Shown here piece after piece: positions 1 through 64,000 of a stretch of 64,000 nt of DNA (position 1 is the first letter of the stretch; the number at the start of each line of letters is the position of its first letter). The stretch comes from Niabella yanshanensis (lineage in GTDB: Bacteria; Bacteroidota; Bacteroidia; Chitinophagales; Chitinophagaceae). The position numbers and the translations under genes were made by a program. The DNA lies in the NCBI RefSeq assembly GCF_034424215.1, contig NZ_CP139960.1, forward strand, positions 1,178,001 to 1,242,000, in the 5' to 3' direction. The notes below the pieces were generated by a model, which was not told the origin of the DNA, searched no databases, and saw only the letters and a program-made list of their open reading frames with translations.

Positions 1-101
1 TCAGAAGGGATCACAAGGGATCAAAAAAACAAAACGGCGCTTTAATAGCCCAATTTTATACCAGCAAACATTCATCTATTCATTTTTTAAAAATTAAAGT
101 T

Positions 102-737
102 ATGGGAAGAGTGACTAATTCTATTTTAAGCGGCACATCTGGCCGCACGGGGCGCGTTGTTATTGCCAATGTGCACGGTGTGGAGGTAAGCCGCGCCAGG
201 CCCACAGCGCGCAGCAGCTCCACCGGGCCGCAAAACGCCCACCGGGAGCTGTTTCGTTTTGCAGTAGCCTTTTTAGGTTTGTATAAACCCTTTGCCCGCC
301 TGTTTTTTGGCAAGCGTAAAGGGCTGGTAACGCCCTATAACCAGGCACAGGCCAATGTGCTGGAAAACACCGGGTACAACGGCAGTGATATTGTTATTAA
401 CTACAACCAGGTGATGATCTCTAAAGGGCCCCTGCTGGATATGGTTCCGGGCAACATCAGCGCCGGGGCCGCACAGGCTATTACAGTTACCTGGAGCAAT
501 AATGCGCCGCCGGCCAGCGATAATGAAAACGATTGGTGCACCCTTTTTGTGTACCTGCCCGCGCGCATGAACGGACAGCTTTTTGCCGGCGTGGCGGCGC
601 GCCGCACCGGCACCGCCACCATCAACATGCTGCCCTTATACGCCGGCGAAGAAGCGCATGTGTGGGCTGCCTTTACGGATGAAACCGGCACTGTGGCCTG
701 TAACTCGAAATACATGGGCTCTGTTACATTAACCTGA
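102..737 (+). CDS. DUF6266 family protein
   Basis: The 211-residue product begins MGRVTNSILSGTSGRTG, followed by a conserved arginine/proline stretch (SRARPT). This N-terminal pattern is typical of the Bacteroidota DUF6266 family, whose function is unknown. The C-terminal half is rich in beta-prone and Ala/Gly segments and has no catalytic motif that I recognise. There is no signal peptide. The gene stands alone, ends at a strong hairpin terminator, and is visibly richer in G and C than the genes to its right, which may indicate transfer. The ATG at 102 follows an A-rich stretch. Family assignment is by recall of the N-terminal signature; the role is unknown. Confidence 0.8.
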   Translation: MGRVTNSILSGTSGRTGRVVIANVHGVEVSRARPTARSSSTGPQNAHRELFRFAVAFLGLYKPFARLFFGKRKGLVTPYNQAQANVLENTGYNGSDIVINYNQVMISKGPLLDMVPGNISAGAAQAITVTWSNNAPPASDNENDWCTLFVYLPARMNGQLFAGVAARRTGTATINMLPLYAGEEAHVWAAFTDETGTVACNSKYMGSVTLT

Positions 738-755
738 TCGTTTAAAAAAACGACC

Positions 756-787
756 AATGCCGGGGGCACCACGTAGCTCCCGGCATT
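756..787 (+). terminator. Intrinsic terminator after the DUF6266 gene
   Basis: A perfect 9-bp stem (AATGCCGGG at 756-764, CCCGGCATT at 779-787) with a 14-nt loop is followed by a short T run. It sits 19 bp after the stop codon at 737, where a rho-independent terminator would be expected. Confidence 0.75.
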
Positions 788-864
788 TTGCTGTACGCCA
801 ATGCGGGTATTAACAACAAACCATTACAAAGGATACAATTCAAATTCGCTTTAAGCTGTACGCA

Positions 865-1374
865 ATCGTCTCCAAAGGAGTCCTTCGGACATTCCTATAC
901 CAGTGAAGCTGTCGGCGAATCTCCTCTGTTAGGGAGACCCCCGTCCGAACGGATGTTCATCCGGGCGGGTTTCGACTCCACTACCTTCCGCTGTTAATGA
1001 CAAGTGATCTAAAGTGTTAAAAACGAATGTCGTCCTGAGCATGACGAAGGACATCAATATCCTACGCTCAAGGCTTCGTCGAGCTCTCCAAAGGAGTCCA
1101 TTGGACAGCCTGACAACGCTCTTGTCATTCTAAAGAACCTGCTTTTGCCGGCCGGCAGGCTTAACCTATGGTTATTTGTGCCTTAAGGCGACGGTTCTTT
1201 TTGGCATTTCATTATAATTTAAAGTTTGTATATTCATAGTAAGATTTCCGTTTGCTGATCTATGACCGGCTAATCATGATGAACCAAACGGAAACAAGGT
1301 GCGCGTGCTGACTATTGGATCAACATGCTTTCGCCATCGTACCCTGGTCTTCGTCATCCCGATAGCTATCGGGA
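865..1374. repeat. Cluster of dispersed intergenic palindromes
   Basis: The 0.7-kb gap between the DUF6266 and HTH genes has no convincing ORF. It holds several short hairpin units. A double hairpin of form CTCC-AAA-GGAG followed by GTCC-nnn-GGAC occurs at 870-890 and again at 1086-1106. A GTCCT/AGGAC hairpin lies at 1032-1052. The perfect palindrome TGCCGGCCGGCA lies at 1146-1157, and the perfect palindrome TCCCGATAGCTATCGGGA at 1357-1374. From memory, such units are scattered through Bacteroidota genomes; here they form a landing area for several families. Confidence 0.7.
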
Positions 1375-1431
1375 CAGACTGACAATACTATTGACACAGG
1401 CTCTTTTTATAACCTTTTCAAAACATCCAAC

Positions 1432-1719
1432 ATGGCAACCAAAGTAAATCTGTCTGTACACCAATTAGAGCATCTTCAAAAAAAATACGAAGCATCTGAC
1501 GCATTTGAGCTGGTGAACAATAAGGCAATGATGCGTATGCTGCATATTTCTAAAAGCACGCTTTACCGGCTACGTACCGAAATGAATATACCCTATATTA
1601 GAGTGGGCCGGCAAATATTTTATATACGGGGCATGGTAATACGGCAGCTGCTGGCACAACATGAGGGGCTGCCGCTGATGGACCGGAACAATAAGAGGAC
1701 CGCGGGCGAACAGCATTGA
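1432..1719 (+). CDS. Small helix-turn-helix (excisionase/MerR-like) protein
   Basis: The product has 95 residues. The central part (about 30-70) reads MMRMLHISKSTLYRLRTEMNI followed by a basic IRVGRQIFYIRG strand. This is the HTH_17-type winged-helix arrangement found in excisionases and in small Bacteroidota DNA-binding proteins that guide mobilisation genes. Residues 1-30 look like a short coiled coil. No integrase, mobilisation protein or att-like repeat is seen nearby, so it is either a solitary regulator or a leftover of a lost element. The target is unknown. Confidence 0.7.
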   Translation: MATKVNLSVHQLEHLQKKYEASDAFELVNNKAMMRMLHISKSTLYRLRTEMNIPYIRVGRQIFYIRGMVIRQLLAQHEGLPLMDRNNKRTAGEQH

Positions 1720-1774
1720 ACAGCTATTAAGGGATGTAAATTTTAAATTGTGTTTAAGCGTGCTACCCCCCTAC

Positions 1775-3862
1775 CTACGCATCAATTGCGTTTGTTTTAT
1801 CATTTATATCCTTAATGGTATTGTCCAGCTCGTGGGCTACATTTAAAATATGCTGTAAAGCCTCTGCGTTGCTGATGTCAGCAATATCTTCAAAATTGAA
1901 AAGGCTAACAAGTCCCATGATTGCAGCCACATGGTTACGCACTTTGTGCGACTGGATCCAGGCTATTTCCCGCAGACGCTCATTCTGTTTTTCTATTTTT
2001 AATAAATACTTTTTTATTTCTGTTATATCACGGCTAAAACAGCTTACTCCAATAATATCATCGTTATCACCATGAACAGGGTTAAATCTTGTTTCGCTAA
2101 TTTTAGGCACACTATTTAATTCATATTCTTCAATAATATCAAAAGCTTCTCCTTTTAAAGCACGCTTATAATACTGTTCCCAGTTATCTACCTTACCTGT
2201 CCTGGCCAACTTGTTCAATACACTCTCTCCTATACGCTGGTACACTCCGGTGAACTGTTGTTTCGTATATATATAAGAGCGATTGGCCGCAGTAAGCAGC
2301 AGCCCGCTATCCACCGACCAAATTAAATCATCTGTATTATCAATTAATGCCCTGAGCCTGCGTTCATTTTCTTCTATCTTTTCTCTCAGTAACCGTTCTT
2401 CTGTACGGTCGGAAAAGTATATGGCAAGACCATGCCGGGTAGGATAAACAGAAATTGAAAACCATTTTTGGGAAACAAGGGGATGCCATTCGGATTGAAC
2501 CAATGCCCGGTTCTCCATCGCCTGCAACAGATCTTCATAAAAACCGGATTGTTGTAAGTGCGGAAACACTTTCCAAATGTTTTGGCCGATAGAATATGAT
2601 CTTTCGATAGAGAACATTTTTTCAAATGCCTTGTTGATGTAGGTAAAATGCCAATTCCTGTCGATAGCGCAAAAGCCATCTGTAATGCTTTCCAGAATAT
2701 TTTCAAGCTCTTCAGACTTGGCTAGTAGCTCGCTTTGATACCGTACCATATCTGTAATGTCGATAGTTAACCCGCTTAGGGTATCGGGGATGTGGCCGTT
2801 ACCCTTCTTCAGCACCGCATTTCCCTTCAAATGCTTAACGGAGCCGTCTTTGTGAAATATCCTGAACTGTGATTCGGTTTTGCCCTCAGTAAGCGCCTGC
2901 CGAATGGACGCTTCAAATTTATCTTTGTCTTCAATGAGAATTGAATTGAGAAATATGCTGGGGTCGGCCATCATTTCAGCCGGCGTATACCCGTAAACTT
3001 TATAACAGGCCGGATTGGTGTACAACAATTGGAAATTATCAGTTCTTGTTTGCCAAACAACTTCATTCATATTAGTAAGCAGGTCATCGAGCCGCTCCTT
3101 TTGATTATTAACTGTCCGCAATAGTTGCTCGTTCTGCTCGGCAGCAAGAACCTTATCATTAACATCGATGGCTGTAACCAAAGCTATATCTCTTTGCCTG
3201 TAGTTTAAATCGCAGGCCAGAACGTCGACATAAAATACCTCACCCGATTTCTTCCTGTGCCGCCAGGTTCTCAGGCCAAGCTTGTTCTGAATATTTGAAA
3301 CGAGTTGGGGTATATCTTCCTCAGGCCGTATGTCTTTTACCGTCATGCCTTCAAATTCAGTAGCGGTATAGCCATACGTATTAATGGCGGCCTGGTTAAC
3401 GTAAAGAAATTTATAGGTTCGGCGGTCGTATATCCACATAGGAAGCGGGCTTTGAAAAACTACTTGCTCCATATCGAGTACTTCCGTAAGTCGCTTATCC
3501 TCGTTAATATGCAGCCCGTACATTTTCCCCAGCTGCTTTAAAAGTACTTTGGCCGGCCGTGATGCCAGCTCCTGTAGCTGCAAACAATGCCATCCGTTAG
3601 CTTCAAAGACGTCGTGTTTTATTGCATCAGACAAAATGATCAGCTGAAAATGTGAAGCCCGCATTGAGCGAATCGCGTTACAATCCATCTCAGTCATAAC
3701 GCAAATAATAGTAAAGGCCCGCTCCCCGCTTTCTGCTACCCGGTTGTCTAATTTCACGCTTCTATCTATAAAATCCGGATTAAATCCTGCCTCCAGTAAG
3801 GCTTCGTAAACATGCGTAAAAGCCTGGTCTTCCTGCCCAACAATCAATATCCTGTCATTCAT
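1775..3862 (-). CDS. Multi-PAS sensor protein with DHp-like C-terminus, no ATPase domain
   Basis: The 695-residue protein starts with a degenerate receiver-like region (about 1-120; RILIVGQE, then IICVMTEMD). Four PAS domains follow at about 128-235, 258-373, 385-495 and 503-615, separated by short coiled coils. The second ends LSGLTIDITD and the fourth ISCFSRDITE-like (GVSCFSRDITEI), both typical PAC endings. The last 70 residues carry IQSHKVRNHVAAIMGLV, the histidine box of a dimerisation domain, but the ORF stops before any N, G1 or G2 box. It therefore cannot act as a full histidine kinase by itself. No membrane segment is present, so it should be cytosolic. A partner kinase or scaffold role is inferred. 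Confidence 0.85.
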   Translation of the reverse strand: MNDRILIVGQEDQAFTHVYEALLEAGFNPDFIDRSVKLDNRVAESGERAFTIICVMTEMDCNAIRSMRASHFQLIILSDAIKHDVFEANGWHCLQLQELASRPAKVLLKQLGKMYGLHINEDKRLTEVLDMEQVVFQSPLPMWIYDRRTYKFLYVNQAAINTYGYTATEFEGMTVKDIRPEEDIPQLVSNIQNKLGLRTWRHRKKSGEVFYVDVLACDLNYRQRDIALVTAIDVNDKVLAAEQNEQLLRTVNNQKERLDDLLTNMNEVVWQTRTDNFQLLYTNPACYKVYGYTPAEMMADPSIFLNSILIEDKDKFEASIRQALTEGKTESQFRIFHKDGSVKHLKGNAVLKKGNGHIPDTLSGLTIDITDMVRYQSELLAKSEELENILESITDGFCAIDRNWHFTYINKAFEKMFSIERSYSIGQNIWKVFPHLQQSGFYEDLLQAMENRALVQSEWHPLVSQKWFSISVYPTRHGLAIYFSDRTEERLLREKIEENERRLRALIDNTDDLIWSVDSGLLLTAANRSYIYTKQQFTGVYQRIGESVLNKLARTGKVDNWEQYYKRALKGEAFDIIEEYELNSVPKISETRFNPVHGDNDDIIGVSCFSRDITEIKKYLLKIEKQNERLREIAWIQSHKVRNHVAAIMGLVSLFNFEDIADISNAEALQHILNVAHELDNTIKDINDKTNAIDA

Positions 3863-4207
3863 ACAGATGAGGGTTTATATATCTGAAAAAATCAAAGTCA
3901 ATAGTAAAACTGAAATAGCCAAAAATACCTATTGCCAGTTTAACAATGGTACCAGATAGTATAAAATATTGAGGCTCTCCAAAACCCTTAGTGGAATGGG
4001 AAGTTAAAGTCTTTGAAATAGAGGTCTTTAAGTTTAAGCAGGGTCACTTAAAAATTTCTTTTAAGCCCTTGCCGATGCTTTTTACGTATGGCAAGCCATG
4101 CCCGGCGAAAGGATCCTGATGAGCCGTTTGCTATTCTTTATATGCTGCAAAACAGGCCGGACCCTGTGCCTATACCATTCCGTTAAGCAATTAGCAAAGA
4201 GAGCGGA
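3863..4207. other. Non-coding gap, nothing recognised
   Basis: This 345-bp stretch separates the PAS sensor from the ArsR-like ORF. A + strand frame from 4098 exists but has no recognisable protein features. I see no convincing hairpin, promoter or RNA motif. Confidence 0.5.
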
Positions 4208-4414
4208 TCAGGCTGATGCGATCTGTGAGAGATCAATACCCAGCCTGGCAAATTCGCGTTCCCCCTTTTCTGTAATATAAAAATGTTTATCGGCAGGTAC
4301 TTCTTTAGCAATCCATCCTTTTACTACAAACTGTTCCATCAATAATTCACCTAATTTTCCGCCGATATGGTTATAGCAGCTTTTTGCCGGTTTTTTATTT
4401 GCTGATTGTTTCAT
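4208..4414 (-). CDS. Stand-alone ArsR-type C-terminal domain protein
   Basis: The 68-residue product carries SCYNHIGGKLGELLMEQFVVKG, then FYITEKGEREFARLGIDL. This matches the C-terminal extension of the larger ArsR-family winged-helix regulators, in which CYDHLAGRLG precedes a small domain. The DNA-binding half is absent and no in-frame homology to it is seen upstream. It is either a genuine small protein, as this architecture seems to occur alone in some Bacteroidota, or a 3' remnant. The domain resemblance is good; function is unknown. Confidence 0.55.
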   Translation of the reverse strand: MKQSANKKPAKSCYNHIGGKLGELLMEQFVVKGWIAKEVPADKHFYITEKGEREFARLGIDLSQIASA

Positions 4415-4665
4415 GTTTCAATTATTAGTTATACGTGCGTCATTACCACCTTCTTATATAAATGTAGTCAATTCATGTTATAAAAAAAGTGACCAGGACG
4501 TTGAAGAAGGAAATTGAAAGGGCAACAGGGCCCAAACGGGAAATGACAAATATGCTGATACTATCATGTATACCTGCATTCAACCCGCTACAGCCCGCAA
4601 AAAATACTGGCGGACCGGAGAAATGCAACTATTTTTATTACCGGGTAACCCATAAAACCAGGAAC

Positions 4666-5394
4666 ATGGCTAAAAAAGAAAATACAATAAAGGAAATTAC
4701 GATTGACAATTATTTAGACAGCCATTATATTAACCGCAGCAACTGGCTGAGAGCGGCTGTACTGGGCGCCAATGACGGTATTATTTCCATATCGAGCCTG
4801 GCGATTGGCGTGGCAGCTGCCAGCGCCGCAAGAGCGCCTATACTGCTGGCTGCCGTAGCGGGGCTTGTGGCCGGCGCCTTATCGATGGCGGCTGGTGAAT
4901 ATGTATCAGTAAGCTCTCAAACCGATATTGAAAAAGCAGACATTAAACGGGAAGCCAGGGAACTGGAGGAGATGCCGGAAGTGGAGCTGAATATACTGGC
5001 TCAAATATATGAACGGCGGGGCCTGCAAAAAGAAACCGCAATGCAGGTGGCCAAAGAACTGACGGAAAAAGATGCTTTGGCTGCGCATGTAAAAGATGAG
5101 CTGGGCATTAATGAAATAAGCCAGGCCAACCCTATGCAGGCAGCGCTGGCCTCGGGCGCCTCCTTTACAGTTGGAGGAGTATTGCCCTTACTGGTAACGT
5201 TATTGGCACCCGTTGCAGGTATGGCGTATTGGCTTTACGGCTTTACTGTTGTTTTTCTGATGGTGCTGGGCATACTTTCTGCAAAAACCGGCGGCTCGGG
5301 CATTACAAAAGCTATTTTAAGAATTACTATTTGGGGCACCATAGCCATGGGCTTATCTGCATTGGTGGGCTACTTATTTGGGGTAAATGTGTGA
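4666..5394 (+). CDS. VIT1/CCC1 family transporter
   Basis: The open frame extends upstream to 4489, but the homologous protein begins at the ATG at 4666 (MAKKENTIKE), giving 242 residues. NWLRAAVLGANDGIISISSL is the family signature at the first membrane segment. Further helices follow at about 47-75, 150-170, 176-196 and 215-240. A hydrophilic Glu-rich segment between the second and third helices (about 90-145; DIEKADIKREARELEEMPE) corresponds to the metal-binding domain. The family exports Fe2+ or Mn2+ from the cytosol, across the inner membrane in bacteria. No metal-responsive site is evident upstream. Confidence 0.9.
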   Translation: MAKKENTIKEITIDNYLDSHYINRSNWLRAAVLGANDGIISISSLAIGVAAASAARAPILLAAVAGLVAGALSMAAGEYVSVSSQTDIEKADIKREARELEEMPEVELNILAQIYERRGLQKETAMQVAKELTEKDALAAHVKDELGINEISQANPMQAALASGASFTVGGVLPLLVTLLAPVAGMAYWLYGFTVVFLMVLGILSAKTGGSGITKAILRITIWGTIAMGLSALVGYLFGVNV

Positions 5395-5490
5395 TGACAA
5401 GCGAACACCCGATACGGAACAACCTGAGCCCATTGCTGTATTGAAATAATAACGGGAATGGATACCCCGGATGAAAAATAGCTACCCGTT

Positions 5491-6102
5491 TTACGATTCA
5501 ACCCCGTAGGTTAACAAAGCCCGGCCTGATTCATCGGGCTGGGCCCGGACTAATTGAAGCGAATGCGGACGGGCTACCTTAAAGAGCGGCACGCCACTGC
5601 CCAGAATGACGGGGTGAACAATAAGCCGCAGCTCATCAAGCAGGCCTGCATTGATAAGGCTGGAAACAAGGCCTGCCCCTCCTACTACGTAAATATTCTT
5701 TCCTTCTGTATTTTTTAGTTTTTCCACTTCGGCAATATCCCGGACGATCTGCACCCCGGGCCATGAAGCCATTTGAAGCGTCGTTGATAAAACAACATGA
5801 GGTGTTGTAGCTGCAAACTGCGCGTAGGCAATCTCCCGGGCGGAAGGAGCACGATGCTGCTGCGAAGGAAGCTCGGGCATAGGCGGCATAACCTGAGGAT
5901 TTTTAAATATCGCCCCCCAATAATCGCCATACTCGGGGTACATTTTTCCGCCTAAAAGAAACATATCAACGTCTTCAATTAACCGGATGGCATCTGCCCA
6001 TGAATCGATCCAGTTGGTACGCTCTTCCTGGTCGGCAATAAACCCGTCCAGCGAAACCTGCATGGCTGCTATCATTTTCCTGGTAGTAGTTGTTGTTGTC
6101 AT
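5491..6102 (-). CDS. Dihydrofolate reductase family protein (RibD C-terminal fold)
   Basis: The product has 203 residues. MIAAMQVSLDGFIAD near the N-terminus, MFLLGGKMY in the middle and KNIYVVGGAGLVSSLINAGL near residue 140 are the NADPH-binding hallmarks of the RibD/DHFR-like reductases. These small stand-alone members are usually annotated as dihydrofolate reductase family; most have no proven substrate. It is transcribed divergently from the TetR gene, with about 190 bp between them. Confidence 0.88.
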   Translation of the reverse strand: MTTTTTTRKMIAAMQVSLDGFIADQEERTNWIDSWADAIRLIEDVDMFLLGGKMYPEYGDYWGAIFKNPQVMPPMPELPSQQHRAPSAREIAYAQFAATTPHVVLSTTLQMASWPGVQIVRDIAEVEKLKNTEGKNIYVVGGAGLVSSLINAGLLDELRLIVHPVILGSGVPLFKVARPHSLQLVRAQPDESGRALLTYGVES

Positions 6103-6235
6103 ATTTACTGGTTTATATTGGCTCGTAATACTATTAACCGGTATGTAAAGCTACTACCATGTTTTATTACTTCTGATGGGCAAAATAGACTTTTTACGGG
6201 GCGGATTTGGACACATCGTTTTACAGTACATTAAA

Positions 6236-6253
6236 ATATACCATTCGGTATAT
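6236..6253. promoter_or_regulatory. Probable TetR operator, upstream copy
   Basis: ATATACC-ATTC-GGTATAT is a perfect 7-bp inverted repeat with a 4-bp centre, lying 43 bp before the TetR start codon. The same arms with the same spacing recur at 6907-6924 before the thioesterase gene. This pairing is the reason for calling it an operator; an autoregulatory role is inferred. Confidence 0.75.
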
Positions 6254-6296
6254 TTATATTATCTTTATGACTGATTACCTGGTTTAACTTTTAATA

Positions 6297-6890
6297 ATGA
6301 TAAGCAAAGCAGAAAAAACAAGACAGTTTATAGTGGAGCAAACCGCGCCTGTTTTTAATGAAAAAGGCTATGCGGGTACCTCGCTTGCTGATTTAACTGA
6401 TGCTACGGGGCTTACGAAAGGCAGCATATACGGTAATTTTGAAAACAAAGACGAAGTAGCCCTTGCTGCATTTGATTATAATTTTAACCGTGTTACCCAT
6501 TATATTAAGGAAAAAATTTTAGCAACAGAGCATTCAATAGAACGGCTTTTGGTATACCCCAAAGTATACCGCAATTTTTTAACCATCCCGTTTTTGAAAC
6601 CCGGTTGCCCCATTTTAAATACCGCTACCGAAGCGGATGATACCCACCCGCAGTTGAGAGAGCGGGCGGCAAAAGCCCTCTCCTTTTGGAAAACATCAAT
6701 AGAAAATCAAATAAAAAGAGGCATAAAAAGAGGCGAAATACAAGCAGGCACCAGGCCAACTGAAGTGGCTGTTATTTTAATGTCGCTTATTGAGGGTGCT
6801 ATTATGCAGGCCAAAGTTACCGGCAAACCCACCGGGCTGCATATTGCTATGAATTTTTTAGCACAGTATATCAATAGTTTGAAAGTTTAA
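6297..6890 (+). CDS. TetR/AcrR family transcriptional regulator
   Basis: The 197-residue protein has a standard TetR HTH at about 20-55 (SLADLTDATGLTKGSIYGNF) after RQFIVEQTAPVFNEKGYAGT. The ligand domain follows and contains a PFLKPGCPILNTATEADD segment, typical of the TetR_C_16-like group. The same palindrome precedes this gene and the next one, so it probably represses both its own transcription and that of the thioesterase operon. The inducer is unknown; the thioesterase suggests an acyl compound, which is a guess. Confidence 0.92.
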   Translation: MISKAEKTRQFIVEQTAPVFNEKGYAGTSLADLTDATGLTKGSIYGNFENKDEVALAAFDYNFNRVTHYIKEKILATEHSIERLLVYPKVYRNFLTIPFLKPGCPILNTATEADDTHPQLRERAAKALSFWKTSIENQIKRGIKRGEIQAGTRPTEVAVILMSLIEGAIMQAKVTGKPTGLHIAMNFLAQYINSLKV

Positions 6891-6906
6891 TTTTTTTTAA
6901 TATAAA

Positions 6907-6924
6907 ATATACCGATCGGTATAA
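6907..6924. promoter_or_regulatory. Probable TetR operator, downstream copy
   Basis: ATATACC-GATC-GGTATAA contains the perfect 16-bp palindrome TATACCGATCGGTATA (6908-6923). It lies between the TetR stop codon and the thioesterase ATG, 12 bp before the latter, so binding there would block initiation of the downstream operon. Confidence 0.78.
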
Positions 6925-6936
6925 TAAACTAATGTA

Positions 6937-7425
6937 ATGACATCTTTTAGAAAATTGCTGGAAAGTAAAACGAGGGTTCAATACCAGGATTGCGATCCTT
7001 TCAATCATTTGAACAACTCGCGCTACATAGATTATATGATGGCCGCCCGTACCGAACAGCTGCTTGACCATTATGGATGGAACACATTTGAAATAGCTAC
7101 GCTACAAGGAACCGGGTGGGTATCTGCAGAAACAAAAATTTCTTACCTGCTTCCGGCCTTATGGATGGAGGTGATAACTATTGAAACCCGGCTTATTGCT
7201 TACTCTAATAGCAGCCTGCTGGTGGAAGCTATAACTTATAATGAAGATAAAACACATACCAAAGCCATTATGTGGGCCAAACTGGTACATTTTGATATAA
7301 AAGCCCAACGCAGCTTGAAACATTCAGAAGAGCTAATGCGCTTTTTGGAACAGATACATTACCCGGTAGACCACTATCCCACCTTTGAAGAACGGGTACA
7401 AACCCTGAAACAATTAAATAGATAA
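6937..7425 (+). CDS. Acyl-CoA thioesterase, 4HBT hotdog family
   Basis: The 162-residue protein carries RVQYQDCDPFNHLNNSRYID near the N-terminus, the D-x-x-x-H-x-x-N active-site pattern of the 4-hydroxybenzoyl-CoA thioesterase family. The rest fits one hotdog fold. It should hydrolyse acyl-CoA thioesters in the cytosol. It begins 12 bp after the second TetR operator, and the next gene starts 2 bp after its stop codon, so it heads a regulated operon. Confidence 0.88.
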   Translation: MTSFRKLLESKTRVQYQDCDPFNHLNNSRYIDYMMAARTEQLLDHYGWNTFEIATLQGTGWVSAETKISYLLPALWMEVITIETRLIAYSNSSLLVEAITYNEDKTHTKAIMWAKLVHFDIKAQRSLKHSEELMRFLEQIHYPVDHYPTFEERVQTLKQLNR

Positions 7426-7427
7426 TT

Positions 7428-7967
7428 ATGAAACGGATCATTTTAATTACAGCTATGCTTGCAGGTATGGCCGCGCATGCACAAACATTTACGCTGAAAA
7501 GTAACGAGCTGGGCGGGCAGGCTACCCACAAACAAGTGCTGAATGGATTTGGGTGCAATGGTGAAAATAAGTCGCCCCAACTGTTTTGGGAAAATGCGCC
7601 TAACGGAACAAAAAGCTTTGCCGTTACTATTTTTGATGAAGATGCACCAACGGGAAGCGGCTGGTGGCATTGGTTGATTTTTGATATTGCGGCTTCCATT
7701 AAAGCATTAAAACCGGGCGCCGGAAATGTAAAAAGTGAAGCAGCACCTAAAAATGCGATACAAAGTAAAACTGATTTTGGAACACCGGGATACAGCGGCC
7801 CCTGCCCTACACCGGGAAGCGGTTTTCATAAATATACCATTACCGTATATGCGCTGGATGTAAAAAACCTGGGGCTTGATGCCAATGCCAACCCGGCATT
7901 GGTGGGCTTTACTTTAAACCAGCATTTAATACAAAAAGCATCTATGATCATGTATTTTAAAAAATGA
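7428..7967 (+). CDS. YbhB/YbcL family (PEBP-like) exported protein
   Basis: The 179-residue protein begins with a signal peptide (MKRIILITAMLAGMAAHAQ, cleavage probably after AHA). The mature part shows the PEBP fold markers CNGENKSPQLFWENAP, FAVTIFDEDAPTGSGWWHW and GPCPTPGSGFHKYTITVYAL. These build the anion-binding pocket of Raf-kinase-inhibitor-like proteins. The bacterial members have no settled function. It is translationally close to the thioesterase (2-bp gap) and is predicted to be periplasmic. Confidence 0.9.
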   Translation: MKRIILITAMLAGMAAHAQTFTLKSNELGGQATHKQVLNGFGCNGENKSPQLFWENAPNGTKSFAVTIFDEDAPTGSGWWHWLIFDIAASIKALKPGAGNVKSEAAPKNAIQSKTDFGTPGYSGPCPTPGSGFHKYTITVYALDVKNLGLDANANPALVGFTLNQHLIQKASMIMYFKK

Positions 7968-8025
7968 TGAAACGCTAACTTGCACTTATTATTCACCCGG
8001 TTTCATTATTCAAACAAATCAGAAA

Positions 8026-8610
8026 ATGGACTATCCTCAATCATTTATTCAAAACATCATTCAACAATTTGAATATTACAAAATGCTTGGCGACAAAACA
8101 TTTGGGCAAGTGCCTGATGAAAAATTGTTTTGGCAATACAACGAAGCCAGCAATAGCATAGCCACTATTGTAAAGCATTTATGGGGCAATATGCTGAGCC
8201 GGTGGACCGATTTTTTAACTACTGACGGTGAAAAAGAATGGAGAAACCGCGATGATGAATTTGAAAACGATATTGCTACAAAAGATGCGCTATTGCAAAA
8301 ATGGGATGCCGGCTGGAAAGTATTTTTAGACGCGTTGAGATCATTAAAAGAAGAAGACCTTGAAAAGGTAATTTATATACGCAACCAGGGGCATACTGTA
8401 ATAGAGGCTATCAACAGGCAGCTGGCGCATTACCCATACCATATAGGGCAAATTGTTTTAATTGGGAAGATGTGTGCCCCTAACTGGGTTTCGCTTTCCA
8501 TTCCCAAAGGAAATTCAAAATCGTTTAATGACGATAAGTTTTTGAAACCCAAACAGAAGACGCATTTTACCGATGAATTTTTAAATAGACCCAAAGACCA
8601 ACCAACATGA
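8026..8610 (+). CDS. DUF1572 (DinB-fold) protein
   Basis: The 194-residue protein has the four-helix DinB/YfiT layout. Candidate metal-binding histidines are in IATIVKHLWGNMLSRW (about residue 48) and in NRQLAHYPYHIGQIVLIGK (about 140-145). Bacteroidota DUF1572 members are metal-binding proteins of unproven function, perhaps thiol-dependent transferases. The stop codon overlaps the next gene's start (ATGA), so the two are translationally coupled. The stretch from here to 9566 looks more A+T-rich than its surroundings. Confidence 0.88.
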   Translation: MDYPQSFIQNIIQQFEYYKMLGDKTFGQVPDEKLFWQYNEASNSIATIVKHLWGNMLSRWTDFLTTDGEKEWRNRDDEFENDIATKDALLQKWDAGWKVFLDALRSLKEEDLEKVIYIRNQGHTVIEAINRQLAHYPYHIGQIVLIGKMCAPNWVSLSIPKGNSKSFNDDKFLKPKQKTHFTDEFLNRPKDQPT

Positions 8611-8966
8611 TAACAGACGAATTTGCAAAAGCATTTGCAGCAGCATGGATCAATGCATGGAATAACCACAACCTTGAGCATATATTGGAACATTACGAAA
8701 ATGATGTTGCGTTTTACTCGCCGCTTATCCGGTTGCTGAACTTTAATAATGAAGGTGCAATTAAAAACAAAGCTGATTTAAAAAAGTATTTTGAAACAGG
8801 TTTAAAAAATTACCCGGATTTGCATTTTAAATTGCATCATTGCTTTGCGGGAGTACATTCTATTGTTATTTACTATTCCTCTGTTAATGAACAATTATGC
8901 GCCGAAGTTTTTGAATTAAGCGAAAATGGTAAGGCCAAACGGGTGCTTTGTAATTATGCCCAATAA
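8607..8966 (+). CDS. NTF2-like (SnoaL-type) protein
   Basis: The 119-residue product contains FAAAWINAWNNHNLEHILEHY followed, after a strand, by FYSPLIRLL and later LKKYFETGLKNYPDLHFKLH. This is the usual SnoaL/NTF2 cone fold: an N-terminal helix pair and a curved sheet. The pocket residues do not identify a substrate. It overlaps the DUF1572 stop codon by 4 bp and is probably cotranscribed with it. Confidence 0.85.
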   Translation: MITDEFAKAFAAAWINAWNNHNLEHILEHYENDVAFYSPLIRLLNFNNEGAIKNKADLKKYFETGLKNYPDLHFKLHHCFAGVHSIVIYYSSVNEQLCAEVFELSENGKAKRVLCNYAQ

Positions 8967-9044
8967 ACAGGAGCATTAGCATTTTGCATGCATATCCATT
9001 GATATAAAGAAATAAAAATTGCCAATTACACAAAAGAGAAACCA

Positions 9045-9566
9045 ATGAAGTTTACATTATCAAAATCGCTGGAAATTATTGAAAGAACGCCAGGGGTTAT
9101 TTATGCGATGCTTTCGGGTTTATCAGACGAATGGGTAACAAGCAACGAAGGCGATGCTACCTGGAACGCTAAAGAAGTAGTGGCGCACCTGATTATTTGT
9201 GAGCAAACCAATTGGCTTGCACGGGCAAAAATTATTTTATCGGATGATGCCAACAAAAACCTGGAGCCTATTGATATGACCACCCATTTTGAGCTTGCAA
9301 AAAACCATTCGTTAGAAACATTGCTCCACATGTTTAAAACACTTAGGGAAGAGAGTGTTGCAGCACTAAAAAACTTCAATCTTCAGCTTGAAGATTTTAC
9401 AAAACACGCCTTTCACCCGAAAATTTTTGAAGTAAATTTGCAACAGCTTATTGCTACCTGGGTTACACACGACCTAAGCCACCTCACTCAAATCTCAAGA
9501 ATAATGGCCCAACAGTACAAAAACGAAGTGGGCCCGTTTGAAGCCTATTTAAAAATACTTAAATGA
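9045..9566 (+). CDS. DinB family protein
   Basis: The 173-residue protein has the DinB four-helix pattern. The three likely metal ligands are His in WNAKEVVAHLIICEQTNW (about residue 47) and the two in ATWVTHDLSHLTQISRIM (about 145-149). It is the second DinB-fold protein in this cluster, on either side of the NTF2-like gene. Members are linked to bacillithiol- or mycothiol-type transfer chemistry; the actual substrate is unknown. A 78-bp gap separates it from the gene before. Confidence 0.88.
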   Translation: MKFTLSKSLEIIERTPGVIYAMLSGLSDEWVTSNEGDATWNAKEVVAHLIICEQTNWLARAKIILSDDANKNLEPIDMTTHFELAKNHSLETLLHMFKTLREESVAALKNFNLQLEDFTKHAFHPKIFEVNLQQLIATWVTHDLSHLTQISRIMAQQYKNEVGPFEAYLKILK

Positions 9567-9819
9567 ACATCCTACACCAATTTCCCATACCGGATATTGT
9601 CAGTGGCATAAAGATTAAATGTTGCTACTGCCTTTCAACCTATATGGTTTTTTGTGATTACTGTACTTGATAAAAACGATCACTGCCTGGTAACAATAAC
9701 CAAAAAACAACCAATGAATGGCCTGTAAATAGAGCATTTACTTAGGGGCCGCTGCCTATGATTATGCATATTAAATGCGGCCACAATTAAATCTTTTCCG
9801 TATTGTAACTTTATTTGTC

Positions 9820-9827
9820 TATCTTTG
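9820..9827 (+). promoter_or_regulatory. Candidate -7 element ahead of the cold-shock cassette
   Basis: TATCTTTG exactly matches the Bacteroidota -7 consensus TAnnTTTG. No well-spaced -33 element is seen; the nearest TTG (9803-9805) is only 14 bp upstream. If used, it would give a leader of about 180 nt before the desaturase, a length reminiscent of cold-shock mRNA leaders. The rest of the 9567-10014 gap holds nothing else that I recognise. Confidence 0.4.
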
Positions 9828-10014
9828 CATACTGTTAAGAAAGTAACAGAAAACTCTTTCAAAGTTCGTTGCAAATTGGAATTAGTATTTATCTTGCCTT
9901 AAAGCAGATCTTCTCCTGATACTTCCTCCCTTGTAATAAGTTGCCGCTTTATTAGAAAATACGGATAGGTCTGTTCCTGTTCGGACTTATTATTATTTAT
10001 CAAATCTTCTTTTT

Positions 10015-11112
10015 ATAAAAAAGTTATCATTTAAAAAATCAGAAGCTGCTGATTTTTCCACCACCCTGAAAGACCGTGTTGCAGCCTATTTAAAAACTAA
10101 AGGTAAAAACCGGTACGGCAACCGGGCCCTGATCTTCAAGACGATTTTCATGCTCTCGCTCTATTTTGTTCCCCTGGGCATTATTTGCTTTGGAGGTATC
10201 AGCCAGATATGGCAATTATTTGCCTTATTTATACTTAGCGGGTTAGGAATGGCTGGCATAGGTATGGGTATTATGCACGATGCATTACATGGCTCGTACT
10301 CTAAAAGTAAAACGCTTAATAAATGGATGGGGTATACCATGAACCTGATTGGAGCCAGCGATGAAGTATGGAAATTACAGCATAATGTGCTGCATCACAG
10401 CTTCACTAATATTGAGGAGCACGACGACGACATTAATGCTCCCTTCTTTCTGCGTTTTTCACCTCATGCTAAAAGAAACCGCCTGCATCCCTATCAACAT
10501 TATTATGTTTGGCTATTTTATGGTTTATCTACAATATCCTGGATAACATCCAAAGATTTTATCAGGCTTAACCGCTACAGGAAATTGGGGCTGATTAAAG
10601 GAAAAGCTGAATATAAGAGACTTTTGTTAAGGATTATCTTCTGGAAATTTATTTACTTCTCTTATGTGCTTGTATTGCCGCTGCTGCTTACTTCGCTTGC
10701 CCCATGGATCGTGATCCTTGCGTTTTTAAGTATGCATTTTGTAACGGGCCTTTGCATATCCATCGTATTTCAAACGGCTCATGTAATGCCTGACACGTCT
10801 TATCCCCTGCCAGACGGTGCAGGTAAACTGGAACATGAGCGGCTGGTGCACCAACTCACTACGACCTGCAATTTTGCTCCCCGAAGCAAGTGGTTTTCGT
10901 GGCTGATAGGAGGTCTGAATTTCCAGATTGAACATCATTTATTCCCGCACATTTCTCATGTGCACTACAGGCACCTGGCACCTATTGTTAAGAAAACTAC
11001 AGAAGAATTTGGTATACCTTATTACAGCTATTCTACATTTTTTTCTGCTATAAAAAGCCATGGCATAATGCTACGGCAGTTAGGCTCTATGCCTTGCAAG
11101 CCGACTACTTAA
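10015..11112 (+). CDS. Fatty acid (acyl-lipid) desaturase, apparent ATA start
   Basis: The first ATG of this frame is at 10150, but the frame is open back to 9940, and a family-like N-terminus (KKLSFKKSEAADFSTTLKDR) begins directly after an ATA at 10015. Starting there gives 365 residues, the usual family length; starting at 10150 gives 320. The three histidine boxes are present: HDALH (about 88-92), QHNVLHHSF (about 120) and QIEHH (about 304-308). The Gln in the third box is typical of front-end-type desaturases. Four membrane helices are expected. It lies upstream of helicase and cold-shock genes and probably maintains membrane fluidity in the cold. Confidence 0.85.
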   Translation: MKKLSFKKSEAADFSTTLKDRVAAYLKTKGKNRYGNRALIFKTIFMLSLYFVPLGIICFGGISQIWQLFALFILSGLGMAGIGMGIMHDALHGSYSKSKTLNKWMGYTMNLIGASDEVWKLQHNVLHHSFTNIEEHDDDINAPFFLRFSPHAKRNRLHPYQHYYVWLFYGLSTISWITSKDFIRLNRYRKLGLIKGKAEYKRLLLRIIFWKFIYFSYVLVLPLLLTSLAPWIVILAFLSMHFVTGLCISIVFQTAHVMPDTSYPLPDGAGKLEHERLVHQLTTTCNFAPRSKWFSWLIGGLNFQIEHHLFPHISHVHYRHLAPIVKKTTEEFGIPYYSYSTFFSAIKSHGIMLRQLGSMPCKPTT

Positions 11113-11186
11113 ATAAAAGAAACACCTTTTATACCATCTTCAAACGTTTGATAAGCAGATGCTTTATCAATCATAAAAATAAACTA

Positions 11187-12356
11187 ATGAAATACATTAC
11201 AAAAAATAAAAAGAACAATAAGCAGCCGCGTACAGCCGGTGAAAAGAAAATAAAAACGATGGACCCCGCTTTACTGCAGGTACGGCCTGCAATGCAGGAA
11301 TCAGCCGGCTTTGAAGCAACATTGGCTTTTTCGGATATGCCGGTTCATCAACTGTTGAAGCAAAATATACAAAACAAAGGTTACAGGTATCCGACAGAGA
11401 TACAAGAGCGCGCTATACCCGCCCTTCTTAAAGGCGCAGATATCATTGGTATTGCGGCTACAGGTACAGGCAAAACAGGCGCTTTTCTGATACCCTTTAT
11501 TGAACAATTATTACACAACAAAAATAGAACAGGCCTGGTGGTGGTACCCACGAGAGAGTTGGCCCAACAGGTTGCTGAAGAATTTAAAGCGCTAACGACA
11601 GGCATGAAATTTCGCGCTGCGTGTTTTATTGGCGGCACCAACGTGAACGCCGATATTGCCCGAGCAGGCGCAAAGAATCATTTGATCATTGCTACACCAG
11701 GACGATTGTTAGATCTGGTAAACAGGAAGGCCCTGCATCTGAACGCAATAGAGGTGCTGATATTGGATGAGTTTGACCGTATGCTTGATATGGGTTTTAT
11801 CAACGATGTAACCACTATTGCATCCCTCACCCGTGCGCGCAGGCAAACCCTGTTATTTTCAGCCACTATTAATGCTTCACAGCAAACACTGATCCGCCAG
11901 CTTGTTCAAGACCCTCTTACTATAAACGTGAGTAGCGGCAAAAGCGCCAGCAGCACTGTAGAGCAAAACGTTTTGGAAGTGGCGCCCAATGAAAACAAAA
12001 TGGAAGTGCTGTTTAACCTATTGAGCGGTGACAGCTTTGAGAAAGTAATGCTTTTTGCTGAAACCAAGCGAACGGTAGATAATATCAATAAGCAACTGGC
12101 ACGAAGAGGCGTTAGATCAGATGTGATACATGGCAATAAATCGCAGCATTATCGTACAAAAGCCATCCAGCAATTTAAAACCGGCCACACGCGGGTATTG
12201 ATCGCTACTGATGTTGCTTCAAGAGGTTTGGATGTACAGAATGTGACTCACGTAATCAATTACCAGCTACCCCAAACTATGGAAGCCTATATTCACCGGA
12301 TTGGCCGTACCGGAAGAGCCGGTAAAAAAGGAATAGCTTATACATTTATCAATTAA
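11187..12356 (+). CDS. DEAD-box RNA helicase with DEFD motif II
   Basis: The frame opens at 11094 inside the desaturase gene, but the ATG at 11187 is the better start, giving 389 residues. The helicase motifs are in order: Q motif YPTEIQERAI, motif I ATGTGKT (Lys 96), PTRELAQQ, TPGRLLDL, motif II DEFD (194-197) in place of DEAD, SAT, ATDVASRGLD and HRIGRTGRAG. The protein ends soon after motif VI, so it is a minimal core without the C-terminal RNA-binding extension of DeaD or CsdA. The cold-shock protein gene follows 18 bp after the stop, so cold-linked RNA unwinding is the likely role. Confidence 0.92.
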   Translation: MKYITKNKKNNKQPRTAGEKKIKTMDPALLQVRPAMQESAGFEATLAFSDMPVHQLLKQNIQNKGYRYPTEIQERAIPALLKGADIIGIAATGTGKTGAFLIPFIEQLLHNKNRTGLVVVPTRELAQQVAEEFKALTTGMKFRAACFIGGTNVNADIARAGAKNHLIIATPGRLLDLVNRKALHLNAIEVLILDEFDRMLDMGFINDVTTIASLTRARRQTLLFSATINASQQTLIRQLVQDPLTINVSSGKSASSTVEQNVLEVAPNENKMEVLFNLLSGDSFEKVMLFAETKRTVDNINKQLARRGVRSDVIHGNKSQHYRTKAIQQFKTGHTRVLIATDVASRGLDVQNVTHVINYQLPQTMEAYIHRIGRTGRAGKKGIAYTFIN

Positions 12357-12374
12357 TACTTAAAATAGACAATT

Positions 12375-12569
12375 ATGAAACAAGGAACAGTAAAATTTTT
12401 CAATGACGAAAAAGGATTTGGCTTTATAACACCACTTGAAGGCGGTAAAGACATTTTTGTACATAAAAGCGGGCTTATACATCAAATTGATGCCAGCGAC
12501 CAGGTAACTTACACTACACGCGACACATCAAGAGGGCTGGAAGCCATTGAAGTAAAGCAAGCAAGATAA
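12375..12569 (+). CDS. Cold-shock domain protein
   Basis: The 64-residue protein is a single cold-shock domain. RNP1 is KGFGFI (about 14-19) and RNP2 is DIFVHKSGL (about 27-35). It begins [18 protein letters not shown], the standard CspA-family start, and should bind single-stranded RNA or DNA in the cytosol. It closes the desaturase-helicase-csp cassette. A weak hairpin (ATAGCTG/CAGCTAT, 12571-12595) follows the stop codon and could be a terminator. Confidence 0.95.
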
Positions 12570-12920
12570 AATAGCTGCCAAAAAAGACCAGCTATATTAT
12601 TTGCAGGATTACTCACAGGTATTATAGTGCCTGGGACCCGGTAAATGATTATTTGCTAACAAGGGCTGTCTTCTATGTTTAAAGCAAGCCTTGAGTGTTA
12701 AAATTTCAAACTGCATCAGTTTTTAGCTGGTGCATTCTTTTTCAGACCCCTATAAAACAATCTGCTCTTCGCAGACATTGTTATTACATGCGGCAATTAC
12801 ATGTATTTTTTTAACAGGTTGTCAAATGCCAACAAAGAGTGGTCTTGTTTTCAAACCACAGACAGCCTCCTGCACTTTTTATGTTCACAGCATTGTCAGC
12901 GTATTATGCCCGGCATTTCA
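12570..12920. other. Intergenic gap with no supported gene
   Basis: Apart from the weak hairpin just after the csp gene, I see no RNA element or clear promoter. A 65-codon + strand frame (12730-12927) contains a lipobox-like LTGC, but it overlaps the end of the convergent MaoC gene and shows no family resemblance. Confidence 0.5.
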
Positions 12921-13379
12921 CTATTGAAAGTGGTATAAAAATACCACATCGCCCACATAGGCAGGTTTTGCCTGATCTTTGATATTAAGGATGGCTTCTA
13001 TAACAACTTTGGTGGTTCCCCTCAGGTCAATTATCGATTTAAGCTTAGCCTTTAACTGAACTTCGCTGTCTACCAAAACGGGCTGGCCAAATTTAAGATT
13101 CTCTATACCGTAATTAATTTCCATTTTAAGATTGCGGACATCAGCAATCTGTTTCCACAAATATGGAATTAACGACAATGTTAAGTAACCATGTGCAATG
13201 GTAACTTTAAATGGCCCTTCCTTTTCAGCCCTTTCCTTGTCCACATGAATCCATTGGTGATCCAGTGTGGCGTCTGCAAACCTGTCGATTTGAGTTTGAT
13301 CTATCTTATGCCAGTTAGAGGAGCCCATCTCTTTACCAAGATATGATTTATATTCTTCGAAGTTGTTAATTACCAGCAT
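12921..13379 (-). CDS. MaoC-like (R)-specific enoyl-CoA hydratase
   Basis: The 152-residue protein has the hot-dog hydratase motif: DRFADATLDHQWIHVDKERA (about 32-51) with the catalytic Asp/His pair, followed by FKVTIAHGYLTLSLIPYL. This matches the MaoC/PhaJ group that hydrates trans-2-enoyl-CoA to (R)-3-hydroxyacyl-CoA. The chain length preferred cannot be read from the sequence. It stands alone, convergent with the cold-shock cassette. Confidence 0.9.
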   Translation of the reverse strand: MLVINNFEEYKSYLGKEMGSSNWHKIDQTQIDRFADATLDHQWIHVDKERAEKEGPFKVTIAHGYLTLSLIPYLWKQIADVRNLKMEINYGIENLKFGQPVLVDSEVQLKAKLKSIIDLRGTTKVVIEAILNIKDQAKPAYVGDVVFLYHFQ

Positions 13380-13455
13380 GAGTATATTTTATTTTGATGA
13401 ACAGCACTAATTACCTGCCTTTACGGGATACTTAATCAATCGGCCGGCATTTGCA

Positions 13456-13590
13456 TTACCAGTTAAATTTGTAGTGCCATTGAGTTATCGTTATTACCGA
13501 TTTGGAATCTCTAAAATAAGGATTCCTGATCAAACCAGGCCGATTGACTTGGGTGTATTTCAAATTTTCGCTAAAGTCATGCCGTCCGAA
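13456..13590 (-). pseudogene. Possible 3' remnant of an outer-membrane protein gene
   Basis: The minus-strand frame ending at 13456 finishes with RNPYFRDSKSVITITQWHYKF plus two residues, an alternating pattern like the last strand of an outer-membrane barrel. Upstream of about 13590 the same frame runs into a G+C-rich palindromic stretch (GCCCGCC...GGGCAGG) and then hairpin repeats, with no sensible protein. It is read as a relic, not a gene. The parent family is not identified and the call is weak. Confidence 0.3.
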
Positions 13591-13669
13591 GTGCCCGCCT
13601 GACCGGACGGGCAGGGACGGGGAGGCGTCTCGGTAATAGTAGAGATATCTCGGGCGGATGCATGAATCA

Positions 13670-13800
13670 TTACTATATCGCAGCGATGCTGCTTTTATTA
13701 TGGTGATCATTGCCGCATAGCAGCATCGTATGAATAGCTGCCATAATAATTTGTTAGTTATCTGAGCTGCGTAGCAGTGATATATTCTGTTTCAAACAAA
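13670..13800 (-). repeat. Degenerate member of the GCCGCTAYGCGGC palindrome family
   Basis: Three hairpin units are present: GCAGCGATGCTGC (about 13681), GCCGCATAGCAGC (about 13712) and GCTGCGTAGCAG (about 13769). Read on the minus strand, the last two become CTGCTACGCAGC and GCTGCTATGCGGC. These are decayed forms of the alternating TACG/TATG palindromes in the 20.1-20.8 kb array. The rest of the 13.4-14.3 kb gap holds only short frames without resemblance to known proteins. Confidence 0.5.
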
Positions 13801-14322
13801 GAGGAATTGATGCGATCGCCCTGAAGATTTCCCGACAGGCTCAAAAGGATCTATAAAAGGAACTATAGCATAGGCCAAATTTGAATTGCCCCTTTGGCTT
13901 TAGCGGTCTTTTTTTGCCCGTTGGTGGTTGTATGTCTACAACAGGTGTGCCTATTGCAGCCCGCGGCTTTTCTACAATATTATAGAGGCATAGAGTACCC
14001 TGGCAATAGCTACGGCTATGGGCAATTGGTTCGGCATGCTACTTTTAAGCCGTGCTGAAAGACTATAGGATTGAATTGGTAATGAAATAAAGCGATGTTG
14101 CCTGGCTACTATTTCAGATGTTTACCAATCAACAACTTTATCGGTATGGCAAGCCATGATTCTTATAGAAGCACGCGCTGTTGCTGCAGCTCAAATGCCA
14201 AAGTTGCCTATACCCAAATCTCCTCCAGGCTGCCAGGTTCGATAGTCTTTGTACACACTACCGGAAGCAAACTTTTCAGCTGGCCTTTTTATTCACTGGC
14301 ATTTACTGTGCATTATTTCCCT

Positions 14323-15324
14323 TTAAGGATGCCCGCCCCCTCCCGCTGCTCCATAAATTTGCCCGTTAGCATAGCTGGCATCGCTTGCAGCTAACTGAAC
14401 GTAAATAGAAGCCAGCTCTGCGGGCTGCCCGGGGCGACCTAACGGTGTACCTTCTCCAAATGTTTTTAATTTTTCCGGTTTAGACCCTCCGCCCAATTGT
14501 AACGGTGTCCATATAGGTCCGGGCGCAACACCGTTTACGCGTATACCTTTTGGACCTAACTGCTTAGCTAACGACCGGACGAAATTAGTGGTGGCCGCCT
14601 TGGTGATCGCATAATCAAAGAGCTCAGGAGAAGGATCTTCTGCCTGCACCGATGTGGTGGCAATGATACAGGCGCCCGGCTTCAGATGCGGCAATGCAGC
14701 TTTTATAACCCAGAAAGGCGCATAAATATTGGTTTTCATGGTCCAGTCGAACTGATCAGTGGTTATATCCTCAATAGATTCATGTGATTGCTGACGAGCT
14801 GCATTGCTTACCAGAATATCTAAACCGCCCAGCTCCTGTACCGCTTTTGCCACCAACTGTGTACAAAAATCCTCACTGCGCAAATCACCCGGAATGGCCA
14901 CCGCACGCCGTCCTTCTTTACGAATCAATTCCATCACCTCCTTTGCATCGCTTTCTTCTGCCGGCAGGTAATTAATGGCTACGTCGGCGCCCTCCCTGGC
15001 GTAAGCAATAGCCGCAGCACGCCCCATGCCCGAGTCTCCACCCGTTACCAACGCCTTTCTACCTGCCAAGCGTCCCGACCCTTTATAAGTTTTTTCTCCA
15101 TGGTCGGGCCTGGGTTCCATCTTATTAGCCAGCGCAGGCCAATCCTGATGCTGCTCCTTAAATGGGGGTTTGGGATACTTAGACCTGGGATCTTCCAGGC
15201 TTAGCATAAAATGCTGCGAAGGCGCTTCCTCTTCAGCCCAGGCAGTACTCATAGCCATTGCGGCTACGCCTGTGCCGACGCCCAGAATAGCTTTTCTCCG
15301 GGATATCCAATTTTTATTGATCAT
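14323..15324 (-). CDS. SDR family oxidoreductase with Tat-like leader
   Basis: The 333-residue protein starts with ISRRKAILGVGTGVAAMAMS, a twin-arginine-type signal ending near AWA (about residue 30). The SDR core begins near 85 with ALVTGGDSGMGRAAAIAYA (cofactor-binding TGxxxGMG). It continues with ILVSNAA, a catalytic Ser in IIATTSVQAE, and the YAITK Tyr-Lys pair. RVNGVAPGPIWTPLQ is typical of the YghA/glucose-dehydrogenase-like group. Export of a nucleotide-binding SDR is unusual and depends on whether the leader is real. It is the only gene on its strand here. Confidence 0.9.
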   Translation of the reverse strand: MINKNWISRRKAILGVGTGVAAMAMSTAWAEEEAPSQHFMLSLEDPRSKYPKPPFKEQHQDWPALANKMEPRPDHGEKTYKGSGRLAGRKALVTGGDSGMGRAAAIAYAREGADVAINYLPAEESDAKEVMELIRKEGRRAVAIPGDLRSEDFCTQLVAKAVQELGGLDILVSNAARQQSHESIEDITTDQFDWTMKTNIYAPFWVIKAALPHLKPGACIIATTSVQAEDPSPELFDYAITKAATTNFVRSLAKQLGPKGIRVNGVAPGPIWTPLQLGGGSKPEKLKTFGEGTPLGRPGQPAELASIYVQLAASDASYANGQIYGAAGGGGHP

Positions 15325-15514
15325 TGGTTTAAAGTTTTACTTATTATTCTGAGACAAACTTTATACCATGCCATCCTGCACAACAGCCCCTGCCCAGGCC
15401 CTGTATTTTTTTACTATCTGCTATAAAATTCTCTTCTCCTCGCAACACGGCTGAGTTTTCAAATAAATTCGTGATCATCTATTTTAAAAACGATATGTTT
15501 CCTTGGAAAAGAAG

Positions 15515-16189
15515 ATGCCATTAATTACAAAAATGAAACAATATACCAGCCTGCTTTTGTTGGCCCTGGGCATGAGCCAGCCCTCTATAAGTCAAAAGCA
15601 TACAACAGTTAATACGGAGATAGTCTCAACAAATGACAGCGAAACCCGCGCCAATGAACTCACGCACCAGCTGAACCTGGCGGATGCATCAAAGCGACAG
15701 CAAGTGCAAACCTTATTAACTGATCACCTGAAAGCATTACAAGTTATTTTTGACGACCGTAGAAAGAAAATGCAGGACGCCGGGCAAACCGCCAATAAGG
15801 AGTTGGCCGATAGTCGCGCCAGAACCGCCTGGGATGCAGCCAATGGACAATTAAATAAATTGTATGCGGCTTTTTTAGGTAAATTGTCTATTTTGCTTAC
15901 CCCTGAGCAAACTGAAAAGCTAAAAGACCTGATGACCGAAGGTGGACTACAACGGGAGTACAACCATTATCTTGCTTTGTTACCCAACCTGTCGGAGCAA
16001 CAAAAAAGCCAGGTGATCGCTTATTTAAAAGAAGCAAGGGAAAACGCGATGAATGCAGCTACCGCCCAAAACCGTGCGAAATGGTTTATTAAATTCCGAG
16101 GCAGGGCCAATAACTACCTTGCAGCAGCAGGTTATGATTTACGTAAAGCTACAGAAGAGCTTGAAGCACGGAAAAATAAAAATCAATAA
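15515..16189 (+). CDS. DUF3826 family exported protein
   Basis: A TTG at 15503 opens the frame, but ATG codons at 15515 and 15533 are better starts; from 15515 the protein has 224 residues. A signal peptide (KQYTSLLLLALGMSQPSISQ) is followed by a mostly helical, Gln/Lys-rich body. The C-terminal IAYLKEARENAMNAATAQ, then WFIKFRGRANNYLAAAGYDL, matches the Bacteroidota DUF3826 pattern. Function is unknown; a periplasmic location is predicted. The HopJ-like gene follows after 26 bp. Confidence 0.8.
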   Translation: MPLITKMKQYTSLLLLALGMSQPSISQKHTTVNTEIVSTNDSETRANELTHQLNLADASKRQQVQTLLTDHLKALQVIFDDRRKKMQDAGQTANKELADSRARTAWDAANGQLNKLYAAFLGKLSILLTPEQTEKLKDLMTEGGLQREYNHYLALLPNLSEQQKSQVIAYLKEARENAMNAATAQNRAKWFIKFRGRANNYLAAAGYDLRKATEELEARKNKNQ

Positions 16190-16215
16190 TTATTTAAAGT
16201 AAAAACTTGATACAT

Positions 16216-16566
16216 ATGGCCATATCAAAACAGGAAATAGACCTGCTCTTATCACAACTCAACAACAAGGAAATTAAATTTTCTGATATACTTCAATTTA
16301 TTGAAGCGCATTACACCCATACACCGGCAGCTTTTAAAAATGGTGAGCAACTGAATGCAGCTTCAGAAAATCAGGGCAGTGCAAAGGTGCTGCGCTTCGC
16401 ACAGCTGAATAAATTATCAGAAACCGATACATTAAAGTTGTTTGCTGAACATTACGATGATGTTGTTGCAACGCCCAACGCTGTCAATCATCAAAACATC
16501 AGGCAGTTTATGCAATGGGGTTGGGAGGGTGTACGTTTTGATAGCGAGGCGCTTGCCGAAAAATAA
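16216..16566 (+). CDS. HopJ type III effector-like protein
   Basis: The preferred start is the ATG at 16216 (MAISKQEIDLLLSQL), giving 116 residues; the TTG at 16207 is less likely. The core FIEAHYTHTPAAFKNGEQLNA, with LRFAQLNKLSETDTLKLFAEHY and HQNIRQFMQWGWEGVRF, is the HopJ family signature. Despite the name, the family is widespread in bacteria that have no type III secretion and is probably a small cytosolic protein of unknown role. No secretion genes are in the window. Confidence 0.88.
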   Translation: MAISKQEIDLLLSQLNNKEIKFSDILQFIEAHYTHTPAAFKNGEQLNAASENQGSAKVLRFAQLNKLSETDTLKLFAEHYDDVVATPNAVNHQNIRQFMQWGWEGVRFDSEALAEK

Positions 16567-16583
16567 CTCCATACTATAGCAAA

Positions 16584-16601
16584 GCCCCCGAAAACGGGGG
16601 C
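16584..16601. terminator. Hairpin between convergent genes
   Basis: GCCCCCG-AAAA-CGGGGGC is a perfect 7-bp, G+C-only stem with a 4-nt loop, placed between the HopJ-like gene and the convergent DUF4136 gene. It lacks a clear T run on either side, so termination is inferred from stem strength and position. Confidence 0.65.
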
Positions 16602-16639
16602 CCTTGCTTATAACTACCAAACCAAACTACGCTAATTTT

Positions 16640-17212
16640 TTATCCTTTCTCTTCCCGCCATTTTTTAAAGATGGCATTTACGATCCGGTCCACCTCGCGG
16701 GATGTTATCCTCCTGTCATTTAATTCGTCAGTTGCCCAACCCTGTAATATGGTTTCATCGCTCTGGGCATCCACCATTGTGATGGTTATCGTACCTTCTC
16801 TTGTAGGCACATTATAATTATCATAGCCTACAAACCTTTGCGGATAATAAACCCTGTAAAACCTCCTGGCGTAGGGATTATAAAAAGTTCTGAAACCTCC
16901 CCAGGAATACATCGGTTCCGAAGCTACTCTCGTTCCTTTCTCAACCAGTACATCATAACTCAATATCACATCCGGGCTACGCTTCACTTCTTTCCATCCC
17001 TGCGTCCTGATCAATTCTGCACTTACCGCGTCTTTTATACGTTGTTCGGCTATTCCGGCTTTCAATCCCCGCTCATTCCTTTGCGCCCAGGCGAAAGTTT
17101 GATAATCACCAAAGTCAACGTTCCTGGCTTTTTCTATATGTGCTGTAGGACCACAACCAGAAACAATAAGAGCTAATATTGCAACTATACCCAACAGCGC
17201 TACTCTTTTCAT
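16640..17212 (-). CDS. DUF4136 lipoprotein
   Basis: The 190-residue product has a lipoprotein signal (MKRVALLGIVAILALIVSGC, lipidation Cys 20). The body starts VDFGDYQTFAWAQ and ends with TSREVDRIVNAIFKKW, both marks of DUF4136. This family is found in envelope lipoproteins of Gram-negative bacteria and has no established function. A GG/Tyr/Arg-rich middle (YSWGGFRTFYNPYARRFYR) looks flexible. It should be anchored in the envelope. Confidence 0.88.
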   Translation of the reverse strand: MKRVALLGIVAILALIVSGCGPTAHIEKARNVDFGDYQTFAWAQRNERGLKAGIAEQRIKDAVSAELIRTQGWKEVKRSPDVILSYDVLVEKGTRVASEPMYSWGGFRTFYNPYARRFYRVYYPQRFVGYDNYNVPTREGTITITMVDAQSDETILQGWATDELNDRRITSREVDRIVNAIFKKWREEKG

Positions 17213-17324
17213 CTTCTAAAGTATTGTTACACCTATTAGACGCAAAAACAGCACAAATGATTACAGTTGCAATGCAAAAAAATTGTGAAAGAAAAATAGA
17301 AATTAATCGGATTTTAGGGAAAGT

Positions 17325-18533
17325 TTAAGGTATTATTTCAAACAAAAAAACCTGTTGCTTTTCTTTAATATTGAAATTGTTATCAGCCACTAATATCAGT
17401 GAACGATGGCCGTTAGGTAGTACAGGACCCAATGTTATACCCTCTACATTATCAATGTATCTTTCAAGAGAATTAAAATTGAAAAGCAGCTTTTTAACAG
17501 CAGGTTTATAATTTGTATTCCTATACAAACTCGTTGTAGTGCTCACATCTGTTGCTTTAGAAAAATCAGCCAGGTATATTTTAATAACACAATTCTCCAC
17601 ACCAGTAGAAAACGAGCGCTCCAATACTAAAAACCGGTTTTCCCCGATATTTAATATTTCGGGTATGCCGTTAATGCTAAAAGCTGTGGCGGGAATGGGT
17701 TCTGCTGCTATCGCATCCAATAAGTAGCCATATTGCCTAATTGCCTTTTTAGTTGTAACATCAAACTTTGTAAAGCGAACCGGTGCATTAGCATAGGAAG
17801 CCGTTGCCAGAGGTCCATCTTCGTGAATAGCGCCTTCCATACTGGCCCACAGGTACCGGTAATCAAGGGAAAAGCTCAATCCCTCCAAAACATCATTTTC
17901 TCTCGCTCCGCTATCGCCTTTATACATATGCAGGTTAGCCGGGACCAGGAAGCTGTCTTTAAACCGGCCTTTCAGGTCCATTTCATAGATCCATGGATTT
18001 TGATATACCATGCGGTTACTACGAATGGCCTTATCACCTTCACTGCTCCAAACCAGTGTTTTTGTTTTTTTATTGTACCGGATAGACTCCGGATCTGCCG
18101 CATGTTCGGGCAAAATCTTCAAAGCAGGGAATGTATCATTCTGTGCATTCTTTAAGGTTTCAACTGACAGGAATCTTACCGAATCAATTTTATAATTGTT
18201 GATATCAATTGCTGCTGTGTAAAACCTTGCAGCGCTTGTTGCCGAACGCTCATCGCTGATAATAAAATACCTGTTTTCAGCAACATCATAATCAATACCC
18301 GACAAACCTCCTACCCAGGTATTCTGCAGGTGCAGATCATAAGGAATCACATATTCATCTAAAAAATTCAGTGATGATATACGGGGAACTCCTTCGTCGC
18401 TTTTAGCAGTTTGTTTGGCGATATTGCAACTGCTGCAAAAAGTAGCTATAAATATTCCAATAAAAAGAAGATGTCGCACGAAATATGTTTTGAACAAAAC
18501 TAAGGGAATCAACAGGTAACGAAGACTAAACAT
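17325..18533 (-). CDS. Esterase-like phytase-family lipoprotein
   Basis: The 402-residue protein has a membrane-targeting N-terminus with a lipobox-like CSSC around residues 33-36. The body fits the esterase-like activity of phytase family: VGGLSGIDYDVAENRYFIISDER, then DPESIRYN, LEGLSFSLDYRYLWASMEG and NVEGITLGP, which are repeated acidic loops of a beta-propeller. The real substrate is unproven; extracytoplasmic phosphoester or ester hydrolysis is assumed from the family. Its start lies 8 bp beyond the mature 3' end of rnpB, on the same strand, so read-through from rnpB is possible. Confidence 0.88.
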   Translation of the reverse strand: MFSLRYLLIPLVLFKTYFVRHLLFIGIFIATFCSSCNIAKQTAKSDEGVPRISSLNFLDEYVIPYDLHLQNTWVGGLSGIDYDVAENRYFIISDERSATSAARFYTAAIDINNYKIDSVRFLSVETLKNAQNDTFPALKILPEHAADPESIRYNKKTKTLVWSSEGDKAIRSNRMVYQNPWIYEMDLKGRFKDSFLVPANLHMYKGDSGARENDVLEGLSFSLDYRYLWASMEGAIHEDGPLATASYANAPVRFTKFDVTTKKAIRQYGYLLDAIAAEPIPATAFSINGIPEILNIGENRFLVLERSFSTGVENCVIKIYLADFSKATDVSTTTSLYRNTNYKPAVKKLLFNFNSLERYIDNVEGITLGPVLPNGHRSLILVADNNFNIKEKQQVFLFEIIP

Positions 18534-18540
18534 ATATAAA

Positions 18541-18929
18541 GTTACAAGCCTGTAAGCCGGATTCTGTACTTTATCATACTTCGACAGGCTCAGTATGACA
18601 AGGTGGTTATCATTTATCTGTTCCGCAAGTTACCCTGCGGAATCAATCTGCCTACCCTCCCCGATAGTTTTGCAACATTTTGCCGGGCCGGCAAAAGATC
18701 GGGGTTTACATGGCATTTCAGCACACAAGGTTTACCCAAAATACTTATTACTAAATATTCCCGTGAGCTTTTACCTCACATTTTCACCTTTTCCCGTAAA
18801 ATACAGGTAGTTATTTTCTGTGGCACTTTCTATCCCCGCTTAACGCGAAGCCCGGCTATTCACCGGTGTGCTGCCCTATGCTGTCCGGACTTTCCTCCCT
18901 TATAAAAAGGCGATAACCCGGCTTGTAAC
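18541..18929 (-). ncRNA. rnpB: RNase P RNA, class A
   Basis: The ends pair perfectly as helix P1: GTTACAAGCC at 18541-18550 with GGCTTGTAAC at 18920-18929. The 5' universal motif GGAGGAAAGTCCGGAC, the central GGGTAAACC-type segment, AGATAAATGATAACCACC and the 3' ACAGAATCCGGCTTACAGGC are all present in order on the minus strand. This is the catalytic RNA that matures tRNA 5' ends. At about 389 nt it is of normal size, but it carries a dispersed-repeat hairpin near its 3' end (listed separately). A neighbouring perfect inverted repeat (CCATGGTC/GACCATGG, 18947-18973) lies just upstream. Confidence 0.97.
18574..18598. repeat. Dispersed palindrome inside rnpB
   Basis: TCATACT (18574-18580) pairs with AGTATGA (18592-18598) around the loop CTTCGACAGGCTC-type sequence. 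The unit sits between the conserved segments AACCACC and ACAGAATCC of RNase P RNA, where E. coli has only a short loop. The same kind of unit, with GTCCT/AGGAC arms and a TGAGC loop, occurs at 1032-1052. It is read as a mobile or expanding hairpin tolerated in a peripheral loop. Confidence 0.6.
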
Positions 18930-18978
18930 GCTGCAAAGATAACTGCCCATGGTCGATATACAATGGACCATGGACTAT

Positions 18979-20004
18979 CTAATATTTAAAAAATATTTCG
19001 GTTGCGCCATACCCGTAACGGGAATCGTATTGATTAACAAAATAGCTTACCTCTTTCTTTAACCTTAACGCATCATGTATCTCATCTCTTAACCTTCCTG
19101 TCCCTACTCCATGAATGACCACCAAGGTAGGCTGCATATGCGCCACCGCAAGGTCATAAAACTTTTCAAAGGTTTTTAATTGCAAGGTCAGCATTTCAAA
19201 ATTGTTCATTCGCTCATGGTTATCCGCCAGTTTTTCTATATGCAGATCGACCACGCTTCGAGCCGGCTCGAGGTGCTTACGCGCTTCTTTGGCACTATAA
19301 ATTTTGAAGCCTTTACTGGCCAGCTTATCCAGCGGCAGCTTTATTTCTTCCGGAGCTTTATCCGGGTATCTATTCAGCACCTGGTATGAAAAAGAAGCTT
19401 CATTTTTTTTCTTCAGCTCTTCTATTCGATTAAATAATTGCTTCGGCTTCAATTTAATAACACTCTCAAAATGGTCTGCTTTACCCTTCTCAGCCACCGG
19501 TAATGAAAAATCGAATTCAAATGCCGGGCTGTCACTCATATCAGAAAAATCGACATCGTGGATGTAAAAATTCTCAAATGGCTGAATACTGTTTTTGAGC
19601 TCAAAGTCAGCTTCTCCAAAAAAGGTCAGCTTGTAGTCGAATTTATAAACCGCCTTGCTGTTATTTACCAGGTATACTTTCAGCTTTTCTACGTATTCAT
19701 CACCAAATTCATCCGTATCCATTACCGGCAAAAAATTGAGCCAAACGCCGTTTTCTATCCGTTCTTCTTTTTCCGGTTTCTCCTTCCGGATATCATCTAC
19801 ATATTTTTTAGGCGCGGGTTGGGGATTGCCTTTTTTTTGCTGTGTAAAGCGTTTGTAATAAGGAAAATCAACCTGATCGAGGTGTACGGGGAATTTAACA
19901 CCGCGCACTTCTATCATCGCCATATTTTTATTGATAAATTCTACGATCTCTCCCTCTTCATCGGAATGAAGCACTAATACTTTATCTCCTACCTGATATT
20001 TCAT
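18979..20004 (-). CDS. DUF2027 and Smr domain protein
   Basis: The 341-residue protein starts with an SH3-like strand set (KYQVGDKVLVLHSDEEGEIVE). The DUF2027 part fills about 90-250. The Smr domain is C-terminal (about 255-341), with VDLHIEKL, the long helix NNFEMLTLQLKTFEKFYDLA, and the catalytic loop VVIHGVGTGRLRDEIHDAL. Smr domains act as nicking nucleases or RNA cutters in MutS2 and SmrB; this Bacteroidota form lacks MutS parts. Recombination or ribosome rescue is possible but unproven. The 5' neighbour region is a repeat array. Confidence 0.9.
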   Translation of the reverse strand: MKYQVGDKVLVLHSDEEGEIVEFINKNMAMIEVRGVKFPVHLDQVDFPYYKRFTQQKKGNPQPAPKKYVDDIRKEKPEKEERIENGVWLNFLPVMDTDEFGDEYVEKLKVYLVNNSKAVYKFDYKLTFFGEADFELKNSIQPFENFYIHDVDFSDMSDSPAFEFDFSLPVAEKGKADHFESVIKLKPKQLFNRIEELKKKNEASFSYQVLNRYPDKAPEEIKLPLDKLASKGFKIYSAKEARKHLEPARSVVDLHIEKLADNHERMNNFEMLTLQLKTFEKFYDLAVAHMQPTLVVIHGVGTGRLRDEIHDALRLKKEVSYFVNQYDSRYGYGATEIFFKY

Positions 20005-20080
20005 CAGTAAATTTTTTATTATTTTAATGGTCTGAACTACTCAAAGATATTTTTATCTGAAAAAAGATCGGTCTGATCCG

Positions 20081-20760
20081 TTTCATCCTGCAAAATTACA
20101 ACATAAACAGGATTTACAGAATGTCAGTCCCTACGGCAAGGCGCATTGCAGTTGTATGAAAGCATTGACAATATGCCGCCGCTACGCGGCACGGCGATAA
20201 TAGCCTGTCTGGCTCTGAATAAAGGCCTAGAATAACCCGTTTCATCCTGACAAATTATAACAACAATATAAACGATTCACAGGATGTCGAACAAATGACA
20301 AGCATTCAATTGCCCGCAGCACACAATAATATGTCGCCGCTATGCGGCTAACCGGTGACCGAAACAATGGGCTATTGATATGATGCCGCTACGCGGCACA
20401 TCAATGACAGCCCGCCTGGTTCTGGATAAATGCTACAAAAACTCATTTCGTCCTACGGAATTATAATAATAAAAAGGATCTACAGAATGGTAGGGGTATT
20501 TAATATGCGTTCGGCGGATAATAATATGTCGCCGCTATGCGGCTTAATCAATGATCAAAACAAAATTCTATTGATATGATGCCGCTACGCGGCCCATCAA
20601 TGACAACAGACCGGTTCTGAATAAGACCTACGAGCTCCTTTCGTAAGGAACAATAGATACGATATACAGAATTGCAAACAGGATAACAAAGGGCGTCTAA
20701 ATATGTAGTCAGCTAATAATAACATGTTGCCGCTATGCGGCACACCTGATATAGATTGCC
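20081..20760 (+). repeat. Degenerate tandem array with GCCGCTAYGCGGC hairpins
   Basis: Four decayed units start at about 20081, 20240, 20446 and 20639 (periods 159, 206, 193). Each opens with TTTCRTCCT-like sequence and then a conserved AGGATnTACAGAATG-like segment. The units carry six copies of the 13-bp palindrome GCCGCTACGCGGC or GCCGCTATGCGGC at 20178, 20336, 20385, 20531, 20581 and 20729. TACG and TATG versions alternate, so the two hairpins within a unit differ. There is no ORF. It is not a CRISPR: units are long, hairpins are paired, and the between-unit sequence is itself related. Confidence 0.8.
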
Positions 20761-20842
20761 TGATTGTAATACAAAATTCCTGATACTATAAATTGCTAAT
20801 AAGCAGCACCGAGATTGCTACCTGTTGAGGAATAGATACAAT

Positions 20843-22543
20843 TTATTTTCTTCCCGCCAACTTGCTATGCCGGTACCCGTATAAAAAGTAGATCACCAAT
20901 CCTAAAGCCATCCAAATAAAAAACCAGAACCAGCTGATGGCCGGAATTTCTATTAGCAGGTACATGCAGGTTAACACACCCATAACCGGTATTAATGAAT
21001 ACTGTTTTTGCATTGTTTTGATAGTGATGATCAGGGCTATTAAAAGAAATATCAAAAATAAGATCTCCTGATAGGCTTCGGTACCAATGTTTTCAACTGC
21101 GCTGATTAGCCGGTCTCTGAACAGGTATACAAACAAAACATACAAAGCGGGAATAATGACCCTCCCATTGATATAGGGTATCTTAAACTTCCCGGGCTGT
21201 TTGGGCATGGGCGGCAACAAAAGCACACCACCGCATACCAATATAAACGCAAACAAAGTTCCAATACTGGTAAGGTCTGTTACCAGGCCGCTTTGCAGGA
21301 ACAACGCTCCTGCGCCTACAATTACCCCGGTAATAATGGTTGAAAAAGAGGGCGTCTGATATTTAGGATGGATCTTCTGAAAGACTTTCGGCAGCAAGCC
21401 ATCGCGGCTCATGCTCATCCAGATGCGGGGCTGGCCGATCTGGAACACCAATAATACCGAGGTGGTTGCCACAACGGCACTTACCGATATAATCTTTTCA
21501 ATCCAGGGCGCACGCTTTTCAAATACAAAAGCTAAAGGATCATCCACCCCGTCAAAGCTGCTGTAGCTTTCGATACCGGTTAATATTAATGCTATAGCAA
21601 TATAAAGAACCGTACAAATTAAAAGCGAATAGATCATGCTGCGGGGTAAATCCCGCTGAGGATTTTTACATTCTTCTGCTGTAGTAGATATAGCATCAAA
21701 ACCAATATAGGCGTAAAATACAGCCGAAACACCTTTCAAAACACCTTCAAAACCGTTGGGCATAAAGGGAGTCCAGTTATTGGTATCTACAAAAAAAGCG
21801 CCCGCTACAATTACAAAAATGATCACCGCTATTTTGAAGATCACCATATAATTCGCAGACTGTTTACTCTCTTTAATGCCTATATAGGCCAGCCAGGTAA
21901 CGAGGCAAACTATGACAAAAGCAGGCAGGTTAAAAAACACCGGCGCGCCACCAAACCGTGGCGCCTCGTTATAAGCCTTAATAGCAAATTGATAGCTGGC
22001 GATTTCTTTGGGTGAGAGGTTGGCCGCATTTTGCTGTAATTCGGCAGTTGCCTTATTAAAAGCCTGTATAGCAGTTTGTGGATCGACCAGCATCCAGTCC
22101 GGCAGATGAATATTAAACACATGCTCCAGTAAATTATTAAAATAGCCGCTCCAGGAAATAGCCACTACGATATTACCAATGGCATACTCAAGGATCAGCG
22201 CCCAGCCAATGATCCAGGCTACTACTTCGCCAAAACTCACATAAGAATAGGTATAAGCACTACCTGAAACCGGCACCCTACTGGCAAATTCGGCATAGCA
22301 AAGCGCCGAGAAACCACAGGTAATAGCCGTAATAATAAAAAGTATCGAAACACCCGGTCCCCCATTAAAAGCAGCACCACCAATGGTGGAAAAAATACCC
22401 GCGCCCACTACTGCGGCAATCCCTAAAAAAGTAAGATCCTTTACACCCAGTATTTTTTTCAACCCGGCATTATGTCCATCACCGTACCCTTCTGCCGCGT
22501 CTTTTAATATATTTTCAATTTTCTTTTTTCGCAGTATAGACAT
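20843..22543 (-). CDS. APC family amino-acid permease
   Basis: The 566-residue inner-membrane protein has the APC start LTFLGIAAVVGAGIFSTIGG (helix 1) and GPGVSILFIITAITCGFSAL (helix 2). It also has YAEFASRVPVSGSAYTYSY and AVFYAYIGFDAISTTAEECKNP, the signature of the cationic amino acid transporter (CAT/YfnA) subgroup. About 12-14 helices are expected, with a hydrophilic loop at about 150-195. The substrate is not readable; basic or branched amino acids are common in this subgroup. It is followed after 63 bp upstream by the polyprenyl synthase gene on the same strand. Confidence 0.93.
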   Translation of the reverse strand: MSILRKKKIENILKDAAEGYGDGHNAGLKKILGVKDLTFLGIAAVVGAGIFSTIGGAAFNGGPGVSILFIITAITCGFSALCYAEFASRVPVSGSAYTYSYVSFGEVVAWIIGWALILEYAIGNIVVAISWSGYFNNLLEHVFNIHLPDWMLVDPQTAIQAFNKATAELQQNAANLSPKEIASYQFAIKAYNEAPRFGGAPVFFNLPAFVIVCLVTWLAYIGIKESKQSANYMVIFKIAVIIFVIVAGAFFVDTNNWTPFMPNGFEGVLKGVSAVFYAYIGFDAISTTAEECKNPQRDLPRSMIYSLLICTVLYIAIALILTGIESYSSFDGVDDPLAFVFEKRAPWIEKIISVSAVVATTSVLLVFQIGQPRIWMSMSRDGLLPKVFQKIHPKYQTPSFSTIITGVIVGAGALFLQSGLVTDLTSIGTLFAFILVCGGVLLLPPMPKQPGKFKIPYINGRVIIPALYVLFVYLFRDRLISAVENIGTEAYQEILFLIFLLIALIITIKTMQKQYSLIPVMGVLTCMYLLIEIPAISWFWFFIWMALGLVIYFLYGYRHSKLAGRK

Positions 22544-22606
22544 TGTTATGCTTTAAAGTTTTTGGTTTAGGTTGAAATTAAAAAACTATACCTCAAAATC
22601 AAACTT

Positions 22607-23572
22607 TTAATAATCACGCTTCACCAGCAACAATGCCAGGTCCTTTAGCGGCAGTTTTCGTTTAGCCAACACCGCTATTTCTTCAATATAACCTAAAGCC
22701 TCGTTGAGGAAGAGGTCTTTTTGGGCGATAGCCCATTCATCTATTTTACATTCGCGGTATAGCTGCAATACCCGGGTTACTTTATTGGTGGCATTTCCAT
22801 TTAACAGTTCCTGCAGTTCCTGTTTCTGAACCGCATTAGCCACTTCAAGGGCCTGTATCAGCAGGAAGGTTTTTTTATTGGAAAGAATATCGCCACCAGG
22901 TTGCTTACCAAATTTTTCCGGGTCACCAAAAGCATCGAGGTAATCATCCTGCATCTGGAAAGCCAGTCCTATTTTTTTGCCAGCCTCATATAATAAAGCC
23001 AGGTTTCCCAGGCTACCACCTCCCAATATACCGCCCATTTGCAGGCTGGCAGCCAGCAAAACAGACGTTTTAAGAGTGATCATATGCAGATATTCTTCGT
23101 AAGAAACATGATCACGCAGCTCAAAATCCATGTCATATTGTTGTCCCTCGCATACTTCCGCAGCCGTTTTATTGAAGAGCGTAAGAATGCGTGGAATAAA
23201 CTCAGGATTGAGTTTGGTTATATAATCATAGGCTTTTACCAGCATTACATCGCCTGCGAGGATTGCCGTAGGCTCATTATATTTACTATGAACGGTTGGC
23301 TGACCGCGTCTCAATGGCGCCTTATCCATTATATCGTCATGAATCAAAGTAAAATTATGAAACAGCTCGATAGCTGTGGCAACATGCCAGGCATCCGGAT
23401 GTATTTCTCCTAACATTTCGTTTGCCATCAGGCATAGAACCGGCCTGAAACGTTTTCCCCCGAGAGAAAGGAAATAATTATTGGGCTCGTACAAACTGGC
23501 AGGCTGTTCCGGGAAATGGGAACGGTCGAAATGCGCCGAAAACTTCTTTGATAAATCCTCAAATGATTGCAT
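22607..23572 (-). CDS. Polyprenyl synthetase family protein
   Basis: The 321-residue enzyme has the GGKRFRPVL segment (about 35), the first aspartate-rich motif LIHDDIMDKAPLRRGQPT (about 75) and the second motif LAFQMQDDYLDAFGD (about 200). It condenses isopentenyl diphosphate with allylic diphosphates to make a prenyl chain for quinones or carriers. Product length cannot be fixed from the sequence. dxs, for the precursor pathway, is also in this window at 60.2 kb but not adjacent. Confidence 0.93.
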   Translation of the reverse strand: MQSFEDLSKKFSAHFDRSHFPEQPASLYEPNNYFLSLGGKRFRPVLCLMANEMLGEIHPDAWHVATAIELFHNFTLIHDDIMDKAPLRRGQPTVHSKYNEPTAILAGDVMLVKAYDYITKLNPEFIPRILTLFNKTAAEVCEGQQYDMDFELRDHVSYEEYLHMITLKTSVLLAASLQMGGILGGGSLGNLALLYEAGKKIGLAFQMQDDYLDAFGDPEKFGKQPGGDILSNKKTFLLIQALEVANAVQKQELQELLNGNATNKVTRVLQLYRECKIDEWAIAQKDLFLNEALGYIEEIAVLAKRKLPLKDLALLLVKRDY

Positions 23573-23727
23573 GCGCCAAAAATAGAGAAAATAAGGGCGA
23601 ATAAGTGCTGTTTTTACAACGGATTATTAAGTATTGCAGATGAGTGGCATTGAAAAACCGATCAAATAATGACAGAAAATTTCGGCGAAAAGGATTTAAA
23701 TTACAAACAAACAATGCCCTCACCGAA

Positions 23728-25245
23728 ATGAAAAAGATATTTGCTGTTTTTTACTTGCTGCCGGTAATTTTAAATAGTTATGCCTGTAATAAAAATACAC
23801 TGGCCCAGGTACCTGAAAACCCAAAACCACCGGAGCGGCAGTTTGCATCTGCAGCCGTCATCAACCAGCGGTTAGGGCGGGGAATTAACCTCGGCAATAC
23901 CTGGGAATCCAGCTGGGATAAAAAAGAAAGTACACCGGCCGATTTCGAAAAAATTGCTTCTAAAGGATTTACCAGTGTTAGGCTGCCTATACGTTGGGAA
24001 ATGCCGGATCGCGCTCAATTCACTCCCCCTTACACCATTAATAATGCCTTTCTGAACAAAATTAAATCGGCCGTAGATGAAGCGCTGAAAAATAAGCTAC
24101 ATGTTATTATTAATATGCACCACCACGATAGCCTGTACGCTCGTCCAGACCAATTAAAACCGATGTTTTTGTCCCAGTGGAAACAAATAGCTTCTTCTTT
24201 TAAAGATTACCCTGATAGCCTTTTGTTTGAAGTGCTGAATGAGCCGCATGGCAATCTTAATGCGGGCAGGTGGAACACTTTTTTTGCAGAAGCACTGCAA
24301 ATCATACGTGAAACCAACCCGCAAAGAACCGTTTTATTAGGACTTGCCGAGTGGGGCGGTGTAAGTGCCCTGGACAAATTATTAGTTCCGCAGGATCAAC
24401 ATTTAATACTTACGATCCATTATTATAGTCCCTTTCACTTTACCCACCAGGGTGCCAGCTGGACAGCAGGATCTGATGCATGGCTGGGTACCCGCTGGAA
24501 AGACACCGAACTGGACCGGCAGGAAGTAAAAGATGATTTCAAAGCGGCCATTGAGTTCTCCAAAATAAAAAACATTCCCGTCAATATTGGCGAATTTGGT
24601 GCTTACAGTACTGCAGACATGGACTCGCGCATCAAATGGACCCGTTTCATGGCCCGTTATTTTGAGCAACAACAATTCAGCTGGAACTATTGGGAATTTA
24701 ATTCGGGATTTGGCATTTATGACCCCTCAAAAAACACTTACAATACGGGATTGGTAAACGCGCTTACGTCGGATACAATGGCTGCTCCTACACCTGTTAC
24801 TTTTATCAATCTTTACACCAGTAACTTTTTGAACCCACAGGCTGATGGCTGGAAACTTTATGACAATGATGCATCGGCAGCTTCTACCCTCGGCATCAGC
24901 AATGGTAAAGCAGTTGTTACTATTTCTTCGCCGGGAACACAAACCTGGTATATACAGCTGATGCGGCATAATACTTCCATAGAAGCTGGAAAAACTTATC
25001 GCCTCGCCTTCAATGCTGCTTCTGATAACGATAGAAATATCTCCCTTGCATTTCAGCAGAGCAGCGCTCCATGGCTGGTTTATGGAATTAAACAATTCAG
25101 CATTAGCAAAAGCGAAGAAAATTACCAGTATGTTTTTACGCCGGCGCGCACCGATGCCAAGGCCAATCTCGTTTTTTCCCTAGGCAACAATGGGCTCGCT
25201 CCTGTTACACTTTCTAATATCAAGCTCGAAGAAATTCAATTTTAA
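23728..25245 (+). CDS. GH5 family glycoside hydrolase with C-terminal carbohydrate-binding module
   Basis: A GTG at 23644 opens the frame, but the ATG at 23728 (MKKIFAVFYLLPVILNSYAC) begins a signal with a possible lipidation Cys; the protein then has 505 residues. GRGINLGNTWESSW and TSVRLPIRW mark the GH5 barrel. The acid/base Glu is in VLNEPHG (Glu 172) and the nucleophile in NIGEFGAYS (Glu 289). A beta-sandwich of CBM4/9 type fills the last 150 residues. It should cut beta-1,4-glucans or related plant polymers outside the cytosol. No SusC/SusD pair is adjacent. Confidence 0.93.
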   Translation: MKKIFAVFYLLPVILNSYACNKNTLAQVPENPKPPERQFASAAVINQRLGRGINLGNTWESSWDKKESTPADFEKIASKGFTSVRLPIRWEMPDRAQFTPPYTINNAFLNKIKSAVDEALKNKLHVIINMHHHDSLYARPDQLKPMFLSQWKQIASSFKDYPDSLLFEVLNEPHGNLNAGRWNTFFAEALQIIRETNPQRTVLLGLAEWGGVSALDKLLVPQDQHLILTIHYYSPFHFTHQGASWTAGSDAWLGTRWKDTELDRQEVKDDFKAAIEFSKIKNIPVNIGEFGAYSTADMDSRIKWTRFMARYFEQQQFSWNYWEFNSGFGIYDPSKNTYNTGLVNALTSDTMAAPTPVTFINLYTSNFLNPQADGWKLYDNDASAASTLGISNGKAVVTISSPGTQTWYIQLMRHNTSIEAGKTYRLAFNAASDNDRNISLAFQQSSAPWLVYGIKQFSISKSEENYQYVFTPARTDAKANLVFSLGNNGLAPVTLSNIKLEEIQF

Positions 25246-25345
25246 CCCCACTCCTTTATCTTAATTCACGATTGCTAACGGATTCCACGACGACACTGCT
25301 CCAGTGCTGATCATAATAAGCATCGGAGCAATAAACTTATTTTAT

Positions 25346-25387
25346 TTTCAATAAATATTGAAAGTTTAATAAATTTAAATATCTTTA
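25346..25387 (+). promoter_or_regulatory. Probable GbsR promoter with overlapping operator
   Basis: TTTCAATA-AA-TATTGAAA (25346-25363) is a perfect 8-bp inverted repeat. Its TTG (25358-25360) stands 19 bp before TATCTTTA (25380-25387), close to the Bacteroidota pattern TTG-N19-TAnnTTTG. The operator would therefore cover the -33 region, 19 bp before the GbsR gene ATG at 25406. Autoregulation is inferred. Confidence 0.6.
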
Positions 25388-25405
25388 CATCACAAAACAA
25401 CCAAC

Positions 25406-25915
25406 ATGAATGCAGTAGAACAATCCAAGCAAAAATTTATTGACACCTGGGGCGCCTTGGGCAGTGACTGGGGAATTAACAAATCGGTGGCACAGGTGCA
25501 GGCTCTGCTACTGGTATCTGATAAGGCTTTATCAACAGACGATATCATGGAAGCCCTGAAAATATCAAGGGGAAATGCCAATATGAGTTTGCGTCAACTG
25601 ATGGACTATGGCATTATTTATAAAAAAGTAGTGGCGGGTGAAAGGAAAGAGTTTTTTGTTGCCGAGAAGGACGTTTGGAAATGGGCTATCCGTATCGCTA
25701 TGATGCGCAAACAGAAAGAGATCAACCCGGTGCTTGTTATCTTAAAGGATTTGAAAAACGATACTAAAGGCGATAAAACAGCGGAGGGTAAGGCATTTAA
25801 TAAAATGGTAGGCGAAATTCAATCCTTTACCGACCAGATCAGCACTATGGCCGACAAAGTATTTGAATCGAACCGGGGAGAACTGTTGCTAAAATTGCTG
25901 AAAGTAATTATGTAG
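25406..25915 (+). CDS. GbsR/MarR family transcriptional regulator
   Basis: The 169-residue protein has a winged-helix core with DIMEALKISRGNANMSLRQLMDYG, the GbsR-type recognition helix, followed by the wing VVAGERKEFFVAEKD. The C-terminal part is helical and likely forms the dimer. Its gene begins an operon whose next gene starts 2 bp after the stop codon and which continues with two related membrane proteins. The control target is therefore probably these membrane proteins. GbsR in Bacillus responds to choline; no such link is visible here. Confidence 0.92.
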   Translation: MNAVEQSKQKFIDTWGALGSDWGINKSVAQVQALLLVSDKALSTDDIMEALKISRGNANMSLRQLMDYGIIYKKVVAGERKEFFVAEKDVWKWAIRIAMMRKQKEINPVLVILKDLKNDTKGDKTAEGKAFNKMVGEIQSFTDQISTMADKVFESNRGELLLKLLKVIM

Positions 25916-25917
25916 CC

Positions 25918-26283
25918 ATGAACTACAATATTCTCTGCTATATCATTTACGCGATCATCACTATTTACATTATTATATGGGTAGGGAAATTGTTCCACCG
26001 TAATGGCAGGGTATTTATAATGAAGCTATTTAACGACAATACTTCGCTAGCCGACACCACCAACAATATTATCCTTGTTGCTTACTATCTTTTTAATATA
26101 GGGTACGCTGTTATTCAATTCAGTTTCTGGGAACAGGTTGCCAATGCTGGGCAGCTAGTTGCTTCCATCGCTACTAAAACCGGTATCCTTATATTGATAC
26201 TTGCCGCAACGCACTACTGTAACCTTTTTATCATCTATACACTTTCCAAAAAATCTACATTCATCACACCTAAAACATCATAA
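25918..26283 (+). CDS. Small membrane protein, paralogue A
   Basis: The 121-residue product has three hydrophobic segments (about 5-22, 50-72 and 84-108) and a short cytosolic loop. It shares a layout with the next gene: FxMKxxFN, then TTNNIILVAYYLFNIGYAV here against ATNTLFKIGFYLMNLGFAL there. I do not recognise the family. It lies 2 bp after the GbsR stop codon, so it is very likely its cotranscribed target. It is probably an inner-membrane protein of unknown function. Confidence 0.75.
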   Translation: MNYNILCYIIYAIITIYIIIWVGKLFHRNGRVFIMKLFNDNTSLADTTNNIILVAYYLFNIGYAVIQFSFWEQVANAGQLVASIATKTGILILILAATHYCNLFIIYTLSKKSTFITPKTS

Positions 26284-26284
26284 A

Positions 26285-26668
26285 ATGGAAAATTTAATTG
26301 TAACCGCTTACATCGTGTACCTGCCTATCGTAATACTACTTACCTATTATGTGGCGCATCAACTTTTCAAAAACAGCATTGTGTATATGAAAGATATCTT
26401 CAATGGTCGCGAAGAGATCGCTAAAGCTACCAACACTTTGTTTAAGATCGGCTTTTACCTGATGAACCTGGGATTTGCTTTGTATATTTTAAAGATCACT
26501 GCTGAAAAGATCAGTACCCAGGGAGCTATTGAAATATTGAGTATGAAAGTGGGGGGATTCAGTATTTATCTTGGTTTTATGCTGTTCCTGAACATGTACT
26601 TATTTTTTAGAGGTAAACGAGTGGCAAGAGAAAAAAGATTGGTAGCGCAGGTTCCCTATAAAGCTTAG
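26285..26668 (+). CDS. Small membrane protein, paralogue B
   Basis: The frame extends back into the preceding gene, but the ATG at 26285, 1 bp after that gene's stop codon, is the natural start and gives 127 residues. Hydrophobic segments lie at about 4-22, 50-72 and 88-108. The order of loops and the TN...LxxIGFYLMNLGFAL segment mirror paralogue A, so the pair most likely arose by tandem duplication and may form a heteromer. The function is unknown. Confidence 0.75.
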   Translation: MENLIVTAYIVYLPIVILLTYYVAHQLFKNSIVYMKDIFNGREEIAKATNTLFKIGFYLMNLGFALYILKITAEKISTQGAIEILSMKVGGFSIYLGFMLFLNMYLFFRGKRVAREKRLVAQVPYKA

Positions 26669-26690
26669 AAACCTTATAATCACTTCCGAT

Positions 26691-27122
26691 ATGGTCTTAC
26701 AATTTCTAAAAAGATTGGGCTCTTTTATAGCTATTATGATTTTGATCCATGTTGCCGGAGCCATCCTTTTTGCTTTGAGTGATTATTTTTTGTGCTGGTA
26801 TTTCAATAGCAGCTGTGACAGAGAGGACTTTATTCAGCGATTTTTCTTTTACCTGGCTATTTATTTGATGCTTAGCTTCTACACAGGTTTCTTTTTAATA
26901 ATACTCCTTGTTTTTATTTTAAAAGAAAAGTTCAGCATGTCTAATCCCAAGTTGATAGCAATAGGATGCTTTTGCGCAAGCTTTTTTGCAATAAAGACAC
27001 AGGGGCGTATATGGTCATTGTACATACATTCGCCTGAAAAGCAATATCGATATATTATCGTTGTTGTTATTGTAATGTGTATTTTACCTTACATCATAAA
27101 CCGCTTTAAAAAATTCATCTAA
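26691..27122 (+). CDS. Hypothetical four-helix membrane protein
   Basis: The 143-residue protein has hydrophobic helices at about 10-32, 52-82, 90-110 and 120-137. A Cys pair is present in the first periplasmic loop (FLCWYFNSSCDRED). No known family is recognised. It is 22 bp after paralogue B and 13 bp before the oxidoreductase gene, consistent with one GbsR-led operon. It is smaller and less similar to the A/B pair, so it is not counted as a third copy. Confidence 0.7.
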   Translation: MVLQFLKRLGSFIAIMILIHVAGAILFALSDYFLCWYFNSSCDREDFIQRFFFYLAIYLMLSFYTGFFLIILLVFILKEKFSMSNPKLIAIGCFCASFFAIKTQGRIWSLYIHSPEKQYRYIIVVVIVMCILPYIINRFKKFI

Positions 27123-27135
27123 AGATTTTTCAATC

Positions 27136-28032
27136 ATGAAGCCTAAAATAGTTCTGGCCGGTGGTACTGGTTTTATAGGCAGCTTCTTTCAAAAAAAATT
27201 TGCTGATGCCGGCTACGAGGTAGTAATCATTTCAAGAGAGGCCAATCATGTAAGCTGGAAGGACGATGCATCGCTTTTGAATGCCCTTGAAGGCGCCGCA
27301 GTGTTGGTTAACCTGGCAGGTAAAAGCGTAAACTGCAGGTATACTGCAAAAAACAAAAAGGCGATACTTGATTCAAGGGTGGATACTACCCGAAAGTTGC
27401 AGCAGATTGCCGATCAGTGCAAACGTCCTCCCCAATTGTGGATCAACTCCAGTACCGCAACTATTTACCGGCATGCAGAAGACCGGGCCATGGATGAAGC
27501 AACCGGTGAGGTAGGCTCAGGATTTTCGGTCGCGGTTGCCCAGGCCTGGGAAAAGGCATTTTTTGAAAACGAATATCCTGGTACCCGGAAAATAGCCTTA
27601 CGTATTGCTATTGTGCTGGGAAAAACCGGCGGTGTTATGAAACCATTTACCAAACTGGTACGATTCGGTCTAGGGGGGAAACAAGGCAACGGGAAACAAA
27701 TGTTTAGCTGGATACATATTGAAGACCTGTACCAGATCGTTTTATTCTTAATGAATAATAAAACATTGAAAGGCATCTATAATTGCTCGGCGCCCTCTCC
27801 TGTCACTAACCAAATGTTTATGGGTGCCATCAGGAAAATACTCAGGCCGTTGCTATACCTGCCCTCCCCCATTATATTATTAAAAGCGGGAGCTATTCTG
27901 ATAGGAACAGAGACGGAGCTCCTACTCAAAAGCAGGTGGGTGCTGCCGGGTAAGCTGCTTGATGCGGGTTACCGGTTCAGGTATCCCAATATCAATGCCG
28001 CATTGAATGAGATCTATCAAAAACAATCCTGA
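27136..28032 (+). CDS. TIGR01777 family epimerase-like oxidoreductase
   Basis: The 298-residue protein begins with the nucleotide-binding motif IVLAGGTGFIGSFFQKKF and has LLNALEGAAVLVNLAGKSV, WINSSTATIYRHA and MFSWIHIEDLYQIVLFLM. These are marks of the TIGR01777/YfcH group of atypical SDRs. The C-terminal domain (about 235-295; SRWVLPGKLLDAGYRFRYP) is also typical. The substrate is unknown. It closes the GbsR-led operon and converges with the ECF sigma gene, 3 bp apart. Confidence 0.9.
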   Translation: MKPKIVLAGGTGFIGSFFQKKFADAGYEVVIISREANHVSWKDDASLLNALEGAAVLVNLAGKSVNCRYTAKNKKAILDSRVDTTRKLQQIADQCKRPPQLWINSSTATIYRHAEDRAMDEATGEVGSGFSVAVAQAWEKAFFENEYPGTRKIALRIAIVLGKTGGVMKPFTKLVRFGLGGKQGNGKQMFSWIHIEDLYQIVLFLMNNKTLKGIYNCSAPSPVTNQMFMGAIRKILRPLLYLPSPIILLKAGAILIGTETELLLKSRWVLPGKLLDAGYRFRYPNINAALNEIYQKQS

Positions 28033-28035
28033 TTG

Positions 28036-29268
28036 CTACAGTGATTGCAGGTTCCTGATATGCGCCTGAATTACCTGCTTCTCAGCACCGGCATTGGTTA
28101 AAGTGAGGGCTTTATTAAAATGTTGTAATGCCATTGTGTTATCAATACCCTCATAGAGCTTACCCTGCAACGTAAAATAGAGATGATTCTGCGCTACAGT
28201 AAGCTCTCCGGCTTCAATGATCGCCTGTTCTTTGCCGTGTACTTTAGAAAAAACATATACCCGGTTCAAGGCAGCCATGGGAGAATAGTCGATCATCAAT
28301 AGCTGATCATATAACTGTAGTATAGTTTGCCATTTTTGAGGAGCCTCTTCTTTTATCGTGTGCCAGCTGGCGATAGCCGCTTCCAGATGATATTTGCTGA
28401 TCTCATCTCCTGTAAAAGCTATTTTAAGATAAAACCGTCCTCTTTCAATCAACGCCTGATCCCAAAGAGCGGTATCCTGGTCCTTATACAATATCAATTC
28501 ACCCTGCTCATTTAAGCGGGCTTCAAATCTTGAAGCATGAAAACACATCAACGACAGTAACGCATTGGCTGATGGCGTATTGGCTACTTCATTAACTACC
28601 AGTAAGTGGCAAAGACGCATGGCCTCCCAACACAATTCTTTTCTTAAGACATTATTCTGCGAGAAGGAATAATACCCTTCATTAAATAATAAATAAAGCG
28701 TGGACAACACGGCGTCCATCCTGCTTCCAATCTCAGTGATCGTGGGATAAGCAACCGGTGCATTTTCCTGCCTAAGCTTTTCCTTTGCTCTTTGGATGCG
28801 TTTATAGACCACTTCTTTATTCGTGAGAAAAGCATCTGCAATTTCCTGTACACCGAAACCACAAAGCAGGTTTAACGATAGAGCAACCTGCGCTTCTATA
28901 TTTACAGCCGGGTGGCAGATAGCAAACATCATGGCCAATTGGCTATCGTTGATATTCTTTTCGGACAGGTCGGGTTCAAGCTCTATGGAAAGGCCCTGAT
29001 TTGATTGCAGCTCCCGGCTTACCTTTTGATCAAAGATCGCACCCCGCTTCAGATAGTTTTTCGTTTTATTTTTGGCCACTGTATACAACCAGGCAACGGG
29101 GTTTTCCGGCACTCCTTTCAAGCCCCATAATTCGGTAGCAGATAAAAAGGTATCGCTGACGATATCTTCGGCTGTTTCAATATGCTGTAAGCCAAAAAGA
29201 GAACAGAGTACAGCCACCATTTTCCTGTACTCCGTTCTGAATAAATGAGGTATCAGCTCCTGCTGCAC
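28036..29268 (-). CDS. ECF sigma factor, ECF42-type with C-terminal helical domain
   Basis: The 410-residue protein has sigma region 2 in the first 90 residues (ETAEDIVSDTFLSATELWG, VAWLYTVAKNKTKNYLKR). Region 4 lies at about 125-175 (LCGFGVQEIADAFLTNKEVVYKRIQRAKEKLR). A DUF6596/TPR-like C-terminal domain follows (about 180-400). This size and architecture are those of ECF42 factors, which regulate by their own C-terminal domain instead of an anti-sigma factor. The DGPF partner gene starts 1 bp upstream, as is usual for this group. The signal is unknown. Confidence 0.92.
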   Translation of the reverse strand: MQQELIPHLFRTEYRKMVAVLCSLFGLQHIETAEDIVSDTFLSATELWGLKGVPENPVAWLYTVAKNKTKNYLKRGAIFDQKVSRELQSNQGLSIELEPDLSEKNINDSQLAMMFAICHPAVNIEAQVALSLNLLCGFGVQEIADAFLTNKEVVYKRIQRAKEKLRQENAPVAYPTITEIGSRMDAVLSTLYLLFNEGYYSFSQNNVLRKELCWEAMRLCHLLVVNEVANTPSANALLSLMCFHASRFEARLNEQGELILYKDQDTALWDQALIERGRFYLKIAFTGDEISKYHLEAAIASWHTIKEEAPQKWQTILQLYDQLLMIDYSPMAALNRVYVFSKVHGKEQAIIEAGELTVAQNHLYFTLQGKLYEGIDNTMALQHFNKALTLTNAGAEKQVIQAHIRNLQSL

Positions 29269-29269
29269 T

Positions 29270-29611
29270 TTATAGTGTTTTAATGGCTCTTACTTCTACA
29301 TTACCACCATAGCCGTATACCGGACAGCCTTTTGCCAGCTCTGCCGCATCCTCAATCGTTTCTGTTGTTACCACGATATACCCGCCAATCGCTTCCTTCA
29401 ATTCCATAAAAGGCCCGTCGGTAACGATCCCATTTGCCCGCACTACCTTGCCGGTTCTTTCTAAGCGGTTGCCACGGCTATTAAGCTTGCCCTGTGCGGC
29501 AATTCCGCTGATCCAGTCGATCCATTTTTGTGTATCGGCCTGCATTTCTTCGGGGGAAAGCTTGGGTATTTCATTTTCATCTCTTCTGAATATAAATAAA
29601 AAATCAGTCAT
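29270..29611 (-). CDS. YciI/DGPF family protein
   Basis: The 113-residue protein has the YciI-type ferredoxin-like fold, with the diagnostic VTDGPFMELKEAIGGYIVVT (about 65-84) that gives the DGPF family its name. The C-terminal KGCPVYGYGGNVEVRAI completes the sheet. DGPF proteins are the standard ECF42 companions; their biochemical role is not known. The gene is 1 bp from the sigma gene start, so both are surely one transcript. Confidence 0.92.
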   Translation of the reverse strand: MTDFLFIFRRDENEIPKLSPEEMQADTQKWIDWISGIAAQGKLNSRGNRLERTGKVVRANGIVTDGPFMELKEAIGGYIVVTTETIEDAAELAKGCPVYGYGGNVEVRAIKTL

Positions 29612-29666
29612 TGTTAAAAAGTTTAGATTTTAATAAAGATAGCGCCTTAGCTGATATACATTTATT

Positions 29667-29782
29667 AACCGCAGAGAACCAGAGATGACGCAGAGTGGTT
29701 CGGATTAAATACTCCGGATTTTACATCATTAGAATTGAACTCGCCCTCTGCGTATCCTTTGCGTTCTCTTTTCTTTGCTGTA
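29667..29782. repeat. Inverted pair of CGCAGAG-type dispersed repeats
   Basis: The left arm (29667-29698) contains GCAGAGAACCAGAG and CGCAGAG. The right arm (29746-29782) contains CTCTGCGTATCCTTTGCGTT and CTCTTTTCTTTGCTGT, an imperfect reverse complement. About 48 bp of AT-rich sequence lies between. The pair occupies the gap between the DGPF gene and the AhpD-like gene and has no coding content. Confidence 0.55.
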
Positions 29783-29876
29783 AAGGAATCGCCGGCGCTG
29801 AAGTTGATGCAAGATGCGCTGCGTTACGAGGCCTCGTTCAAGTATTCTCCACAGTTCAACTATCAGCTTAAAAAAG

Positions 29877-30356
29877 TTACGCGGCTTCTTGTTTCTGCGA
29901 AAATTGCCCTACTTGATAAGTACCCACAGCCGCACCAAATGCAATATTAAAACGGTTATAGGTATTGATAGTAGTTACTGCCAGTGCCAGATCCACCAAC
30001 TCTTCTTCTGAGAACTGTTGAGCGGCCTCTTTATAAACATCTTCAGGAAAAACCGGGCTATCCAAAACGGTTAAAGCTTCGGCCCAGGCCAGGGCTGCTC
30101 TTTCTTTATCAGAGTAAAACGGCGCTTCTCTCCAGGCATCCAATACCAGTAAACGTTGTATTGATTCTCCTGCAGCCAGCAGGTCTTTGGAATGCATATC
30201 TAAGCAATAGGCACAACCGTTGATCTGCGATACCCTGTAATAAAGCAAATGCAGTATATTTTTATCGATAGTAGTTTTGGCTAGGTGTCCTGCAATACCA
30301 AATAATGAACGCATCGCCGCGTTTCCTTTCTGAAAAAAGTTTAATCTCTGTTCCAT
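29877..30356 (-). CDS. Carboxymuconolactone decarboxylase (AhpD-like) family protein
   Basis: The 159-residue protein has the CxxC-x3-H redox core in INGCAYCLDMHSKDLLAAGES (Cys 48, Cys 51 and His 55, approximately) and downstream ALAWAEALTVL and LALAVTTINTYNRFNIAF. This is the AhpD-type helical fold with peroxidase or thiol-disulfide activity. It lies upstream of the DGPF-ECF42 pair on the same strand, although a 265-bp gap with repeats intervenes. CMD proteins are also frequent ECF-linked partners, so it may be part of the sigma regulon. Confidence 0.9.
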   Translation of the reverse strand: MEQRLNFFQKGNAAMRSLFGIAGHLAKTTIDKNILHLLYYRVSQINGCAYCLDMHSKDLLAAGESIQRLLVLDAWREAPFYSDKERAALAWAEALTVLDSPVFPEDVYKEAAQQFSEEELVDLALAVTTINTYNRFNIAFGAAVGTYQVGQFSQKQEAA

Positions 30357-30438
30357 GTTTCTGAATTTTAATTGTTATAAAATGGTATAACAATCAGCCT
30401 CCAGCGATCTGGACAGAAAAATAAACTTTTTTTAAAAA

Positions 30439-32418
30439 CTATTTTTCGTTCACCCATTCGTAGTCCAACTGCCGCTTTTCCAGGTTGGCAGCTATAACTT
30501 TAATCCGCACTTTATCACCCATCGTAAATTTCTTACCAGTTCGATGCCCTACCAGCGCATAGTCGCTTTCAGAATGGCGGAAGCTGTCATGCTCAGCCAG
30601 GCTGGTTATTGAAACCAGGCCTTCGCACATATGGTCAACGGTTTCGGCCCAAAAGCCAAACTTGGAGACTCCGCTAACAATGGCATCAAACTCTTCTCCC
30701 ACATAATTACCCATGAACTGTACCTGCTTGTACTTATTGCCAGATCGCTCGCTATCCATCGCCGCACGTTCCCGTTCACTACAATGCTTGCATTTTTCTT
30801 CCATCCGCTTGTCGATCTTCACACTATCTTCCAGCACATCCTGTAAAATGCGGTGCACCATTACATCAGGGTAACGACGTATAGGCGAAGTAAAATGGCA
30901 ATAATGCTCAAAGCCCAGGCCGTAGTGGCCTACATTACTCTCCGTATATTTAGCCTTTGCCATGGTACGGATACCTAATTGTTGCAATACAGCTTCCTCA
31001 GGGCGACCTTTTATGTCTTTGAGCAATTTATTAAAGGATGCAGCAATAGCTTCTGCACTGGATATATCGAACTTATAGCCAAACTTATTGGCAAATGCAA
31101 TAAATGGCAGCAATTTTTCCTCATCCGGTGTATCGTGAATCCGATAAGGAAAAGGTATCGCCTTATTATTGATCTTTATCTTAGAAACATGCTTCGCCAC
31201 ATAGCGATTTGCCAGTAACATGAGTTCTTCGATCAGCTGATGCGCTTCTTTACTTTCCTTTAAAACGATGCCGGTTGGATTACCTTTCTCGTCGAGCTTA
31301 AACCGCACCTCAGTAGAATTAAAATTGATAGCACCTTCGTCGAAGCGGTATTTACGCAGGGTTTGAGAGATATTGTTTACAGTAAGTATTACATCCGCAT
31401 GATCCCCTTCCCCGCTTTCAATGATCTGCTGGGCTTCTTCATAAGTGTATCTCCTGTCGGAATGAATGACTGTTTTACCCAGCCAGTATTGCTTTACTTC
31501 TGCTTTATCGGTTATCTGGAATATAGCTGAAAAAGTCAGTTTGTCTTCATTTGGCCTCAAGGAACAAAGTACATTGGAAATATGTTCCGGCAGCATCGGA
31601 TTTACCCGATCCGGCAGGTATACCGAAGTGGCCTTTTGGTAGGCTTCGTCATCCAGCGCATTGCCGGGCGTAACATAATGGCTTACATCTGCTATATGAA
31701 CGCCTATTTCATGATTTCCATTTTTCAACTTCCGATAAGATATCGCATCGTCAAAATCTTTCGCATCTGCCGGGTCTATGGTGAAGGTCAGTACACCCCG
31801 AACATCCTTACGCTTACTGATATCTTCTTTGGTGATGACTTCCGGTATGCGTGCGGCGATCTCCTGTGCTTCGTCTGAGAAGTTCAGGGCAAACCCGTTG
31901 TCCAATAATATAGCTCTCATTGCCTCGTCGGCTGCATCGTCTCCGCTTAATACTGATACCACCGTTGCAGAAGGCTTTTTGCCTTCACCACCCCAGTCCA
32001 GTATACGCGCCACTACAGTTTCGCCGTTCTTCACGCCATTCAGGTTGTCCTCGGCTACATATAGATCAGGGATATTTTTATCCTTGTCCCCTAATATAAA
32101 TGCAAAGCCTTTGTTCATTTGTACTTTGCCTATAAATTCACTTCTTTTTCTTTGTACCACTTCTGTAACCTTGCCCTTGGGCCGCCCTTCATAACCTCCC
32201 GACAATTTTACGCGAACCGTATCGCCGTCCATAGCGTCTTTAAGGCCATCGGGAGCAATCATAATATCTTCTTCCAATCCCTCCACAATTACAAAACCGC
32301 GCCCGGAGCGTGTTACGTCCAAACGCCCCTTCAGGGTGTTGGTATCCGGCTCGCGTTTCGTGCGTTTGGTTTGTTTTTGCTGTCCTGCCTTCTTCTTAGG
32401 TTTATTGCTTTTACTCAT
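30439..32418 (-). CDS. rnr: Ribonuclease R
   Basis: The 659-residue exoribonuclease has a basic Lys-rich start (about 1-25) and cold-shock domains (GRGFVIVEG, NKGFAFILGD). The RNB catalytic domain has TIDPADAKDFDDAIS with the metal-binding aspartates, HIADVSHYV and LPEHISNVLCSL. The C-terminal S1 domain is at about 580-655 (FDAIVSGVSKFGFWAE). It degrades structured RNA 3' to 5' and is commonly cold-induced. The length is slightly below that of enterobacterial RNase R. lpxK is 41 bp upstream on the same strand. Confidence 0.96.
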   Translation of the reverse strand: MSKSNKPKKKAGQQKQTKRTKREPDTNTLKGRLDVTRSGRGFVIVEGLEEDIMIAPDGLKDAMDGDTVRVKLSGGYEGRPKGKVTEVVQRKRSEFIGKVQMNKGFAFILGDKDKNIPDLYVAEDNLNGVKNGETVVARILDWGGEGKKPSATVVSVLSGDDAADEAMRAILLDNGFALNFSDEAQEIAARIPEVITKEDISKRKDVRGVLTFTIDPADAKDFDDAISYRKLKNGNHEIGVHIADVSHYVTPGNALDDEAYQKATSVYLPDRVNPMLPEHISNVLCSLRPNEDKLTFSAIFQITDKAEVKQYWLGKTVIHSDRRYTYEEAQQIIESGEGDHADVILTVNNISQTLRKYRFDEGAINFNSTEVRFKLDEKGNPTGIVLKESKEAHQLIEELMLLANRYVAKHVSKIKINNKAIPFPYRIHDTPDEEKLLPFIAFANKFGYKFDISSAEAIAASFNKLLKDIKGRPEEAVLQQLGIRTMAKAKYTESNVGHYGLGFEHYCHFTSPIRRYPDVMVHRILQDVLEDSVKIDKRMEEKCKHCSERERAAMDSERSGNKYKQVQFMGNYVGEEFDAIVSGVSKFGFWAETVDHMCEGLVSITSLAEHDSFRHSESDYALVGHRTGKKFTMGDKVRIKVIAANLEKRQLDYEWVNEK

Positions 32419-32459
32419 TATCTATGGTTTAATTGTAATGATCAAATCATTGATCTGCT

Positions 32460-33533
32460 TTAGATAACATCTTTCAATTTTGGTTCCAAAAAACCAATTA
32501 CTTTCTGATCGAAGATGTTTCCTTCGTTAAACAGAAACTGATGCTGTACCGGCAGCGCCACCACTGGCAAATCCTGCAGCTCTTTAAAGGCAACAAGCCT
32601 TACCGCATCTTTTTCTGTAGTCAATATAATTTTATTTGTTTGTTTAAGAGCATTATATGCTGTTAAAATCTTTTCAATATCCTCCCCGGAGAAATGATGA
32701 TGGTCTGCATAAACCATGTGATATAATTCCAATTGCTTTAATTGCAAATAGTCCAGAAGAGGTTGTGGATTCGCAATTCCAGTTACCAGTACTGCAGCAT
32801 CAATACCCGGCCAATCAATTGTCTTACCCGAAAATACCTGGTACGGCGTTCCATAAGCAATGGCGGTAAAAAACACCTGCTGATGAGGAAATGGCCTGAT
32901 TTCTTTAATGATTTGCTCTTTCCCGGTATTTTCAAGGGCTGGATCGCACTTGGTTACTACGATAATATTCGCTCTTTGATAATTGGATTTCAAGTCCCTT
33001 AAACTTCCTGCAGGAAGGTAGCCATCTTTTGTAAACAGGTTGTTGTATTCTGTAAGCAGTATATTAAAACCCGGTGTTACGGCGCGGTGTTGAAAAGCAT
33101 CATCGAGTATAATAACACCCGTTTGGGGTTTTTGTTCAACCAATGCCTCTATAGCTTTGGCACGTTCTTCTCCTACGGCAATGGTTACGCCCGGAAATTT
33201 TTGGTGGAACTGCATAGGCTCGTCGCCAATATCTGCAGCCGTGGTCAACTCGTTTGCAACTACAAATCCTTTTGTTTTCCTGCGATATCCCCGGCTGATT
33301 ACTGCAACAGCTGTTTTGTCCTGTAGCAATCTTAACAGGTATTCCACCATAGGAGATTTACCTGTTCCCCCTACAGAGAGATTACCGACGCAGATGGTGG
33401 CCACCCGGGGAGCGTAAGACCCTATAACTTTCCAATCATATAATTTATGAAAAACAAAGGCGCTGGCTTTGTATAGCCAGGAGAAGGGAACCAGGAAAAT
33501 ATTTCTTTGACGGATAAGTTTGCTAAAATTCAT
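32460..33533 (-). CDS. lpxK: Tetraacyldisaccharide 4'-kinase
   Basis: The 357-residue enzyme carries the lpxK P-loop-like motif VGNLSVGGTGKSPMVEYLLR (about 48-67), SRGYRRKTKGF, GDEPMQFHQKF and VIILDDAFQHRAV. It phosphorylates the lipid A disaccharide at the 4' position on the cytosolic face of the inner membrane, which confirms a Gram-negative envelope with lipid A. An N-terminal hydrophobic helix (NIFLVPFSWLYKASAFVFH) anchors it. Its start overlaps the end of the folate cyclo-ligase gene by 11 bp. Confidence 0.96.
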   Translation of the reverse strand: MNFSKLIRQRNIFLVPFSWLYKASAFVFHKLYDWKVIGSYAPRVATICVGNLSVGGTGKSPMVEYLLRLLQDKTAVAVISRGYRRKTKGFVVANELTTAADIGDEPMQFHQKFPGVTIAVGEERAKAIEALVEQKPQTGVIILDDAFQHRAVTPGFNILLTEYNNLFTKDGYLPAGSLRDLKSNYQRANIIVVTKCDPALENTGKEQIIKEIRPFPHQQVFFTAIAYGTPYQVFSGKTIDWPGIDAAVLVTGIANPQPLLDYLQLKQLELYHMVYADHHHFSGEDIEKILTAYNALKQTNKIILTTEKDAVRLVAFKELQDLPVVALPVQHQFLFNEGNIFDQKVIGFLEPKLKDVI

Positions 33534-34092
33534 ACATCCTTTCGGGTGTGATACAATAGTCTAAAGGTACATCAAATTCGTTGAGGTCCTGTATTTTATC
33601 TATTGGTTCATAATAGCTTAATCCAACTTTTAGCACTTCATCACTAATCTGTTCCAAAAATTTATCATAAAAACCCTTGCCATACCCTACCCTGTATCCC
33701 AACTTATCAAAGCATAACAAAGGTAAAATCACCAGATCAATGGCTTCGGGTGGAATAATGGATGCTCCCGCTGTTTCCGGTTCGGGTGTGCCATATTGGT
33801 TTTTAATAAATGGGGTGTCGGGCGTAGCCAGCACCGCCTGCATGGTGTATTTGTCGAATTCACAAACAGGGTAAGCAACCTGGATTGCCGGATTGCGAAA
33901 ATGAAGATAATCCACAATAGGGTCAGTATTTACTTCCATTTCCATCGCTGCATAGGTGAACAGCATATCTATATCGGGCAGCGACAGGCTTTGAAATTGT
34001 ATTAGAATTAGATCATCCCACTTCAACCGTTGCTGAGCGGTGGTGGTCTTTCTTTTAGCGGAAAATACTTTGCGTGCTTCGGATTTTAGCAT
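33523..34092 (-). CDS. 5-formyltetrahydrofolate cyclo-ligase
   Basis: The 189-residue protein has the family motif LGYRVGYGKGFYDKFLEQ near 140-157 and the N-terminal basic KSEARKVFSAKRK. It converts 5-formyl-THF to 5,10-methenyl-THF with ATP, restoring folate from a dead-end form. The middle DLVILPLLCFDK supports the fold. It overlaps lpxK by 11 bp, so the two are likely cotranscribed. Confidence 0.93.
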   Translation of the reverse strand: MLKSEARKVFSAKRKTTTAQQRLKWDDLILIQFQSLSLPDIDMLFTYAAMEMEVNTDPIVDYLHFRNPAIQVAYPVCEFDKYTMQAVLATPDTPFIKNQYGTPEPETAGASIIPPEAIDLVILPLLCFDKLGYRVGYGKGFYDKFLEQISDEVLKVGLSYYEPIDKIQDLNEFDVPLDYCITPERMYEF

Positions 34093-34132
34093 GGAGGTTT
34101 AAAGTTTCAGGTTTAAGATTTAAAAAGGTGTC

Positions 34133-34145
34133 GTTCCTACGGAAC
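34133..34145. repeat. Short palindrome GTTCCTACGGAAC
   Basis: This perfect 13-bp palindrome with a single central base lies upstream of the folate cyclo-ligase gene. The related TTTCGTCCTACGGAATT appears at the head of a unit in the 20.1-20.8 kb array (20446), so it is counted as a dispersed fragment of that repeat family. Confidence 0.45.
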
Positions 34146-34288
34146 TCAGCGCCTCTCCCGTATTGTATTACCGGTGTATCTTCCCTACTGGACTTGATAT
34201 GGGTAAATAAGGTCATCCAAACAACTATACTTTTTGTAAGAACAGCATATTGCAGCCAAAAATTCTAAGTACCGAATATCTACAACTG

Positions 34289-34558
34289 TTAACAGGTTGA
34301 AAGAACCCTCTCAAATTCGTCTTTAAATGCCTTTTCTTTTTCAAAATAACGGTCTGGTGTTGTATCCAAAGGAACATCTTCCCTGTCCACCAATAAACTC
34401 ATACCAATTTCATCCCTATACGGCTGTATCACGCAAAAACTATGCTCCATCCAAATATCAATCATAGCCGCACCGGAGGGAAAACGATTTACTTCATATC
34501 CTAAATTTAGTCCACCGGCCTTTTCGATATATATGAAATCAGAGACTCCAATAATGGC
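34289..34558 (-). pseudogene. Unidentified gene, 3' fragment without a start
   Basis: A minus-strand frame of 90 codons is open from just after rsmD's stop codon to 34289. It reads as a coherent protein: VSDFIYIEKAGGLNLGYEVN, then IDIWMEHSFCVIQPYRDEIG and DTTPDRYFEKEKAFKDEFERV. The first ATG is at 34465, deep inside that coherent stretch, leaving only 58 residues. The 5' part therefore seems to be lost at the rsmD border. The family is not recognised; the shape resembles small immunity-like or regulatory proteins, which is a guess. Confidence 0.5.
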
Positions 34559-34567
34559 TTATAAAAG

Positions 34568-35113
34568 CTATCCGGCTTCGTTTGTAAAAACCGAGAAAAT
34601 GGTGGTACCGTAATTCTTTTCAAAACTATATTTTTCAAAAGCTTTGTAATCATTACGCGGTGTATGCTCCAACACAAACATCCCATCGGGTGCGATCATA
34701 TTTTGCGCGACAATGATTCGCGGCAGTTCATCGATCTCCGTTAAAGCGTAAGGAGGACCTGCAAAAATAAAATCGTACTGTTGGCTATGACCCTGTAAAA
34801 ATCTAAATACATCCATTTTTACAAACTTCATATTTTCAATTTTCAAGGCAGCCGCGGTCTTCTTTATAAAGTCGAACATCTGGTTATCCTTCTCCACAAT
34901 CGTCAAATCACCGGCTCCACGGCTGGCCAGTTCATAACTGATACTGCCGGTGCCTCCGAAAATATCTAATGTCCTGATCCCTTCAAAATCTATCCGGTTC
35001 TGCAAAGTATTGAATAAACCCTCTTTAGCCACATCAGTAGTAGGACGGGTATAAGGCATTTTGGTAGGTGGATGGATCCTGCGACCACCTAAGCTTCCTG
35101 AAATAATTCGCAT
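34568..35113 (-). CDS. rsmD: 16S rRNA (guanine966-N2)-methyltransferase RsmD
   Basis: The 181-residue protein starts MRIISGSLGGRRIHPP and has RPTTDVAKEGLFNTLQNRI. The SAM-binding motif is TLDIFGGTGSISYELASRG (about 50-68). Motif IV is FAGPPYAL (about 117-124), with Gly where many relatives have Asp or Asn; I believe Gly is common in Bacteroidota. It methylates G966 of 16S rRNA during small-subunit assembly. Its start overlaps the DUF3822 gene end by 25 bp. Confidence 0.94.
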   Translation of the reverse strand: MRIISGSLGGRRIHPPTKMPYTRPTTDVAKEGLFNTLQNRIDFEGIRTLDIFGGTGSISYELASRGAGDLTIVEKDNQMFDFIKKTAAALKIENMKFVKMDVFRFLQGHSQQYDFIFAGPPYALTEIDELPRIIVAQNMIAPDGMFVLEHTPRNDYKAFEKYSFEKNYGTTIFSVFTNEAG

Positions 35114-35910
35114 AGGATCAATTCGTTGAGATCAGTGAAATAATGAGCCGGCAAACCGGTAATACTATCTGTCCAGTTTGCAGGCATTAATTTTATATGA
35201 AGGAAATAGTCATATAAGTCCCGGTACAATTTTGACTGGGTATCTATCAAACCCGAAAGCTGCAATACAACCTGCTCCTGGTTAAAAGCAAAGACTTCGC
35301 AGATTTTCAACAGGTAGAATGCCACATCTGCTGTTGCCTGATAAGAATAAGTTTTGCTTAACAGCAAGCTTTCGTTTTTAAAGGCTTGCACCGTAAAAGT
35401 TTTTTCAGCAATATTTACCCTAAGCGCTCCATGTTCGTAGGCTCCTTTAACCGATTTAATCTGCACGGTATGCGCATGTAAATAGGCTGAAGACGGGAAA
35501 TGGTGTACCAGCCAGGTTAATATTCCCGGCGTTACTGTATACATATTCGCAATTTGCCTCTCTTCAACTACTTCGGTAATGACATGATCCTGTTGATCAG
35601 CATGTTCCAGGTACATCAGTGGCGCTGCGTCGCCGCTGTTTAATGTAGCGGGAAGAAGGGAGTTAAAACCAAAATCAAGTCCTGTGATAATTTTGTAAAA
35701 GCTTCCTTGCAAACGGGGATTCCTATTAACTATTTCCTGCAACTGTTTTTCATTTGCAGCACTGAACACATACCTTTTAAGCTCCAGGACTTTTTGATCG
35801 TCAGGATTATAGATACAAAAACTAAAATGCTGATGGCTCACCTGCATAGCCAGGCAACTATCTTCGGGGTATATCTCTTCTTCTGTCGAAAAACTAAACT
35901 GCTCCTGCAA
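35089..35910 (-). CDS. DUF3822 family protein
   Basis: The 273-residue protein matches the Bacteroidota DUF3822 family: SCLAMQVSHQHFSFCIYNPD near the start, FGFNSLLPATL and QVVLQLSGLIDTQSKLYRDL. The fold is thought to resemble actin-like ATPases. The function is unknown, but the gene is regularly paired with rsmD, as here, by a 25-bp overlap, which suggests a role around ribosome or RNA metabolism. No signal peptide is present. Confidence 0.88.
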   Translation of the reverse strand: MQEQFSFSTEEEIYPEDSCLAMQVSHQHFSFCIYNPDDQKVLELKRYVFSAANEKQLQEIVNRNPRLQGSFYKIITGLDFGFNSLLPATLNSGDAAPLMYLEHADQQDHVITEVVEERQIANMYTVTPGILTWLVHHFPSSAYLHAHTVQIKSVKGAYEHGALRVNIAEKTFTVQAFKNESLLLSKTYSYQATADVAFYLLKICEVFAFNQEQVVLQLSGLIDTQSKLYRDLYDYFLHIKLMPANWTDSITGLPAHYFTDLNELILCELFQEA

Positions 35911-36021
35911 AATGTGACTTATTTAATGTTAACCGGGCAAATATCCTATTTAAAATTGAATATTTAAGACGAATATTGATAGCAGATTAACGAAATTTGA
36001 CGTCTTTTTACTTTAATATCT

Positions 36022-37377
36022 ATGGCTCAACTCGAAAGCTTACGGGTAAATATCAGCAACAGGCAGATCATTAAAATTGCCACCCCGATTGCATTGGCCA
36101 TGATGGTGCCGCAATTAAACTTTATTGCCAACACGGTATTTTTGAGTCATTTAGGCGAAACTGAACTGGGTACCGCTGGCATTACGGGGGTGTATTATTT
36201 AATATTTGCACTGGTAGGTAATGGATTGAATAGCGGCTTACAGGCATTAATTTCCAGACGGGCGGGTGAAAATAAGCCCCTTGAAATCGGAAGGCTGTTT
36301 TTACAGTCGATTTATATTGCTCTTGCATTTTCCTTCGTGATCGTCAGTCTTAATTACCTGATGGTCGATTTTTTTCTGTCGTCTGTGTTAAAAAGCGATG
36401 CCGTATTGGAAGAAGCCGTTTCATTTTTGAAAATCCGGGCATGGGGCCTTCCCTTCCTGTACGTTTTTCAGATGGGAAATGCGCTTTTGGTGGGCACTAA
36501 TAACAGCAAGTATCTTAAATACGGTTTTATTGCTGAAGCCCTGGTGAATATATTTCTCGACTATACTTTAATATTTGGCAAACTGGGATTTCCGGCTATG
36601 GGATTTAACGGAGCGGCCTACGCTTCCGTTATGGCCGAAATAACCGGTGCCCTTATTGTGTTCCTCATCATTTTCAAAAAAGGCTTTGTTCAGCGTTTTT
36701 CACTGTTCCAGGATAAAAGGCCGGATACCCAGACGATCAAAATCATTTTCAATCAGTCTTTACCGCTGGTTATGCAGTTTGTATTAAGTGTGAGCGCCTG
36801 GTTATTGTTTTATGTATTTATAGAACATCATGGAGAACGGGAACTGGCCATCAGCAATACCATGCGAAATATTTTTGCGGTGTTTGGCATTTTTACCTGG
36901 TCTTATGCTAATACGACCAATATGATGGTGAGCAATATTATAGGGCAGCAACGCCAGGATGAAGTGATGGGCCTGGTTCGAAAAATAGCCAGACTGAGCT
37001 TTTTTACGATTGTCATATTATGTATCACGCTAAACCTGTTTCCGGCCACGCTTTTAAGCATTTATGGAACTGAACCAGGTTTTATTACAGATGCGATCCC
37101 GGTAGTGCGTACCATTTCCATATGCCTGATCATGATGTCTGTAGCCGTTGTATGGCTCAACAGCATCACCGGAACCGGTAATACCAAAGTGAATTTAAGA
37201 ATAGAAATAGCCTCAATAGTTGCCTACACCGTTTATGTGTTTATCGTCGTAGAAAAACTCCGATTATCCCTGGTTTACGCCTGGGCAAGTGAATTCCTTT
37301 ACTGGTTTATCACTTTCATTTTTGCGTGGTGGTATATGCGCAGCGGCAGGTGGAAGGGGAAAGAAGTATGGAGGTAG
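36022..37377 (+). CDS. MATE family efflux transporter
   Basis: The 451-residue protein has 12 predicted helices in two related halves. The first half begins IIKIATPIALAMMVPQLNF and contains NTVFLSHLGETELGTAGITG, the MATE entry motif; the second half opens at about 235 with NQSLPLVMQFVLSVSAWLL. These pumps exchange drugs or organic cations with Na+ or H+ across the inner membrane. It is one of two MATE genes in this region (see 41144) but they are not close paralogues. No regulator is adjacent. Confidence 0.92.
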   Translation: MAQLESLRVNISNRQIIKIATPIALAMMVPQLNFIANTVFLSHLGETELGTAGITGVYYLIFALVGNGLNSGLQALISRRAGENKPLEIGRLFLQSIYIALAFSFVIVSLNYLMVDFFLSSVLKSDAVLEEAVSFLKIRAWGLPFLYVFQMGNALLVGTNNSKYLKYGFIAEALVNIFLDYTLIFGKLGFPAMGFNGAAYASVMAEITGALIVFLIIFKKGFVQRFSLFQDKRPDTQTIKIIFNQSLPLVMQFVLSVSAWLLFYVFIEHHGERELAISNTMRNIFAVFGIFTWSYANTTNMMVSNIIGQQRQDEVMGLVRKIARLSFFTIVILCITLNLFPATLLSIYGTEPGFITDAIPVVRTISICLIMMSVAVVWLNSITGTGNTKVNLRIEIASIVAYTVYVFIVVEKLRLSLVYAWASEFLYWFITFIFAWWYMRSGRWKGKEVWR

Positions 37378-37558
37378 GATGGAGTTGACTGGTTTTAAAG
37401 TTGACAAGTTGAATAGTTGAAAGGTTAACTAGTGGAGGACGTGATGAAGACAAACAAGGTTGACAGGTGCGCCTTATTATAAATCAGTCAACTTTTCAAT
37501 CCCTCATCTCCCCTACACCAACTATTATATTCAGTATCTTTTTATAAATGCTGTACCG

Positions 37559-37645
37559 ATGACTGACATTTCCAGTGTGGATCTAAACAAAACCTATTCC
37601 TATGCCGATTATCTTACCTGGAAGTTCCAGGAAAGGATCGCCTGA
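37559..37645 (+). pseudogene. Uma2 family nuclease, truncated 5' end
   Basis: From the ATG at 37559 the frame reads MTDISSVDLNKTYSYADYLT, then WKFQERIA and a stop. DLNKTYSYADYLTWxFxER is the conserved N-terminus of Bacteroidota Uma2-like (PD-(D/E)XK) proteins, which run to about 190 residues. Only 28 codons remain. Shifting frame by one base at the stop restores the expected LI after ER(I/V)xx, then the resemblance ends at a CTGCC-GCCA-GGCAG hairpin (37664-37677). The rest of the 37.4-37.7 kb gap holds short GTTGACAGG-type direct repeats. Confidence 0.6.
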
Positions 37646-37701
37646 TTAACCAATCAACCCTGTCTGCCGCCAGGCAGGTTTTCAACCTATCAACTACTAA
37701 A

Positions 37702-38910
37702 CTAAGGATACAACAAATACTTTTTCCTCATCTCCTTATACTGGCTTAAACCAGGTTCCCAGCTTTTGCGTATCTCTGCCTCCGATACCCCATCTATTAT
37801 TTGTTTCCGAAAAATACCATTACCAATCTGGATTTCGATATTGTTCATTTGGTTACTGAACTTAGATTCAAAAAATTTCTCTTTATGGGGATGTGCTTTA
37901 TATAATTCCATGATCCATTGAATATTGATCTTCCCGCTCTTACGTAATTTTTCTGTATCATAATTTCGCAAGTCGAGTCCATAACAAACCTGGTTCATAA
38001 AAATAGGCGTTTCGGCCATTCCTTTTATTGAAACGGGTGTAAAGGAGAATGCATACTTCCCTTTTAATTCTGGGCTGCCCAAAACAGTAAAAGGAAACTG
38101 CGTACCGCGGCCATGATTGATATAAACGCCTTCAAACATACAGGTAGAAGGATATAGCAAAATAGCCTGCTGTGTGTTTAGATTGGGAGAAGGCTTTACC
38201 GGCAAGGTATAAGGCATGTTATGATCATAATTAGCCACCTTAATGATCTTTAATCTGCATTTCACTTTATTGGTCAGCCAGCCTTCCCCGTTGGCCATTT
38301 GCGCAAATTCAGCTACAGTTAATCCATGTGACATAGGAATAGGGAACATACCGATCCCGGATTTATATTTCATATCCAGTACGGGACCATCAATAAGATA
38401 ACCGTTAGGGTTAGGGCGGTCCAGGATCAGCATTTCTTTGTCACTTTCAGCACAGGCTTCCATCAACCTGGATAAGGCATTGATGTTGGTATAAAAGCGC
38501 ACGCCCACATCCTGCAAATCATATAGTAAAATATCTACATCTGCCATATCCTGTTTGGTAGGTTTATTTTTAGGACCATACAGAGAAATAATACGAATAC
38601 CGGTAGCGGCATCTGTTTCATCTTTTATCTTTACACCGGCACTTGCATTGCCTCTGAAACCATGTTCCGGGCCAAAAACTTTTACAATGTTAATGCCCAG
38701 GTTTTTTAAACTATCTACCAGATGTTTCTTACCTATGATGGTGGTTGGATTAGCCATTATAGCTACTCTTTTCCCTTTCAGATAAGGCACATATAATTGA
38801 GTTTGATCGGCCCCGGTTATGATTTCCTTTACCGGTTCTTTATTATCACTTTGTTTATTAAAAGCCGACATGGCAATAACTAACAGCAACAAAGCAAGAT
38901 TTATATTCAT
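37702..38910 (-). CDS. Exo-beta-N-acetylmuramidase NamZ-like (DUF1343) protein
   Basis: The frame extends to 38973, but the ATG at 38910 begins a signal peptide (MNINLALLLLVIAMSAFNKQ), giving 402 residues. The DUF1343 marks are VAIMANPTTIIGKKHLVDSL, VKVFGPEHGFRGNASAG, LLYDLQDVGVRFYTNINAL and ILDRPNPNGYLIDGPVL. The NamZ family removes terminal MurNAc from peptidoglycan fragments, so this is likely a periplasmic cell-wall recycling enzyme. It is a single gene between the Uma2 relic and the divergent thiolase. Confidence 0.9.
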   Translation of the reverse strand: MNINLALLLLVIAMSAFNKQSDNKEPVKEIITGADQTQLYVPYLKGKRVAIMANPTTIIGKKHLVDSLKNLGINIVKVFGPEHGFRGNASAGVKIKDETDAATGIRIISLYGPKNKPTKQDMADVDILLYDLQDVGVRFYTNINALSRLMEACAESDKEMLILDRPNPNGYLIDGPVLDMKYKSGIGMFPIPMSHGLTVAEFAQMANGEGWLTNKVKCRLKIIKVANYDHNMPYTLPVKPSPNLNTQQAILLYPSTCMFEGVYINHGRGTQFPFTVLGSPELKGKYAFSFTPVSIKGMAETPIFMNQVCYGLDLRNYDTEKLRKSGKINIQWIMELYKAHPHKEKFFESKFSNQMNNIEIQIGNGIFRKQIIDGVSEAEIRKSWEPGLSQYKEMRKKYLLYP

Positions 38911-39125
38911 CCTTGTGGTTTTTAATTTCTTTTCAGACTTCAGCGCATTGATTGCCCTGACAAATCTTTTCAAACTTACATTTTTTTTCTCATCATGATG
39001 GGATCGATTGTTGCGATACCATATTCAATTACGTATTGAAGACTTAACTGCAAGGACAAAGCTTAATCTGCAGGGGTTTTTGAGTTAATAACCAATCGGT
39101 AACAACGCCATTTTAAAAAGAAAAC

Positions 39126-39133
39126 TACATTTG
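39126..39133 (+). promoter_or_regulatory. Candidate -7 element of the thiolase gene
   Basis: TACATTTG matches TAnnTTTG exactly and stands 17 bp before the thiolase ATG, which would leave a leader of about 11 nt. No convincing -33 element at the right spacing is seen. Confidence 0.45.
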
Positions 39134-39150
39134 CATTTAAACTCAGCTAT

Positions 39151-40335
39151 ATGAATAACAAAGAAGTTTATATTCTTTCTGCCGTACGTACCCCTATGGG
39201 AAGCTTTGGTGGCAGTTTAAAAGACATTTCGGCAACCCAATTAGGCGCTATCGCGATCAAAGCGGCTATAGAAAAAGCAGGTATTGACTCTCAACAGGTG
39301 CAGGATGTTTTAATGGGCTGTGTTTTACAAGGCAACCTGGGTCAGGCTCCGGCAAGACAGGCTGCAAAATTTGCGGGCCTGCCCGATGAAGTTAATTGTA
39401 CTACCATCAATAAAGTTTGCGCCAGCGGCATGAAAGCTATTGCACAGGGCGCGCAAAGCATTTTATTGGGCGATGCAGATATTGTTGTAGCCGGGGGTAT
39501 GGAAAGTATGAGCAATGTACCGTTTTACGTACCTAATTTAAGATGGGGTAATAAATATGGCAATACCAGTCTTATTGACGGCCTGGCGAAAGATGGATTG
39601 ACGGACGTATATGACGGAAATGCTATGGGCATAGCGGCGGAGTTATGTGCCAGCGAATGTAATATCAGCAGAGCAGAACAGGACGCATTTGCAGTTGAAA
39701 GCTACCAAAGAAGCCAGGCAGCCTGGGCAGAAGGTCGTTTTTCAGAAGAAATAACGCCGGTTGCCATTCCACAACGAAAGGGCGATCCGGTAATTTTCGA
39801 AAAGGATGAAGAACCGTTTAATGTAAAATTTGATAAGATACCCGCATTAAACCCGGCCTTTAAAAAAGAAGGTACTGTAACAGCTGCCAATGCCAGCACC
39901 ATGAATGACGGGGCTGCGGCGCTGGTTTTAATCTGCAAGGAAAAATGTGAAGAATTGGGATTAAAACCTATTGCCAAGATCGTTTCTTATGCTGATGCTG
40001 AGCAAGCTCCCGAATGGTTCACTACTACCCCTTCGCTGGCCTTACCCAAGGCCCTTGCTAAAGCCGGACTCTCAAAAGAAGATATCAGTTTTTGGGAACT
40101 TAATGAAGCTTTTAGTGTTGTAGGCATAGAGAATACCAGGCGGCTTACACTTGATCCGGCTAAAGTAAACGTCAATGGCGGCGCTGTTTCGTTAGGCCAT
40201 CCTTTAGGAGCCAGCGGGGCCCGGATCGTTGTAACACTGATTAACGTATTGAAGCAACATCAGACGAAATATGGAGCGGCCGGTATTTGCAATGGTGGTG
40301 GCGGTGCCAGCGCTATGGTGATTGAAAAACTATAA
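39151..40335 (+). CDS. Acetyl-CoA C-acyltransferase (thiolase)
   Basis: The 394-residue enzyme has the acyl-accepting Cys in INKVCASGMKAIAQGAQSI (about residue 92), the catalytic His in GGAVSLGHPLGASGARI (about 350) and the second Cys in GICNGGGGASAMVIE (about 380). It belongs to the acetoacetyl-CoA/3-ketoacyl-CoA thiolase family; which direction it works cannot be told. The methyltransferase gene begins 4 bp after the stop, so they are cotranscribed, although the link may be incidental. Confidence 0.95.
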   Translation: MNNKEVYILSAVRTPMGSFGGSLKDISATQLGAIAIKAAIEKAGIDSQQVQDVLMGCVLQGNLGQAPARQAAKFAGLPDEVNCTTINKVCASGMKAIAQGAQSILLGDADIVVAGGMESMSNVPFYVPNLRWGNKYGNTSLIDGLAKDGLTDVYDGNAMGIAAELCASECNISRAEQDAFAVESYQRSQAAWAEGRFSEEITPVAIPQRKGDPVIFEKDEEPFNVKFDKIPALNPAFKKEGTVTAANASTMNDGAAALVLICKEKCEELGLKPIAKIVSYADAEQAPEWFTTTPSLALPKALAKAGLSKEDISFWELNEAFSVVGIENTRRLTLDPAKVNVNGGAVSLGHPLGASGARIVVTLINVLKQHQTKYGAAGICNGGGGASAMVIEKL

Positions 40336-40339
40336 TCGT

Positions 40340-41089
40340 ATGTCAGATCCGAAACAACGCTTCTCCAACCGCGTTGCAGACTATATAAAATATCGTCCCA
40401 AATACCCGAAGGAAGTTATAGATATACTTAAACAAGACATAAATCTCCGCCCGGGTGATATGGTGGCGGATATCGGTGCCGGTACGGGTTTTCTTACAGA
40501 ACTATTTTTGGATAATGGCAATTTGACTTATGCTGTGGAACCAAATGAAGCCATGCGCAACGCCTGTACCGATATTTATGGTACCGATGCTCGTCTAAAA
40601 ATTGTTGATGGCTCGGCCGAGATGACTCAACTGGGAGATCGAACTATTGACTTAATCGTAGCAGGGACTGCTTTCCATTGGTTTGATGCAGTAAAAACAA
40701 AACAGGAATTTACGCGCATTCTTAAACCCGGTGGTCACATACTGCTAATATGGAATGTAAGGAAGGATGATTCACCGTTTACGGCCGGCTATGAAGCAAT
40801 TTTTCACCGCCGGATCCCCGGGTATGAAGCTTCGCAACATAGAAAATTTGATATGGACCTGATAAGGAACTTTCTTCATCCACATCAGATGAAAAAACAG
40901 GTGCTGGCTAACAGCCAGTCTTTCGATTGGGAAGGTTTCAAAGGCAGGGCGCTTTCTTCATCATTTATGCCCCAACAAAGCCTGTTACACGATGAAGTGC
41001 TGAGTGAACTATATGATCTTTTTCTGCGATTCGAAGAAAACGGGAAGGTTTTGTTTCAATACGATACCGTCATGTATTACACGGTGTAA
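40340..41089 (+). CDS. Class I SAM-dependent methyltransferase
   Basis: Starting at the ATG at 40340 (MSDPKQRFSNRVADYIKYRP), just after the thiolase stop, it has 249 residues. The SAM motif is MVADIGAGTGFLTELFLDNG (about 45-64), with the acidic ribose-binding loop VEPNEAM and the post-motif AGTAFHWFD. The TmtA/UbiE-like group methylates small molecules or carriers; the substrate is unknown. An upstream TTG at 40322 is less likely as start because it overlaps the thiolase. Confidence 0.9.
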   Translation: MSDPKQRFSNRVADYIKYRPKYPKEVIDILKQDINLRPGDMVADIGAGTGFLTELFLDNGNLTYAVEPNEAMRNACTDIYGTDARLKIVDGSAEMTQLGDRTIDLIVAGTAFHWFDAVKTKQEFTRILKPGGHILLIWNVRKDDSPFTAGYEAIFHRRIPGYEASQHRKFDMDLIRNFLHPHQMKKQVLANSQSFDWEGFKGRALSSSFMPQQSLLHDEVLSELYDLFLRFEENGKVLFQYDTVMYYTV

Positions 41090-41143
41090 TATAAAGACTA
41101 CCGCACTACAACTTACTTATACAACTAACAACCAACAGATTTC

Positions 41144-42484
41144 ATGTATCTCTCTTATAAAACTGAAGCCAGGAACACTTTAAAACTGGCCCTTCCTATT
41201 ATTTTTGGCGAGCTGGCTCAAATGAGCCTGCACCTGATTGATACTGCTATGATCGGCTACACCGGTTATAAGCAATTGGCAGCAGCAGCGCTGGTATTGA
41301 ATGTCATCAATATCCCATTCATCTTTGGTATTGGTGTTACTATTTCTGTAGCACAAATGGTATCCCTGGCTCATGGTAAATTCGACAAGCAACAGGTATC
41401 CCATTATTTTTACAATGGTTTCTGGCTTTGTGCGGTGTTTGGCGTGCTGATATCGCTGGGATTATTTTTCGGGCGTGACATATTACTGCACCTCAAACAA
41501 GATCCTGAGGTAGTGGAATTAGCGATGCCATTTATGACCCTGATGAGCTTTTCTATTATACCCATGGTATTGTTCATGACCCTGAAACAATTTGCCGATG
41601 GCTTGCAGTATACTAAAACAGCCATGGCTTTATCAATAGCAGCTATACCGCTAAACGTGTTTTTAAACTGGCTATTAATCTATGGCAACTGGGGTTTTCC
41701 ACGCCTGGAGTTGATTGGCGCTGGTTATGCTACATTGATCACCCGTGTTACTATATTTGTTTTATTGGGCATTGTCATACTTAATCACAAAGTATTTAAG
41801 AAATACATGGCGGTTTCTAAAACACAATGGAAGATCAAAAAGGAGACGCTTGTACAGCTTCTGAAAATAGGTATTCCGAGTAGTTTGCAGATTGGCATGG
41901 AAGCTGGTGCTTTCGCAGTATCAGGTATCCTGGTAGGCACTATAGGTGCAGCGGAACAGGCTGCTCATCAAATTGCACTGAGCTCTGCTGCTTTTGCCTT
42001 CATGGTATCCCTGGGCTTATCTCAGGCGGGATCTATCAGGGTTAGTCATGCTTTTGGTACTACTAATTGGAAACGCATATCCGTTATTGGAAAAAGCACG
42101 GTAATACTGGCCTTAATTTATGGCGCCGTTTGCTGTATCCTTTTCGCTGTTTTTAAACAGCAGCTGCCCCTACTTTTCAATCACGAGGAGAATGTGATCA
42201 GTATTGCCGCTGCTTTATTATTGTTTGCCGCTGCTTTCCAGATACCCGATGCTATACAGGCCACCAGCGCCGGACTATTAAGAGGCATTAAGGATGTGAA
42301 TGTTCCTACCTTTTTTATTTTTATTGCTTATTGGGTGTTGGGCATTCCACTCGGTTACCTGATGGCTTTTCATTTTGGAATGGCGGAAAAAGGCGTATGG
42401 ATCGGATTTATTAGCGGCTTAAGTTTTTCGGCTATTTTTCTCACCATCCGTTTTTTGAAGAAGACACGACAACATTTATCATAG
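41144..42484 (+). CDS. MATE family efflux transporter (NorM-like)
   Basis: The 446-residue protein begins EARNTLKLALPIIFGELAQM, then LIDTAMIGYTGYKQLAAAAL, the NorM-type N-terminus. It has 12 helices and a second half that starts near 240 (LLKIGIPSSLQIGMEAGAFA). It is a cation-coupled exporter of toxic compounds in the inner membrane. It shares the direction of the thiolase and methyltransferase genes, with a 54-bp gap, and is followed by a bidirectional terminator. Confidence 0.93.
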   Translation: MYLSYKTEARNTLKLALPIIFGELAQMSLHLIDTAMIGYTGYKQLAAAALVLNVINIPFIFGIGVTISVAQMVSLAHGKFDKQQVSHYFYNGFWLCAVFGVLISLGLFFGRDILLHLKQDPEVVELAMPFMTLMSFSIIPMVLFMTLKQFADGLQYTKTAMALSIAAIPLNVFLNWLLIYGNWGFPRLELIGAGYATLITRVTIFVLLGIVILNHKVFKKYMAVSKTQWKIKKETLVQLLKIGIPSSLQIGMEAGAFAVSGILVGTIGAAEQAAHQIALSSAAFAFMVSLGLSQAGSIRVSHAFGTTNWKRISVIGKSTVILALIYGAVCCILFAVFKQQLPLLFNHEENVISIAAALLLFAAAFQIPDAIQATSAGLLRGIKDVNVPTFFIFIAYWVLGIPLGYLMAFHFGMAEKGVWIGFISGLSFSAIFLTIRFLKKTRQHLS

Positions 42485-42496
42485 ATCAAAAAATAA

Positions 42497-42522
42497 AATC
42501 TCCCCTGTGGCAAGGGGAGATT
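42497..42522. terminator. Bidirectional terminator
   Basis: AATCTCCCC (42497-42505) pairs perfectly with GGGGAGATT (42514-42522) around an 8-nt loop, with A-rich and T-containing flanks on both sides. It lies between the convergent MATE and antiporter genes. Confidence 0.75.
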
Positions 42523-42539
42523 AATTTAAAAATGATCTG

Positions 42540-44123
42540 TTATATGATTTTAAGCCGTTCTTCCTCAAGATCTATCTGGTACAATTGCTGCCGAATGATC
42601 TCTTCATCGACAGCAGGATCTTTATTCAATTCGGTAAGGTATCGTCTTTGGCTTTCCAGTAATTCGACAAAGATCAATTTAGTCTTCTCATTCATCCAGC
42701 TATCATCAGCAACCTTGGCTCTTTCTTCCCATTGCCTTAATATTTTCTCTATTCCCGCATGGCCGTTCAGGTCACTTTCATAACGGCTCTTTAGCACTTC
42801 GTATACATGCTGCTTCAGGCCATGTTTCATTTTCCGGCGTGTTTCTTCTTCCTCTGCTTCATTAAAAATTCCGTCGAACAAACGAGTACGCTTTATAATG
42901 AAAGGCAATGTAAGCCCCTGTACCAAAAGGGTTAATAATATGGCTACAAAAGTGATAAACAATATAAGATCCCTGTGAGGAAATAAGGAGCCATCATCTA
43001 AAGTAACGGGTATCGATAGTGCGGCAGCCAGAGACACTACACCGCGCATACCTGTCCAACCCAGAAGCAATGGCATTAAATACCGTCTTTTCCAGTTGGT
43101 TACATGAGGTATCGCCCGCCTTCTGAAGATGAGCGTAGCGATCAATGCAGCATAGCTGCTGATCATTCGTGCTATAATCAACACCACAGTTACCAATACG
43201 CCATACCCAATTGCCGTATTTAACGGAATCCCTTTGGACCGGATCCCCTGCACAATCTCGGGCAACTCTAAACCTATGATCAAAAAAACAATACCGTTCA
43301 AAATAAAAACGAAGCTTTCCCAAACACTGTAACCTCTTATTCGACTCGAGCTATTGAGAAAAATCAACCGTTTAGATGACATATAAAGCCCTCCTGCAAC
43401 TACGGCTAACACACCTGAGCTATGTAATTGCTCCGCTATCCAGTACATGAAATAAGGTTCAATCAATGTAAGCGCAATATCAGAAGAAGCATCGGTAGGC
43501 AATTTTTTATGCGCTTGCACAAACAGCCAGGCTAATAGCAAGCCAATTCCGGCACCACCGATTACCATCCATAGAAAACTAACGGCGGCATCCTGCCATA
43601 TAAATTGCCCGGTACCTACAGCCACAAGGGCAAAGCGAAAAATGATCAGGGATGAGGCATCATTCAACAAACTTTCACCTTCCAGTACTGCTGAAGTTGA
43701 TCTTGGTATTTTTACAAATTTGGTAATGGCTGCTGTGCTTACTGCATCAGGAGGTGAAACAATGCCCCCCAATAAAAAGCCTAATGCTATAGTAAAGCCT
43801 GGAATAAAATGATTGGCCACAACCGCTACTGACAATGCGGTAAAAAAAACCACCAGGAAAGCGAAGCTGGTAATGATACGGTACCACTTGCGCATCTCTT
43901 TAAATGATATCGTCCAGGACGCTTCAAATAACAAAGGCGGCAAGAAAATAAAGAAGATCAAATCCGGATTAATCTTCACTACCGGCAACCCCGGAACAAA
44001 ACTAACCAGAAGTCCCGCCACTACCAGTAAAATCGGATACGCAACTTTTAGCTTTACAGCAAACATTTGAAGCAGAACAATCGCCGCTATCATGGCTAAA
44101 AGAAAAGGCAACAGGGTATGCAT
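42540..44123 (-). CDS. Na+/H+ antiporter, CPA1 family
   Basis: The 527-residue protein has 12 predicted helices in the first 400 residues, with LPPLLFEASWTISF, GFLLGGIVSPPDAVSTAAIT and SAVLEGESLLNDASSLIIFR, the ion-binding Asp motifs of the CPA1/NhaP-type exchangers. The C-terminal 120 residues are hydrophilic and coiled (EAEEEETRRKMKHGLKQ onward), a cytosolic regulatory tail. It should exchange Na+ (or K+) for H+ for pH and salt control. It is a single gene. Confidence 0.93.
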   Translation of the reverse strand: MHTLLPFLLAMIAAIVLLQMFAVKLKVAYPILLVVAGLLVSFVPGLPVVKINPDLIFFIFLPPLLFEASWTISFKEMRKWYRIITSFAFLVVFFTALSVAVVANHFIPGFTIALGFLLGGIVSPPDAVSTAAITKFVKIPRSTSAVLEGESLLNDASSLIIFRFALVAVGTGQFIWQDAAVSFLWMVIGGAGIGLLLAWLFVQAHKKLPTDASSDIALTLIEPYFMYWIAEQLHSSGVLAVVAGGLYMSSKRLIFLNSSSRIRGYSVWESFVFILNGIVFLIIGLELPEIVQGIRSKGIPLNTAIGYGVLVTVVLIIARMISSYAALIATLIFRRRAIPHVTNWKRRYLMPLLLGWTGMRGVVSLAAALSIPVTLDDGSLFPHRDLILFITFVAILLTLLVQGLTLPFIIKRTRLFDGIFNEAEEEETRRKMKHGLKQHVYEVLKSRYESDLNGHAGIEKILRQWEERAKVADDSWMNEKTKLIFVELLESQRRYLTELNKDPAVDEEIIRQQLYQIDLEEERLKII

Positions 44124-44253
44124 TCTAAAACTAAATTTATTAATAGCAATTAATGAAGAAGGTTTAACTGAACTACAAGTATATTATTTTTCGGCCTAAT
44201 ACAATCCGGCCAGCCGATCTGTAAAATGATTTTATTTGATTTTCCAGCTGTAT

Positions 44254-44524
44254 TTACAGGCTGCAATAAAAGGCGACGCTTTTACAGCGCCGCCTTTCGT
44301 TAATATCTGTGCCTTCTTTTCTATTACTGGCTGGCGCCGGTTTCCTGATAAAAAGCTTATTCAGTAACTGGGCTGTCTTTTTATAATCCAGTATCCTATA
44401 ATGTCCACAGAATAGCGCCGAATACTTTAGGAGCATATTCAACAGCCATTTCTTTAACTTTTAACGCAAAAAAAGAAGCCTGACTGGTAACTGTTTCAAT
44501 TGGAAGTAAGGCTATTGATTGTAT
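44254..44524 (-). pseudogene. MscS-like mechanosensitive channel, frameshifted 5' remnant
   Basis: A minus-strand frame open from 44524 reads ASFFALKVKEMAVEYAPKVF and GAIL, then stops at a TAG after WTL. The next frames continue the pattern: VDIIGYWIIK in a second and KTAQLLNKLF in a third. Pieced together this gives YAPKVFGAIL-VDIIGYWIIK-KTAQLLNKLF, the first helix of MscS-type channels, broken by two single-base-type frameshifts within about 60 bp. After this the sequence falls into a hairpin (AAAGGCG...CGCCTTT, about 44265-44295) and no channel body is present. A decayed 5' end. Confidence 0.45.
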
Positions 44525-44618
44525 TTATGAGCTCGAAGTTAAAAGCTTCCTAGACCTGTTTTTACAACTTTCGCTGCCGGCCCAATTCGGGCACAGTCCC
44601 TCACTTTTTTCGATAACA

Positions 44619-44966
44619 TTACAGATCTTGGAGCAGAAAATCTTCCCGGGCAGGAGTAAACGCATCGATTAATACGCCTGCCTGAATACATAAGCAGCCA
44701 TGTAATACGTTGGGTGGTACAAAATAACCATCACCCTGCCTTAAAGTTTTAGTTGCCTCTCCTATAGTCAGTTCAAAAACACCACTCTCCACGTAGCTCA
44801 CCTGTACATGCGGGTGCTGATGCATAGCCCCTACAGCCCCCGATTCAAATTTCACCTTTACCATCATCATTTGCCCATCGTGTCCCAGCATTTGCCGCGA
44901 TACACCGTTACCCAGATCGGTCCACTCTATATCGCTGTTTACCTGGAAAAAATCTTTGTTATACAT
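44619..44966 (-). CDS. Small cupin protein (KdgF-like)
   Basis: The frame extends to 45002, but the ATG at 44966 (MYNKDFFQVNSDIEWTDLG) is preferred and gives 115 residues. The cupin metal box is FESGAVGAMHQHPHVQVSYV and the second box GDGYFVPPNVLHGCL, with three His ligands. The layout is that of KdgF, which opens unsaturated uronates from pectin or alginate. No pectin-lyase genes are nearby, so the substrate remains open. It precedes a long non-coding gap with repeats. Confidence 0.85.
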   Translation of the reverse strand: MYNKDFFQVNSDIEWTDLGNGVSRQMLGHDGQMMMVKVKFESGAVGAMHQHPHVQVSYVESGVFELTIGEATKTLRQGDGYFVPPNVLHGCLCIQAGVLIDAFTPAREDFLLQDL

Positions 44967-45116
44967 AATACTAAGATAAAGCAAATGACTAATACCCAGC
45001 ATTGGGGATAAAACTCAAAGACGATTTGATATTGGACAGCGAAAATTTAATTTATTATTACTGGTTTGGCCGATTTAATATGACGCCCTACAGGGGCTGG
45101 CACAGGTTTTTTACAT

Positions 45117-45460
45117 ATTCTGCTACCCATATGCGGCCGCTACAGGACCAACACGTGAATAATAGCGGCTCATGTTCACTCAAGACCGCAGGAAAGCCGA
45201 TATATACAACTATTACATTTGAATACATATAAAGGGACTCAGAATGATCACATATAGGGGTACAATTCTGCCACTAATATGCTGCCCTCTACACCGGCAC
45301 GCGTGAATAAAAGTCGCGCGTATCGACGGAAGACCGCAGTAAAGCCGATCCCAACAGTTACATTTGAAGTTCATACTGGAAATGTAACCGGCCCAGATTG
45401 ATCGCATATCCGGATACAGTTCCATCACCATATGCGAGGTATCAAGAGGGGTATCAGCTG
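45117..45460. repeat. Degenerate tandem repeat upstream of htpG
   Basis: Two related units lie at 45117-45223 and 45265-45368 (period about 148). Each runs from ATTCTGCYAC to ACATTTGAA and contains ACGTGAATAA or GCGTGAATAA, then GACCGCAGKAAAGCCGAT. A third, partial copy starts near 45399 (GATCGCATATCCGGATACAG). Short ORFs of 76 and 95 codons cross the units in opposite directions and are taken as chance. The whole gap 44967-45637 holds nothing else that I recognise. Confidence 0.65.
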
Positions 45461-45637
45461 CACATAAGCGATTTAACAACAGCCCTCCAATATCCGGCAT
45501 CTGTTATGAGGTCTCATACATCCGCCTTCCGGCGCTTAACCCACTCCTCCTGAATTATTTTCACAAAATCTGACAATCTGACCTTTAATCCATAACGGTA
45601 TCAATTTTGATTAAAATCGAAAAAATAAATTCAATAT

Positions 45638-47524
45638 ATGGTTCAGGAAAAAGGTACTATTTCAATCCACACAGAGAATATCTTCCCTATCATTAAGAAG
45701 TTTTTGTACAGTGATCATGAAATTTTTCTTCGTGAGTTGGTTTCTAACGCCGTAGATGCGATCCAGAAAGCGAAAAGACTGGTTTCTTTAGGCCAGTTCC
45801 AGGGCGAGCTGGGAGAACCATTGGTTCAGGTAAAACTGGATGCAGAGGCTAAAACTATTACCATTTCTGATAATGGAATTGGTATGACCGCTGAGGAAAT
45901 TAAAAAATATATCAACCAGGTCGCTTTTTCGGGAGCCAGTGAATTTCTTGAAAAGTTCAAAGAAGCAAAAGACGCGAATGAAATCATCGGCCAGTTTGGT
46001 CTGGGCTTTTATTCTGCTTTTATGGTGGCCGATAAGGTGGAAATCCAAACCTTAAGCTATCAGCAGGGCGCGGAACCGGCCCGTTGGATATGCGATGGCA
46101 GCACCACATTTGAATTAAGCGAGGGGAACCGCACCGAACGTGGCACAGATATTATTCTTTATATCAATGAAGAGAATAAAGACTTCCTCGAAAACTATAA
46201 GCTGCAAACTATTTTGGATAAGTATGCTAAGTTTTTACCGGTTCCGGTACAATTTGGCACCAAAACAGAAAGTGAGCCAGACGGTGAGGACGAGGAAGGC
46301 AAGCCTAAATATAAAGAGGTTGAGAAACCCAATATTATCAATACGGTTAAACCCATCTGGACGAAAGCGCCGTCTGAGTTAAAAGATGAAGACTATTTAA
46401 GCTTCTACAAAGAATTATATCCGTTTACAGAAGATCCTTTATTCTGGATCCATTTGAATGTGGACTATCCGTTTAACCTTACCGGCGTATTGTATTTTCC
46501 TAAGATCAAAAATGACGTGGAAATACAGCGCAACAAGATCAAATTGTTCAGCCGCCAGGTATTTATTACCGATGATGTAAAAGATATCGTGCCTGAGTTC
46601 CTGATGCTGTTGCATGGTGTAATTGACTCACCGGATATCCCTTTGAACGTGTCGCGTTCTTTTTTACAGGCGGATGGCAATGTAAAAAAGATCAATACCT
46701 ATATTACTAAAAAAGTAGCTGATAAATTAGCGGAATTGTTTAAGAACGATCGTAAGAGCTATGAAGAAAAGTGGAATGATATAGGTGTTTTTGTAAAATA
46801 TGGTATTGTCAGCGAACCCAAATTTGCAGAGCGTGCGAAGGATTTTGTATTGCTGAATAATGTAAAAAAAGACTTCTTTACCTTAACAGAGTACCGTGAG
46901 AAAGTAGCGCCTGCTCAAACTGATAAAGACGGTAATGTGGTATTCCTTTATTCTGCTAATGCCGACAGGCAGCATAGCTATATCAGTGCAGCAGAGAAGA
47001 AAGGATACGATGTATTGCTGTTAGATGGTCCTTTGGATAATCACTTTGTAAGTCACCTGGAGCGCGACCTGGAAAAAACCCAGATCAAGCGGGTAGATGC
47101 GGATGTAGTGGAGAAACTGATCGATAAAGACGAGAAAATTGAAAGCAGCTTAAGTGAAGAGCAAAGCAAGGAGCTGGAAACGGTATTTAAAGAAGCCATT
47201 ACCAAGCCAGGTATGGAAGTAAGTGTTGAAAATCTTTCAGCAGACGGTTTACCGGTTACTGTTACAATGGACGAATTTATGCGCAGGATGAAAGATATGG
47301 CAGCAATGGGTGGCGGTATGAATTTCTACGGCTCGATGCCGGATCGGTATAAGGTAGCTGTTAACGCTAATCACCCCCTGGCTACCAAAATATTAGCTGA
47401 AACTAATAGCGACGCACAGAAAGCTCTCGCACAACAGGCATTTGATCTGGCTTTACTAGCACAGGGTATGTTGACCGGCGCAGATTTGACTGCCTTCGTT
47501 GAAAGAAGCGTGAAATTGATCTGA
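45638..47524 (+). CDS. htpG: Molecular chaperone HtpG (Hsp90)
   Basis: The 628-residue chaperone starts with GTISIHTENIFPIIKKFLYS and has the ATP site motifs FLRELVSNAVDAIQKAKR, ITISDNGIGMTAEEIKKY and GQFGLGFYSAFMVADKV. The middle domain has LYFPKIKNDVEIQRNKIKLF and the C-terminal dimerisation part reaches LAQGMLTGADL near the end. It refolds client proteins in the cytosol. A classical terminator follows. No CIRCE-type operator is seen before it; ATTTTGATTAAAAT (45604-45617) is a short imperfect palindrome of unknown role. Confidence 0.97.
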   Translation: MVQEKGTISIHTENIFPIIKKFLYSDHEIFLRELVSNAVDAIQKAKRLVSLGQFQGELGEPLVQVKLDAEAKTITISDNGIGMTAEEIKKYINQVAFSGASEFLEKFKEAKDANEIIGQFGLGFYSAFMVADKVEIQTLSYQQGAEPARWICDGSTTFELSEGNRTERGTDIILYINEENKDFLENYKLQTILDKYAKFLPVPVQFGTKTESEPDGEDEEGKPKYKEVEKPNIINTVKPIWTKAPSELKDEDYLSFYKELYPFTEDPLFWIHLNVDYPFNLTGVLYFPKIKNDVEIQRNKIKLFSRQVFITDDVKDIVPEFLMLLHGVIDSPDIPLNVSRSFLQADGNVKKINTYITKKVADKLAELFKNDRKSYEEKWNDIGVFVKYGIVSEPKFAERAKDFVLLNNVKKDFFTLTEYREKVAPAQTDKDGNVVFLYSANADRQHSYISAAEKKGYDVLLLDGPLDNHFVSHLERDLEKTQIKRVDADVVEKLIDKDEKIESSLSEEQSKELETVFKEAITKPGMEVSVENLSADGLPVTVTMDEFMRRMKDMAAMGGGMNFYGSMPDRYKVAVNANHPLATKILAETNSDAQKALAQQAFDLALLAQGMLTGADLTAFVERSVKLI

Positions 47525-47550
47525 CAATAATTTTGTAATTTTATAGTTTG

Positions 47551-47587
47551 AAAAAGCCGCTGCGTTCAAAAATGCAGCGGCTTTTTT
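47551..47587 (+). terminator. Rho-independent terminator of htpG
   Basis: AAAAAGCCGCTGC (47551-47563) pairs perfectly with GCAGCGGCTTTTT (47574-47586) around a 10-nt loop and is followed by more T. It starts 26 bp after the htpG stop codon and also reads as a terminator in the opposite direction. Confidence 0.9.
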
Positions 47588-47620
47588 ATGCAATTAGCCG
47601 GTTTGGGAGTGAAGCTTTTT

Positions 47621-47845
47621 TTATATTTTAAATAGCTCTAACATTTGATCGATAAAAGCTTCATCAGGTTTCAATTCTTTCCGGCTTCTTTCAATGTCCA
47701 CCTGTAAATTTTTAGCGGGCGCGGTTAAAGCATGTTGATACATTGTTTTCAAAAGATGTTCCTTCAAACAACTTTGCACCATTTCTATGCTTTTTCTGAT
47801 ACACCAGTAATTTTTTTGGGGGTAGTTGAGAGTTCGTTTCCTGTA
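47621..47845 (-). pseudogene. Probable MeaB-like GTPase, 3' fragment
   Basis: A minus-strand frame of 74 sense codons ends at 47621. It reads YPQKNYWCIRKSIEMVQSCL, then KEHLLKTMYQHALTAPAKNL and KPDEAFIDQMLELFK at the end. The spacing Q..YW...IE..L with a final short L(L/E)LF is like the C-terminal helical arm of methylmalonyl-CoA-mutase-associated GTPase MeaB. The first ATG (47782) leaves only 53 residues and no GTPase domain is present. The rest of the gap has no gene. Family assignment is tentative. Confidence 0.4.
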
Positions 47846-47867
47846 TTATGATCTGCGCCTGGTTTTA

Positions 47868-49163
47868 TTATTTAGGCGATGTGAACTTCCTGACTTCAAT
47901 TTTGGGCGGCGGCGGTGGCGGCAACTGACTTGCATTTCGCCGCTGCTCAAATGTCATCTTTTGATAAATGGGAAGCAGCTTATCTGATTTGCCTTCGATC
48001 CATTTATACTTATTTTTTTTACCGTCCAGTACTTGTCTGATAATTTCTTCATAAGTCGCTAATTCTTTAGCAGATGCCCCCGGCCCCTCCGGCATATCCC
48101 TGATGATTTTAGGAGGAGAAAACTTCTTAATATCGACTTGGGGCGCTGTCACTCCTGATTTTGTTTCTGCGTCATCTGTTGCCGGCTGGGCCTCAGGTAT
48201 CGTTACTGAAATCATAGTGTCTTTAGATATGGTACTGAGCGCGTCTTCTTTTGCCCGTGCCAATTCCTTTTGTTCTTCCGGGGTAAGGTCAGCTTCTTTC
48301 TTTTCAACAGTATTACACCCAACAAATACAACCAGGGTTGTCACAGGAATCAAGGCTAGTGATAGGAGAACTGTTCTTTTTTTATTGGATTTCTTTAATA
48401 ACATGGTTAAACGTTTTTTGGCAATGTAGAATGTAAAACTGCTCACCAATGCTAACGAGCTTTGTGTAGCAGCCCGTTGTAATAAAACAAGCTGGTAACT
48501 CCGTACATCGCCCAGCTGCTTTACCACTGCGGCATCAGCCAGCAGTTCATGATTGATCATTACAGATCGCTTGTACAGATAGATAAACGGATTGAACCAG
48601 GTAAAAATTTTCAGTAATTCTACAAAGAGTATATCCCAGCTATGCTTTTGACGTATATGCGCCATTTCATGTGCCATAATTTCTGTTTCAATACCACCCC
48701 TTTCATACTCGGCTTTAGAAAGATAAATAGTATTTAGAAAGCTATGTGGCGCAATTGGTCCGTTCAGTAACACTACTCTTATACCCTTTATGTAAACACC
48801 TGTTTCATTCTTTGCTACTGCAATTAGTGCTAAAAAATTAAGTAAAAAACGTACCAGCAAAAAACAACTCACTATTACTGTTAATGCTATCGCACTCATC
48901 TCCATGTAGATAACCCAATCTATACCTGGTGCTGGAACATATTGCACTGTAACCAAATCTTCCGGCATAATGTACTGATGTTGTTGAGCTATTTCCGGCA
49001 CTTCGACAGTTATAGTTATCAGCGGTATTAAAAAAGAAGCTACCAAACTACCCAACAAATAAAACCGGTTAAATACCAGCATTTTTTCTTTATTGAACAG
49101 CAGGGCATACAACACATAAAAAATACCGCTGCAAGCAATTGCTTTGATCAGATATATCAACAT
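47868..49163 (-). CDS. M56 family (BlaR1-like) metallopeptidase, second copy
   Basis: The 431-residue membrane protein has helices at about 3-20, 33-52, 83-110 and 268-288. The zinc site is IMAHEMAHIRQKHSWDILFV (HEMAH) with the third ligand in MINHELLADAAVVKQLGDVR. The periplasmic tail is not a penicillin-binding domain but a low-complexity Glu/Pro-rich region with FSPPKIIRD and FTSPK segments and a PPPPPP run. It is highly similar to the next gene over the peptidase core, so it is a tandem duplicate. It belongs to the blaI operon, 87 bp downstream. Confidence 0.92.
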   Translation of the reverse strand: MLIYLIKAIACSGIFYVLYALLFNKEKMLVFNRFYLLGSLVASFLIPLITITVEVPEIAQQHQYIMPEDLVTVQYVPAPGIDWVIYMEMSAIALTVIVSCFLLVRFLLNFLALIAVAKNETGVYIKGIRVVLLNGPIAPHSFLNTIYLSKAEYERGGIETEIMAHEMAHIRQKHSWDILFVELLKIFTWFNPFIYLYKRSVMINHELLADAAVVKQLGDVRSYQLVLLQRAATQSSLALVSSFTFYIAKKRLTMLLKKSNKKRTVLLSLALIPVTTLVVFVGCNTVEKKEADLTPEEQKELARAKEDALSTISKDTMISVTIPEAQPATDDAETKSGVTAPQVDIKKFSPPKIIRDMPEGPGASAKELATYEEIIRQVLDGKKNKYKWIEGKSDKLLPIYQKMTFEQRRNASQLPPPPPPKIEVRKFTSPK

Positions 49164-49250
49164 AGTGCCTGTTTAAAATTTCCGAACGATACTCTTTAAA
49201 ATTTATTTTTCTGGGGGCGATCTATTCCTTCGGCTGGAGCCGGTTCCTTA

Positions 49251-50672
49251 CTATTTGTGCATTTCATCGTCTTTTACAATTACAGGTGGATCGAAGCGTT
49301 TTATTTTTTTTGTTGTTGCAACACTGGAAGTAGGGGACGAATGCGCTTCTTTATCTTTTATAATAACGGGAGGATTGAATGAGATCAGCTGCTCTTCTTT
49401 CTTAGTAGGTATAGCCGGCTTTAAGATCTCCTTGTTTTGCTGAGCGCTCAATATCATCAACTCTTCTTCCGCCATTTTTGTTAATAATGACAGCTTTGAA
49501 GAAGATGTGGCAGGCCTCGGAATCGACTTAATTTTATTTGGGGATCGTGGCGCAGCAGGTGGCTGTGCCGGTACTGCCATTTTCTTTTTATGGTTGGGCG
49601 GCGGTGGAGGGGGCAATTCTATTCCATACTTTTTTTCAAAAGCTTCTGCCTTTTCCGGAGTTGAGACATCTTCTTCAATAATTCGTCCATTATCATAGTT
49701 GAGTTTAATTTGAGCTATTTTACGATCCTTAGCAGATAAAGTCACACTTTTCACACCTTCGAGTTCATTTGGGTCTCTTTTTTCAGATTTTACATCATTT
49801 ATGATAATTTCCGGGGTTTCCTTTTGTGCATAGGAACGTTCGGCAAATAGAAATACTAAAATAGCTAGCATGGGTAACACAGATATTGATCTTAACCCAC
49901 GGTGGTATGGATTTGTTTTTTTTGTCAACATGGTCATTCGTTTTTTAATGGTGAAGAAATTAAAACTGCTGACCAAAGCCAACGAACTTTGCGCGGTAGC
50001 CCGTTGCAACAAAACAACCTGGTAACTGCGCACATCACCCAACTGTTTTACTACGGCTGCATCGGCCAGCAGCTCATGATTGATCTTTATAGATCGCTTG
50101 TACAAGTAGATAAAAGGATTGAACCAACAAAAAACATGTAACAGCTCAACAAACAAAATATCCCAGGAATGTTTCTGCTGCACATGAGCCAACTCATGCT
50201 CCAATACCTCTGTTTCTATATGGTGTTCCCGGTATTCGTTGCTATTTAAATATATTTTATTCAAAAAACTATGCGGCACGACGGGTTCGCGCAGCAGAAT
50301 AATTTTTGCACCCTTAAAATCGAGTAACTGTTCACTGTTGCTGGCTCTTCTTTTCAGGCAGGCCAGATTTCGTATAAATCTTGCCAATAGGATAACGCTT
50401 CCGATCGTTGATATGAAAGCCAAAGCAGTCATCCCATCATCAATCCATTTATTGAATTCCGTTACCGGCTGTTCAGCCCCATCTACCGTATAACTAACAT
50501 TATAAGTGGTATATACAGTGAAACTGACCACCGGAATAATAAATGATATCACTAATGAGGCCAGTAAATAAAACCGGTTAAAAACAAACATCTTTTCATT
50601 TCGAAATAACAGCAGGTACAACCCGTAAAAAGCGGCGCTGCAGGCAATCATTTTTAAAAGATAGACAAGCAT
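49251..50672 (-). CDS. M56 family (BlaR1-like) metallopeptidase, first copy
   Basis: The frame extends to 50702, overlapping blaI, but the ATG at 50672, 1 bp after the blaI stop, is the natural start (473 residues). Four membrane helices are present as in the second copy. The zinc site is VLEHELAHVQQKHSWDILFV (HELAH) with KINHELLADAAVV. The tail has ISFNPPVIIKD and IKRFDPPVIVKD plus PPPPPP, again without a beta-lactam-binding domain. In BlaR1 systems the peptidase relays a signal that ends BlaI repression; here the signal is unknown. Confidence 0.93.
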   Translation of the reverse strand: MLVYLLKMIACSAAFYGLYLLLFRNEKMFVFNRFYLLASLVISFIIPVVSFTVYTTYNVSYTVDGAEQPVTEFNKWIDDGMTALAFISTIGSVILLARFIRNLACLKRRASNSEQLLDFKGAKIILLREPVVPHSFLNKIYLNSNEYREHHIETEVLEHELAHVQQKHSWDILFVELLHVFCWFNPFIYLYKRSIKINHELLADAAVVKQLGDVRSYQVVLLQRATAQSSLALVSSFNFFTIKKRMTMLTKKTNPYHRGLRSISVLPMLAILVFLFAERSYAQKETPEIIINDVKSEKRDPNELEGVKSVTLSAKDRKIAQIKLNYDNGRIIEEDVSTPEKAEAFEKKYGIELPPPPPPNHKKKMAVPAQPPAAPRSPNKIKSIPRPATSSSKLSLLTKMAEEELMILSAQQNKEILKPAIPTKKEEQLISFNPPVIIKDKEAHSSPTSSVATTKKIKRFDPPVIVKDDEMHK

Positions 50673-50673
50673 A

Positions 50674-51045
50674 TCATTTCTTTTTTTTGATTTCGGAATC
50701 AATGATCTTTTTCAATTCTTCCAACTGGGATCTGCTCAAATTGCTTTCCCTGGTGAAAAAAGAAGCAAACTGTAACACAGAATCATCAAAATAACTTTTG
50801 ATCATACCGCTTACATGATTGGAAAAATAATCGGCCTTTTTTATTAAAGGATAATATTCCCGTGAATTTCCATATTGATTAAAGGCAATGACCCCCTTAT
50901 CCGTCATACGTTTTAACAGGGTGGCTACAGTGGTGCTCGCCGGCTTCGGATCAGGAAAGCTTTCAATCAGGTCTTTCATAAAAGCTTTTTCCTTCTGCCA
51001 TATATATTCCATCAACTGCTCTTCGGATTTGGACAACTTAATCAT
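50674..51045 (-). CDS. BlaI/MecI/CopY family transcriptional repressor
   Basis: The 123-residue protein has the BlaI winged helix: SEEQLMEYIWQKEKAFMKDL, then PASTTVATLLKRMTDKGVI (recognition helix) and the wing YGNSREYYPL. The C-terminal dimerisation helices follow. It heads the operon with the two M56 genes. A perfect palindrome with the family core TACAnnTGTA lies just upstream (see 51045-51100), and a degenerate copy overlaps the start codon. It should repress its own operon. Confidence 0.94.
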   Translation of the reverse strand: MIKLSKSEEQLMEYIWQKEKAFMKDLIESFPDPKPASTTVATLLKRMTDKGVIAFNQYGNSREYYPLIKKADYFSNHVSGMIKSYFDDSVLQFASFFTRESNLSRSQLEELKKIIDSEIKKKK

Positions 51046-51100
51046 TCTACAATTATAGATTTACTTCTACAAATGTAGAATAAAGTTTTAATTGTCCAAA
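51045..51100 (-). promoter_or_regulatory. blaI-operon promoter with embedded BlaI operators
   Basis: TTCTACA-AA-TGTAGAA (51065-51080) is a perfect palindrome with the BlaI/MecI core TACAnnTGTA. On the minus strand it contains TACATTTG (51070-51077), an exact -7 element, and TTTG (51097-51100) stands exactly 19 bp further upstream, the ideal Bacteroidota promoter. A weaker copy (TTCTACAATTATAGAT, 51045-51060) overlaps the blaI start. Repressor and sigma factor must compete for the same bases. Confidence 0.85.
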
Positions 51101-51246
51101 TTTTTTATCGTTAATTATTTTGTATAGCTACGGAAATATTTCGCAGCTTTTCTAGTGAATAATCCAGCTATCAAAAAGAAAAGCTGCCTTATCAAAAGAC
51201 AGCTTTTACGAATCATTTGTAAATAGTTAGTTTTTTATGGCCTGAA

Positions 51247-51495
51247 CTACTTCAGAATATCGATGGTACCCTCTTTATCGATCTGTTTAATGCGTATAAA
51301 AATCTTTTGACCATTGCGGCTCATTTCCTCTCGATTTTTTGTACAACCGGTATTTAACATGATTACTGACAATGACATTATGAACACCGATACAACCCGG
51401 CTGCGCTTATTCAAAAGAAATGCCGCCAATGCCAGCACACACAAACCAATGCCTGCTAACTGGCCTGGTAAAGTTTTAGTAAAGCTGTATTGCAA
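51247..51495 (-). CDS. Hypothetical small membrane protein or fragment
   Basis: The frame starts with TTG at 51495 and has 82 residues. It has two hydrophobic segments (QLAGIGLCVLALAAFLL and VVSVFIMSLSVIMLNTGC), and the second ends in a lipobox-like NTGC. The C-terminal KIFIRIKQIDKEGTIDI looks like a beta-strand pair of a secreted-protein tail. No ATG start exists, and the frame is open for 11 codons before it. It may be the 3' end of a larger lost gene. A real protein is possible but not supported. Confidence 0.4.
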   Translation of the reverse strand: MQYSFTKTLPGQLAGIGLCVLALAAFLLNKRSRVVSVFIMSLSVIMLNTGCTKNREEMSRNGQKIFIRIKQIDKEGTIDILK

Positions 51496-51714
51496 TGCTT
51501 CCTCACTGTTAGCGCTGAGTTTATGCCGTTACAATATCCAGAGAATGAAAACTGCGGCGATAACCATTTCTTCTTAGCCTCCTAACTCCGCGCCGGATGC
51601 AGCGCTACTAAAGCCTTTTGTATGACTATAAAAGTAATTACATCGCAAGTTTGACGAGATGAACAGGCAGCCCGAATGCGGCAGCCTATATCAATTTTAT
51701 ATAAAGAGATATGC

Positions 51715-53550
51715 TTAAAAATTTTGCTTATTGTTCTGCCGGTTAACATCCGCCATTCTCTGGCTTGGGTCAATCTCAATTGTTGCGATTTCCTCTTTTT
51801 TTAAGTCGGTAGTAATAACATAGGTTTCACTAGTCCAACGCCATACCGGATAGGTTTTTCTGGGCGTCGCATTTTCTTCCGGCTTCGCACCATACATCAG
51901 ATCCATTGGGATATAATACAACTCCTGCTTACCATCTTCCCTGGTAACCACCAAATCAACAGGCATGGGTATCAGCCCTTTATTACGCAGCCGAATATTT
52001 ATTTTCCCGTTTTCCTCCCTAACATTATCAATTGCATAGTCGATAGTTTTGATACTGTTAACCCAGAACTCTTTGTACCAGTCCAGCTTCATATCGCTTA
52101 CTTTTTCTGCAATTCGAATAAAGTCATCGACAGTCGGATGTTTAAACTTCCAGGTATTGTAATAATCCAGCAAGATTTTATCACGCGGTGTGGCCCCAAC
52201 TATATAACCCAGTTGCTCCAGGAAAACCGCTCCCTTGGAATAGCTGGCGATACTATATCCGGCATTGGTATTGAAGTGATCAGCATGCGTGGCTAATGGT
52301 TCCTCAAAATTGCTACGCGCCAGTTTGTAATAGCTATTATAGTCGCCCAGGTTGGCCGTATCCCTGTTACCATTCTTTAACCAAACGCTCACAATGTTCT
52401 CACCATAGGAAGTAAATCCTTCATCCATCCAGGGATACAGACTTTCGTTGGTAGCCAATACGCCCTGGTACCAGCTGTGAAACCATTCGTGCAGCCAGGC
52501 GCCCGGACTGGCCAGTAACGTAGCCATAGGATACTCCATACCGCCATCACCGCCCGTAATAAAAGAATACTGCTTGTAAGGGTAAGCGCCAAACTGCTTC
52601 TCCATGAAAGGATATGCTTTTTCTGCCTGCGTTAGAATTTGCTCCCAATCTTCTGTTTTTTTACCAGCTGTTTTATATAACAGATGAAGGGTAATACCGT
52701 CTTTAATTTGCCTGGTTTTATGGATAAAATCAGGGTCCGCCGCCCACATAAAATCGTGCACATTAGAAGCAGTAAACTTCCAGGTAAGTTTATCAGTGGC
52801 AGGTATCACAGGTGTAACACCAGGGGACTCATAACCAAAACCAATTTGATTGGCGTTTTTTAAATAGCCCGTACCACCCAATATATAATTTCTGTCAATA
52901 CAGATATTTACTTCAAATTCACCAAAAGGACCATAAAACTCCCTGCCGACATAAGGAGTAGGATGCCAGCCTGCTTTATCATAAGCGCAAATACGCGGGT
53001 ACCACTGACTCATGGAATACCGAACTTTTGTAGTTGGATTATCCCTTCCGCTTCTCCTGATCTGCAGCGGTACCTGGGCTTCAAACTCCATATCCAGCAC
53101 CACTTTCTGTCCTGGCAAAATGGCTTTAGTCAGGGGTACCATTAAAATCGTCTCCAGCTCCTCAAATTTTTGCGGCACGCCATTCATTTTCAAGGACTTT
53201 ACCCTTTGGTAGCCAATTTCATTGGGTGCCAGGCTATCGATACGCCCTCTTACCCGGGGATCCCAGTCTGGCTTGCCATTGATGCTAATTTCACCCTGAC
53301 GGCGGCTGCGATTATCCATCATACTTCCCGGCTGAAAAGCATTCCAGTACAAATGATAGAATACCTTTTTTAATGTATCAGGAGAATTATTCCAATATTC
53401 GAGCTTCTGCTTACCCGTAAGCTGGTTAGATTGCACATCCATATCAACATCCATCACATACTTTACTTTCTGCTGCCAATATCCCTGTTGAGCAAATGTA
53501 ATTGTGCCCCAAAAACCGGCTAAAACAACCGTCGCAAGTTTTCTGATCAT
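51715..53550 (-). CDS. M1 family metallopeptidase (aminopeptidase N-like)
   Basis: The ATG at 53550 (MIRKLATVVLAGFWGTITFA) begins a signal peptide; the protein has 611 residues. The M1 catalytic set is present: GGMEYPMATLL (substrate-binding GxMEx), HEWFHSWYQG (HExxH zinc motif) and MDEGFTSYGENI with the third zinc ligand Glu. The Tyr in the fourth domain motif is GYSIASYSKG. It should be exported and cleave N-terminal residues from peptides. The C-terminal domain is short compared with full aminopeptidase N. Confidence 0.93.
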   Translation of the reverse strand: MIRKLATVVLAGFWGTITFAQQGYWQQKVKYVMDVDMDVQSNQLTGKQKLEYWNNSPDTLKKVFYHLYWNAFQPGSMMDNRSRRQGEISINGKPDWDPRVRGRIDSLAPNEIGYQRVKSLKMNGVPQKFEELETILMVPLTKAILPGQKVVLDMEFEAQVPLQIRRSGRDNPTTKVRYSMSQWYPRICAYDKAGWHPTPYVGREFYGPFGEFEVNICIDRNYILGGTGYLKNANQIGFGYESPGVTPVIPATDKLTWKFTASNVHDFMWAADPDFIHKTRQIKDGITLHLLYKTAGKKTEDWEQILTQAEKAYPFMEKQFGAYPYKQYSFITGGDGGMEYPMATLLASPGAWLHEWFHSWYQGVLATNESLYPWMDEGFTSYGENIVSVWLKNGNRDTANLGDYNSYYKLARSNFEEPLATHADHFNTNAGYSIASYSKGAVFLEQLGYIVGATPRDKILLDYYNTWKFKHPTVDDFIRIAEKVSDMKLDWYKEFWVNSIKTIDYAIDNVREENGKINIRLRNKGLIPMPVDLVVTREDGKQELYYIPMDLMYGAKPEENATPRKTYPVWRWTSETYVITTDLKKEEIATIEIDPSQRMADVNRQNNKQNF

Positions 53551-53681
53551 AATCGTTATCCTTAAGTACGAAAATCGCAAATATAAAATATATGTTAAGG
53601 GATTCCTAACCGTTTAAATAATAAAGCACCAGGATGCAGAGGATTGAACAACGAGTATTTTTTCAATTCCTGCTCGCCACG

Positions 53682-53862
53682 CCCTGCTAGCTTTTTATTT
53701 CACGCCCGCCTGAATGAATTCTTTCGGGCAGGCAGAGCGCACAAAAAAAACGGAGGCAAAAAGCAAACTGAATGTCGAATGTTTCGCCTGCTTACTACTC
53801 CCTACTAGCTTTTATTTCACACCCGCCCGAATAAAGTTCTCTAGGGCAGGCAGAGCGCACAT
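53682..53862. repeat. Direct duplicate of a hairpin-bearing unit
   Basis: Two copies of about 61 bp lie at 53682-53742 and 53800-53862. Both run from CCCTRCTAGCTTTT through TTTCAC-CCCGCC(T/C)GAAT to GGGCAGGCAGAGCGCACA. Inside each, GCCCGCC pairs with the following GGGCAGGC across a variable middle. The two are separated by 57 bp. The rest of the gap (53551-53909) has no gene. Confidence 0.65.
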
Positions 53863-53909
53863 AGATGCAGAGACATGAATAAGCTGTATTTTGATACCTT
53901 CCCTACTTA

Positions 53910-54614
53910 CTACTGGCCATCCCCTACTTGCTTATGTTCTATTCGCTTCCCGCTAAAACCTTCCACCACCAGTACAATTTCTCCTTTCACCGTTTTCTGC
54001 GAAAAGTATCCGGCTACTTCCAGCAAGGTTCCCCGTTTATTTTCTTCGAACATCTTTGTCAACTCCCGGCTTACGCTGCATTGTCTGTCAGCACCAAAAT
54101 AATCAGCCAGGTCATTGAGCGTTTTTACCAGCCGCATGGGCGATTCATAAAATATCATAGTACGCTCTTCCGTTTTTAATTTCTCCAGCAGGGTATGCCG
54201 CCCTTTTTTTAAAGGAAGGAAACCTTCGAAACAGAAACTATTGGTGGGTAATCCGCTATTAACCAACGCCGGCACAAATGCAGTAGCGCCCGGCAGGCTT
54301 TGCACTTCGATGCCATGCTGCACACAGGCCCTCACCAGCAAAAAAGCGGGATCGGAAATGCCCGGCGTACCGGCATCCGTTACCAAAGCCATTTTTTTAC
54401 CAGCCGATAATTGCTGCACCAGGTGCTCCACAATCTTATGCTCGTTATGCTGATGGTAAGGGGTAAGCGGTTTGGATACCTGGTAATGATTTAACAGGTG
54501 TGAGGTAGTGCGGGTGTCCTCCGCAAGTATCACGTCTACCTCCTTAAGCACTTCCAGCGCCCTGAAGGTTATATCTTTTAAATTACCGATAGGTGTAGGG
54601 ACAAGATATAACAT
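53910..54614 (-). CDS. rsmI: 16S rRNA (cytidine1402-2'-O)-methyltransferase RsmI
   Basis: The 234-residue enzyme starts MLYLVPTPIGNLKDITFRAL, the family signature, with DVILAEDTRTTSHLLNHYQV, MALVTDAGTPGISDPAFLLV and the closing SQKTVKGEIVLVVEGF. It belongs to the tetrapyrrole-methylase fold and modifies C1402 of 16S rRNA in the decoding centre. It is 2 bp from pssA on the same strand, so the two share a transcript. Confidence 0.95.
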   Translation of the reverse strand: MLYLVPTPIGNLKDITFRALEVLKEVDVILAEDTRTTSHLLNHYQVSKPLTPYHQHNEHKIVEHLVQQLSAGKKMALVTDAGTPGISDPAFLLVRACVQHGIEVQSLPGATAFVPALVNSGLPTNSFCFEGFLPLKKGRHTLLEKLKTEERTMIFYESPMRLVKTLNDLADYFGADRQCSVSRELTKMFEENKRGTLLEVAGYFSQKTVKGEIVLVVEGFSGKRIEHKQVGDGQ

Positions 54615-54616
54615 TG

Positions 54617-55363
54617 CTAAGCTTTATTAGGTCTGAAAATTAAAGACAACAATACGTAAGCTATAAATATAACCGGTACTGCCAGCCATTTTAAAAAGAT
54701 AATGGCCAGTATAGCAATCGATAATAAAATAAATTTATCGGTATTGCTTTTTACACTAAAATTTTTGAATTTGAGACTTATCAATGGAATATTAGATACC
54801 ATTAAAAACGACACCATCCCTATAATTGCGTATAAAATATACGGATTAGAAAGCCATGCTTCTGCCTGGCTATTGGTGGTATTAACAATAAACGGCAGGG
54901 ATGCAATCGTTAAGCCTGCCGCCGGCGTGGGAACTCCTTTAAAGTAATATGTTTGTTCTTTATCAAGATTGAACTTGGCCAACCGCCATACCGCACAGCA
55001 AGGAATTAATAATGCCGGTAACAGGTACCAGATATTGTCTGCAGGCCAGGCTGCCTTCGTTAAAGCCAATTGCAATAACCGGTACATGACCATACCAGGT
55101 GCTACGCCAAAGGTCACGGCATCGGCTAAAGAATCCAGTTGTGCTCCCATATCGGAAGTTGCCTTAAATAACCTTGCAACAAAACCATCCAGGAAATCGA
55201 CCACCGCTGCCAGAAAGATATACACCCCGGCTACTATCAATCCCATTGAAAATGCACCTGGTTCATTAGTAAGCATCAATCCATCATGTTTGAAAATGTA
55301 GATGATGGCAATACAGCCAAATACCAGGTTAAGTAATGTAAATAAATTGGGGATCTGTTTCAT
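54617..55363 (-). CDS. pssA: CDP-diacylglycerol-serine O-phosphatidyltransferase
   Basis: The 248-residue membrane protein has the CDP-alcohol transferase motif DGx2ARx8Gx3Dx3D in DFLDGFVARLFKATSDMGAQ followed by LDSLADAV (about 60-87). About seven helices fill the rest. MKQIPNLFTLLNLVFGCIAI at the start and the ASLPFIVNTTNS loop fit the type II phosphatidylserine synthases. It makes phosphatidylserine, the precursor of phosphatidylethanolamine, in the inner membrane. rsmI follows after 2 bp. Confidence 0.92.
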   Translation of the reverse strand: MKQIPNLFTLLNLVFGCIAIIYIFKHDGLMLTNEPGAFSMGLIVAGVYIFLAAVVDFLDGFVARLFKATSDMGAQLDSLADAVTFGVAPGMVMYRLLQLALTKAAWPADNIWYLLPALLIPCCAVWRLAKFNLDKEQTYYFKGVPTPAAGLTIASLPFIVNTTNSQAEAWLSNPYILYAIIGMVSFLMVSNIPLISLKFKNFSVKSNTDKFILLSIAILAIIFLKWLAVPVIFIAYVLLSLIFRPNKA

Positions 55364-55368
55364 ACGAG

Positions 55369-55414
55369 TTCATGGTTCATAGCTGATCATTCATAGTTTG
55401 TATTCAACCATGAA
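55369..55414. repeat. Intergenic inverted repeat
   Basis: TTCATGGTT (55369-55377) pairs with AACCATGAA (55406-55414) in the gap between the aminopeptidase P and pssA genes. A similar CCATGGTC/GACCATGG pair lies upstream of rnpB at 18947-18973. The two may belong to a dispersed family, or be coincidence. Confidence 0.4.
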
Positions 55415-55436
55415 CGATCAACCATTAGCTATTAAC

Positions 55437-56729
55437 CTACTTCTTCATCAATCTTTCAATGTCATCTGCTTCAATCGGGATATTCTTCATTAAATCGATA
55501 TTGCCGTTTTTAGTAAGCCAGAAGTTATTTTCAATACGAATACCCATTTGTTCTTCTTCGATATAAATGCCGGGTTCGATGGTAAATACCATTCCCGCTT
55601 TGATAGGCTGAAAAAAATTGGGACCCAGATCATGTACATCAATACCCAGGTGATGCGAGATGCCATGATAAGTATACTTGCGGTATGCCCTGTTTTGCGG
55701 GTCTTCATTCTTTACATCTGCTTTAGTCAGTAAGCCCAGCTTCAGGTACTGCTTGGTAAATTCATTGCCCGCTTTTTCATGATATTCACCAATGGTAATT
55801 CCAGGTTTCAATATACCCGCGCAATAACGATGAACCTGTAAGCAGGCATTGTATATTTCTTTCTGGCGTGGTGTAAATTTACCATTAACAGGCACTGTAC
55901 GGGTTAAATCGGCGTTGTATCCACCATATTCAGCGCCAAAGTCCATCAAAATCAGTTCTCCGTCCCTGCACTGGTTATTATTAAAGATATAATGCAATAC
56001 ACGCGCATTATCGCCGCTCGCAATGATGCTGTTGTATCCTTCCCCGGTAGCACGCTGACTCAGGAAAGAATGAACAATTTCTGCTTCAATTTCATACTCC
56101 CAAACACCTGGCTTAATAAACTGTAATAAACGGCGAAATGCATTTTCGGTAATATCAATTGCCTTTTGAATAACGTCTACTTCATATTGGGTTTTTATTG
56201 ACCGCAATTCATGCATGATGCGTGCCGCACGCAAATAATTGTGCAGCGGGTAACGCTCCTGTATATGCCTGATGTAACGGGTTTGAGCCGTATCGAGCCA
56301 CGACCCTTTACGATCATGCTCATTAGAATCAAGGTATACGTTTTCTGCAGCGTGCATCCATGCCTGTAATAAAGCGGGTAAAACATCTGCCCATACAATG
56401 GTTTTGATACCATTGATAGCTGTAGCCTCCGCTGCTCTCAAACGTTTACCATCCCATTTTTCTTTGAGCTCATTGGGACGAACCAATACCAATACTTCCC
56501 TATATTTAGGATCCGGATTATCGGGAAAAAGAATTAACATGGAATCTTCCTGCCTGATACCTGTTAACCAAAAGAGAGAACTATTCGGCTTATACTTATA
56601 CAAAGCATCTGCATTATGCGGCACTTCTTCGTTTGCAACAAAAATGGCAATAGAATTCTTCTGCATTTTCTTTACAAAACGCTCCCTGTTGTTTATAAAC
56701 AATTTAGGATTTAATGGTAGGTATTTCAT
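55437..56729 (-). CDS. Xaa-Pro aminopeptidase (aminopeptidase P)
   Basis: The 430-residue enzyme has an N-terminal AMP_N domain (about 5-140; FVKKMQKNSIAIFVANEEVP) and a pita-bread catalytic domain. The metal ligands sit in ILMDFGAEYGGYNADLTRTV (two Asp), YHGISHHLGIDVHDLG (His), and TIEPGIYIEEEQMGIRIEN (two Glu). It removes N-terminal residues before proline. There is no signal peptide, so it is cytosolic. Confidence 0.94.
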   Translation of the reverse strand: MKYLPLNPKLFINNRERFVKKMQKNSIAIFVANEEVPHNADALYKYKPNSSLFWLTGIRQEDSMLILFPDNPDPKYREVLVLVRPNELKEKWDGKRLRAAEATAINGIKTIVWADVLPALLQAWMHAAENVYLDSNEHDRKGSWLDTAQTRYIRHIQERYPLHNYLRAARIMHELRSIKTQYEVDVIQKAIDITENAFRRLLQFIKPGVWEYEIEAEIVHSFLSQRATGEGYNSIIASGDNARVLHYIFNNNQCRDGELILMDFGAEYGGYNADLTRTVPVNGKFTPRQKEIYNACLQVHRYCAGILKPGITIGEYHEKAGNEFTKQYLKLGLLTKADVKNEDPQNRAYRKYTYHGISHHLGIDVHDLGPNFFQPIKAGMVFTIEPGIYIEEEQMGIRIENNFWLTKNGNIDLMKNIPIEADDIERLMKK

Positions 56730-56922
56730 GTATATATTGAAGATTGAAAACTAATATGCTACAAACTTAACATTTGCAACCTGAATAACAGGGCATAAAA
56801 ATAAACACTTCTGTTAATAAAAAATGTAGGAAGCAAAAGAAGAGGAGTTGCAATGTGATGAAGGGTCCCGGGGCCTGGGATTCCATTACAATACTAAACA
56901 GAGGAAAGGACTATGGAGATGC

Positions 56923-57561
56923 TTAAAATAATCCGTAGAGCGTAGAATCTATTTTAGTGATGATATCACCAAAATGCTCCTCGTTTTCGCCAAATTTGTT
57001 CTTATCAACATCAATTACCAGCAATGGTCCTTCTTTGTACGCGGCAATCCATTTATTATAAAATTCGTTCAGTCTTTTCAAGTAGTCTAAACGGATATTT
57101 TCTTCATATTCACGCCCTCTTTTCTGTATCTGCCCTACCAGTGTGGGGACGGATGCATTCAGGTAGATCATGAGGTCTGGCGGCTTTACCATTTTCTTTA
57201 GCGTCTGGAAAAACTCGAAATAGTTATCGAAGTCTCGTTTGCTCATGAGGCCCATTTCGTGCAGGTTAGGCGCAAAAATATTGGCATCCTCGTAAATGGT
57301 ACGATCCTGGATAATTGTTTCCGTTCCTTCCTGTATATCCAGTAATTGCTTTAAACGGCCATGTAAGAAGTAAATCTGCAAATTGAAACTCCACCTGGGC
57401 ATATCCTCGTAAAAATCCATCAGATACGGATTATGATCTACATCTTCAAAATGAGGAATCCATTTATAATGCTTGGCCAGCATTTGTGTTAACGTAGTTT
57501 TACCGGCACCAATGTTTCCGGCTATCGCAATATGCTTAGGTTTCGATTTCGACTTGGCCAT
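56923..57561 (-). CDS. Deoxynucleoside kinase
   Basis: The 212-residue protein begins HIAIAGNIGAGKTTLTQMLA (P-loop), followed by FEDVDHNPYLMDFYEDMPRW (base-binding) and ETIIQDRTIYEDANIFAPNL, the DRT/DRS-type substrate motif of the deoxyadenosine/deoxyguanosine kinase group. It phosphorylates deoxynucleosides for salvage. LID arginines are in QKRGREYEENI. trpS lies 84 bp downstream on the same strand. Confidence 0.94.
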   Translation of the reverse strand: MAKSKSKPKHIAIAGNIGAGKTTLTQMLAKHYKWIPHFEDVDHNPYLMDFYEDMPRWSFNLQIYFLHGRLKQLLDIQEGTETIIQDRTIYEDANIFAPNLHEMGLMSKRDFDNYFEFFQTLKKMVKPPDLMIYLNASVPTLVGQIQKRGREYEENIRLDYLKRLNEFYNKWIAAYKEGPLLVIDVDKNKFGENEEHFGDIITKIDSTLYGLF

Positions 57562-57645
57562 TTTTGCTGTATAGTGCCTGAAGTCTTAGCCAGGCTCGTT
57601 GGTTGAATTTAAAAACTCGGCAATAGTAAGTCTTTTTTCTATGCC

Positions 57646-58671
57646 CTAAAAATATTTTAGACCAATGGCCTCCCGCACGGCGCTAATTGTCTTATCAGCA
57701 CTTTCAGCTGCTTTTTGCGCACCCACTTTCAAAATGATATTCAACTCGGCTTCATTAGCACGAATATCCCTAGCCTTCTGCCGGATAGGAGCAATATAGT
57801 TGACCATATCTTCAGCCAGTTGCTTTTTCAGATCGCCGTAGCGTATATTGCAATTATCATAGTCTGCCTCAAATTTATCAATGATATCCTGCTGACTTAC
57901 CAGTTTCATCAGGTTAAAAACATTCTCAATATAATCAGGTTTTAAACTATTAGGCTCTGTCGGTCCCGAATCAGTCTTTGCCTTCATAATCTTTTTACGG
58001 ATCAGGTCATCATCATCCGAAAGATAAATAGTAGCATATTGATTTTCGCTCTTACTCATTTTACCCGCTCCGTCAAGGCTGGGTACTTTCAGCAGTTGCT
58101 CGCCAAAATTAAAAGCCCGGGGTTCCGGAAAAACATCACCGTAACGATGATTAAACCGGTTGGCAAAAGTACGCGTCATTTCCAGGTGTTGCTCCTGGTC
58201 CTTACCCACCGGTACCAGCTGAGCACGATGAATCATAATATCAGCGGCCATTAAAACGGGATAAGTTAGTAACCCTGCATTCACATTCTCAGGTTGTAAA
58301 CGTACTTTGTCTTTAAAGGTGGTCGTTTTTTCCAGCTCACCTTTATAAGCCATCATATTTAGAAAAAGATACAATTCGGTCGTCTGGGGTAAATCACTCT
58401 GGCAATATAAAACCACTTTATTCGGATCAAGACCGCAAGCCATATATTCTGAAGCTACGTGCAGCACATTTTCTTTCAGCTCTTTGGTATCCGGATGGGT
58501 GGTAAGAGAATGCAGATCAGCGATAAAAAAATAGCAGTCATATTCATTCTGCATCTTCACATAATTACGTAACGCGCCAAAATAGTTTCCGAGGTGTAAA
58601 TTACCTGTAGGACGAACGCCGCTTACTACTATCTGCCTGCCAGCAGGCAAAATACCGTTATTATTGCTCAT
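57646..58671 (-). CDS. trpS: Tryptophan-tRNA ligase with LPAGRQ insert
   Basis: The open frame runs to 58701, but the ATG at 58671 (MSNNNGILPAGRQIVVSGVR) is likely the start, giving 341 residues. The HIGH-type motif is GNLHLGNYFGAL (about 24-35) and KMSKS is in GAGKMSKSENQ. It charges tRNA-Trp. The N-terminus contains LPAGRQ, encoded by the palindrome TGCCTGCTGGCAGGCA(G) immediately before the conserved IVVSGVRPTG strand. Relatives that I recall lack these residues, so it is a small repeat-encoded insertion. The rest of the protein looks complete. Confidence 0.95.
   Translation of the reverse strand: MSNNNGILPAGRQIVVSGVRPTGNLHLGNYFGALRNYVKMQNEYDCYFFIADLHSLTTHPDTKELKENVLHVASEYMACGLDPNKVVLYCQSDLPQTTELYLFLNMMAYKGELEKTTTFKDKVRLQPENVNAGLLTYPVLMAADIMIHRAQLVPVGKDQEQHLEMTRTFANRFNHRYGDVFPEPRAFNFGEQLLKVPSLDGAGKMSKSENQYATIYLSDDDDLIRKKIMKAKTDSGPTEPNSLKPDYIENVFNLMKLVSQQDIIDKFEADYDNCNIRYGDLKKQLAEDMVNYIAPIRQKARDIRANEAELNIILKVGAQKAAESADKTISAVREAIGLKYF
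58633..58649. repeat. Dispersed palindrome in frame within trpS
   Basis: TGCCTGC (58634-58640) and GCAGGCA (58643-58649) are perfect inverted arms around a CA centre. On the coding strand it reads TGCCTGCTGGCAGGCA(G) and encodes LPAGRQ in the frame used. Related units lie at 1146-1157 (TGCCGGCCGGCA) and 37664-37677 (CTGCC-GCCA-GGCAG). Confidence 0.75.
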
Positions 58672-58767
58672 AGGGCGCGAAGATAAATATGAAATGAGCA
58701 TTAAAATACGCTGTCCTTGTTTTTTATTCCTCCTCCGTCCTTATTTCGATGAATGGGCCTTCGTTTG

Positions 58768-59403
58768 CTATTCGTAAATATAGAGCAGCACTGGCCTGGA
58801 GGATTTACCTACAATAGCCTGAAGCTTCCCCAGGAAAGCGGGACTCACCGTTGGGCAACCATTACTTTGGCAAATATCATCTTTTGTTTCCTTGTCGGGA
58901 ACGCAGGCGTGTGCGTGCATTACAACAAAACGTTCAAAAGCGTTGTTGTTCGTATAATCCAGGCCGTGTAGTTGATAGGCTAATCCAAATTTACCATAGT
59001 AAGATTTACCTATCTTATACTTTCCCAAAGAGGTACAACCGCTACCTATGTTATTACTATACTTTCGCCCCTCCAGCCAATATTGATAACAATTGCCATG
59101 TGTTACCAGACCTGAATCAACAGCGGCGTCTTTGCTGAGATCATAAATAAAAAATCGTTTAGATCCGGAAGGCAAAGACATGTCGATAAGGAAACAAATC
59201 TCGTTATTGTATTTATTAAGGTTTATAAATTTCTTTATGGAAGCCAGGTGTTGAGCTGCTATCACAGGCCCTACAGGTTGGGCGGGCTTCTCTCCCGGCA
59301 CTATGGAGTTCCTCCTCAATAAACCATTATTATGCTGTTGGGTACTAAATGCAAACACGCTGCAGGCTGCCAGACAGAACGCCAGTAACCATTTGTACTT
59401 CAT
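58768..59403 (-). CDS. Murein L,D-transpeptidase-like (YkuD-like) exported protein
   Basis: The ATG at 59403 (MKYKWLLAFCLAACSVFAFS) starts a signal peptide, giving 211 residues; the frame opens nine codons earlier. The catalytic part fits the YkuD_2 / L,D-transpeptidase catalytic family: VVMHAHACVPDKE, with the nucleophile Cys in SNGCPTVSP (usually SxGCP). The NxG and FLIDMSLPSGSKRFFIYDL strand pattern also agree. It probably cross-links or trims peptidoglycan, or may have a related amidase role. It lies beside an outer-membrane protein gene on the same strand. Confidence 0.85.
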   Translation of the reverse strand: MKYKWLLAFCLAACSVFAFSTQQHNNGLLRRNSIVPGEKPAQPVGPVIAAQHLASIKKFINLNKYNNEICFLIDMSLPSGSKRFFIYDLSKDAAVDSGLVTHGNCYQYWLEGRKYSNNIGSGCTSLGKYKIGKSYYGKFGLAYQLHGLDYTNNNAFERFVVMHAHACVPDKETKDDICQSNGCPTVSPAFLGKLQAIVGKSSRPVLLYIYE

Positions 59404-59498
59404 CAATTGCAAATTTTTACTTTGACGCAAAAACTGCAGTTTCCATAATTTTTTATGAAAAGAAAAGTATCAGGACAGGTTTATCCATTGATATTAAC

Positions 59499-60155
59499 TT
59501 ACCAAAGCCGGTTAAATTTCTGAAGAGAGAATGAAGCGCCCACAGCAACTGAATAGTAGTGGTTGGGATTACTAGCTGTTTTGTCAGGAAAATTATCGAG
59601 GTTTTTAACAAAAAACCGGTAAGTCCCTTCAGCAAATATTTTTACTCTATCCGTCATCCGGTACTTAATACCCGCTCCGGCGGGAACCACAAAACCCAAT
59701 TTTTCAGAAACAGATTTAGGTTCCCCCTGCTGAGGTTGGTAATCAAATAAATAGTAGATGCCCGGGCCACCGTTTATATATGGTGTAACCTTATAGCGGT
59801 GCATATTTAATAATTCATACTCTACTTTAGCACTGGCTTCCGCTATGTATCCTCTGAAGCCGCCTTTTAAGGGGTCATTCGATTCCTCTTGTCCATTTAT
59901 ATTATTCGCAGCGGCCTCGCCCATCATCAACTCGCCACGGATGTATAATTTATGAGGAAGAATCAACCGGTGCCCATAGAACACGGATCCGGACATAGAT
60001 GTATGACTAATATAAGATGCATTTTGGCTGTAAAAACCGGTATACGTAAAAGAGCCAAGGGTCCCTCCCACAAAACTCTTCTGACCGATATACCGCTGGG
60101 CCTGAACTCCCTGAAATACAGCAATACCGATCAGCCAACAAAAAAATTTTCTCAC
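59499..60155 (-). CDS. Outer-membrane beta-barrel protein
   Basis: The 218-residue protein has a signal peptide (MRKFFCWLIGIAVFQGVQAQ). It then shows alternating-polarity strands such as YISHTSMSGSVFYGHRLILP, YKVTPYINGGPGIYYLFDYQ and GFVVPAGAGIKYRMTDRVKI, ending with YYSVAVGASFSLQKF. The size suits an eight-strand OmpA/OmpW-like barrel. No ligand can be assigned. It is separated from the L,D-transpeptidase-like gene by 95 bp. Confidence 0.85.
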   Translation of the reverse strand: MRKFFCWLIGIAVFQGVQAQRYIGQKSFVGGTLGSFTYTGFYSQNASYISHTSMSGSVFYGHRLILPHKLYIRGELMMGEAAANNINGQEESNDPLKGGFRGYIAEASAKVEYELLNMHRYKVTPYINGGPGIYYLFDYQPQQGEPKSVSEKLGFVVPAGAGIKYRMTDRVKIFAEGTYRFFVKNLDNFPDKTASNPNHYYSVAVGASFSLQKFNRLW

Positions 60156-60224
60156 TGGTGTCTTTTTTTGGTTTATTCATTGATCGCAGTTAACCACCGG
60201 CAACATCAAATTGCAAACCTGTGT

Positions 60225-62147
60225 TTAAAAAACAGTCACCTTAACGCCAGCCATTTCTCTGACCGCCGTTGCGATGCCTTCTGCATCATAACCGCACTCC
60301 CGATACAGCTCTTTAGGACTGCCATGCTCTACTATTCTGTCAGGTATCCCTAAAATTCTGATGTCGTTTTTATAACCATGGTCTGCCATAAATTCCAGTA
60401 TTGCCGACCCCAAACCGCCAACTACCGTTCCGTCTTCAACTGTTATTATTTTTGGATAGGTAGATAAAGCTTCGTGTAATAAAGCCTCATCCAGTGGTTT
60501 TACAAATCTTATATCATAGTGAGCCGGATCGATCCCCTCCTGTTTAACACTGCGAATAGCAGCCGCAGCAAAATTGCCGGGATGCCCAAAGGAAAGGATC
60601 GCTATATCCTGTCCGCCCTTTAATTTCCGTCCTTTTCCAATTTCCAATGCCTCCATAGGTGTTTGCCACTCGGCCATCATACCTTCGCCGCGTGGATAAC
60701 GAATCACAAACGGAAGGTTGGTAGACTCTAATTGTGCTGTATACATCATATTCCGCAGTTCGGCCTCGTTCATAGGCGAGCTGATAATCATATTGGGAAT
60801 ACAGCGAAAATAAGCAATGTCATAGCAACCATGGTGGGTTGGACCATCATCCCCCACCAGCCCTGCGCGATCAAGGCAAAGGACTACCGGTAATTTTTGT
60901 ATAGCGATATCATGTACTACCTGGTCGTAGGCGCGCTGCATAAAGGTGGAGTAGATATTACAGTACACTCTTAAACCCTGCGTTGCCATGCCAGCGCTCA
61001 AAGTTGCAGCGTGTTGCTCACAGATACCTACATCAAAAGCACGATCGGGCATTTCCTCCATCATATATTTTAATGATGATCCCGAAGGCATGGCTGGTGT
61101 TACACCGAAGATCTTATCATTCTTCTTAGCCAGCTCTATAATCGTTTTGCCAAACACATCCTGATACTTGGGTGGTTGTGGCGTATCAAATTTCTTTTTA
61201 TAGATCTCCCCGGTTACCTTGTCGAATAAGCCCGGAGCATGCCACTTGGTCTGATCTTTTTCAGCCAGTGCATATCCTTTTCCTTTGGTGGTAATAATAT
61301 GCAGCAATTTAGGACCCGGAATATCCTTCAAATCATTTAAAGTATCTACCAGCTTGCTGATATTGTGCCCGTCGATCGGCCCGAAATAACGCAACTTCAG
61401 CGCTTCAAACAGATTGGCGCTACTGCTCACCATTCCTTTGATGCCTTCGGTGAGCTTATGAGCCATAGCACGCGTAAAGCGCTTACCTACCGGCAACTTG
61501 CCCAATGCATTCCAAACGTCGTCTTTGATCTTATTATAGGTGGGTGATATGGTGATATCGGTAAGATATTCTTTTAATGCCCCTACGTTCGGATCAATAC
61601 CAATGCCATTATCATTTAAGATGACCAACATATCGGTATTCGCCACCCCCGCGTGGTTCATTGCCTCGAAAGCCATACCGGCTGTCATGGAACCATCCCC
61701 GATAACGGCAACCACTTTGCGATCTTTTTCTCCTTTATACTTCGCTGCCATTGCCATACCCAGGGCAGCCGAAATAGAAGTGGACGAATGACCTACACCA
61801 AATGTATCATACTCACTTTCTGCCCTCTTGGGAAAACCACTCAAGCCCCCATATTTTCGATTCGTTTCAAAACTGTCCTTTCTTCCCGTAATAATTTTAT
61901 GACCATAAGCCTGATGCCCTACATCCCAAACCAACTGATCGTAAGGTGTATTATATACATAATGTAAGGCGGCGGTAAGTTCAACCACTCCTAAACTGGC
62001 AGCAAAATGCCCTCCATGCACACTTACCACATCTATAATAAATTGCCTTAGCTCTTCACAAAATTCATGTAGCTTTTCCATCGGGATCTTTTTAAGATCC
62101 TCCGGATTATTAACAGATTGTAATAACGGACCAGGGGTGATAGTCAT
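60225..62147 (-). CDS. dxs: 1-deoxy-D-xylulose-5-phosphate synthase
   Basis: The 640-residue enzyme has the thiamine-diphosphate motif VIGDGSMTAGMAFEAMNHAG (about 148-167) with LVILNDNGIGIDPNVG, HTxxGKGY-type IITTKGKGYALAE, and the C-terminal transketolase half with VGICEQHAATLSAGMATQGL and DRAGLVGDDGPTHHG. It condenses pyruvate and glyceraldehyde 3-phosphate as the first step of the MEP isoprenoid route, supplying the polyprenyl synthase at 22.6 kb. The gap to the sensor kinase gene (62148-62385) holds no gene. Confidence 0.97.
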   Translation of the reverse strand: MTITPGPLLQSVNNPEDLKKIPMEKLHEFCEELRQFIIDVVSVHGGHFAASLGVVELTAALHYVYNTPYDQLVWDVGHQAYGHKIITGRKDSFETNRKYGGLSGFPKRAESEYDTFGVGHSSTSISAALGMAMAAKYKGEKDRKVVAVIGDGSMTAGMAFEAMNHAGVANTDMLVILNDNGIGIDPNVGALKEYLTDITISPTYNKIKDDVWNALGKLPVGKRFTRAMAHKLTEGIKGMVSSSANLFEALKLRYFGPIDGHNISKLVDTLNDLKDIPGPKLLHIITTKGKGYALAEKDQTKWHAPGLFDKVTGEIYKKKFDTPQPPKYQDVFGKTIIELAKKNDKIFGVTPAMPSGSSLKYMMEEMPDRAFDVGICEQHAATLSAGMATQGLRVYCNIYSTFMQRAYDQVVHDIAIQKLPVVLCLDRAGLVGDDGPTHHGCYDIAYFRCIPNMIISSPMNEAELRNMMYTAQLESTNLPFVIRYPRGEGMMAEWQTPMEALEIGKGRKLKGGQDIAILSFGHPGNFAAAAIRSVKQEGIDPAHYDIRFVKPLDEALLHEALSTYPKIITVEDGTVVGGLGSAILEFMADHGYKNDIRILGIPDRIVEHGSPKELYRECGYDAEGIATAVREMAGVKVTVF

Positions 62148-62373
62148 TCTGGGGAAAATTATTGCGCAAAAATAGGCATTTTAACACAAGTATTAAAAGA
62201 GGAACGGCAAGGATCGCTCTCGCCCTATACCGTTTTACCTATTGATGAGGCTGGTCTTAAATGCAATTATCAGAATGCACCTGCTGATTGAGTTATGAAT
62301 GATTTGTACTACCGTTTATACAGGTGCCCAACCTTTAGTACTTAAATAGAAAAATAACGATACTTATTTTATT

Positions 62374-62381
62374 TAGATTTG
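62374..62381 (+). promoter_or_regulatory. Candidate -7 element close to the kinase ATG
   Basis: TAGATTTG matches TAnnTTTG exactly, but ends only 4 bp before the ATG at 62386. If real, transcription would start at or just after that ATG, implying a leaderless message or an internal start. No clear -33 element is seen. Confidence 0.3.
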
Positions 62382-62385
62382 TTAC

Positions 62386-63453
62386 ATGATCATAGGGAAA
62401 AAACATTACTGGCTCCTGCAGTTATTCGGATGGGGGTGCTTCTTTTTATGGCACATATTCGGAGCCTGGTCCTTTGACAAAATGAGCGTTCCGGAAGAAA
62501 GGCTTTTAACCATTCAGCGGGCCGCGGGATTCAGCATTTTGGGTCTGCTTATGACCCATGGCCTCCGGATCGTATTATTAAAATTGAAAGTATTATCTAA
62601 AAAGGCGTCTACCCAGATATGGATATTTCTGGCCCTTACCCTGCTAACCTCGTGCGTAGCAGGTATTGTAGAAATGATTGTTTACAAATCTCTTGGCCTG
62701 CTAAGCAAGGGTGAGATTTTGATTACCAATAAGTCACTCATTCTTATATTTTTAAATAATTCACTCGCCTGGTTTTCCTATTTTATTATCTGGAGTGCTG
62801 TATACTTTATTTATCATTACGTTAGTGCGGCGCAGCGGGAGCAGATAGACAACCTGAAATTGAAATCGCATATAAAAGAGCTCGAACTCAAAACCATAAA
62901 AACGCACATCAACCCGCACTTTATTTTTAACGCATTGAATGGCATACGGGCCATGGTAGATGAAAATCCTCAAAGGGCCCGTACAGCCATCACAGAATTA
63001 AGTAATATATTACGCAGTAGCATCAATATCGATAAATCAGAAACGGTTCCACTTACCGAGGAGCTGAATATCATAAAAGATTATCTTGCACTGGAGCAAA
63101 TGAGATTTGAAGACCGGCTAATTATACAATATGACATTGAGGACAAAACTACCAACCAGCCGGTACCTCCCATGATGTTGCAAATGCTGGTTGAAAACGC
63201 CATAAAACATGGCATTAGCCATGAAATTAACGGGGGGTTAGTAAAGCTGAGCGCCTCTGTAGTAGATAATCTACTAGACTTAAGGGTTGAAAATACGGGA
63301 CAATTAAAAGAACGGCAGGAAGGCGGTGGCTTCGGCATAATGAGCATTCAGGAAAGGCTTAAGCTGATGTACGGGAACAATGCCCTGTTTGAAATCAGGC
63401 AATCATCTTCCAATACAGTAACAGCTATTTTAAAGCTTCCGGTTACCTTGTAA
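62386..63453 (+). CDS. LytS/YehU-type sensor histidine kinase
   Basis: The 355-residue protein has four membrane helices in the first 140 residues (about 10-30, 45-65, 78-100 and 115-140) and a short coiled coil (about 145-165). The His_kinase domain has LKTIKTHINPHFIFNALNGI (phosphorylated His in the HPHF motif) at about 172. The ATPase part has LVENAIKHGISHEING (N box) and GGGFGIMSIQERLKLMYG (G box). Its LytTR response regulator starts 13 bp downstream. Regulated genes are not in view. Confidence 0.93.
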   Translation: MIIGKKHYWLLQLFGWGCFFLWHIFGAWSFDKMSVPEERLLTIQRAAGFSILGLLMTHGLRIVLLKLKVLSKKASTQIWIFLALTLLTSCVAGIVEMIVYKSLGLLSKGEILITNKSLILIFLNNSLAWFSYFIIWSAVYFIYHYVSAAQREQIDNLKLKSHIKELELKTIKTHINPHFIFNALNGIRAMVDENPQRARTAITELSNILRSSINIDKSETVPLTEELNIIKDYLALEQMRFEDRLIIQYDIEDKTTNQPVPPMMLQMLVENAIKHGISHEINGGLVKLSASVVDNLLDLRVENTGQLKERQEGGGFGIMSIQERLKLMYGNNALFEIRQSSSNTVTAILKLPVTL

Positions 63454-63465
63454 AATATACGATAA

Positions 63466-64000
63466 ATGAGAACAATTATTATTGATGATGAAAGGCTTGC
63501 ACGATCTGAGCTCAATAAAATGTTAAGATCATTCCCTGATATCGACGTGGTAGATGAAGCTTCTAACGCAGAAGAAGCTATCGAAAAAATTGCAAGTCAC
63601 CAACCTGAATTGATTTTCCTGGATATACAAATGCCTGGCAAAACAGGCTTTGAGATGCTTACAGAATTGGAATGGGTACCGAAAGTAATTTTTACAACCG
63701 CGTTTGACGAATATGCATTAAAAGCATTTGAGGTGAACGCCCTCGATTACCTGCTAAAACCCATAGACCAAAAAAGGCTGGAAGCGGCGATCAAAAAAAT
63801 CACGGTGGCAGACAGCAGGGACCATAAGCAGGAAGAAAGTTACTCCAATAACGAAATGCTCACCGAAAACAGCCAGGTGTTTGTAAAAGATGGTGACCGC
63901 TGCTGGTTTATCAAATTAAATGAAGTCCGGCTTTTTGAGAGTGTGGGCAATTATGCCAAGGTCTTTTTTGGCCTGCACAAGCCTCTTATCTTAAAGTCAC
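63466..64000 (+). CDS. LytTR family response regulator (partial)
   Basis: Reading continues past the window end, so only 178 codons are seen. It starts MRTIIIDDERLARSELNKML, with the phosphoacceptor Asp 53 in IFLDIQMPGKTGFEML and the conserved Thr and Lys in FTTAFDEYALKAF and YLLKPID. The LytTR DNA-binding domain begins near 150 (VFVKDGDRCWFIKLNEVRLF, ESVGNYAKVFF). It is the cognate regulator of the kinase 13 bp upstream and binds direct repeats in target promoters. The last part is missing. Confidence 0.93.
   Translation, partial: MRTIIIDDERLARSELNKMLRSFPDIDVVDEASNAEEAIEKIASHQPELIFLDIQMPGKTGFEMLTELEWVPKVIFTTAFDEYALKAFEVNALDYLLKPIDQKRLEAAIKKITVADSRDHKQEESYSNNEMLTENSQVFVKDGDRCWFIKLNEVRLFESVGNYAKVFFGLHKPLILKS

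Follow-up and report, generated by a model that had tools for sequence, protein, structure and literature searches.

The question raised by this locus is how a palindromic stretch came to be read in frame at the start of trpS, the gene for tryptophan--tRNA ligase, in Niabella yanshanensis. The gene lies in a 64,000-nt stretch of the N. yanshanensis genome (the window). An earlier note on this DNA had described a 7-bp inverted repeat with a 2-bp centre encoding LPAGRQ in the trpS frame, and we found it as described (Table 1); taken as a whole, that observation was confirmed in part. The 21-nt stretch at the trpS start is probably an old, partly eroded copy of a dispersed 20-bp palindrome (CCTGCCTGCCGGCAGGCAGG and variants, forming one hairpin) that entered the gene in frame; we give this reading as a whole a probability of roughly 0.75.

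Table 1. Features of the trpS locus and of the palindrome family (window coordinates).
Feature	Position	Strand	Basis or remark
trpS, tryptophan--tRNA ligase	57646..58671	-	341 codons from the ATG common to relatives; PF00579, 231 bits; alignment with 33 homologues
Seven-codon (21-nt) insert ATT TTG CCT GCT GGC AGG CAG, encoding ILPAGRQ	58633..58653	-	comparison with congeners; missing from 58/76 sampled trpS genes
Perfect inverted repeat TGCCTGC-CA-GCAGGCA, TGCCTGCCAGCAGGCA	58634..58649	.	7-bp arms, 2-bp centre
Eroded 20-bp element that includes the inverted repeat	58632..58651		16/20 bases match the family consensus, 4/20 are off
Second family member, CCTGTCTGCCGCCAGGCAGG	37659..37678	+	intergenic by flanking ORFs; 0 mismatches to CCTGYCTGCCGNCAGGCAGG

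Read on the minus strand, trpS starts with the ATG at 58671, followed by MSNNNGILPAGRQIVVSGVRPTG. A second ATG lies upstream in frame at 58701, and in the numbering from this upstream ATG the PF00579 match begins at residue 23. The folding energy of the coding-strand 36-mer RNA at the palindrome was -10.8 kcal/mol (z -1.42). A 7-bp inverted repeat is unremarkable by itself; this one deserves attention because a dispersed family of such palindromes exists.

The family has a consensus form, CCTGCCTGCCGGCAGGCAGG, and a form found in the N. yanshanensis genome, CCTGTCTGCCGNCAGGCAGG. Ten matches to TGCCTGCNGGCAGGCA with at most 3 mismatches were counted in the window, palindromic sites being scored on both strands, versus 1.69 on average over 100 shuffles (sd 1.59, maximum 6). 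Of the two related intergenic palindromes proposed earlier, the one at 37664-37677 is part of a full family member between genes; membership of the other, at 1146-1157, is doubtful, because the site 1146-1161 (TGCCGGCCGGCAGGCT), despite only 2 mismatches to the 16-base core, has no match within 5 mismatches of the 20-base consensus.

The whole genome, a single contig of 5,543,186 bases, gave a divided answer to the question whether the palindrome recurs elsewhere. The exact trpS 16-mer, TGCCTGCNNGCAGGCA, occurs once in these 5.54 Mb, but the genome's own form, TGTCTGCCNNCAGGCA, is dispersed, with 10 exact copies and 7 one-mismatch sites, the trpS site among the latter (1 for the reversed control). 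With up to 2 mismatches, TGCCTGCNNGCAGGCA matched 57 sites per strand, the reversed control 4. Nine of the ten exact TGTCTGCCNNCAGGCA copies have CC and GG ends (L063 has TC), and nine lie outside ORFs of at least 90 residues, L056 overlapping an ORF of 164 residues. Three one-mismatch sites (L064, L065 and L068) look like chance, since they lie inside ORFs and lack the CC/GG ends. A ribosomal protein cluster (L139, G000:C1:4800000-4818000) holds three exact copies and one one-mismatch copy between genes, near those for the ribosomal proteins L22, L5, S8 and L15. The trpS copy itself matches its own genome's variant poorly and, judged by the four bases off the consensus and by eroded forms in two congeners, is not a fresh one.

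Beyond this genome, the exact 20-mer CCTGCCTGCCGGCAGGCAGG was found in 41/395 sampled Bacteroidia genomes, the reversed control in none; one of these genomes, G334, holds 43 copies. Both the symmetrical form and the N. yanshanensis variant occur in several Chitinophagaceae genera, and most of the copies examined were intergenic or in dispensable DNA. The unit is sharply bounded: among 93 distinct copies, many of them from the genomes G030 and G035, pairing ended at the 20th base, and at the first outer position 33 were paired versus 32.7 expected. Direct repeats of 1-4 nt at the same 93 copies stayed within the shuffle range, i.e. the copies stand without target duplication. One side showed a preference for GARA, with an oriented score of 141.6 at 105 sites versus 62-86 in ten shuffled controls, the side being picked by fit in the controls as well. 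The element would enter between two adjacent bases, leaving its target unduplicated, and would do so beside a GARA-like flank more often than chance.

Precise insertion of 20 bp was observed at several sites. A larger dispersed repeat of G030 exists in two states, an empty one, in which GGAGAGG directly adjoins AATC, and a filled one, GGAGAGG-20 bp-AATC. In the ftsY gene, G512 differs from G342 by exactly 20 bp between GAGAAAGAAAAAAA and GATTGG and, 6 nt further downstream, by a single additional base (by eye). An empty duplicate spanning the junction was detected within 1.5 kb of 24/137 copies; nine of them (L191, L192, L197, L208, L241, L247, L271, L278 and L339) are gapless, direct and, by eye, not simple repeats, and the rest are partly simple or dispersed repeats (e.g. 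L270, L273, L079) or near-identical viral contigs (L310, L337). Several of the empty/filled pairs consist of a partial copy of a tRNA gene, or of the carB 5' end, adjoining the intact gene. At carB (L208) the palindrome sits within the truncated 5'-end duplicate immediately upstream of the intact gene, and at icmF, in two species of one genus (L203, L244), the same arrangement was seen by eye. The partial tRNA duplicates were noticed by eye. The idea that tRNA genes are the targets was set aside, ARAGORN, applied to the emptied flanks, having predicted a tRNA across the junction in 1/137 copies (L332). Element copies also break genes, among them that of a tyrosine recombinase near its end (L206) and an ORF6N gene (L240, by eye). 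The larger repeat of G030 (L140, L141) starts with CGTCATTCCGAGC, is possibly a REP of the CGTC type and often contains the 20-bp palindrome.

In trpS, the insert is distributed patchily. Among 76 Chitinophagaceae-type trpS genes, 18 have the 7-residue insert at the same place and 58 are without it. The 76 genomes comprise 30 relatives (57 had a match), 40 family genomes (285 of 294 had a match), picked mostly for a match reaching far into the TrpS N-terminus, and loci from a scan; because of this selection the carrier share is not an estimate for Chitinophagaceae. The scan of the contig collection for GGCAGGC before a TrpS motif returned 29 stretches, namely 12 trpS genes with the insert, two TrpS without it and chance-like remainders; it supplied 12 trpS loci, six of them from genomes already read. 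The 12 scan carriers are labelled as Niabella (two), Ginsengibacter hankyongi, Ferruginibacter (two) and bins assigned to Chitinophagaceae, Chitinophagales and Sphingobacteriales, and the family genomes added G326, G076, G109 and G231. All 18 carriers are in frame; 17 have 16 residues before SG and one (G109) has 17. Contrary to the earlier note, relatives do not start directly before VSG: 32/58 non-carriers have nine residues before SG. Presence and absence alternate even within the genus: congener G003, whose TrpS is 92% identical, reads MSSNKDIVVSG and has no insert, G012 (MSNNKETLSTGRQVVVSG) and G001 (MSTNNEAVQTGRQIVVSG) have it, as does G011 of another clade (MDKKSATRPAGRPVVLSG), whose 20-bp palindrome, CCGGCCTGCCGGCAGGCCGG, is perfect. 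The remaining congeners whose TrpS was read are without the insert.

The same peptide was met in other conserved proteins, in agreement with the earlier note, which has LPAGRQ-like peptides recurring in unrelated Bacteroidota proteins. The in-frame check took in 97 copies, of which three, all in one other Bacteroidia genus (g141), lie in frame in conserved genes. The products matched FtsY (357.5 bits) and Dxr (335 bits) above the respective cut-offs, that of NCBIfam for FtsY, and MqnC with 381 bits, below its cut-off of 428, the locus being cut. Five relatives have FtsY without the peptide (EKEKKIGTERL versus EKEKNLPAGRQGLVTGRL with the insert), and relatives likewise lack it in Dxr (KKHIAILG versus KTHLPAGRQVAILG) and MqnC (IQKQGSEHI versus IQKKALPAGRQGSEHI). 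A glycosyltransferase of g141 has LPAGRQG as its last residues. All in-frame cases use the LPAGRQ frame, and the other two frames would add cysteine. Copies in essential genes of several lineages keep the frame by 20 bp plus one extra base, and the product would carry LPAGRQ in a tolerant loop or tail, which in TrpS would be the N-terminal tail before the first strand.

The codons of the insert bear on its history. At positions with the same residue in different clades, insert codons were identical in 174/205 pairs (85%) versus 5785/12636 (46%) in the TrpS body, the pairs not being independent. Different codons for the same residues, the observation named in advance as speaking against an inserted mobile palindrome, did not appear for Pro (23/23 identical between clades), Gly (29/29) and Arg (46/46), and none of 43 P/G/R columns of the TrpS body reached a codon identity of 0.9. 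The Gln codon was identical in 49/49; uniform Gln codons may, however, be met in the TrpS body too. The Ala codon at the palindrome centre was free (10/20). The test covered 12/18 carriers, found by protein searches through residues matching N. yanshanensis TrpS and not through codons; six carriers were left out, those found solely by the GGCAGGC scan with its bias to an intact 3' arm. Such identity indicates shared or constrained DNA and not merely a kept peptide; the insert may have arrived repeatedly, its allele may have spread recently, or the DNA may be constrained. Conservation differs between the arms of the trpS palindrome, being much stronger in the 3' arm, and a simple hairpin constraint fails to explain this difference. 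The best-kept residues of the insert are GRQ.

On the tree of the TrpS body (75 rows), carriers are scattered: at least 11 changes are needed, or 22 losses if there was a single gain. A single carrier clade was rejected (AU p 7e-40; 67 rows, 16 carriers); eight loci that the first motif had missed were added after this test and brought the number of carriers to 18. Support is weak at many inner branches of the TrpS trees (28/64 open), and L039 (G002, with a broken trpS) was omitted from them. Two further observations pull in opposite directions. The net insert is 21 and not 20 nt, and by eye nearly all carriers have the extra base at one and the same position, an argument for a single origin of the insert allele. 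Empty trpS genes, on the other hand, read GAAA followed directly by TAGTAATG, which fits the preferred GARA flank and, together with the 17-residue case (G109), pleads for repeated entry. Weighing these, we lean slightly towards repeated insertion into trpS and away from a single old entry that was lost many times or was passed around by recombination.

A single ancient in-frame insertion (20 bp and one further base) in the ancestor of a large Chitinophagaceae group, followed by vertical descent and many losses, would account for the same register and 7-codon net length in 18 carriers and the same total length in 17/18; some non-carriers, e.g. G189 (GSRQIVM), also resemble partial remnants by eye. 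This history is nevertheless unlikely, given the 22 losses needed on the tree used, many restoring exactly nine residues, and synonymous sites far less diverged in the insert than in the rest of the gene. The scattered carriers, the identical register and the young-looking codons would be accounted for if homologous recombination at the trpS 5' end had carried one or a few insert alleles from species to species, but the TrpS proteins of carriers in other genera share only about 70% identity with that of N. yanshanensis and the codons beside the insert differ between carriers, so the recombination tracts would need to be very short, and we regard such spread as quite improbable. A conserved or convergent peptide whose codons are palindromic by chance would agree with the well-kept GRQ residues, yet it is strongly disfavoured by the Pro, Gly and Arg codons shared across clades, by the lack of the insert in most of the relatives sampled and by one carrier (L118) whose insert is identical to the dispersed 20-mer. 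An assembly or library artefact, a thought prompted by the many drafts and metagenome bins in the sample and by the copies that break genes, is the least credible, as N. yanshanensis is one contig, carriers occur in 18 genomes, variants are lineage-specific and copies lie in a 3.86-Mb contig of G447.

A mover for the palindrome was sought. A Y1 single-strand transposase would be expected to leave unduplicated targets beside a preferred flank, and the mover may be an enzyme of such an IS200/RAYT-like manner, which takes single-stranded hairpins as its substrate and does not duplicate the target. No palindrome (at most 4 mismatches) was found within 1.5 kb of Y1_Tnp genes at any of 27 loci, which represent 27/40 matches in eight genomes (7/7 in N. 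yanshanensis and 20/33 in seven palindrome-bearing genomes). A RAYT adjoining the palindrome was ruled out at these 27 loci; a RAYT may act on it from a distance.

In an all-against-all comparison of 2072 ORFs near copies, GIY-YIG genes formed the largest cluster (7 loci). They were detected within 700 nt of 9/137 copies, 0/87 control loci and 0/16 loci of N. yanshanensis's own family copies. The HMM used was home-made, with two of the seven cluster loci as its seed, and flank lengths differ between the compared sets. The genes encode nucleases of about 80 residues and lie near the copies L191, L192, L197, L247, L274, L278, L339, L077 and L088; at L191, L247, L278 and L339 the gene stands between a palindrome-bearing partial tRNA gene and an intact copy of that sequence. 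Nine of 137 copies are too few for GIY-YIG as a general mover. The Y1-type footprint and the GIY-YIG proximity are leads, not answers. The earlier note had proposed that a mobile or self-propagating palindrome can enter an essential gene in frame, be tolerated and add a peptide: its core holds, as the element looks mobile, lies in frame in trpS and adds a peptide, but "self-propagating" goes beyond these results, no enzyme having been tied to the element. Overall, the interpretation is partly supported.

In-frame palindromes are already known from Rickettsia and for tagged REPs. Rickettsia palindromic elements are tolerated within ORFs, and one paper reports expression of R. conorii proteins with an N-terminal RPE-1, a longer palindromic insertion, and assigns RPE-4/6 to CGTC repeats (PMC3733652). 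The element resembles them in lying in frame in conserved genes (those for TrpS, FtsY, MqnC and Dxr) and is set apart by description, being 20 bp long, untagged and from another phylum. GTAG/CGTC REPs are described in the same source as dispersed short hairpins, mostly intergenic, with some in ORFs, including those of tRNA synthetases (PMC3733652); CGTC repeats have been reported from Bacteroidetes and are described as being without a dedicated transposase. Like REPs, the element is a short, many-copy dispersed hairpin, mainly intergenic; unlike them, it has no tetranucleotide tag at the hairpin foot (GTAG, GTGG or CGTC within 2 nt of the foot 8 times at 127 distinct sites versus 8.3 in shuffled flanks), and the RAYT association of GTAG REPs was not seen at the 27 Y1_Tnp loci with their 1.5-kb flanks. 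It differs from MITEs in lacking target-site duplication (93 copies) and IS terminal inverted repeats, and in measuring 20 bp in all. IS200/IS605 elements also insert without target duplication, and ours does so beside a preferred short flank, a likeness of outcome and not of membership. Their subterminal hairpins are given as about 20-25 nt long and bound by a Y1 enzyme (PMC6006769). The element, in contrast, is a single hairpin with neither a transposase gene nor a pair of ends. Byp elements and GC clusters of fungal mitochondria are small hairpins that enter coding regions; the element differs in showing no sign of bypassing, the reading frame running through it. In the open-access literature searched, the LPAGRQ peptide gave no match, the element's sequence strings gave only an unrelated kinetoplastid match, and no paper came up that ties GIY-YIG to duplication and insertion at a tRNA gene in Bacteroidetes; broader searches led to papers on REPs and Rickettsia, among others.

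The insert is presumably translated, as the frame is kept in all carriers. In an AlphaFold2 model of TrpS built from 34 sequences, residues 1-10 had pLDDT below 50 and the first strand began at residue 14, so that the insert (residues 7-13) is predicted to join a flexible tail to the catalytic fold. Its likeliest meaning would be tolerance and not a new function.

A wider picture can be offered tentatively. The 20-bp hairpin may rank with the smallest units of mobile DNA, a candidate GARA-preferring single-strand enzyme moving it from elsewhere in trans; on several independent occasions it may have hit one codon of an essential tRNA synthetase, and across Bacteroidia it may have altered parts of essential proteins, sometimes landing in a partial duplicate of the target that spares the real gene. 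A defined 20-bp unit with exact boundaries, empty/filled pairs and a recurrent place in an essential enzyme lets the conversion of selfish DNA into protein be studied as a natural experiment with replicates. It also gives the search for the mover a concrete form, through direct comparison of copies with adjoining empty duplicates and of species that differ by one precise insertion.

Two minor observations concern the surroundings of the copies. In IMG/VR, 33 stretches had at least one exact 20-mer, and the viral-collection contig IMGVR_UViG_3300037242_000417 (29.5 kb; L328, L335, L336) carries six exact copies. A gene for a 23S rRNA-intervening sequence protein recurs near copies, at L201 (PF05635) and at L313 and L334, which cluster with L201.
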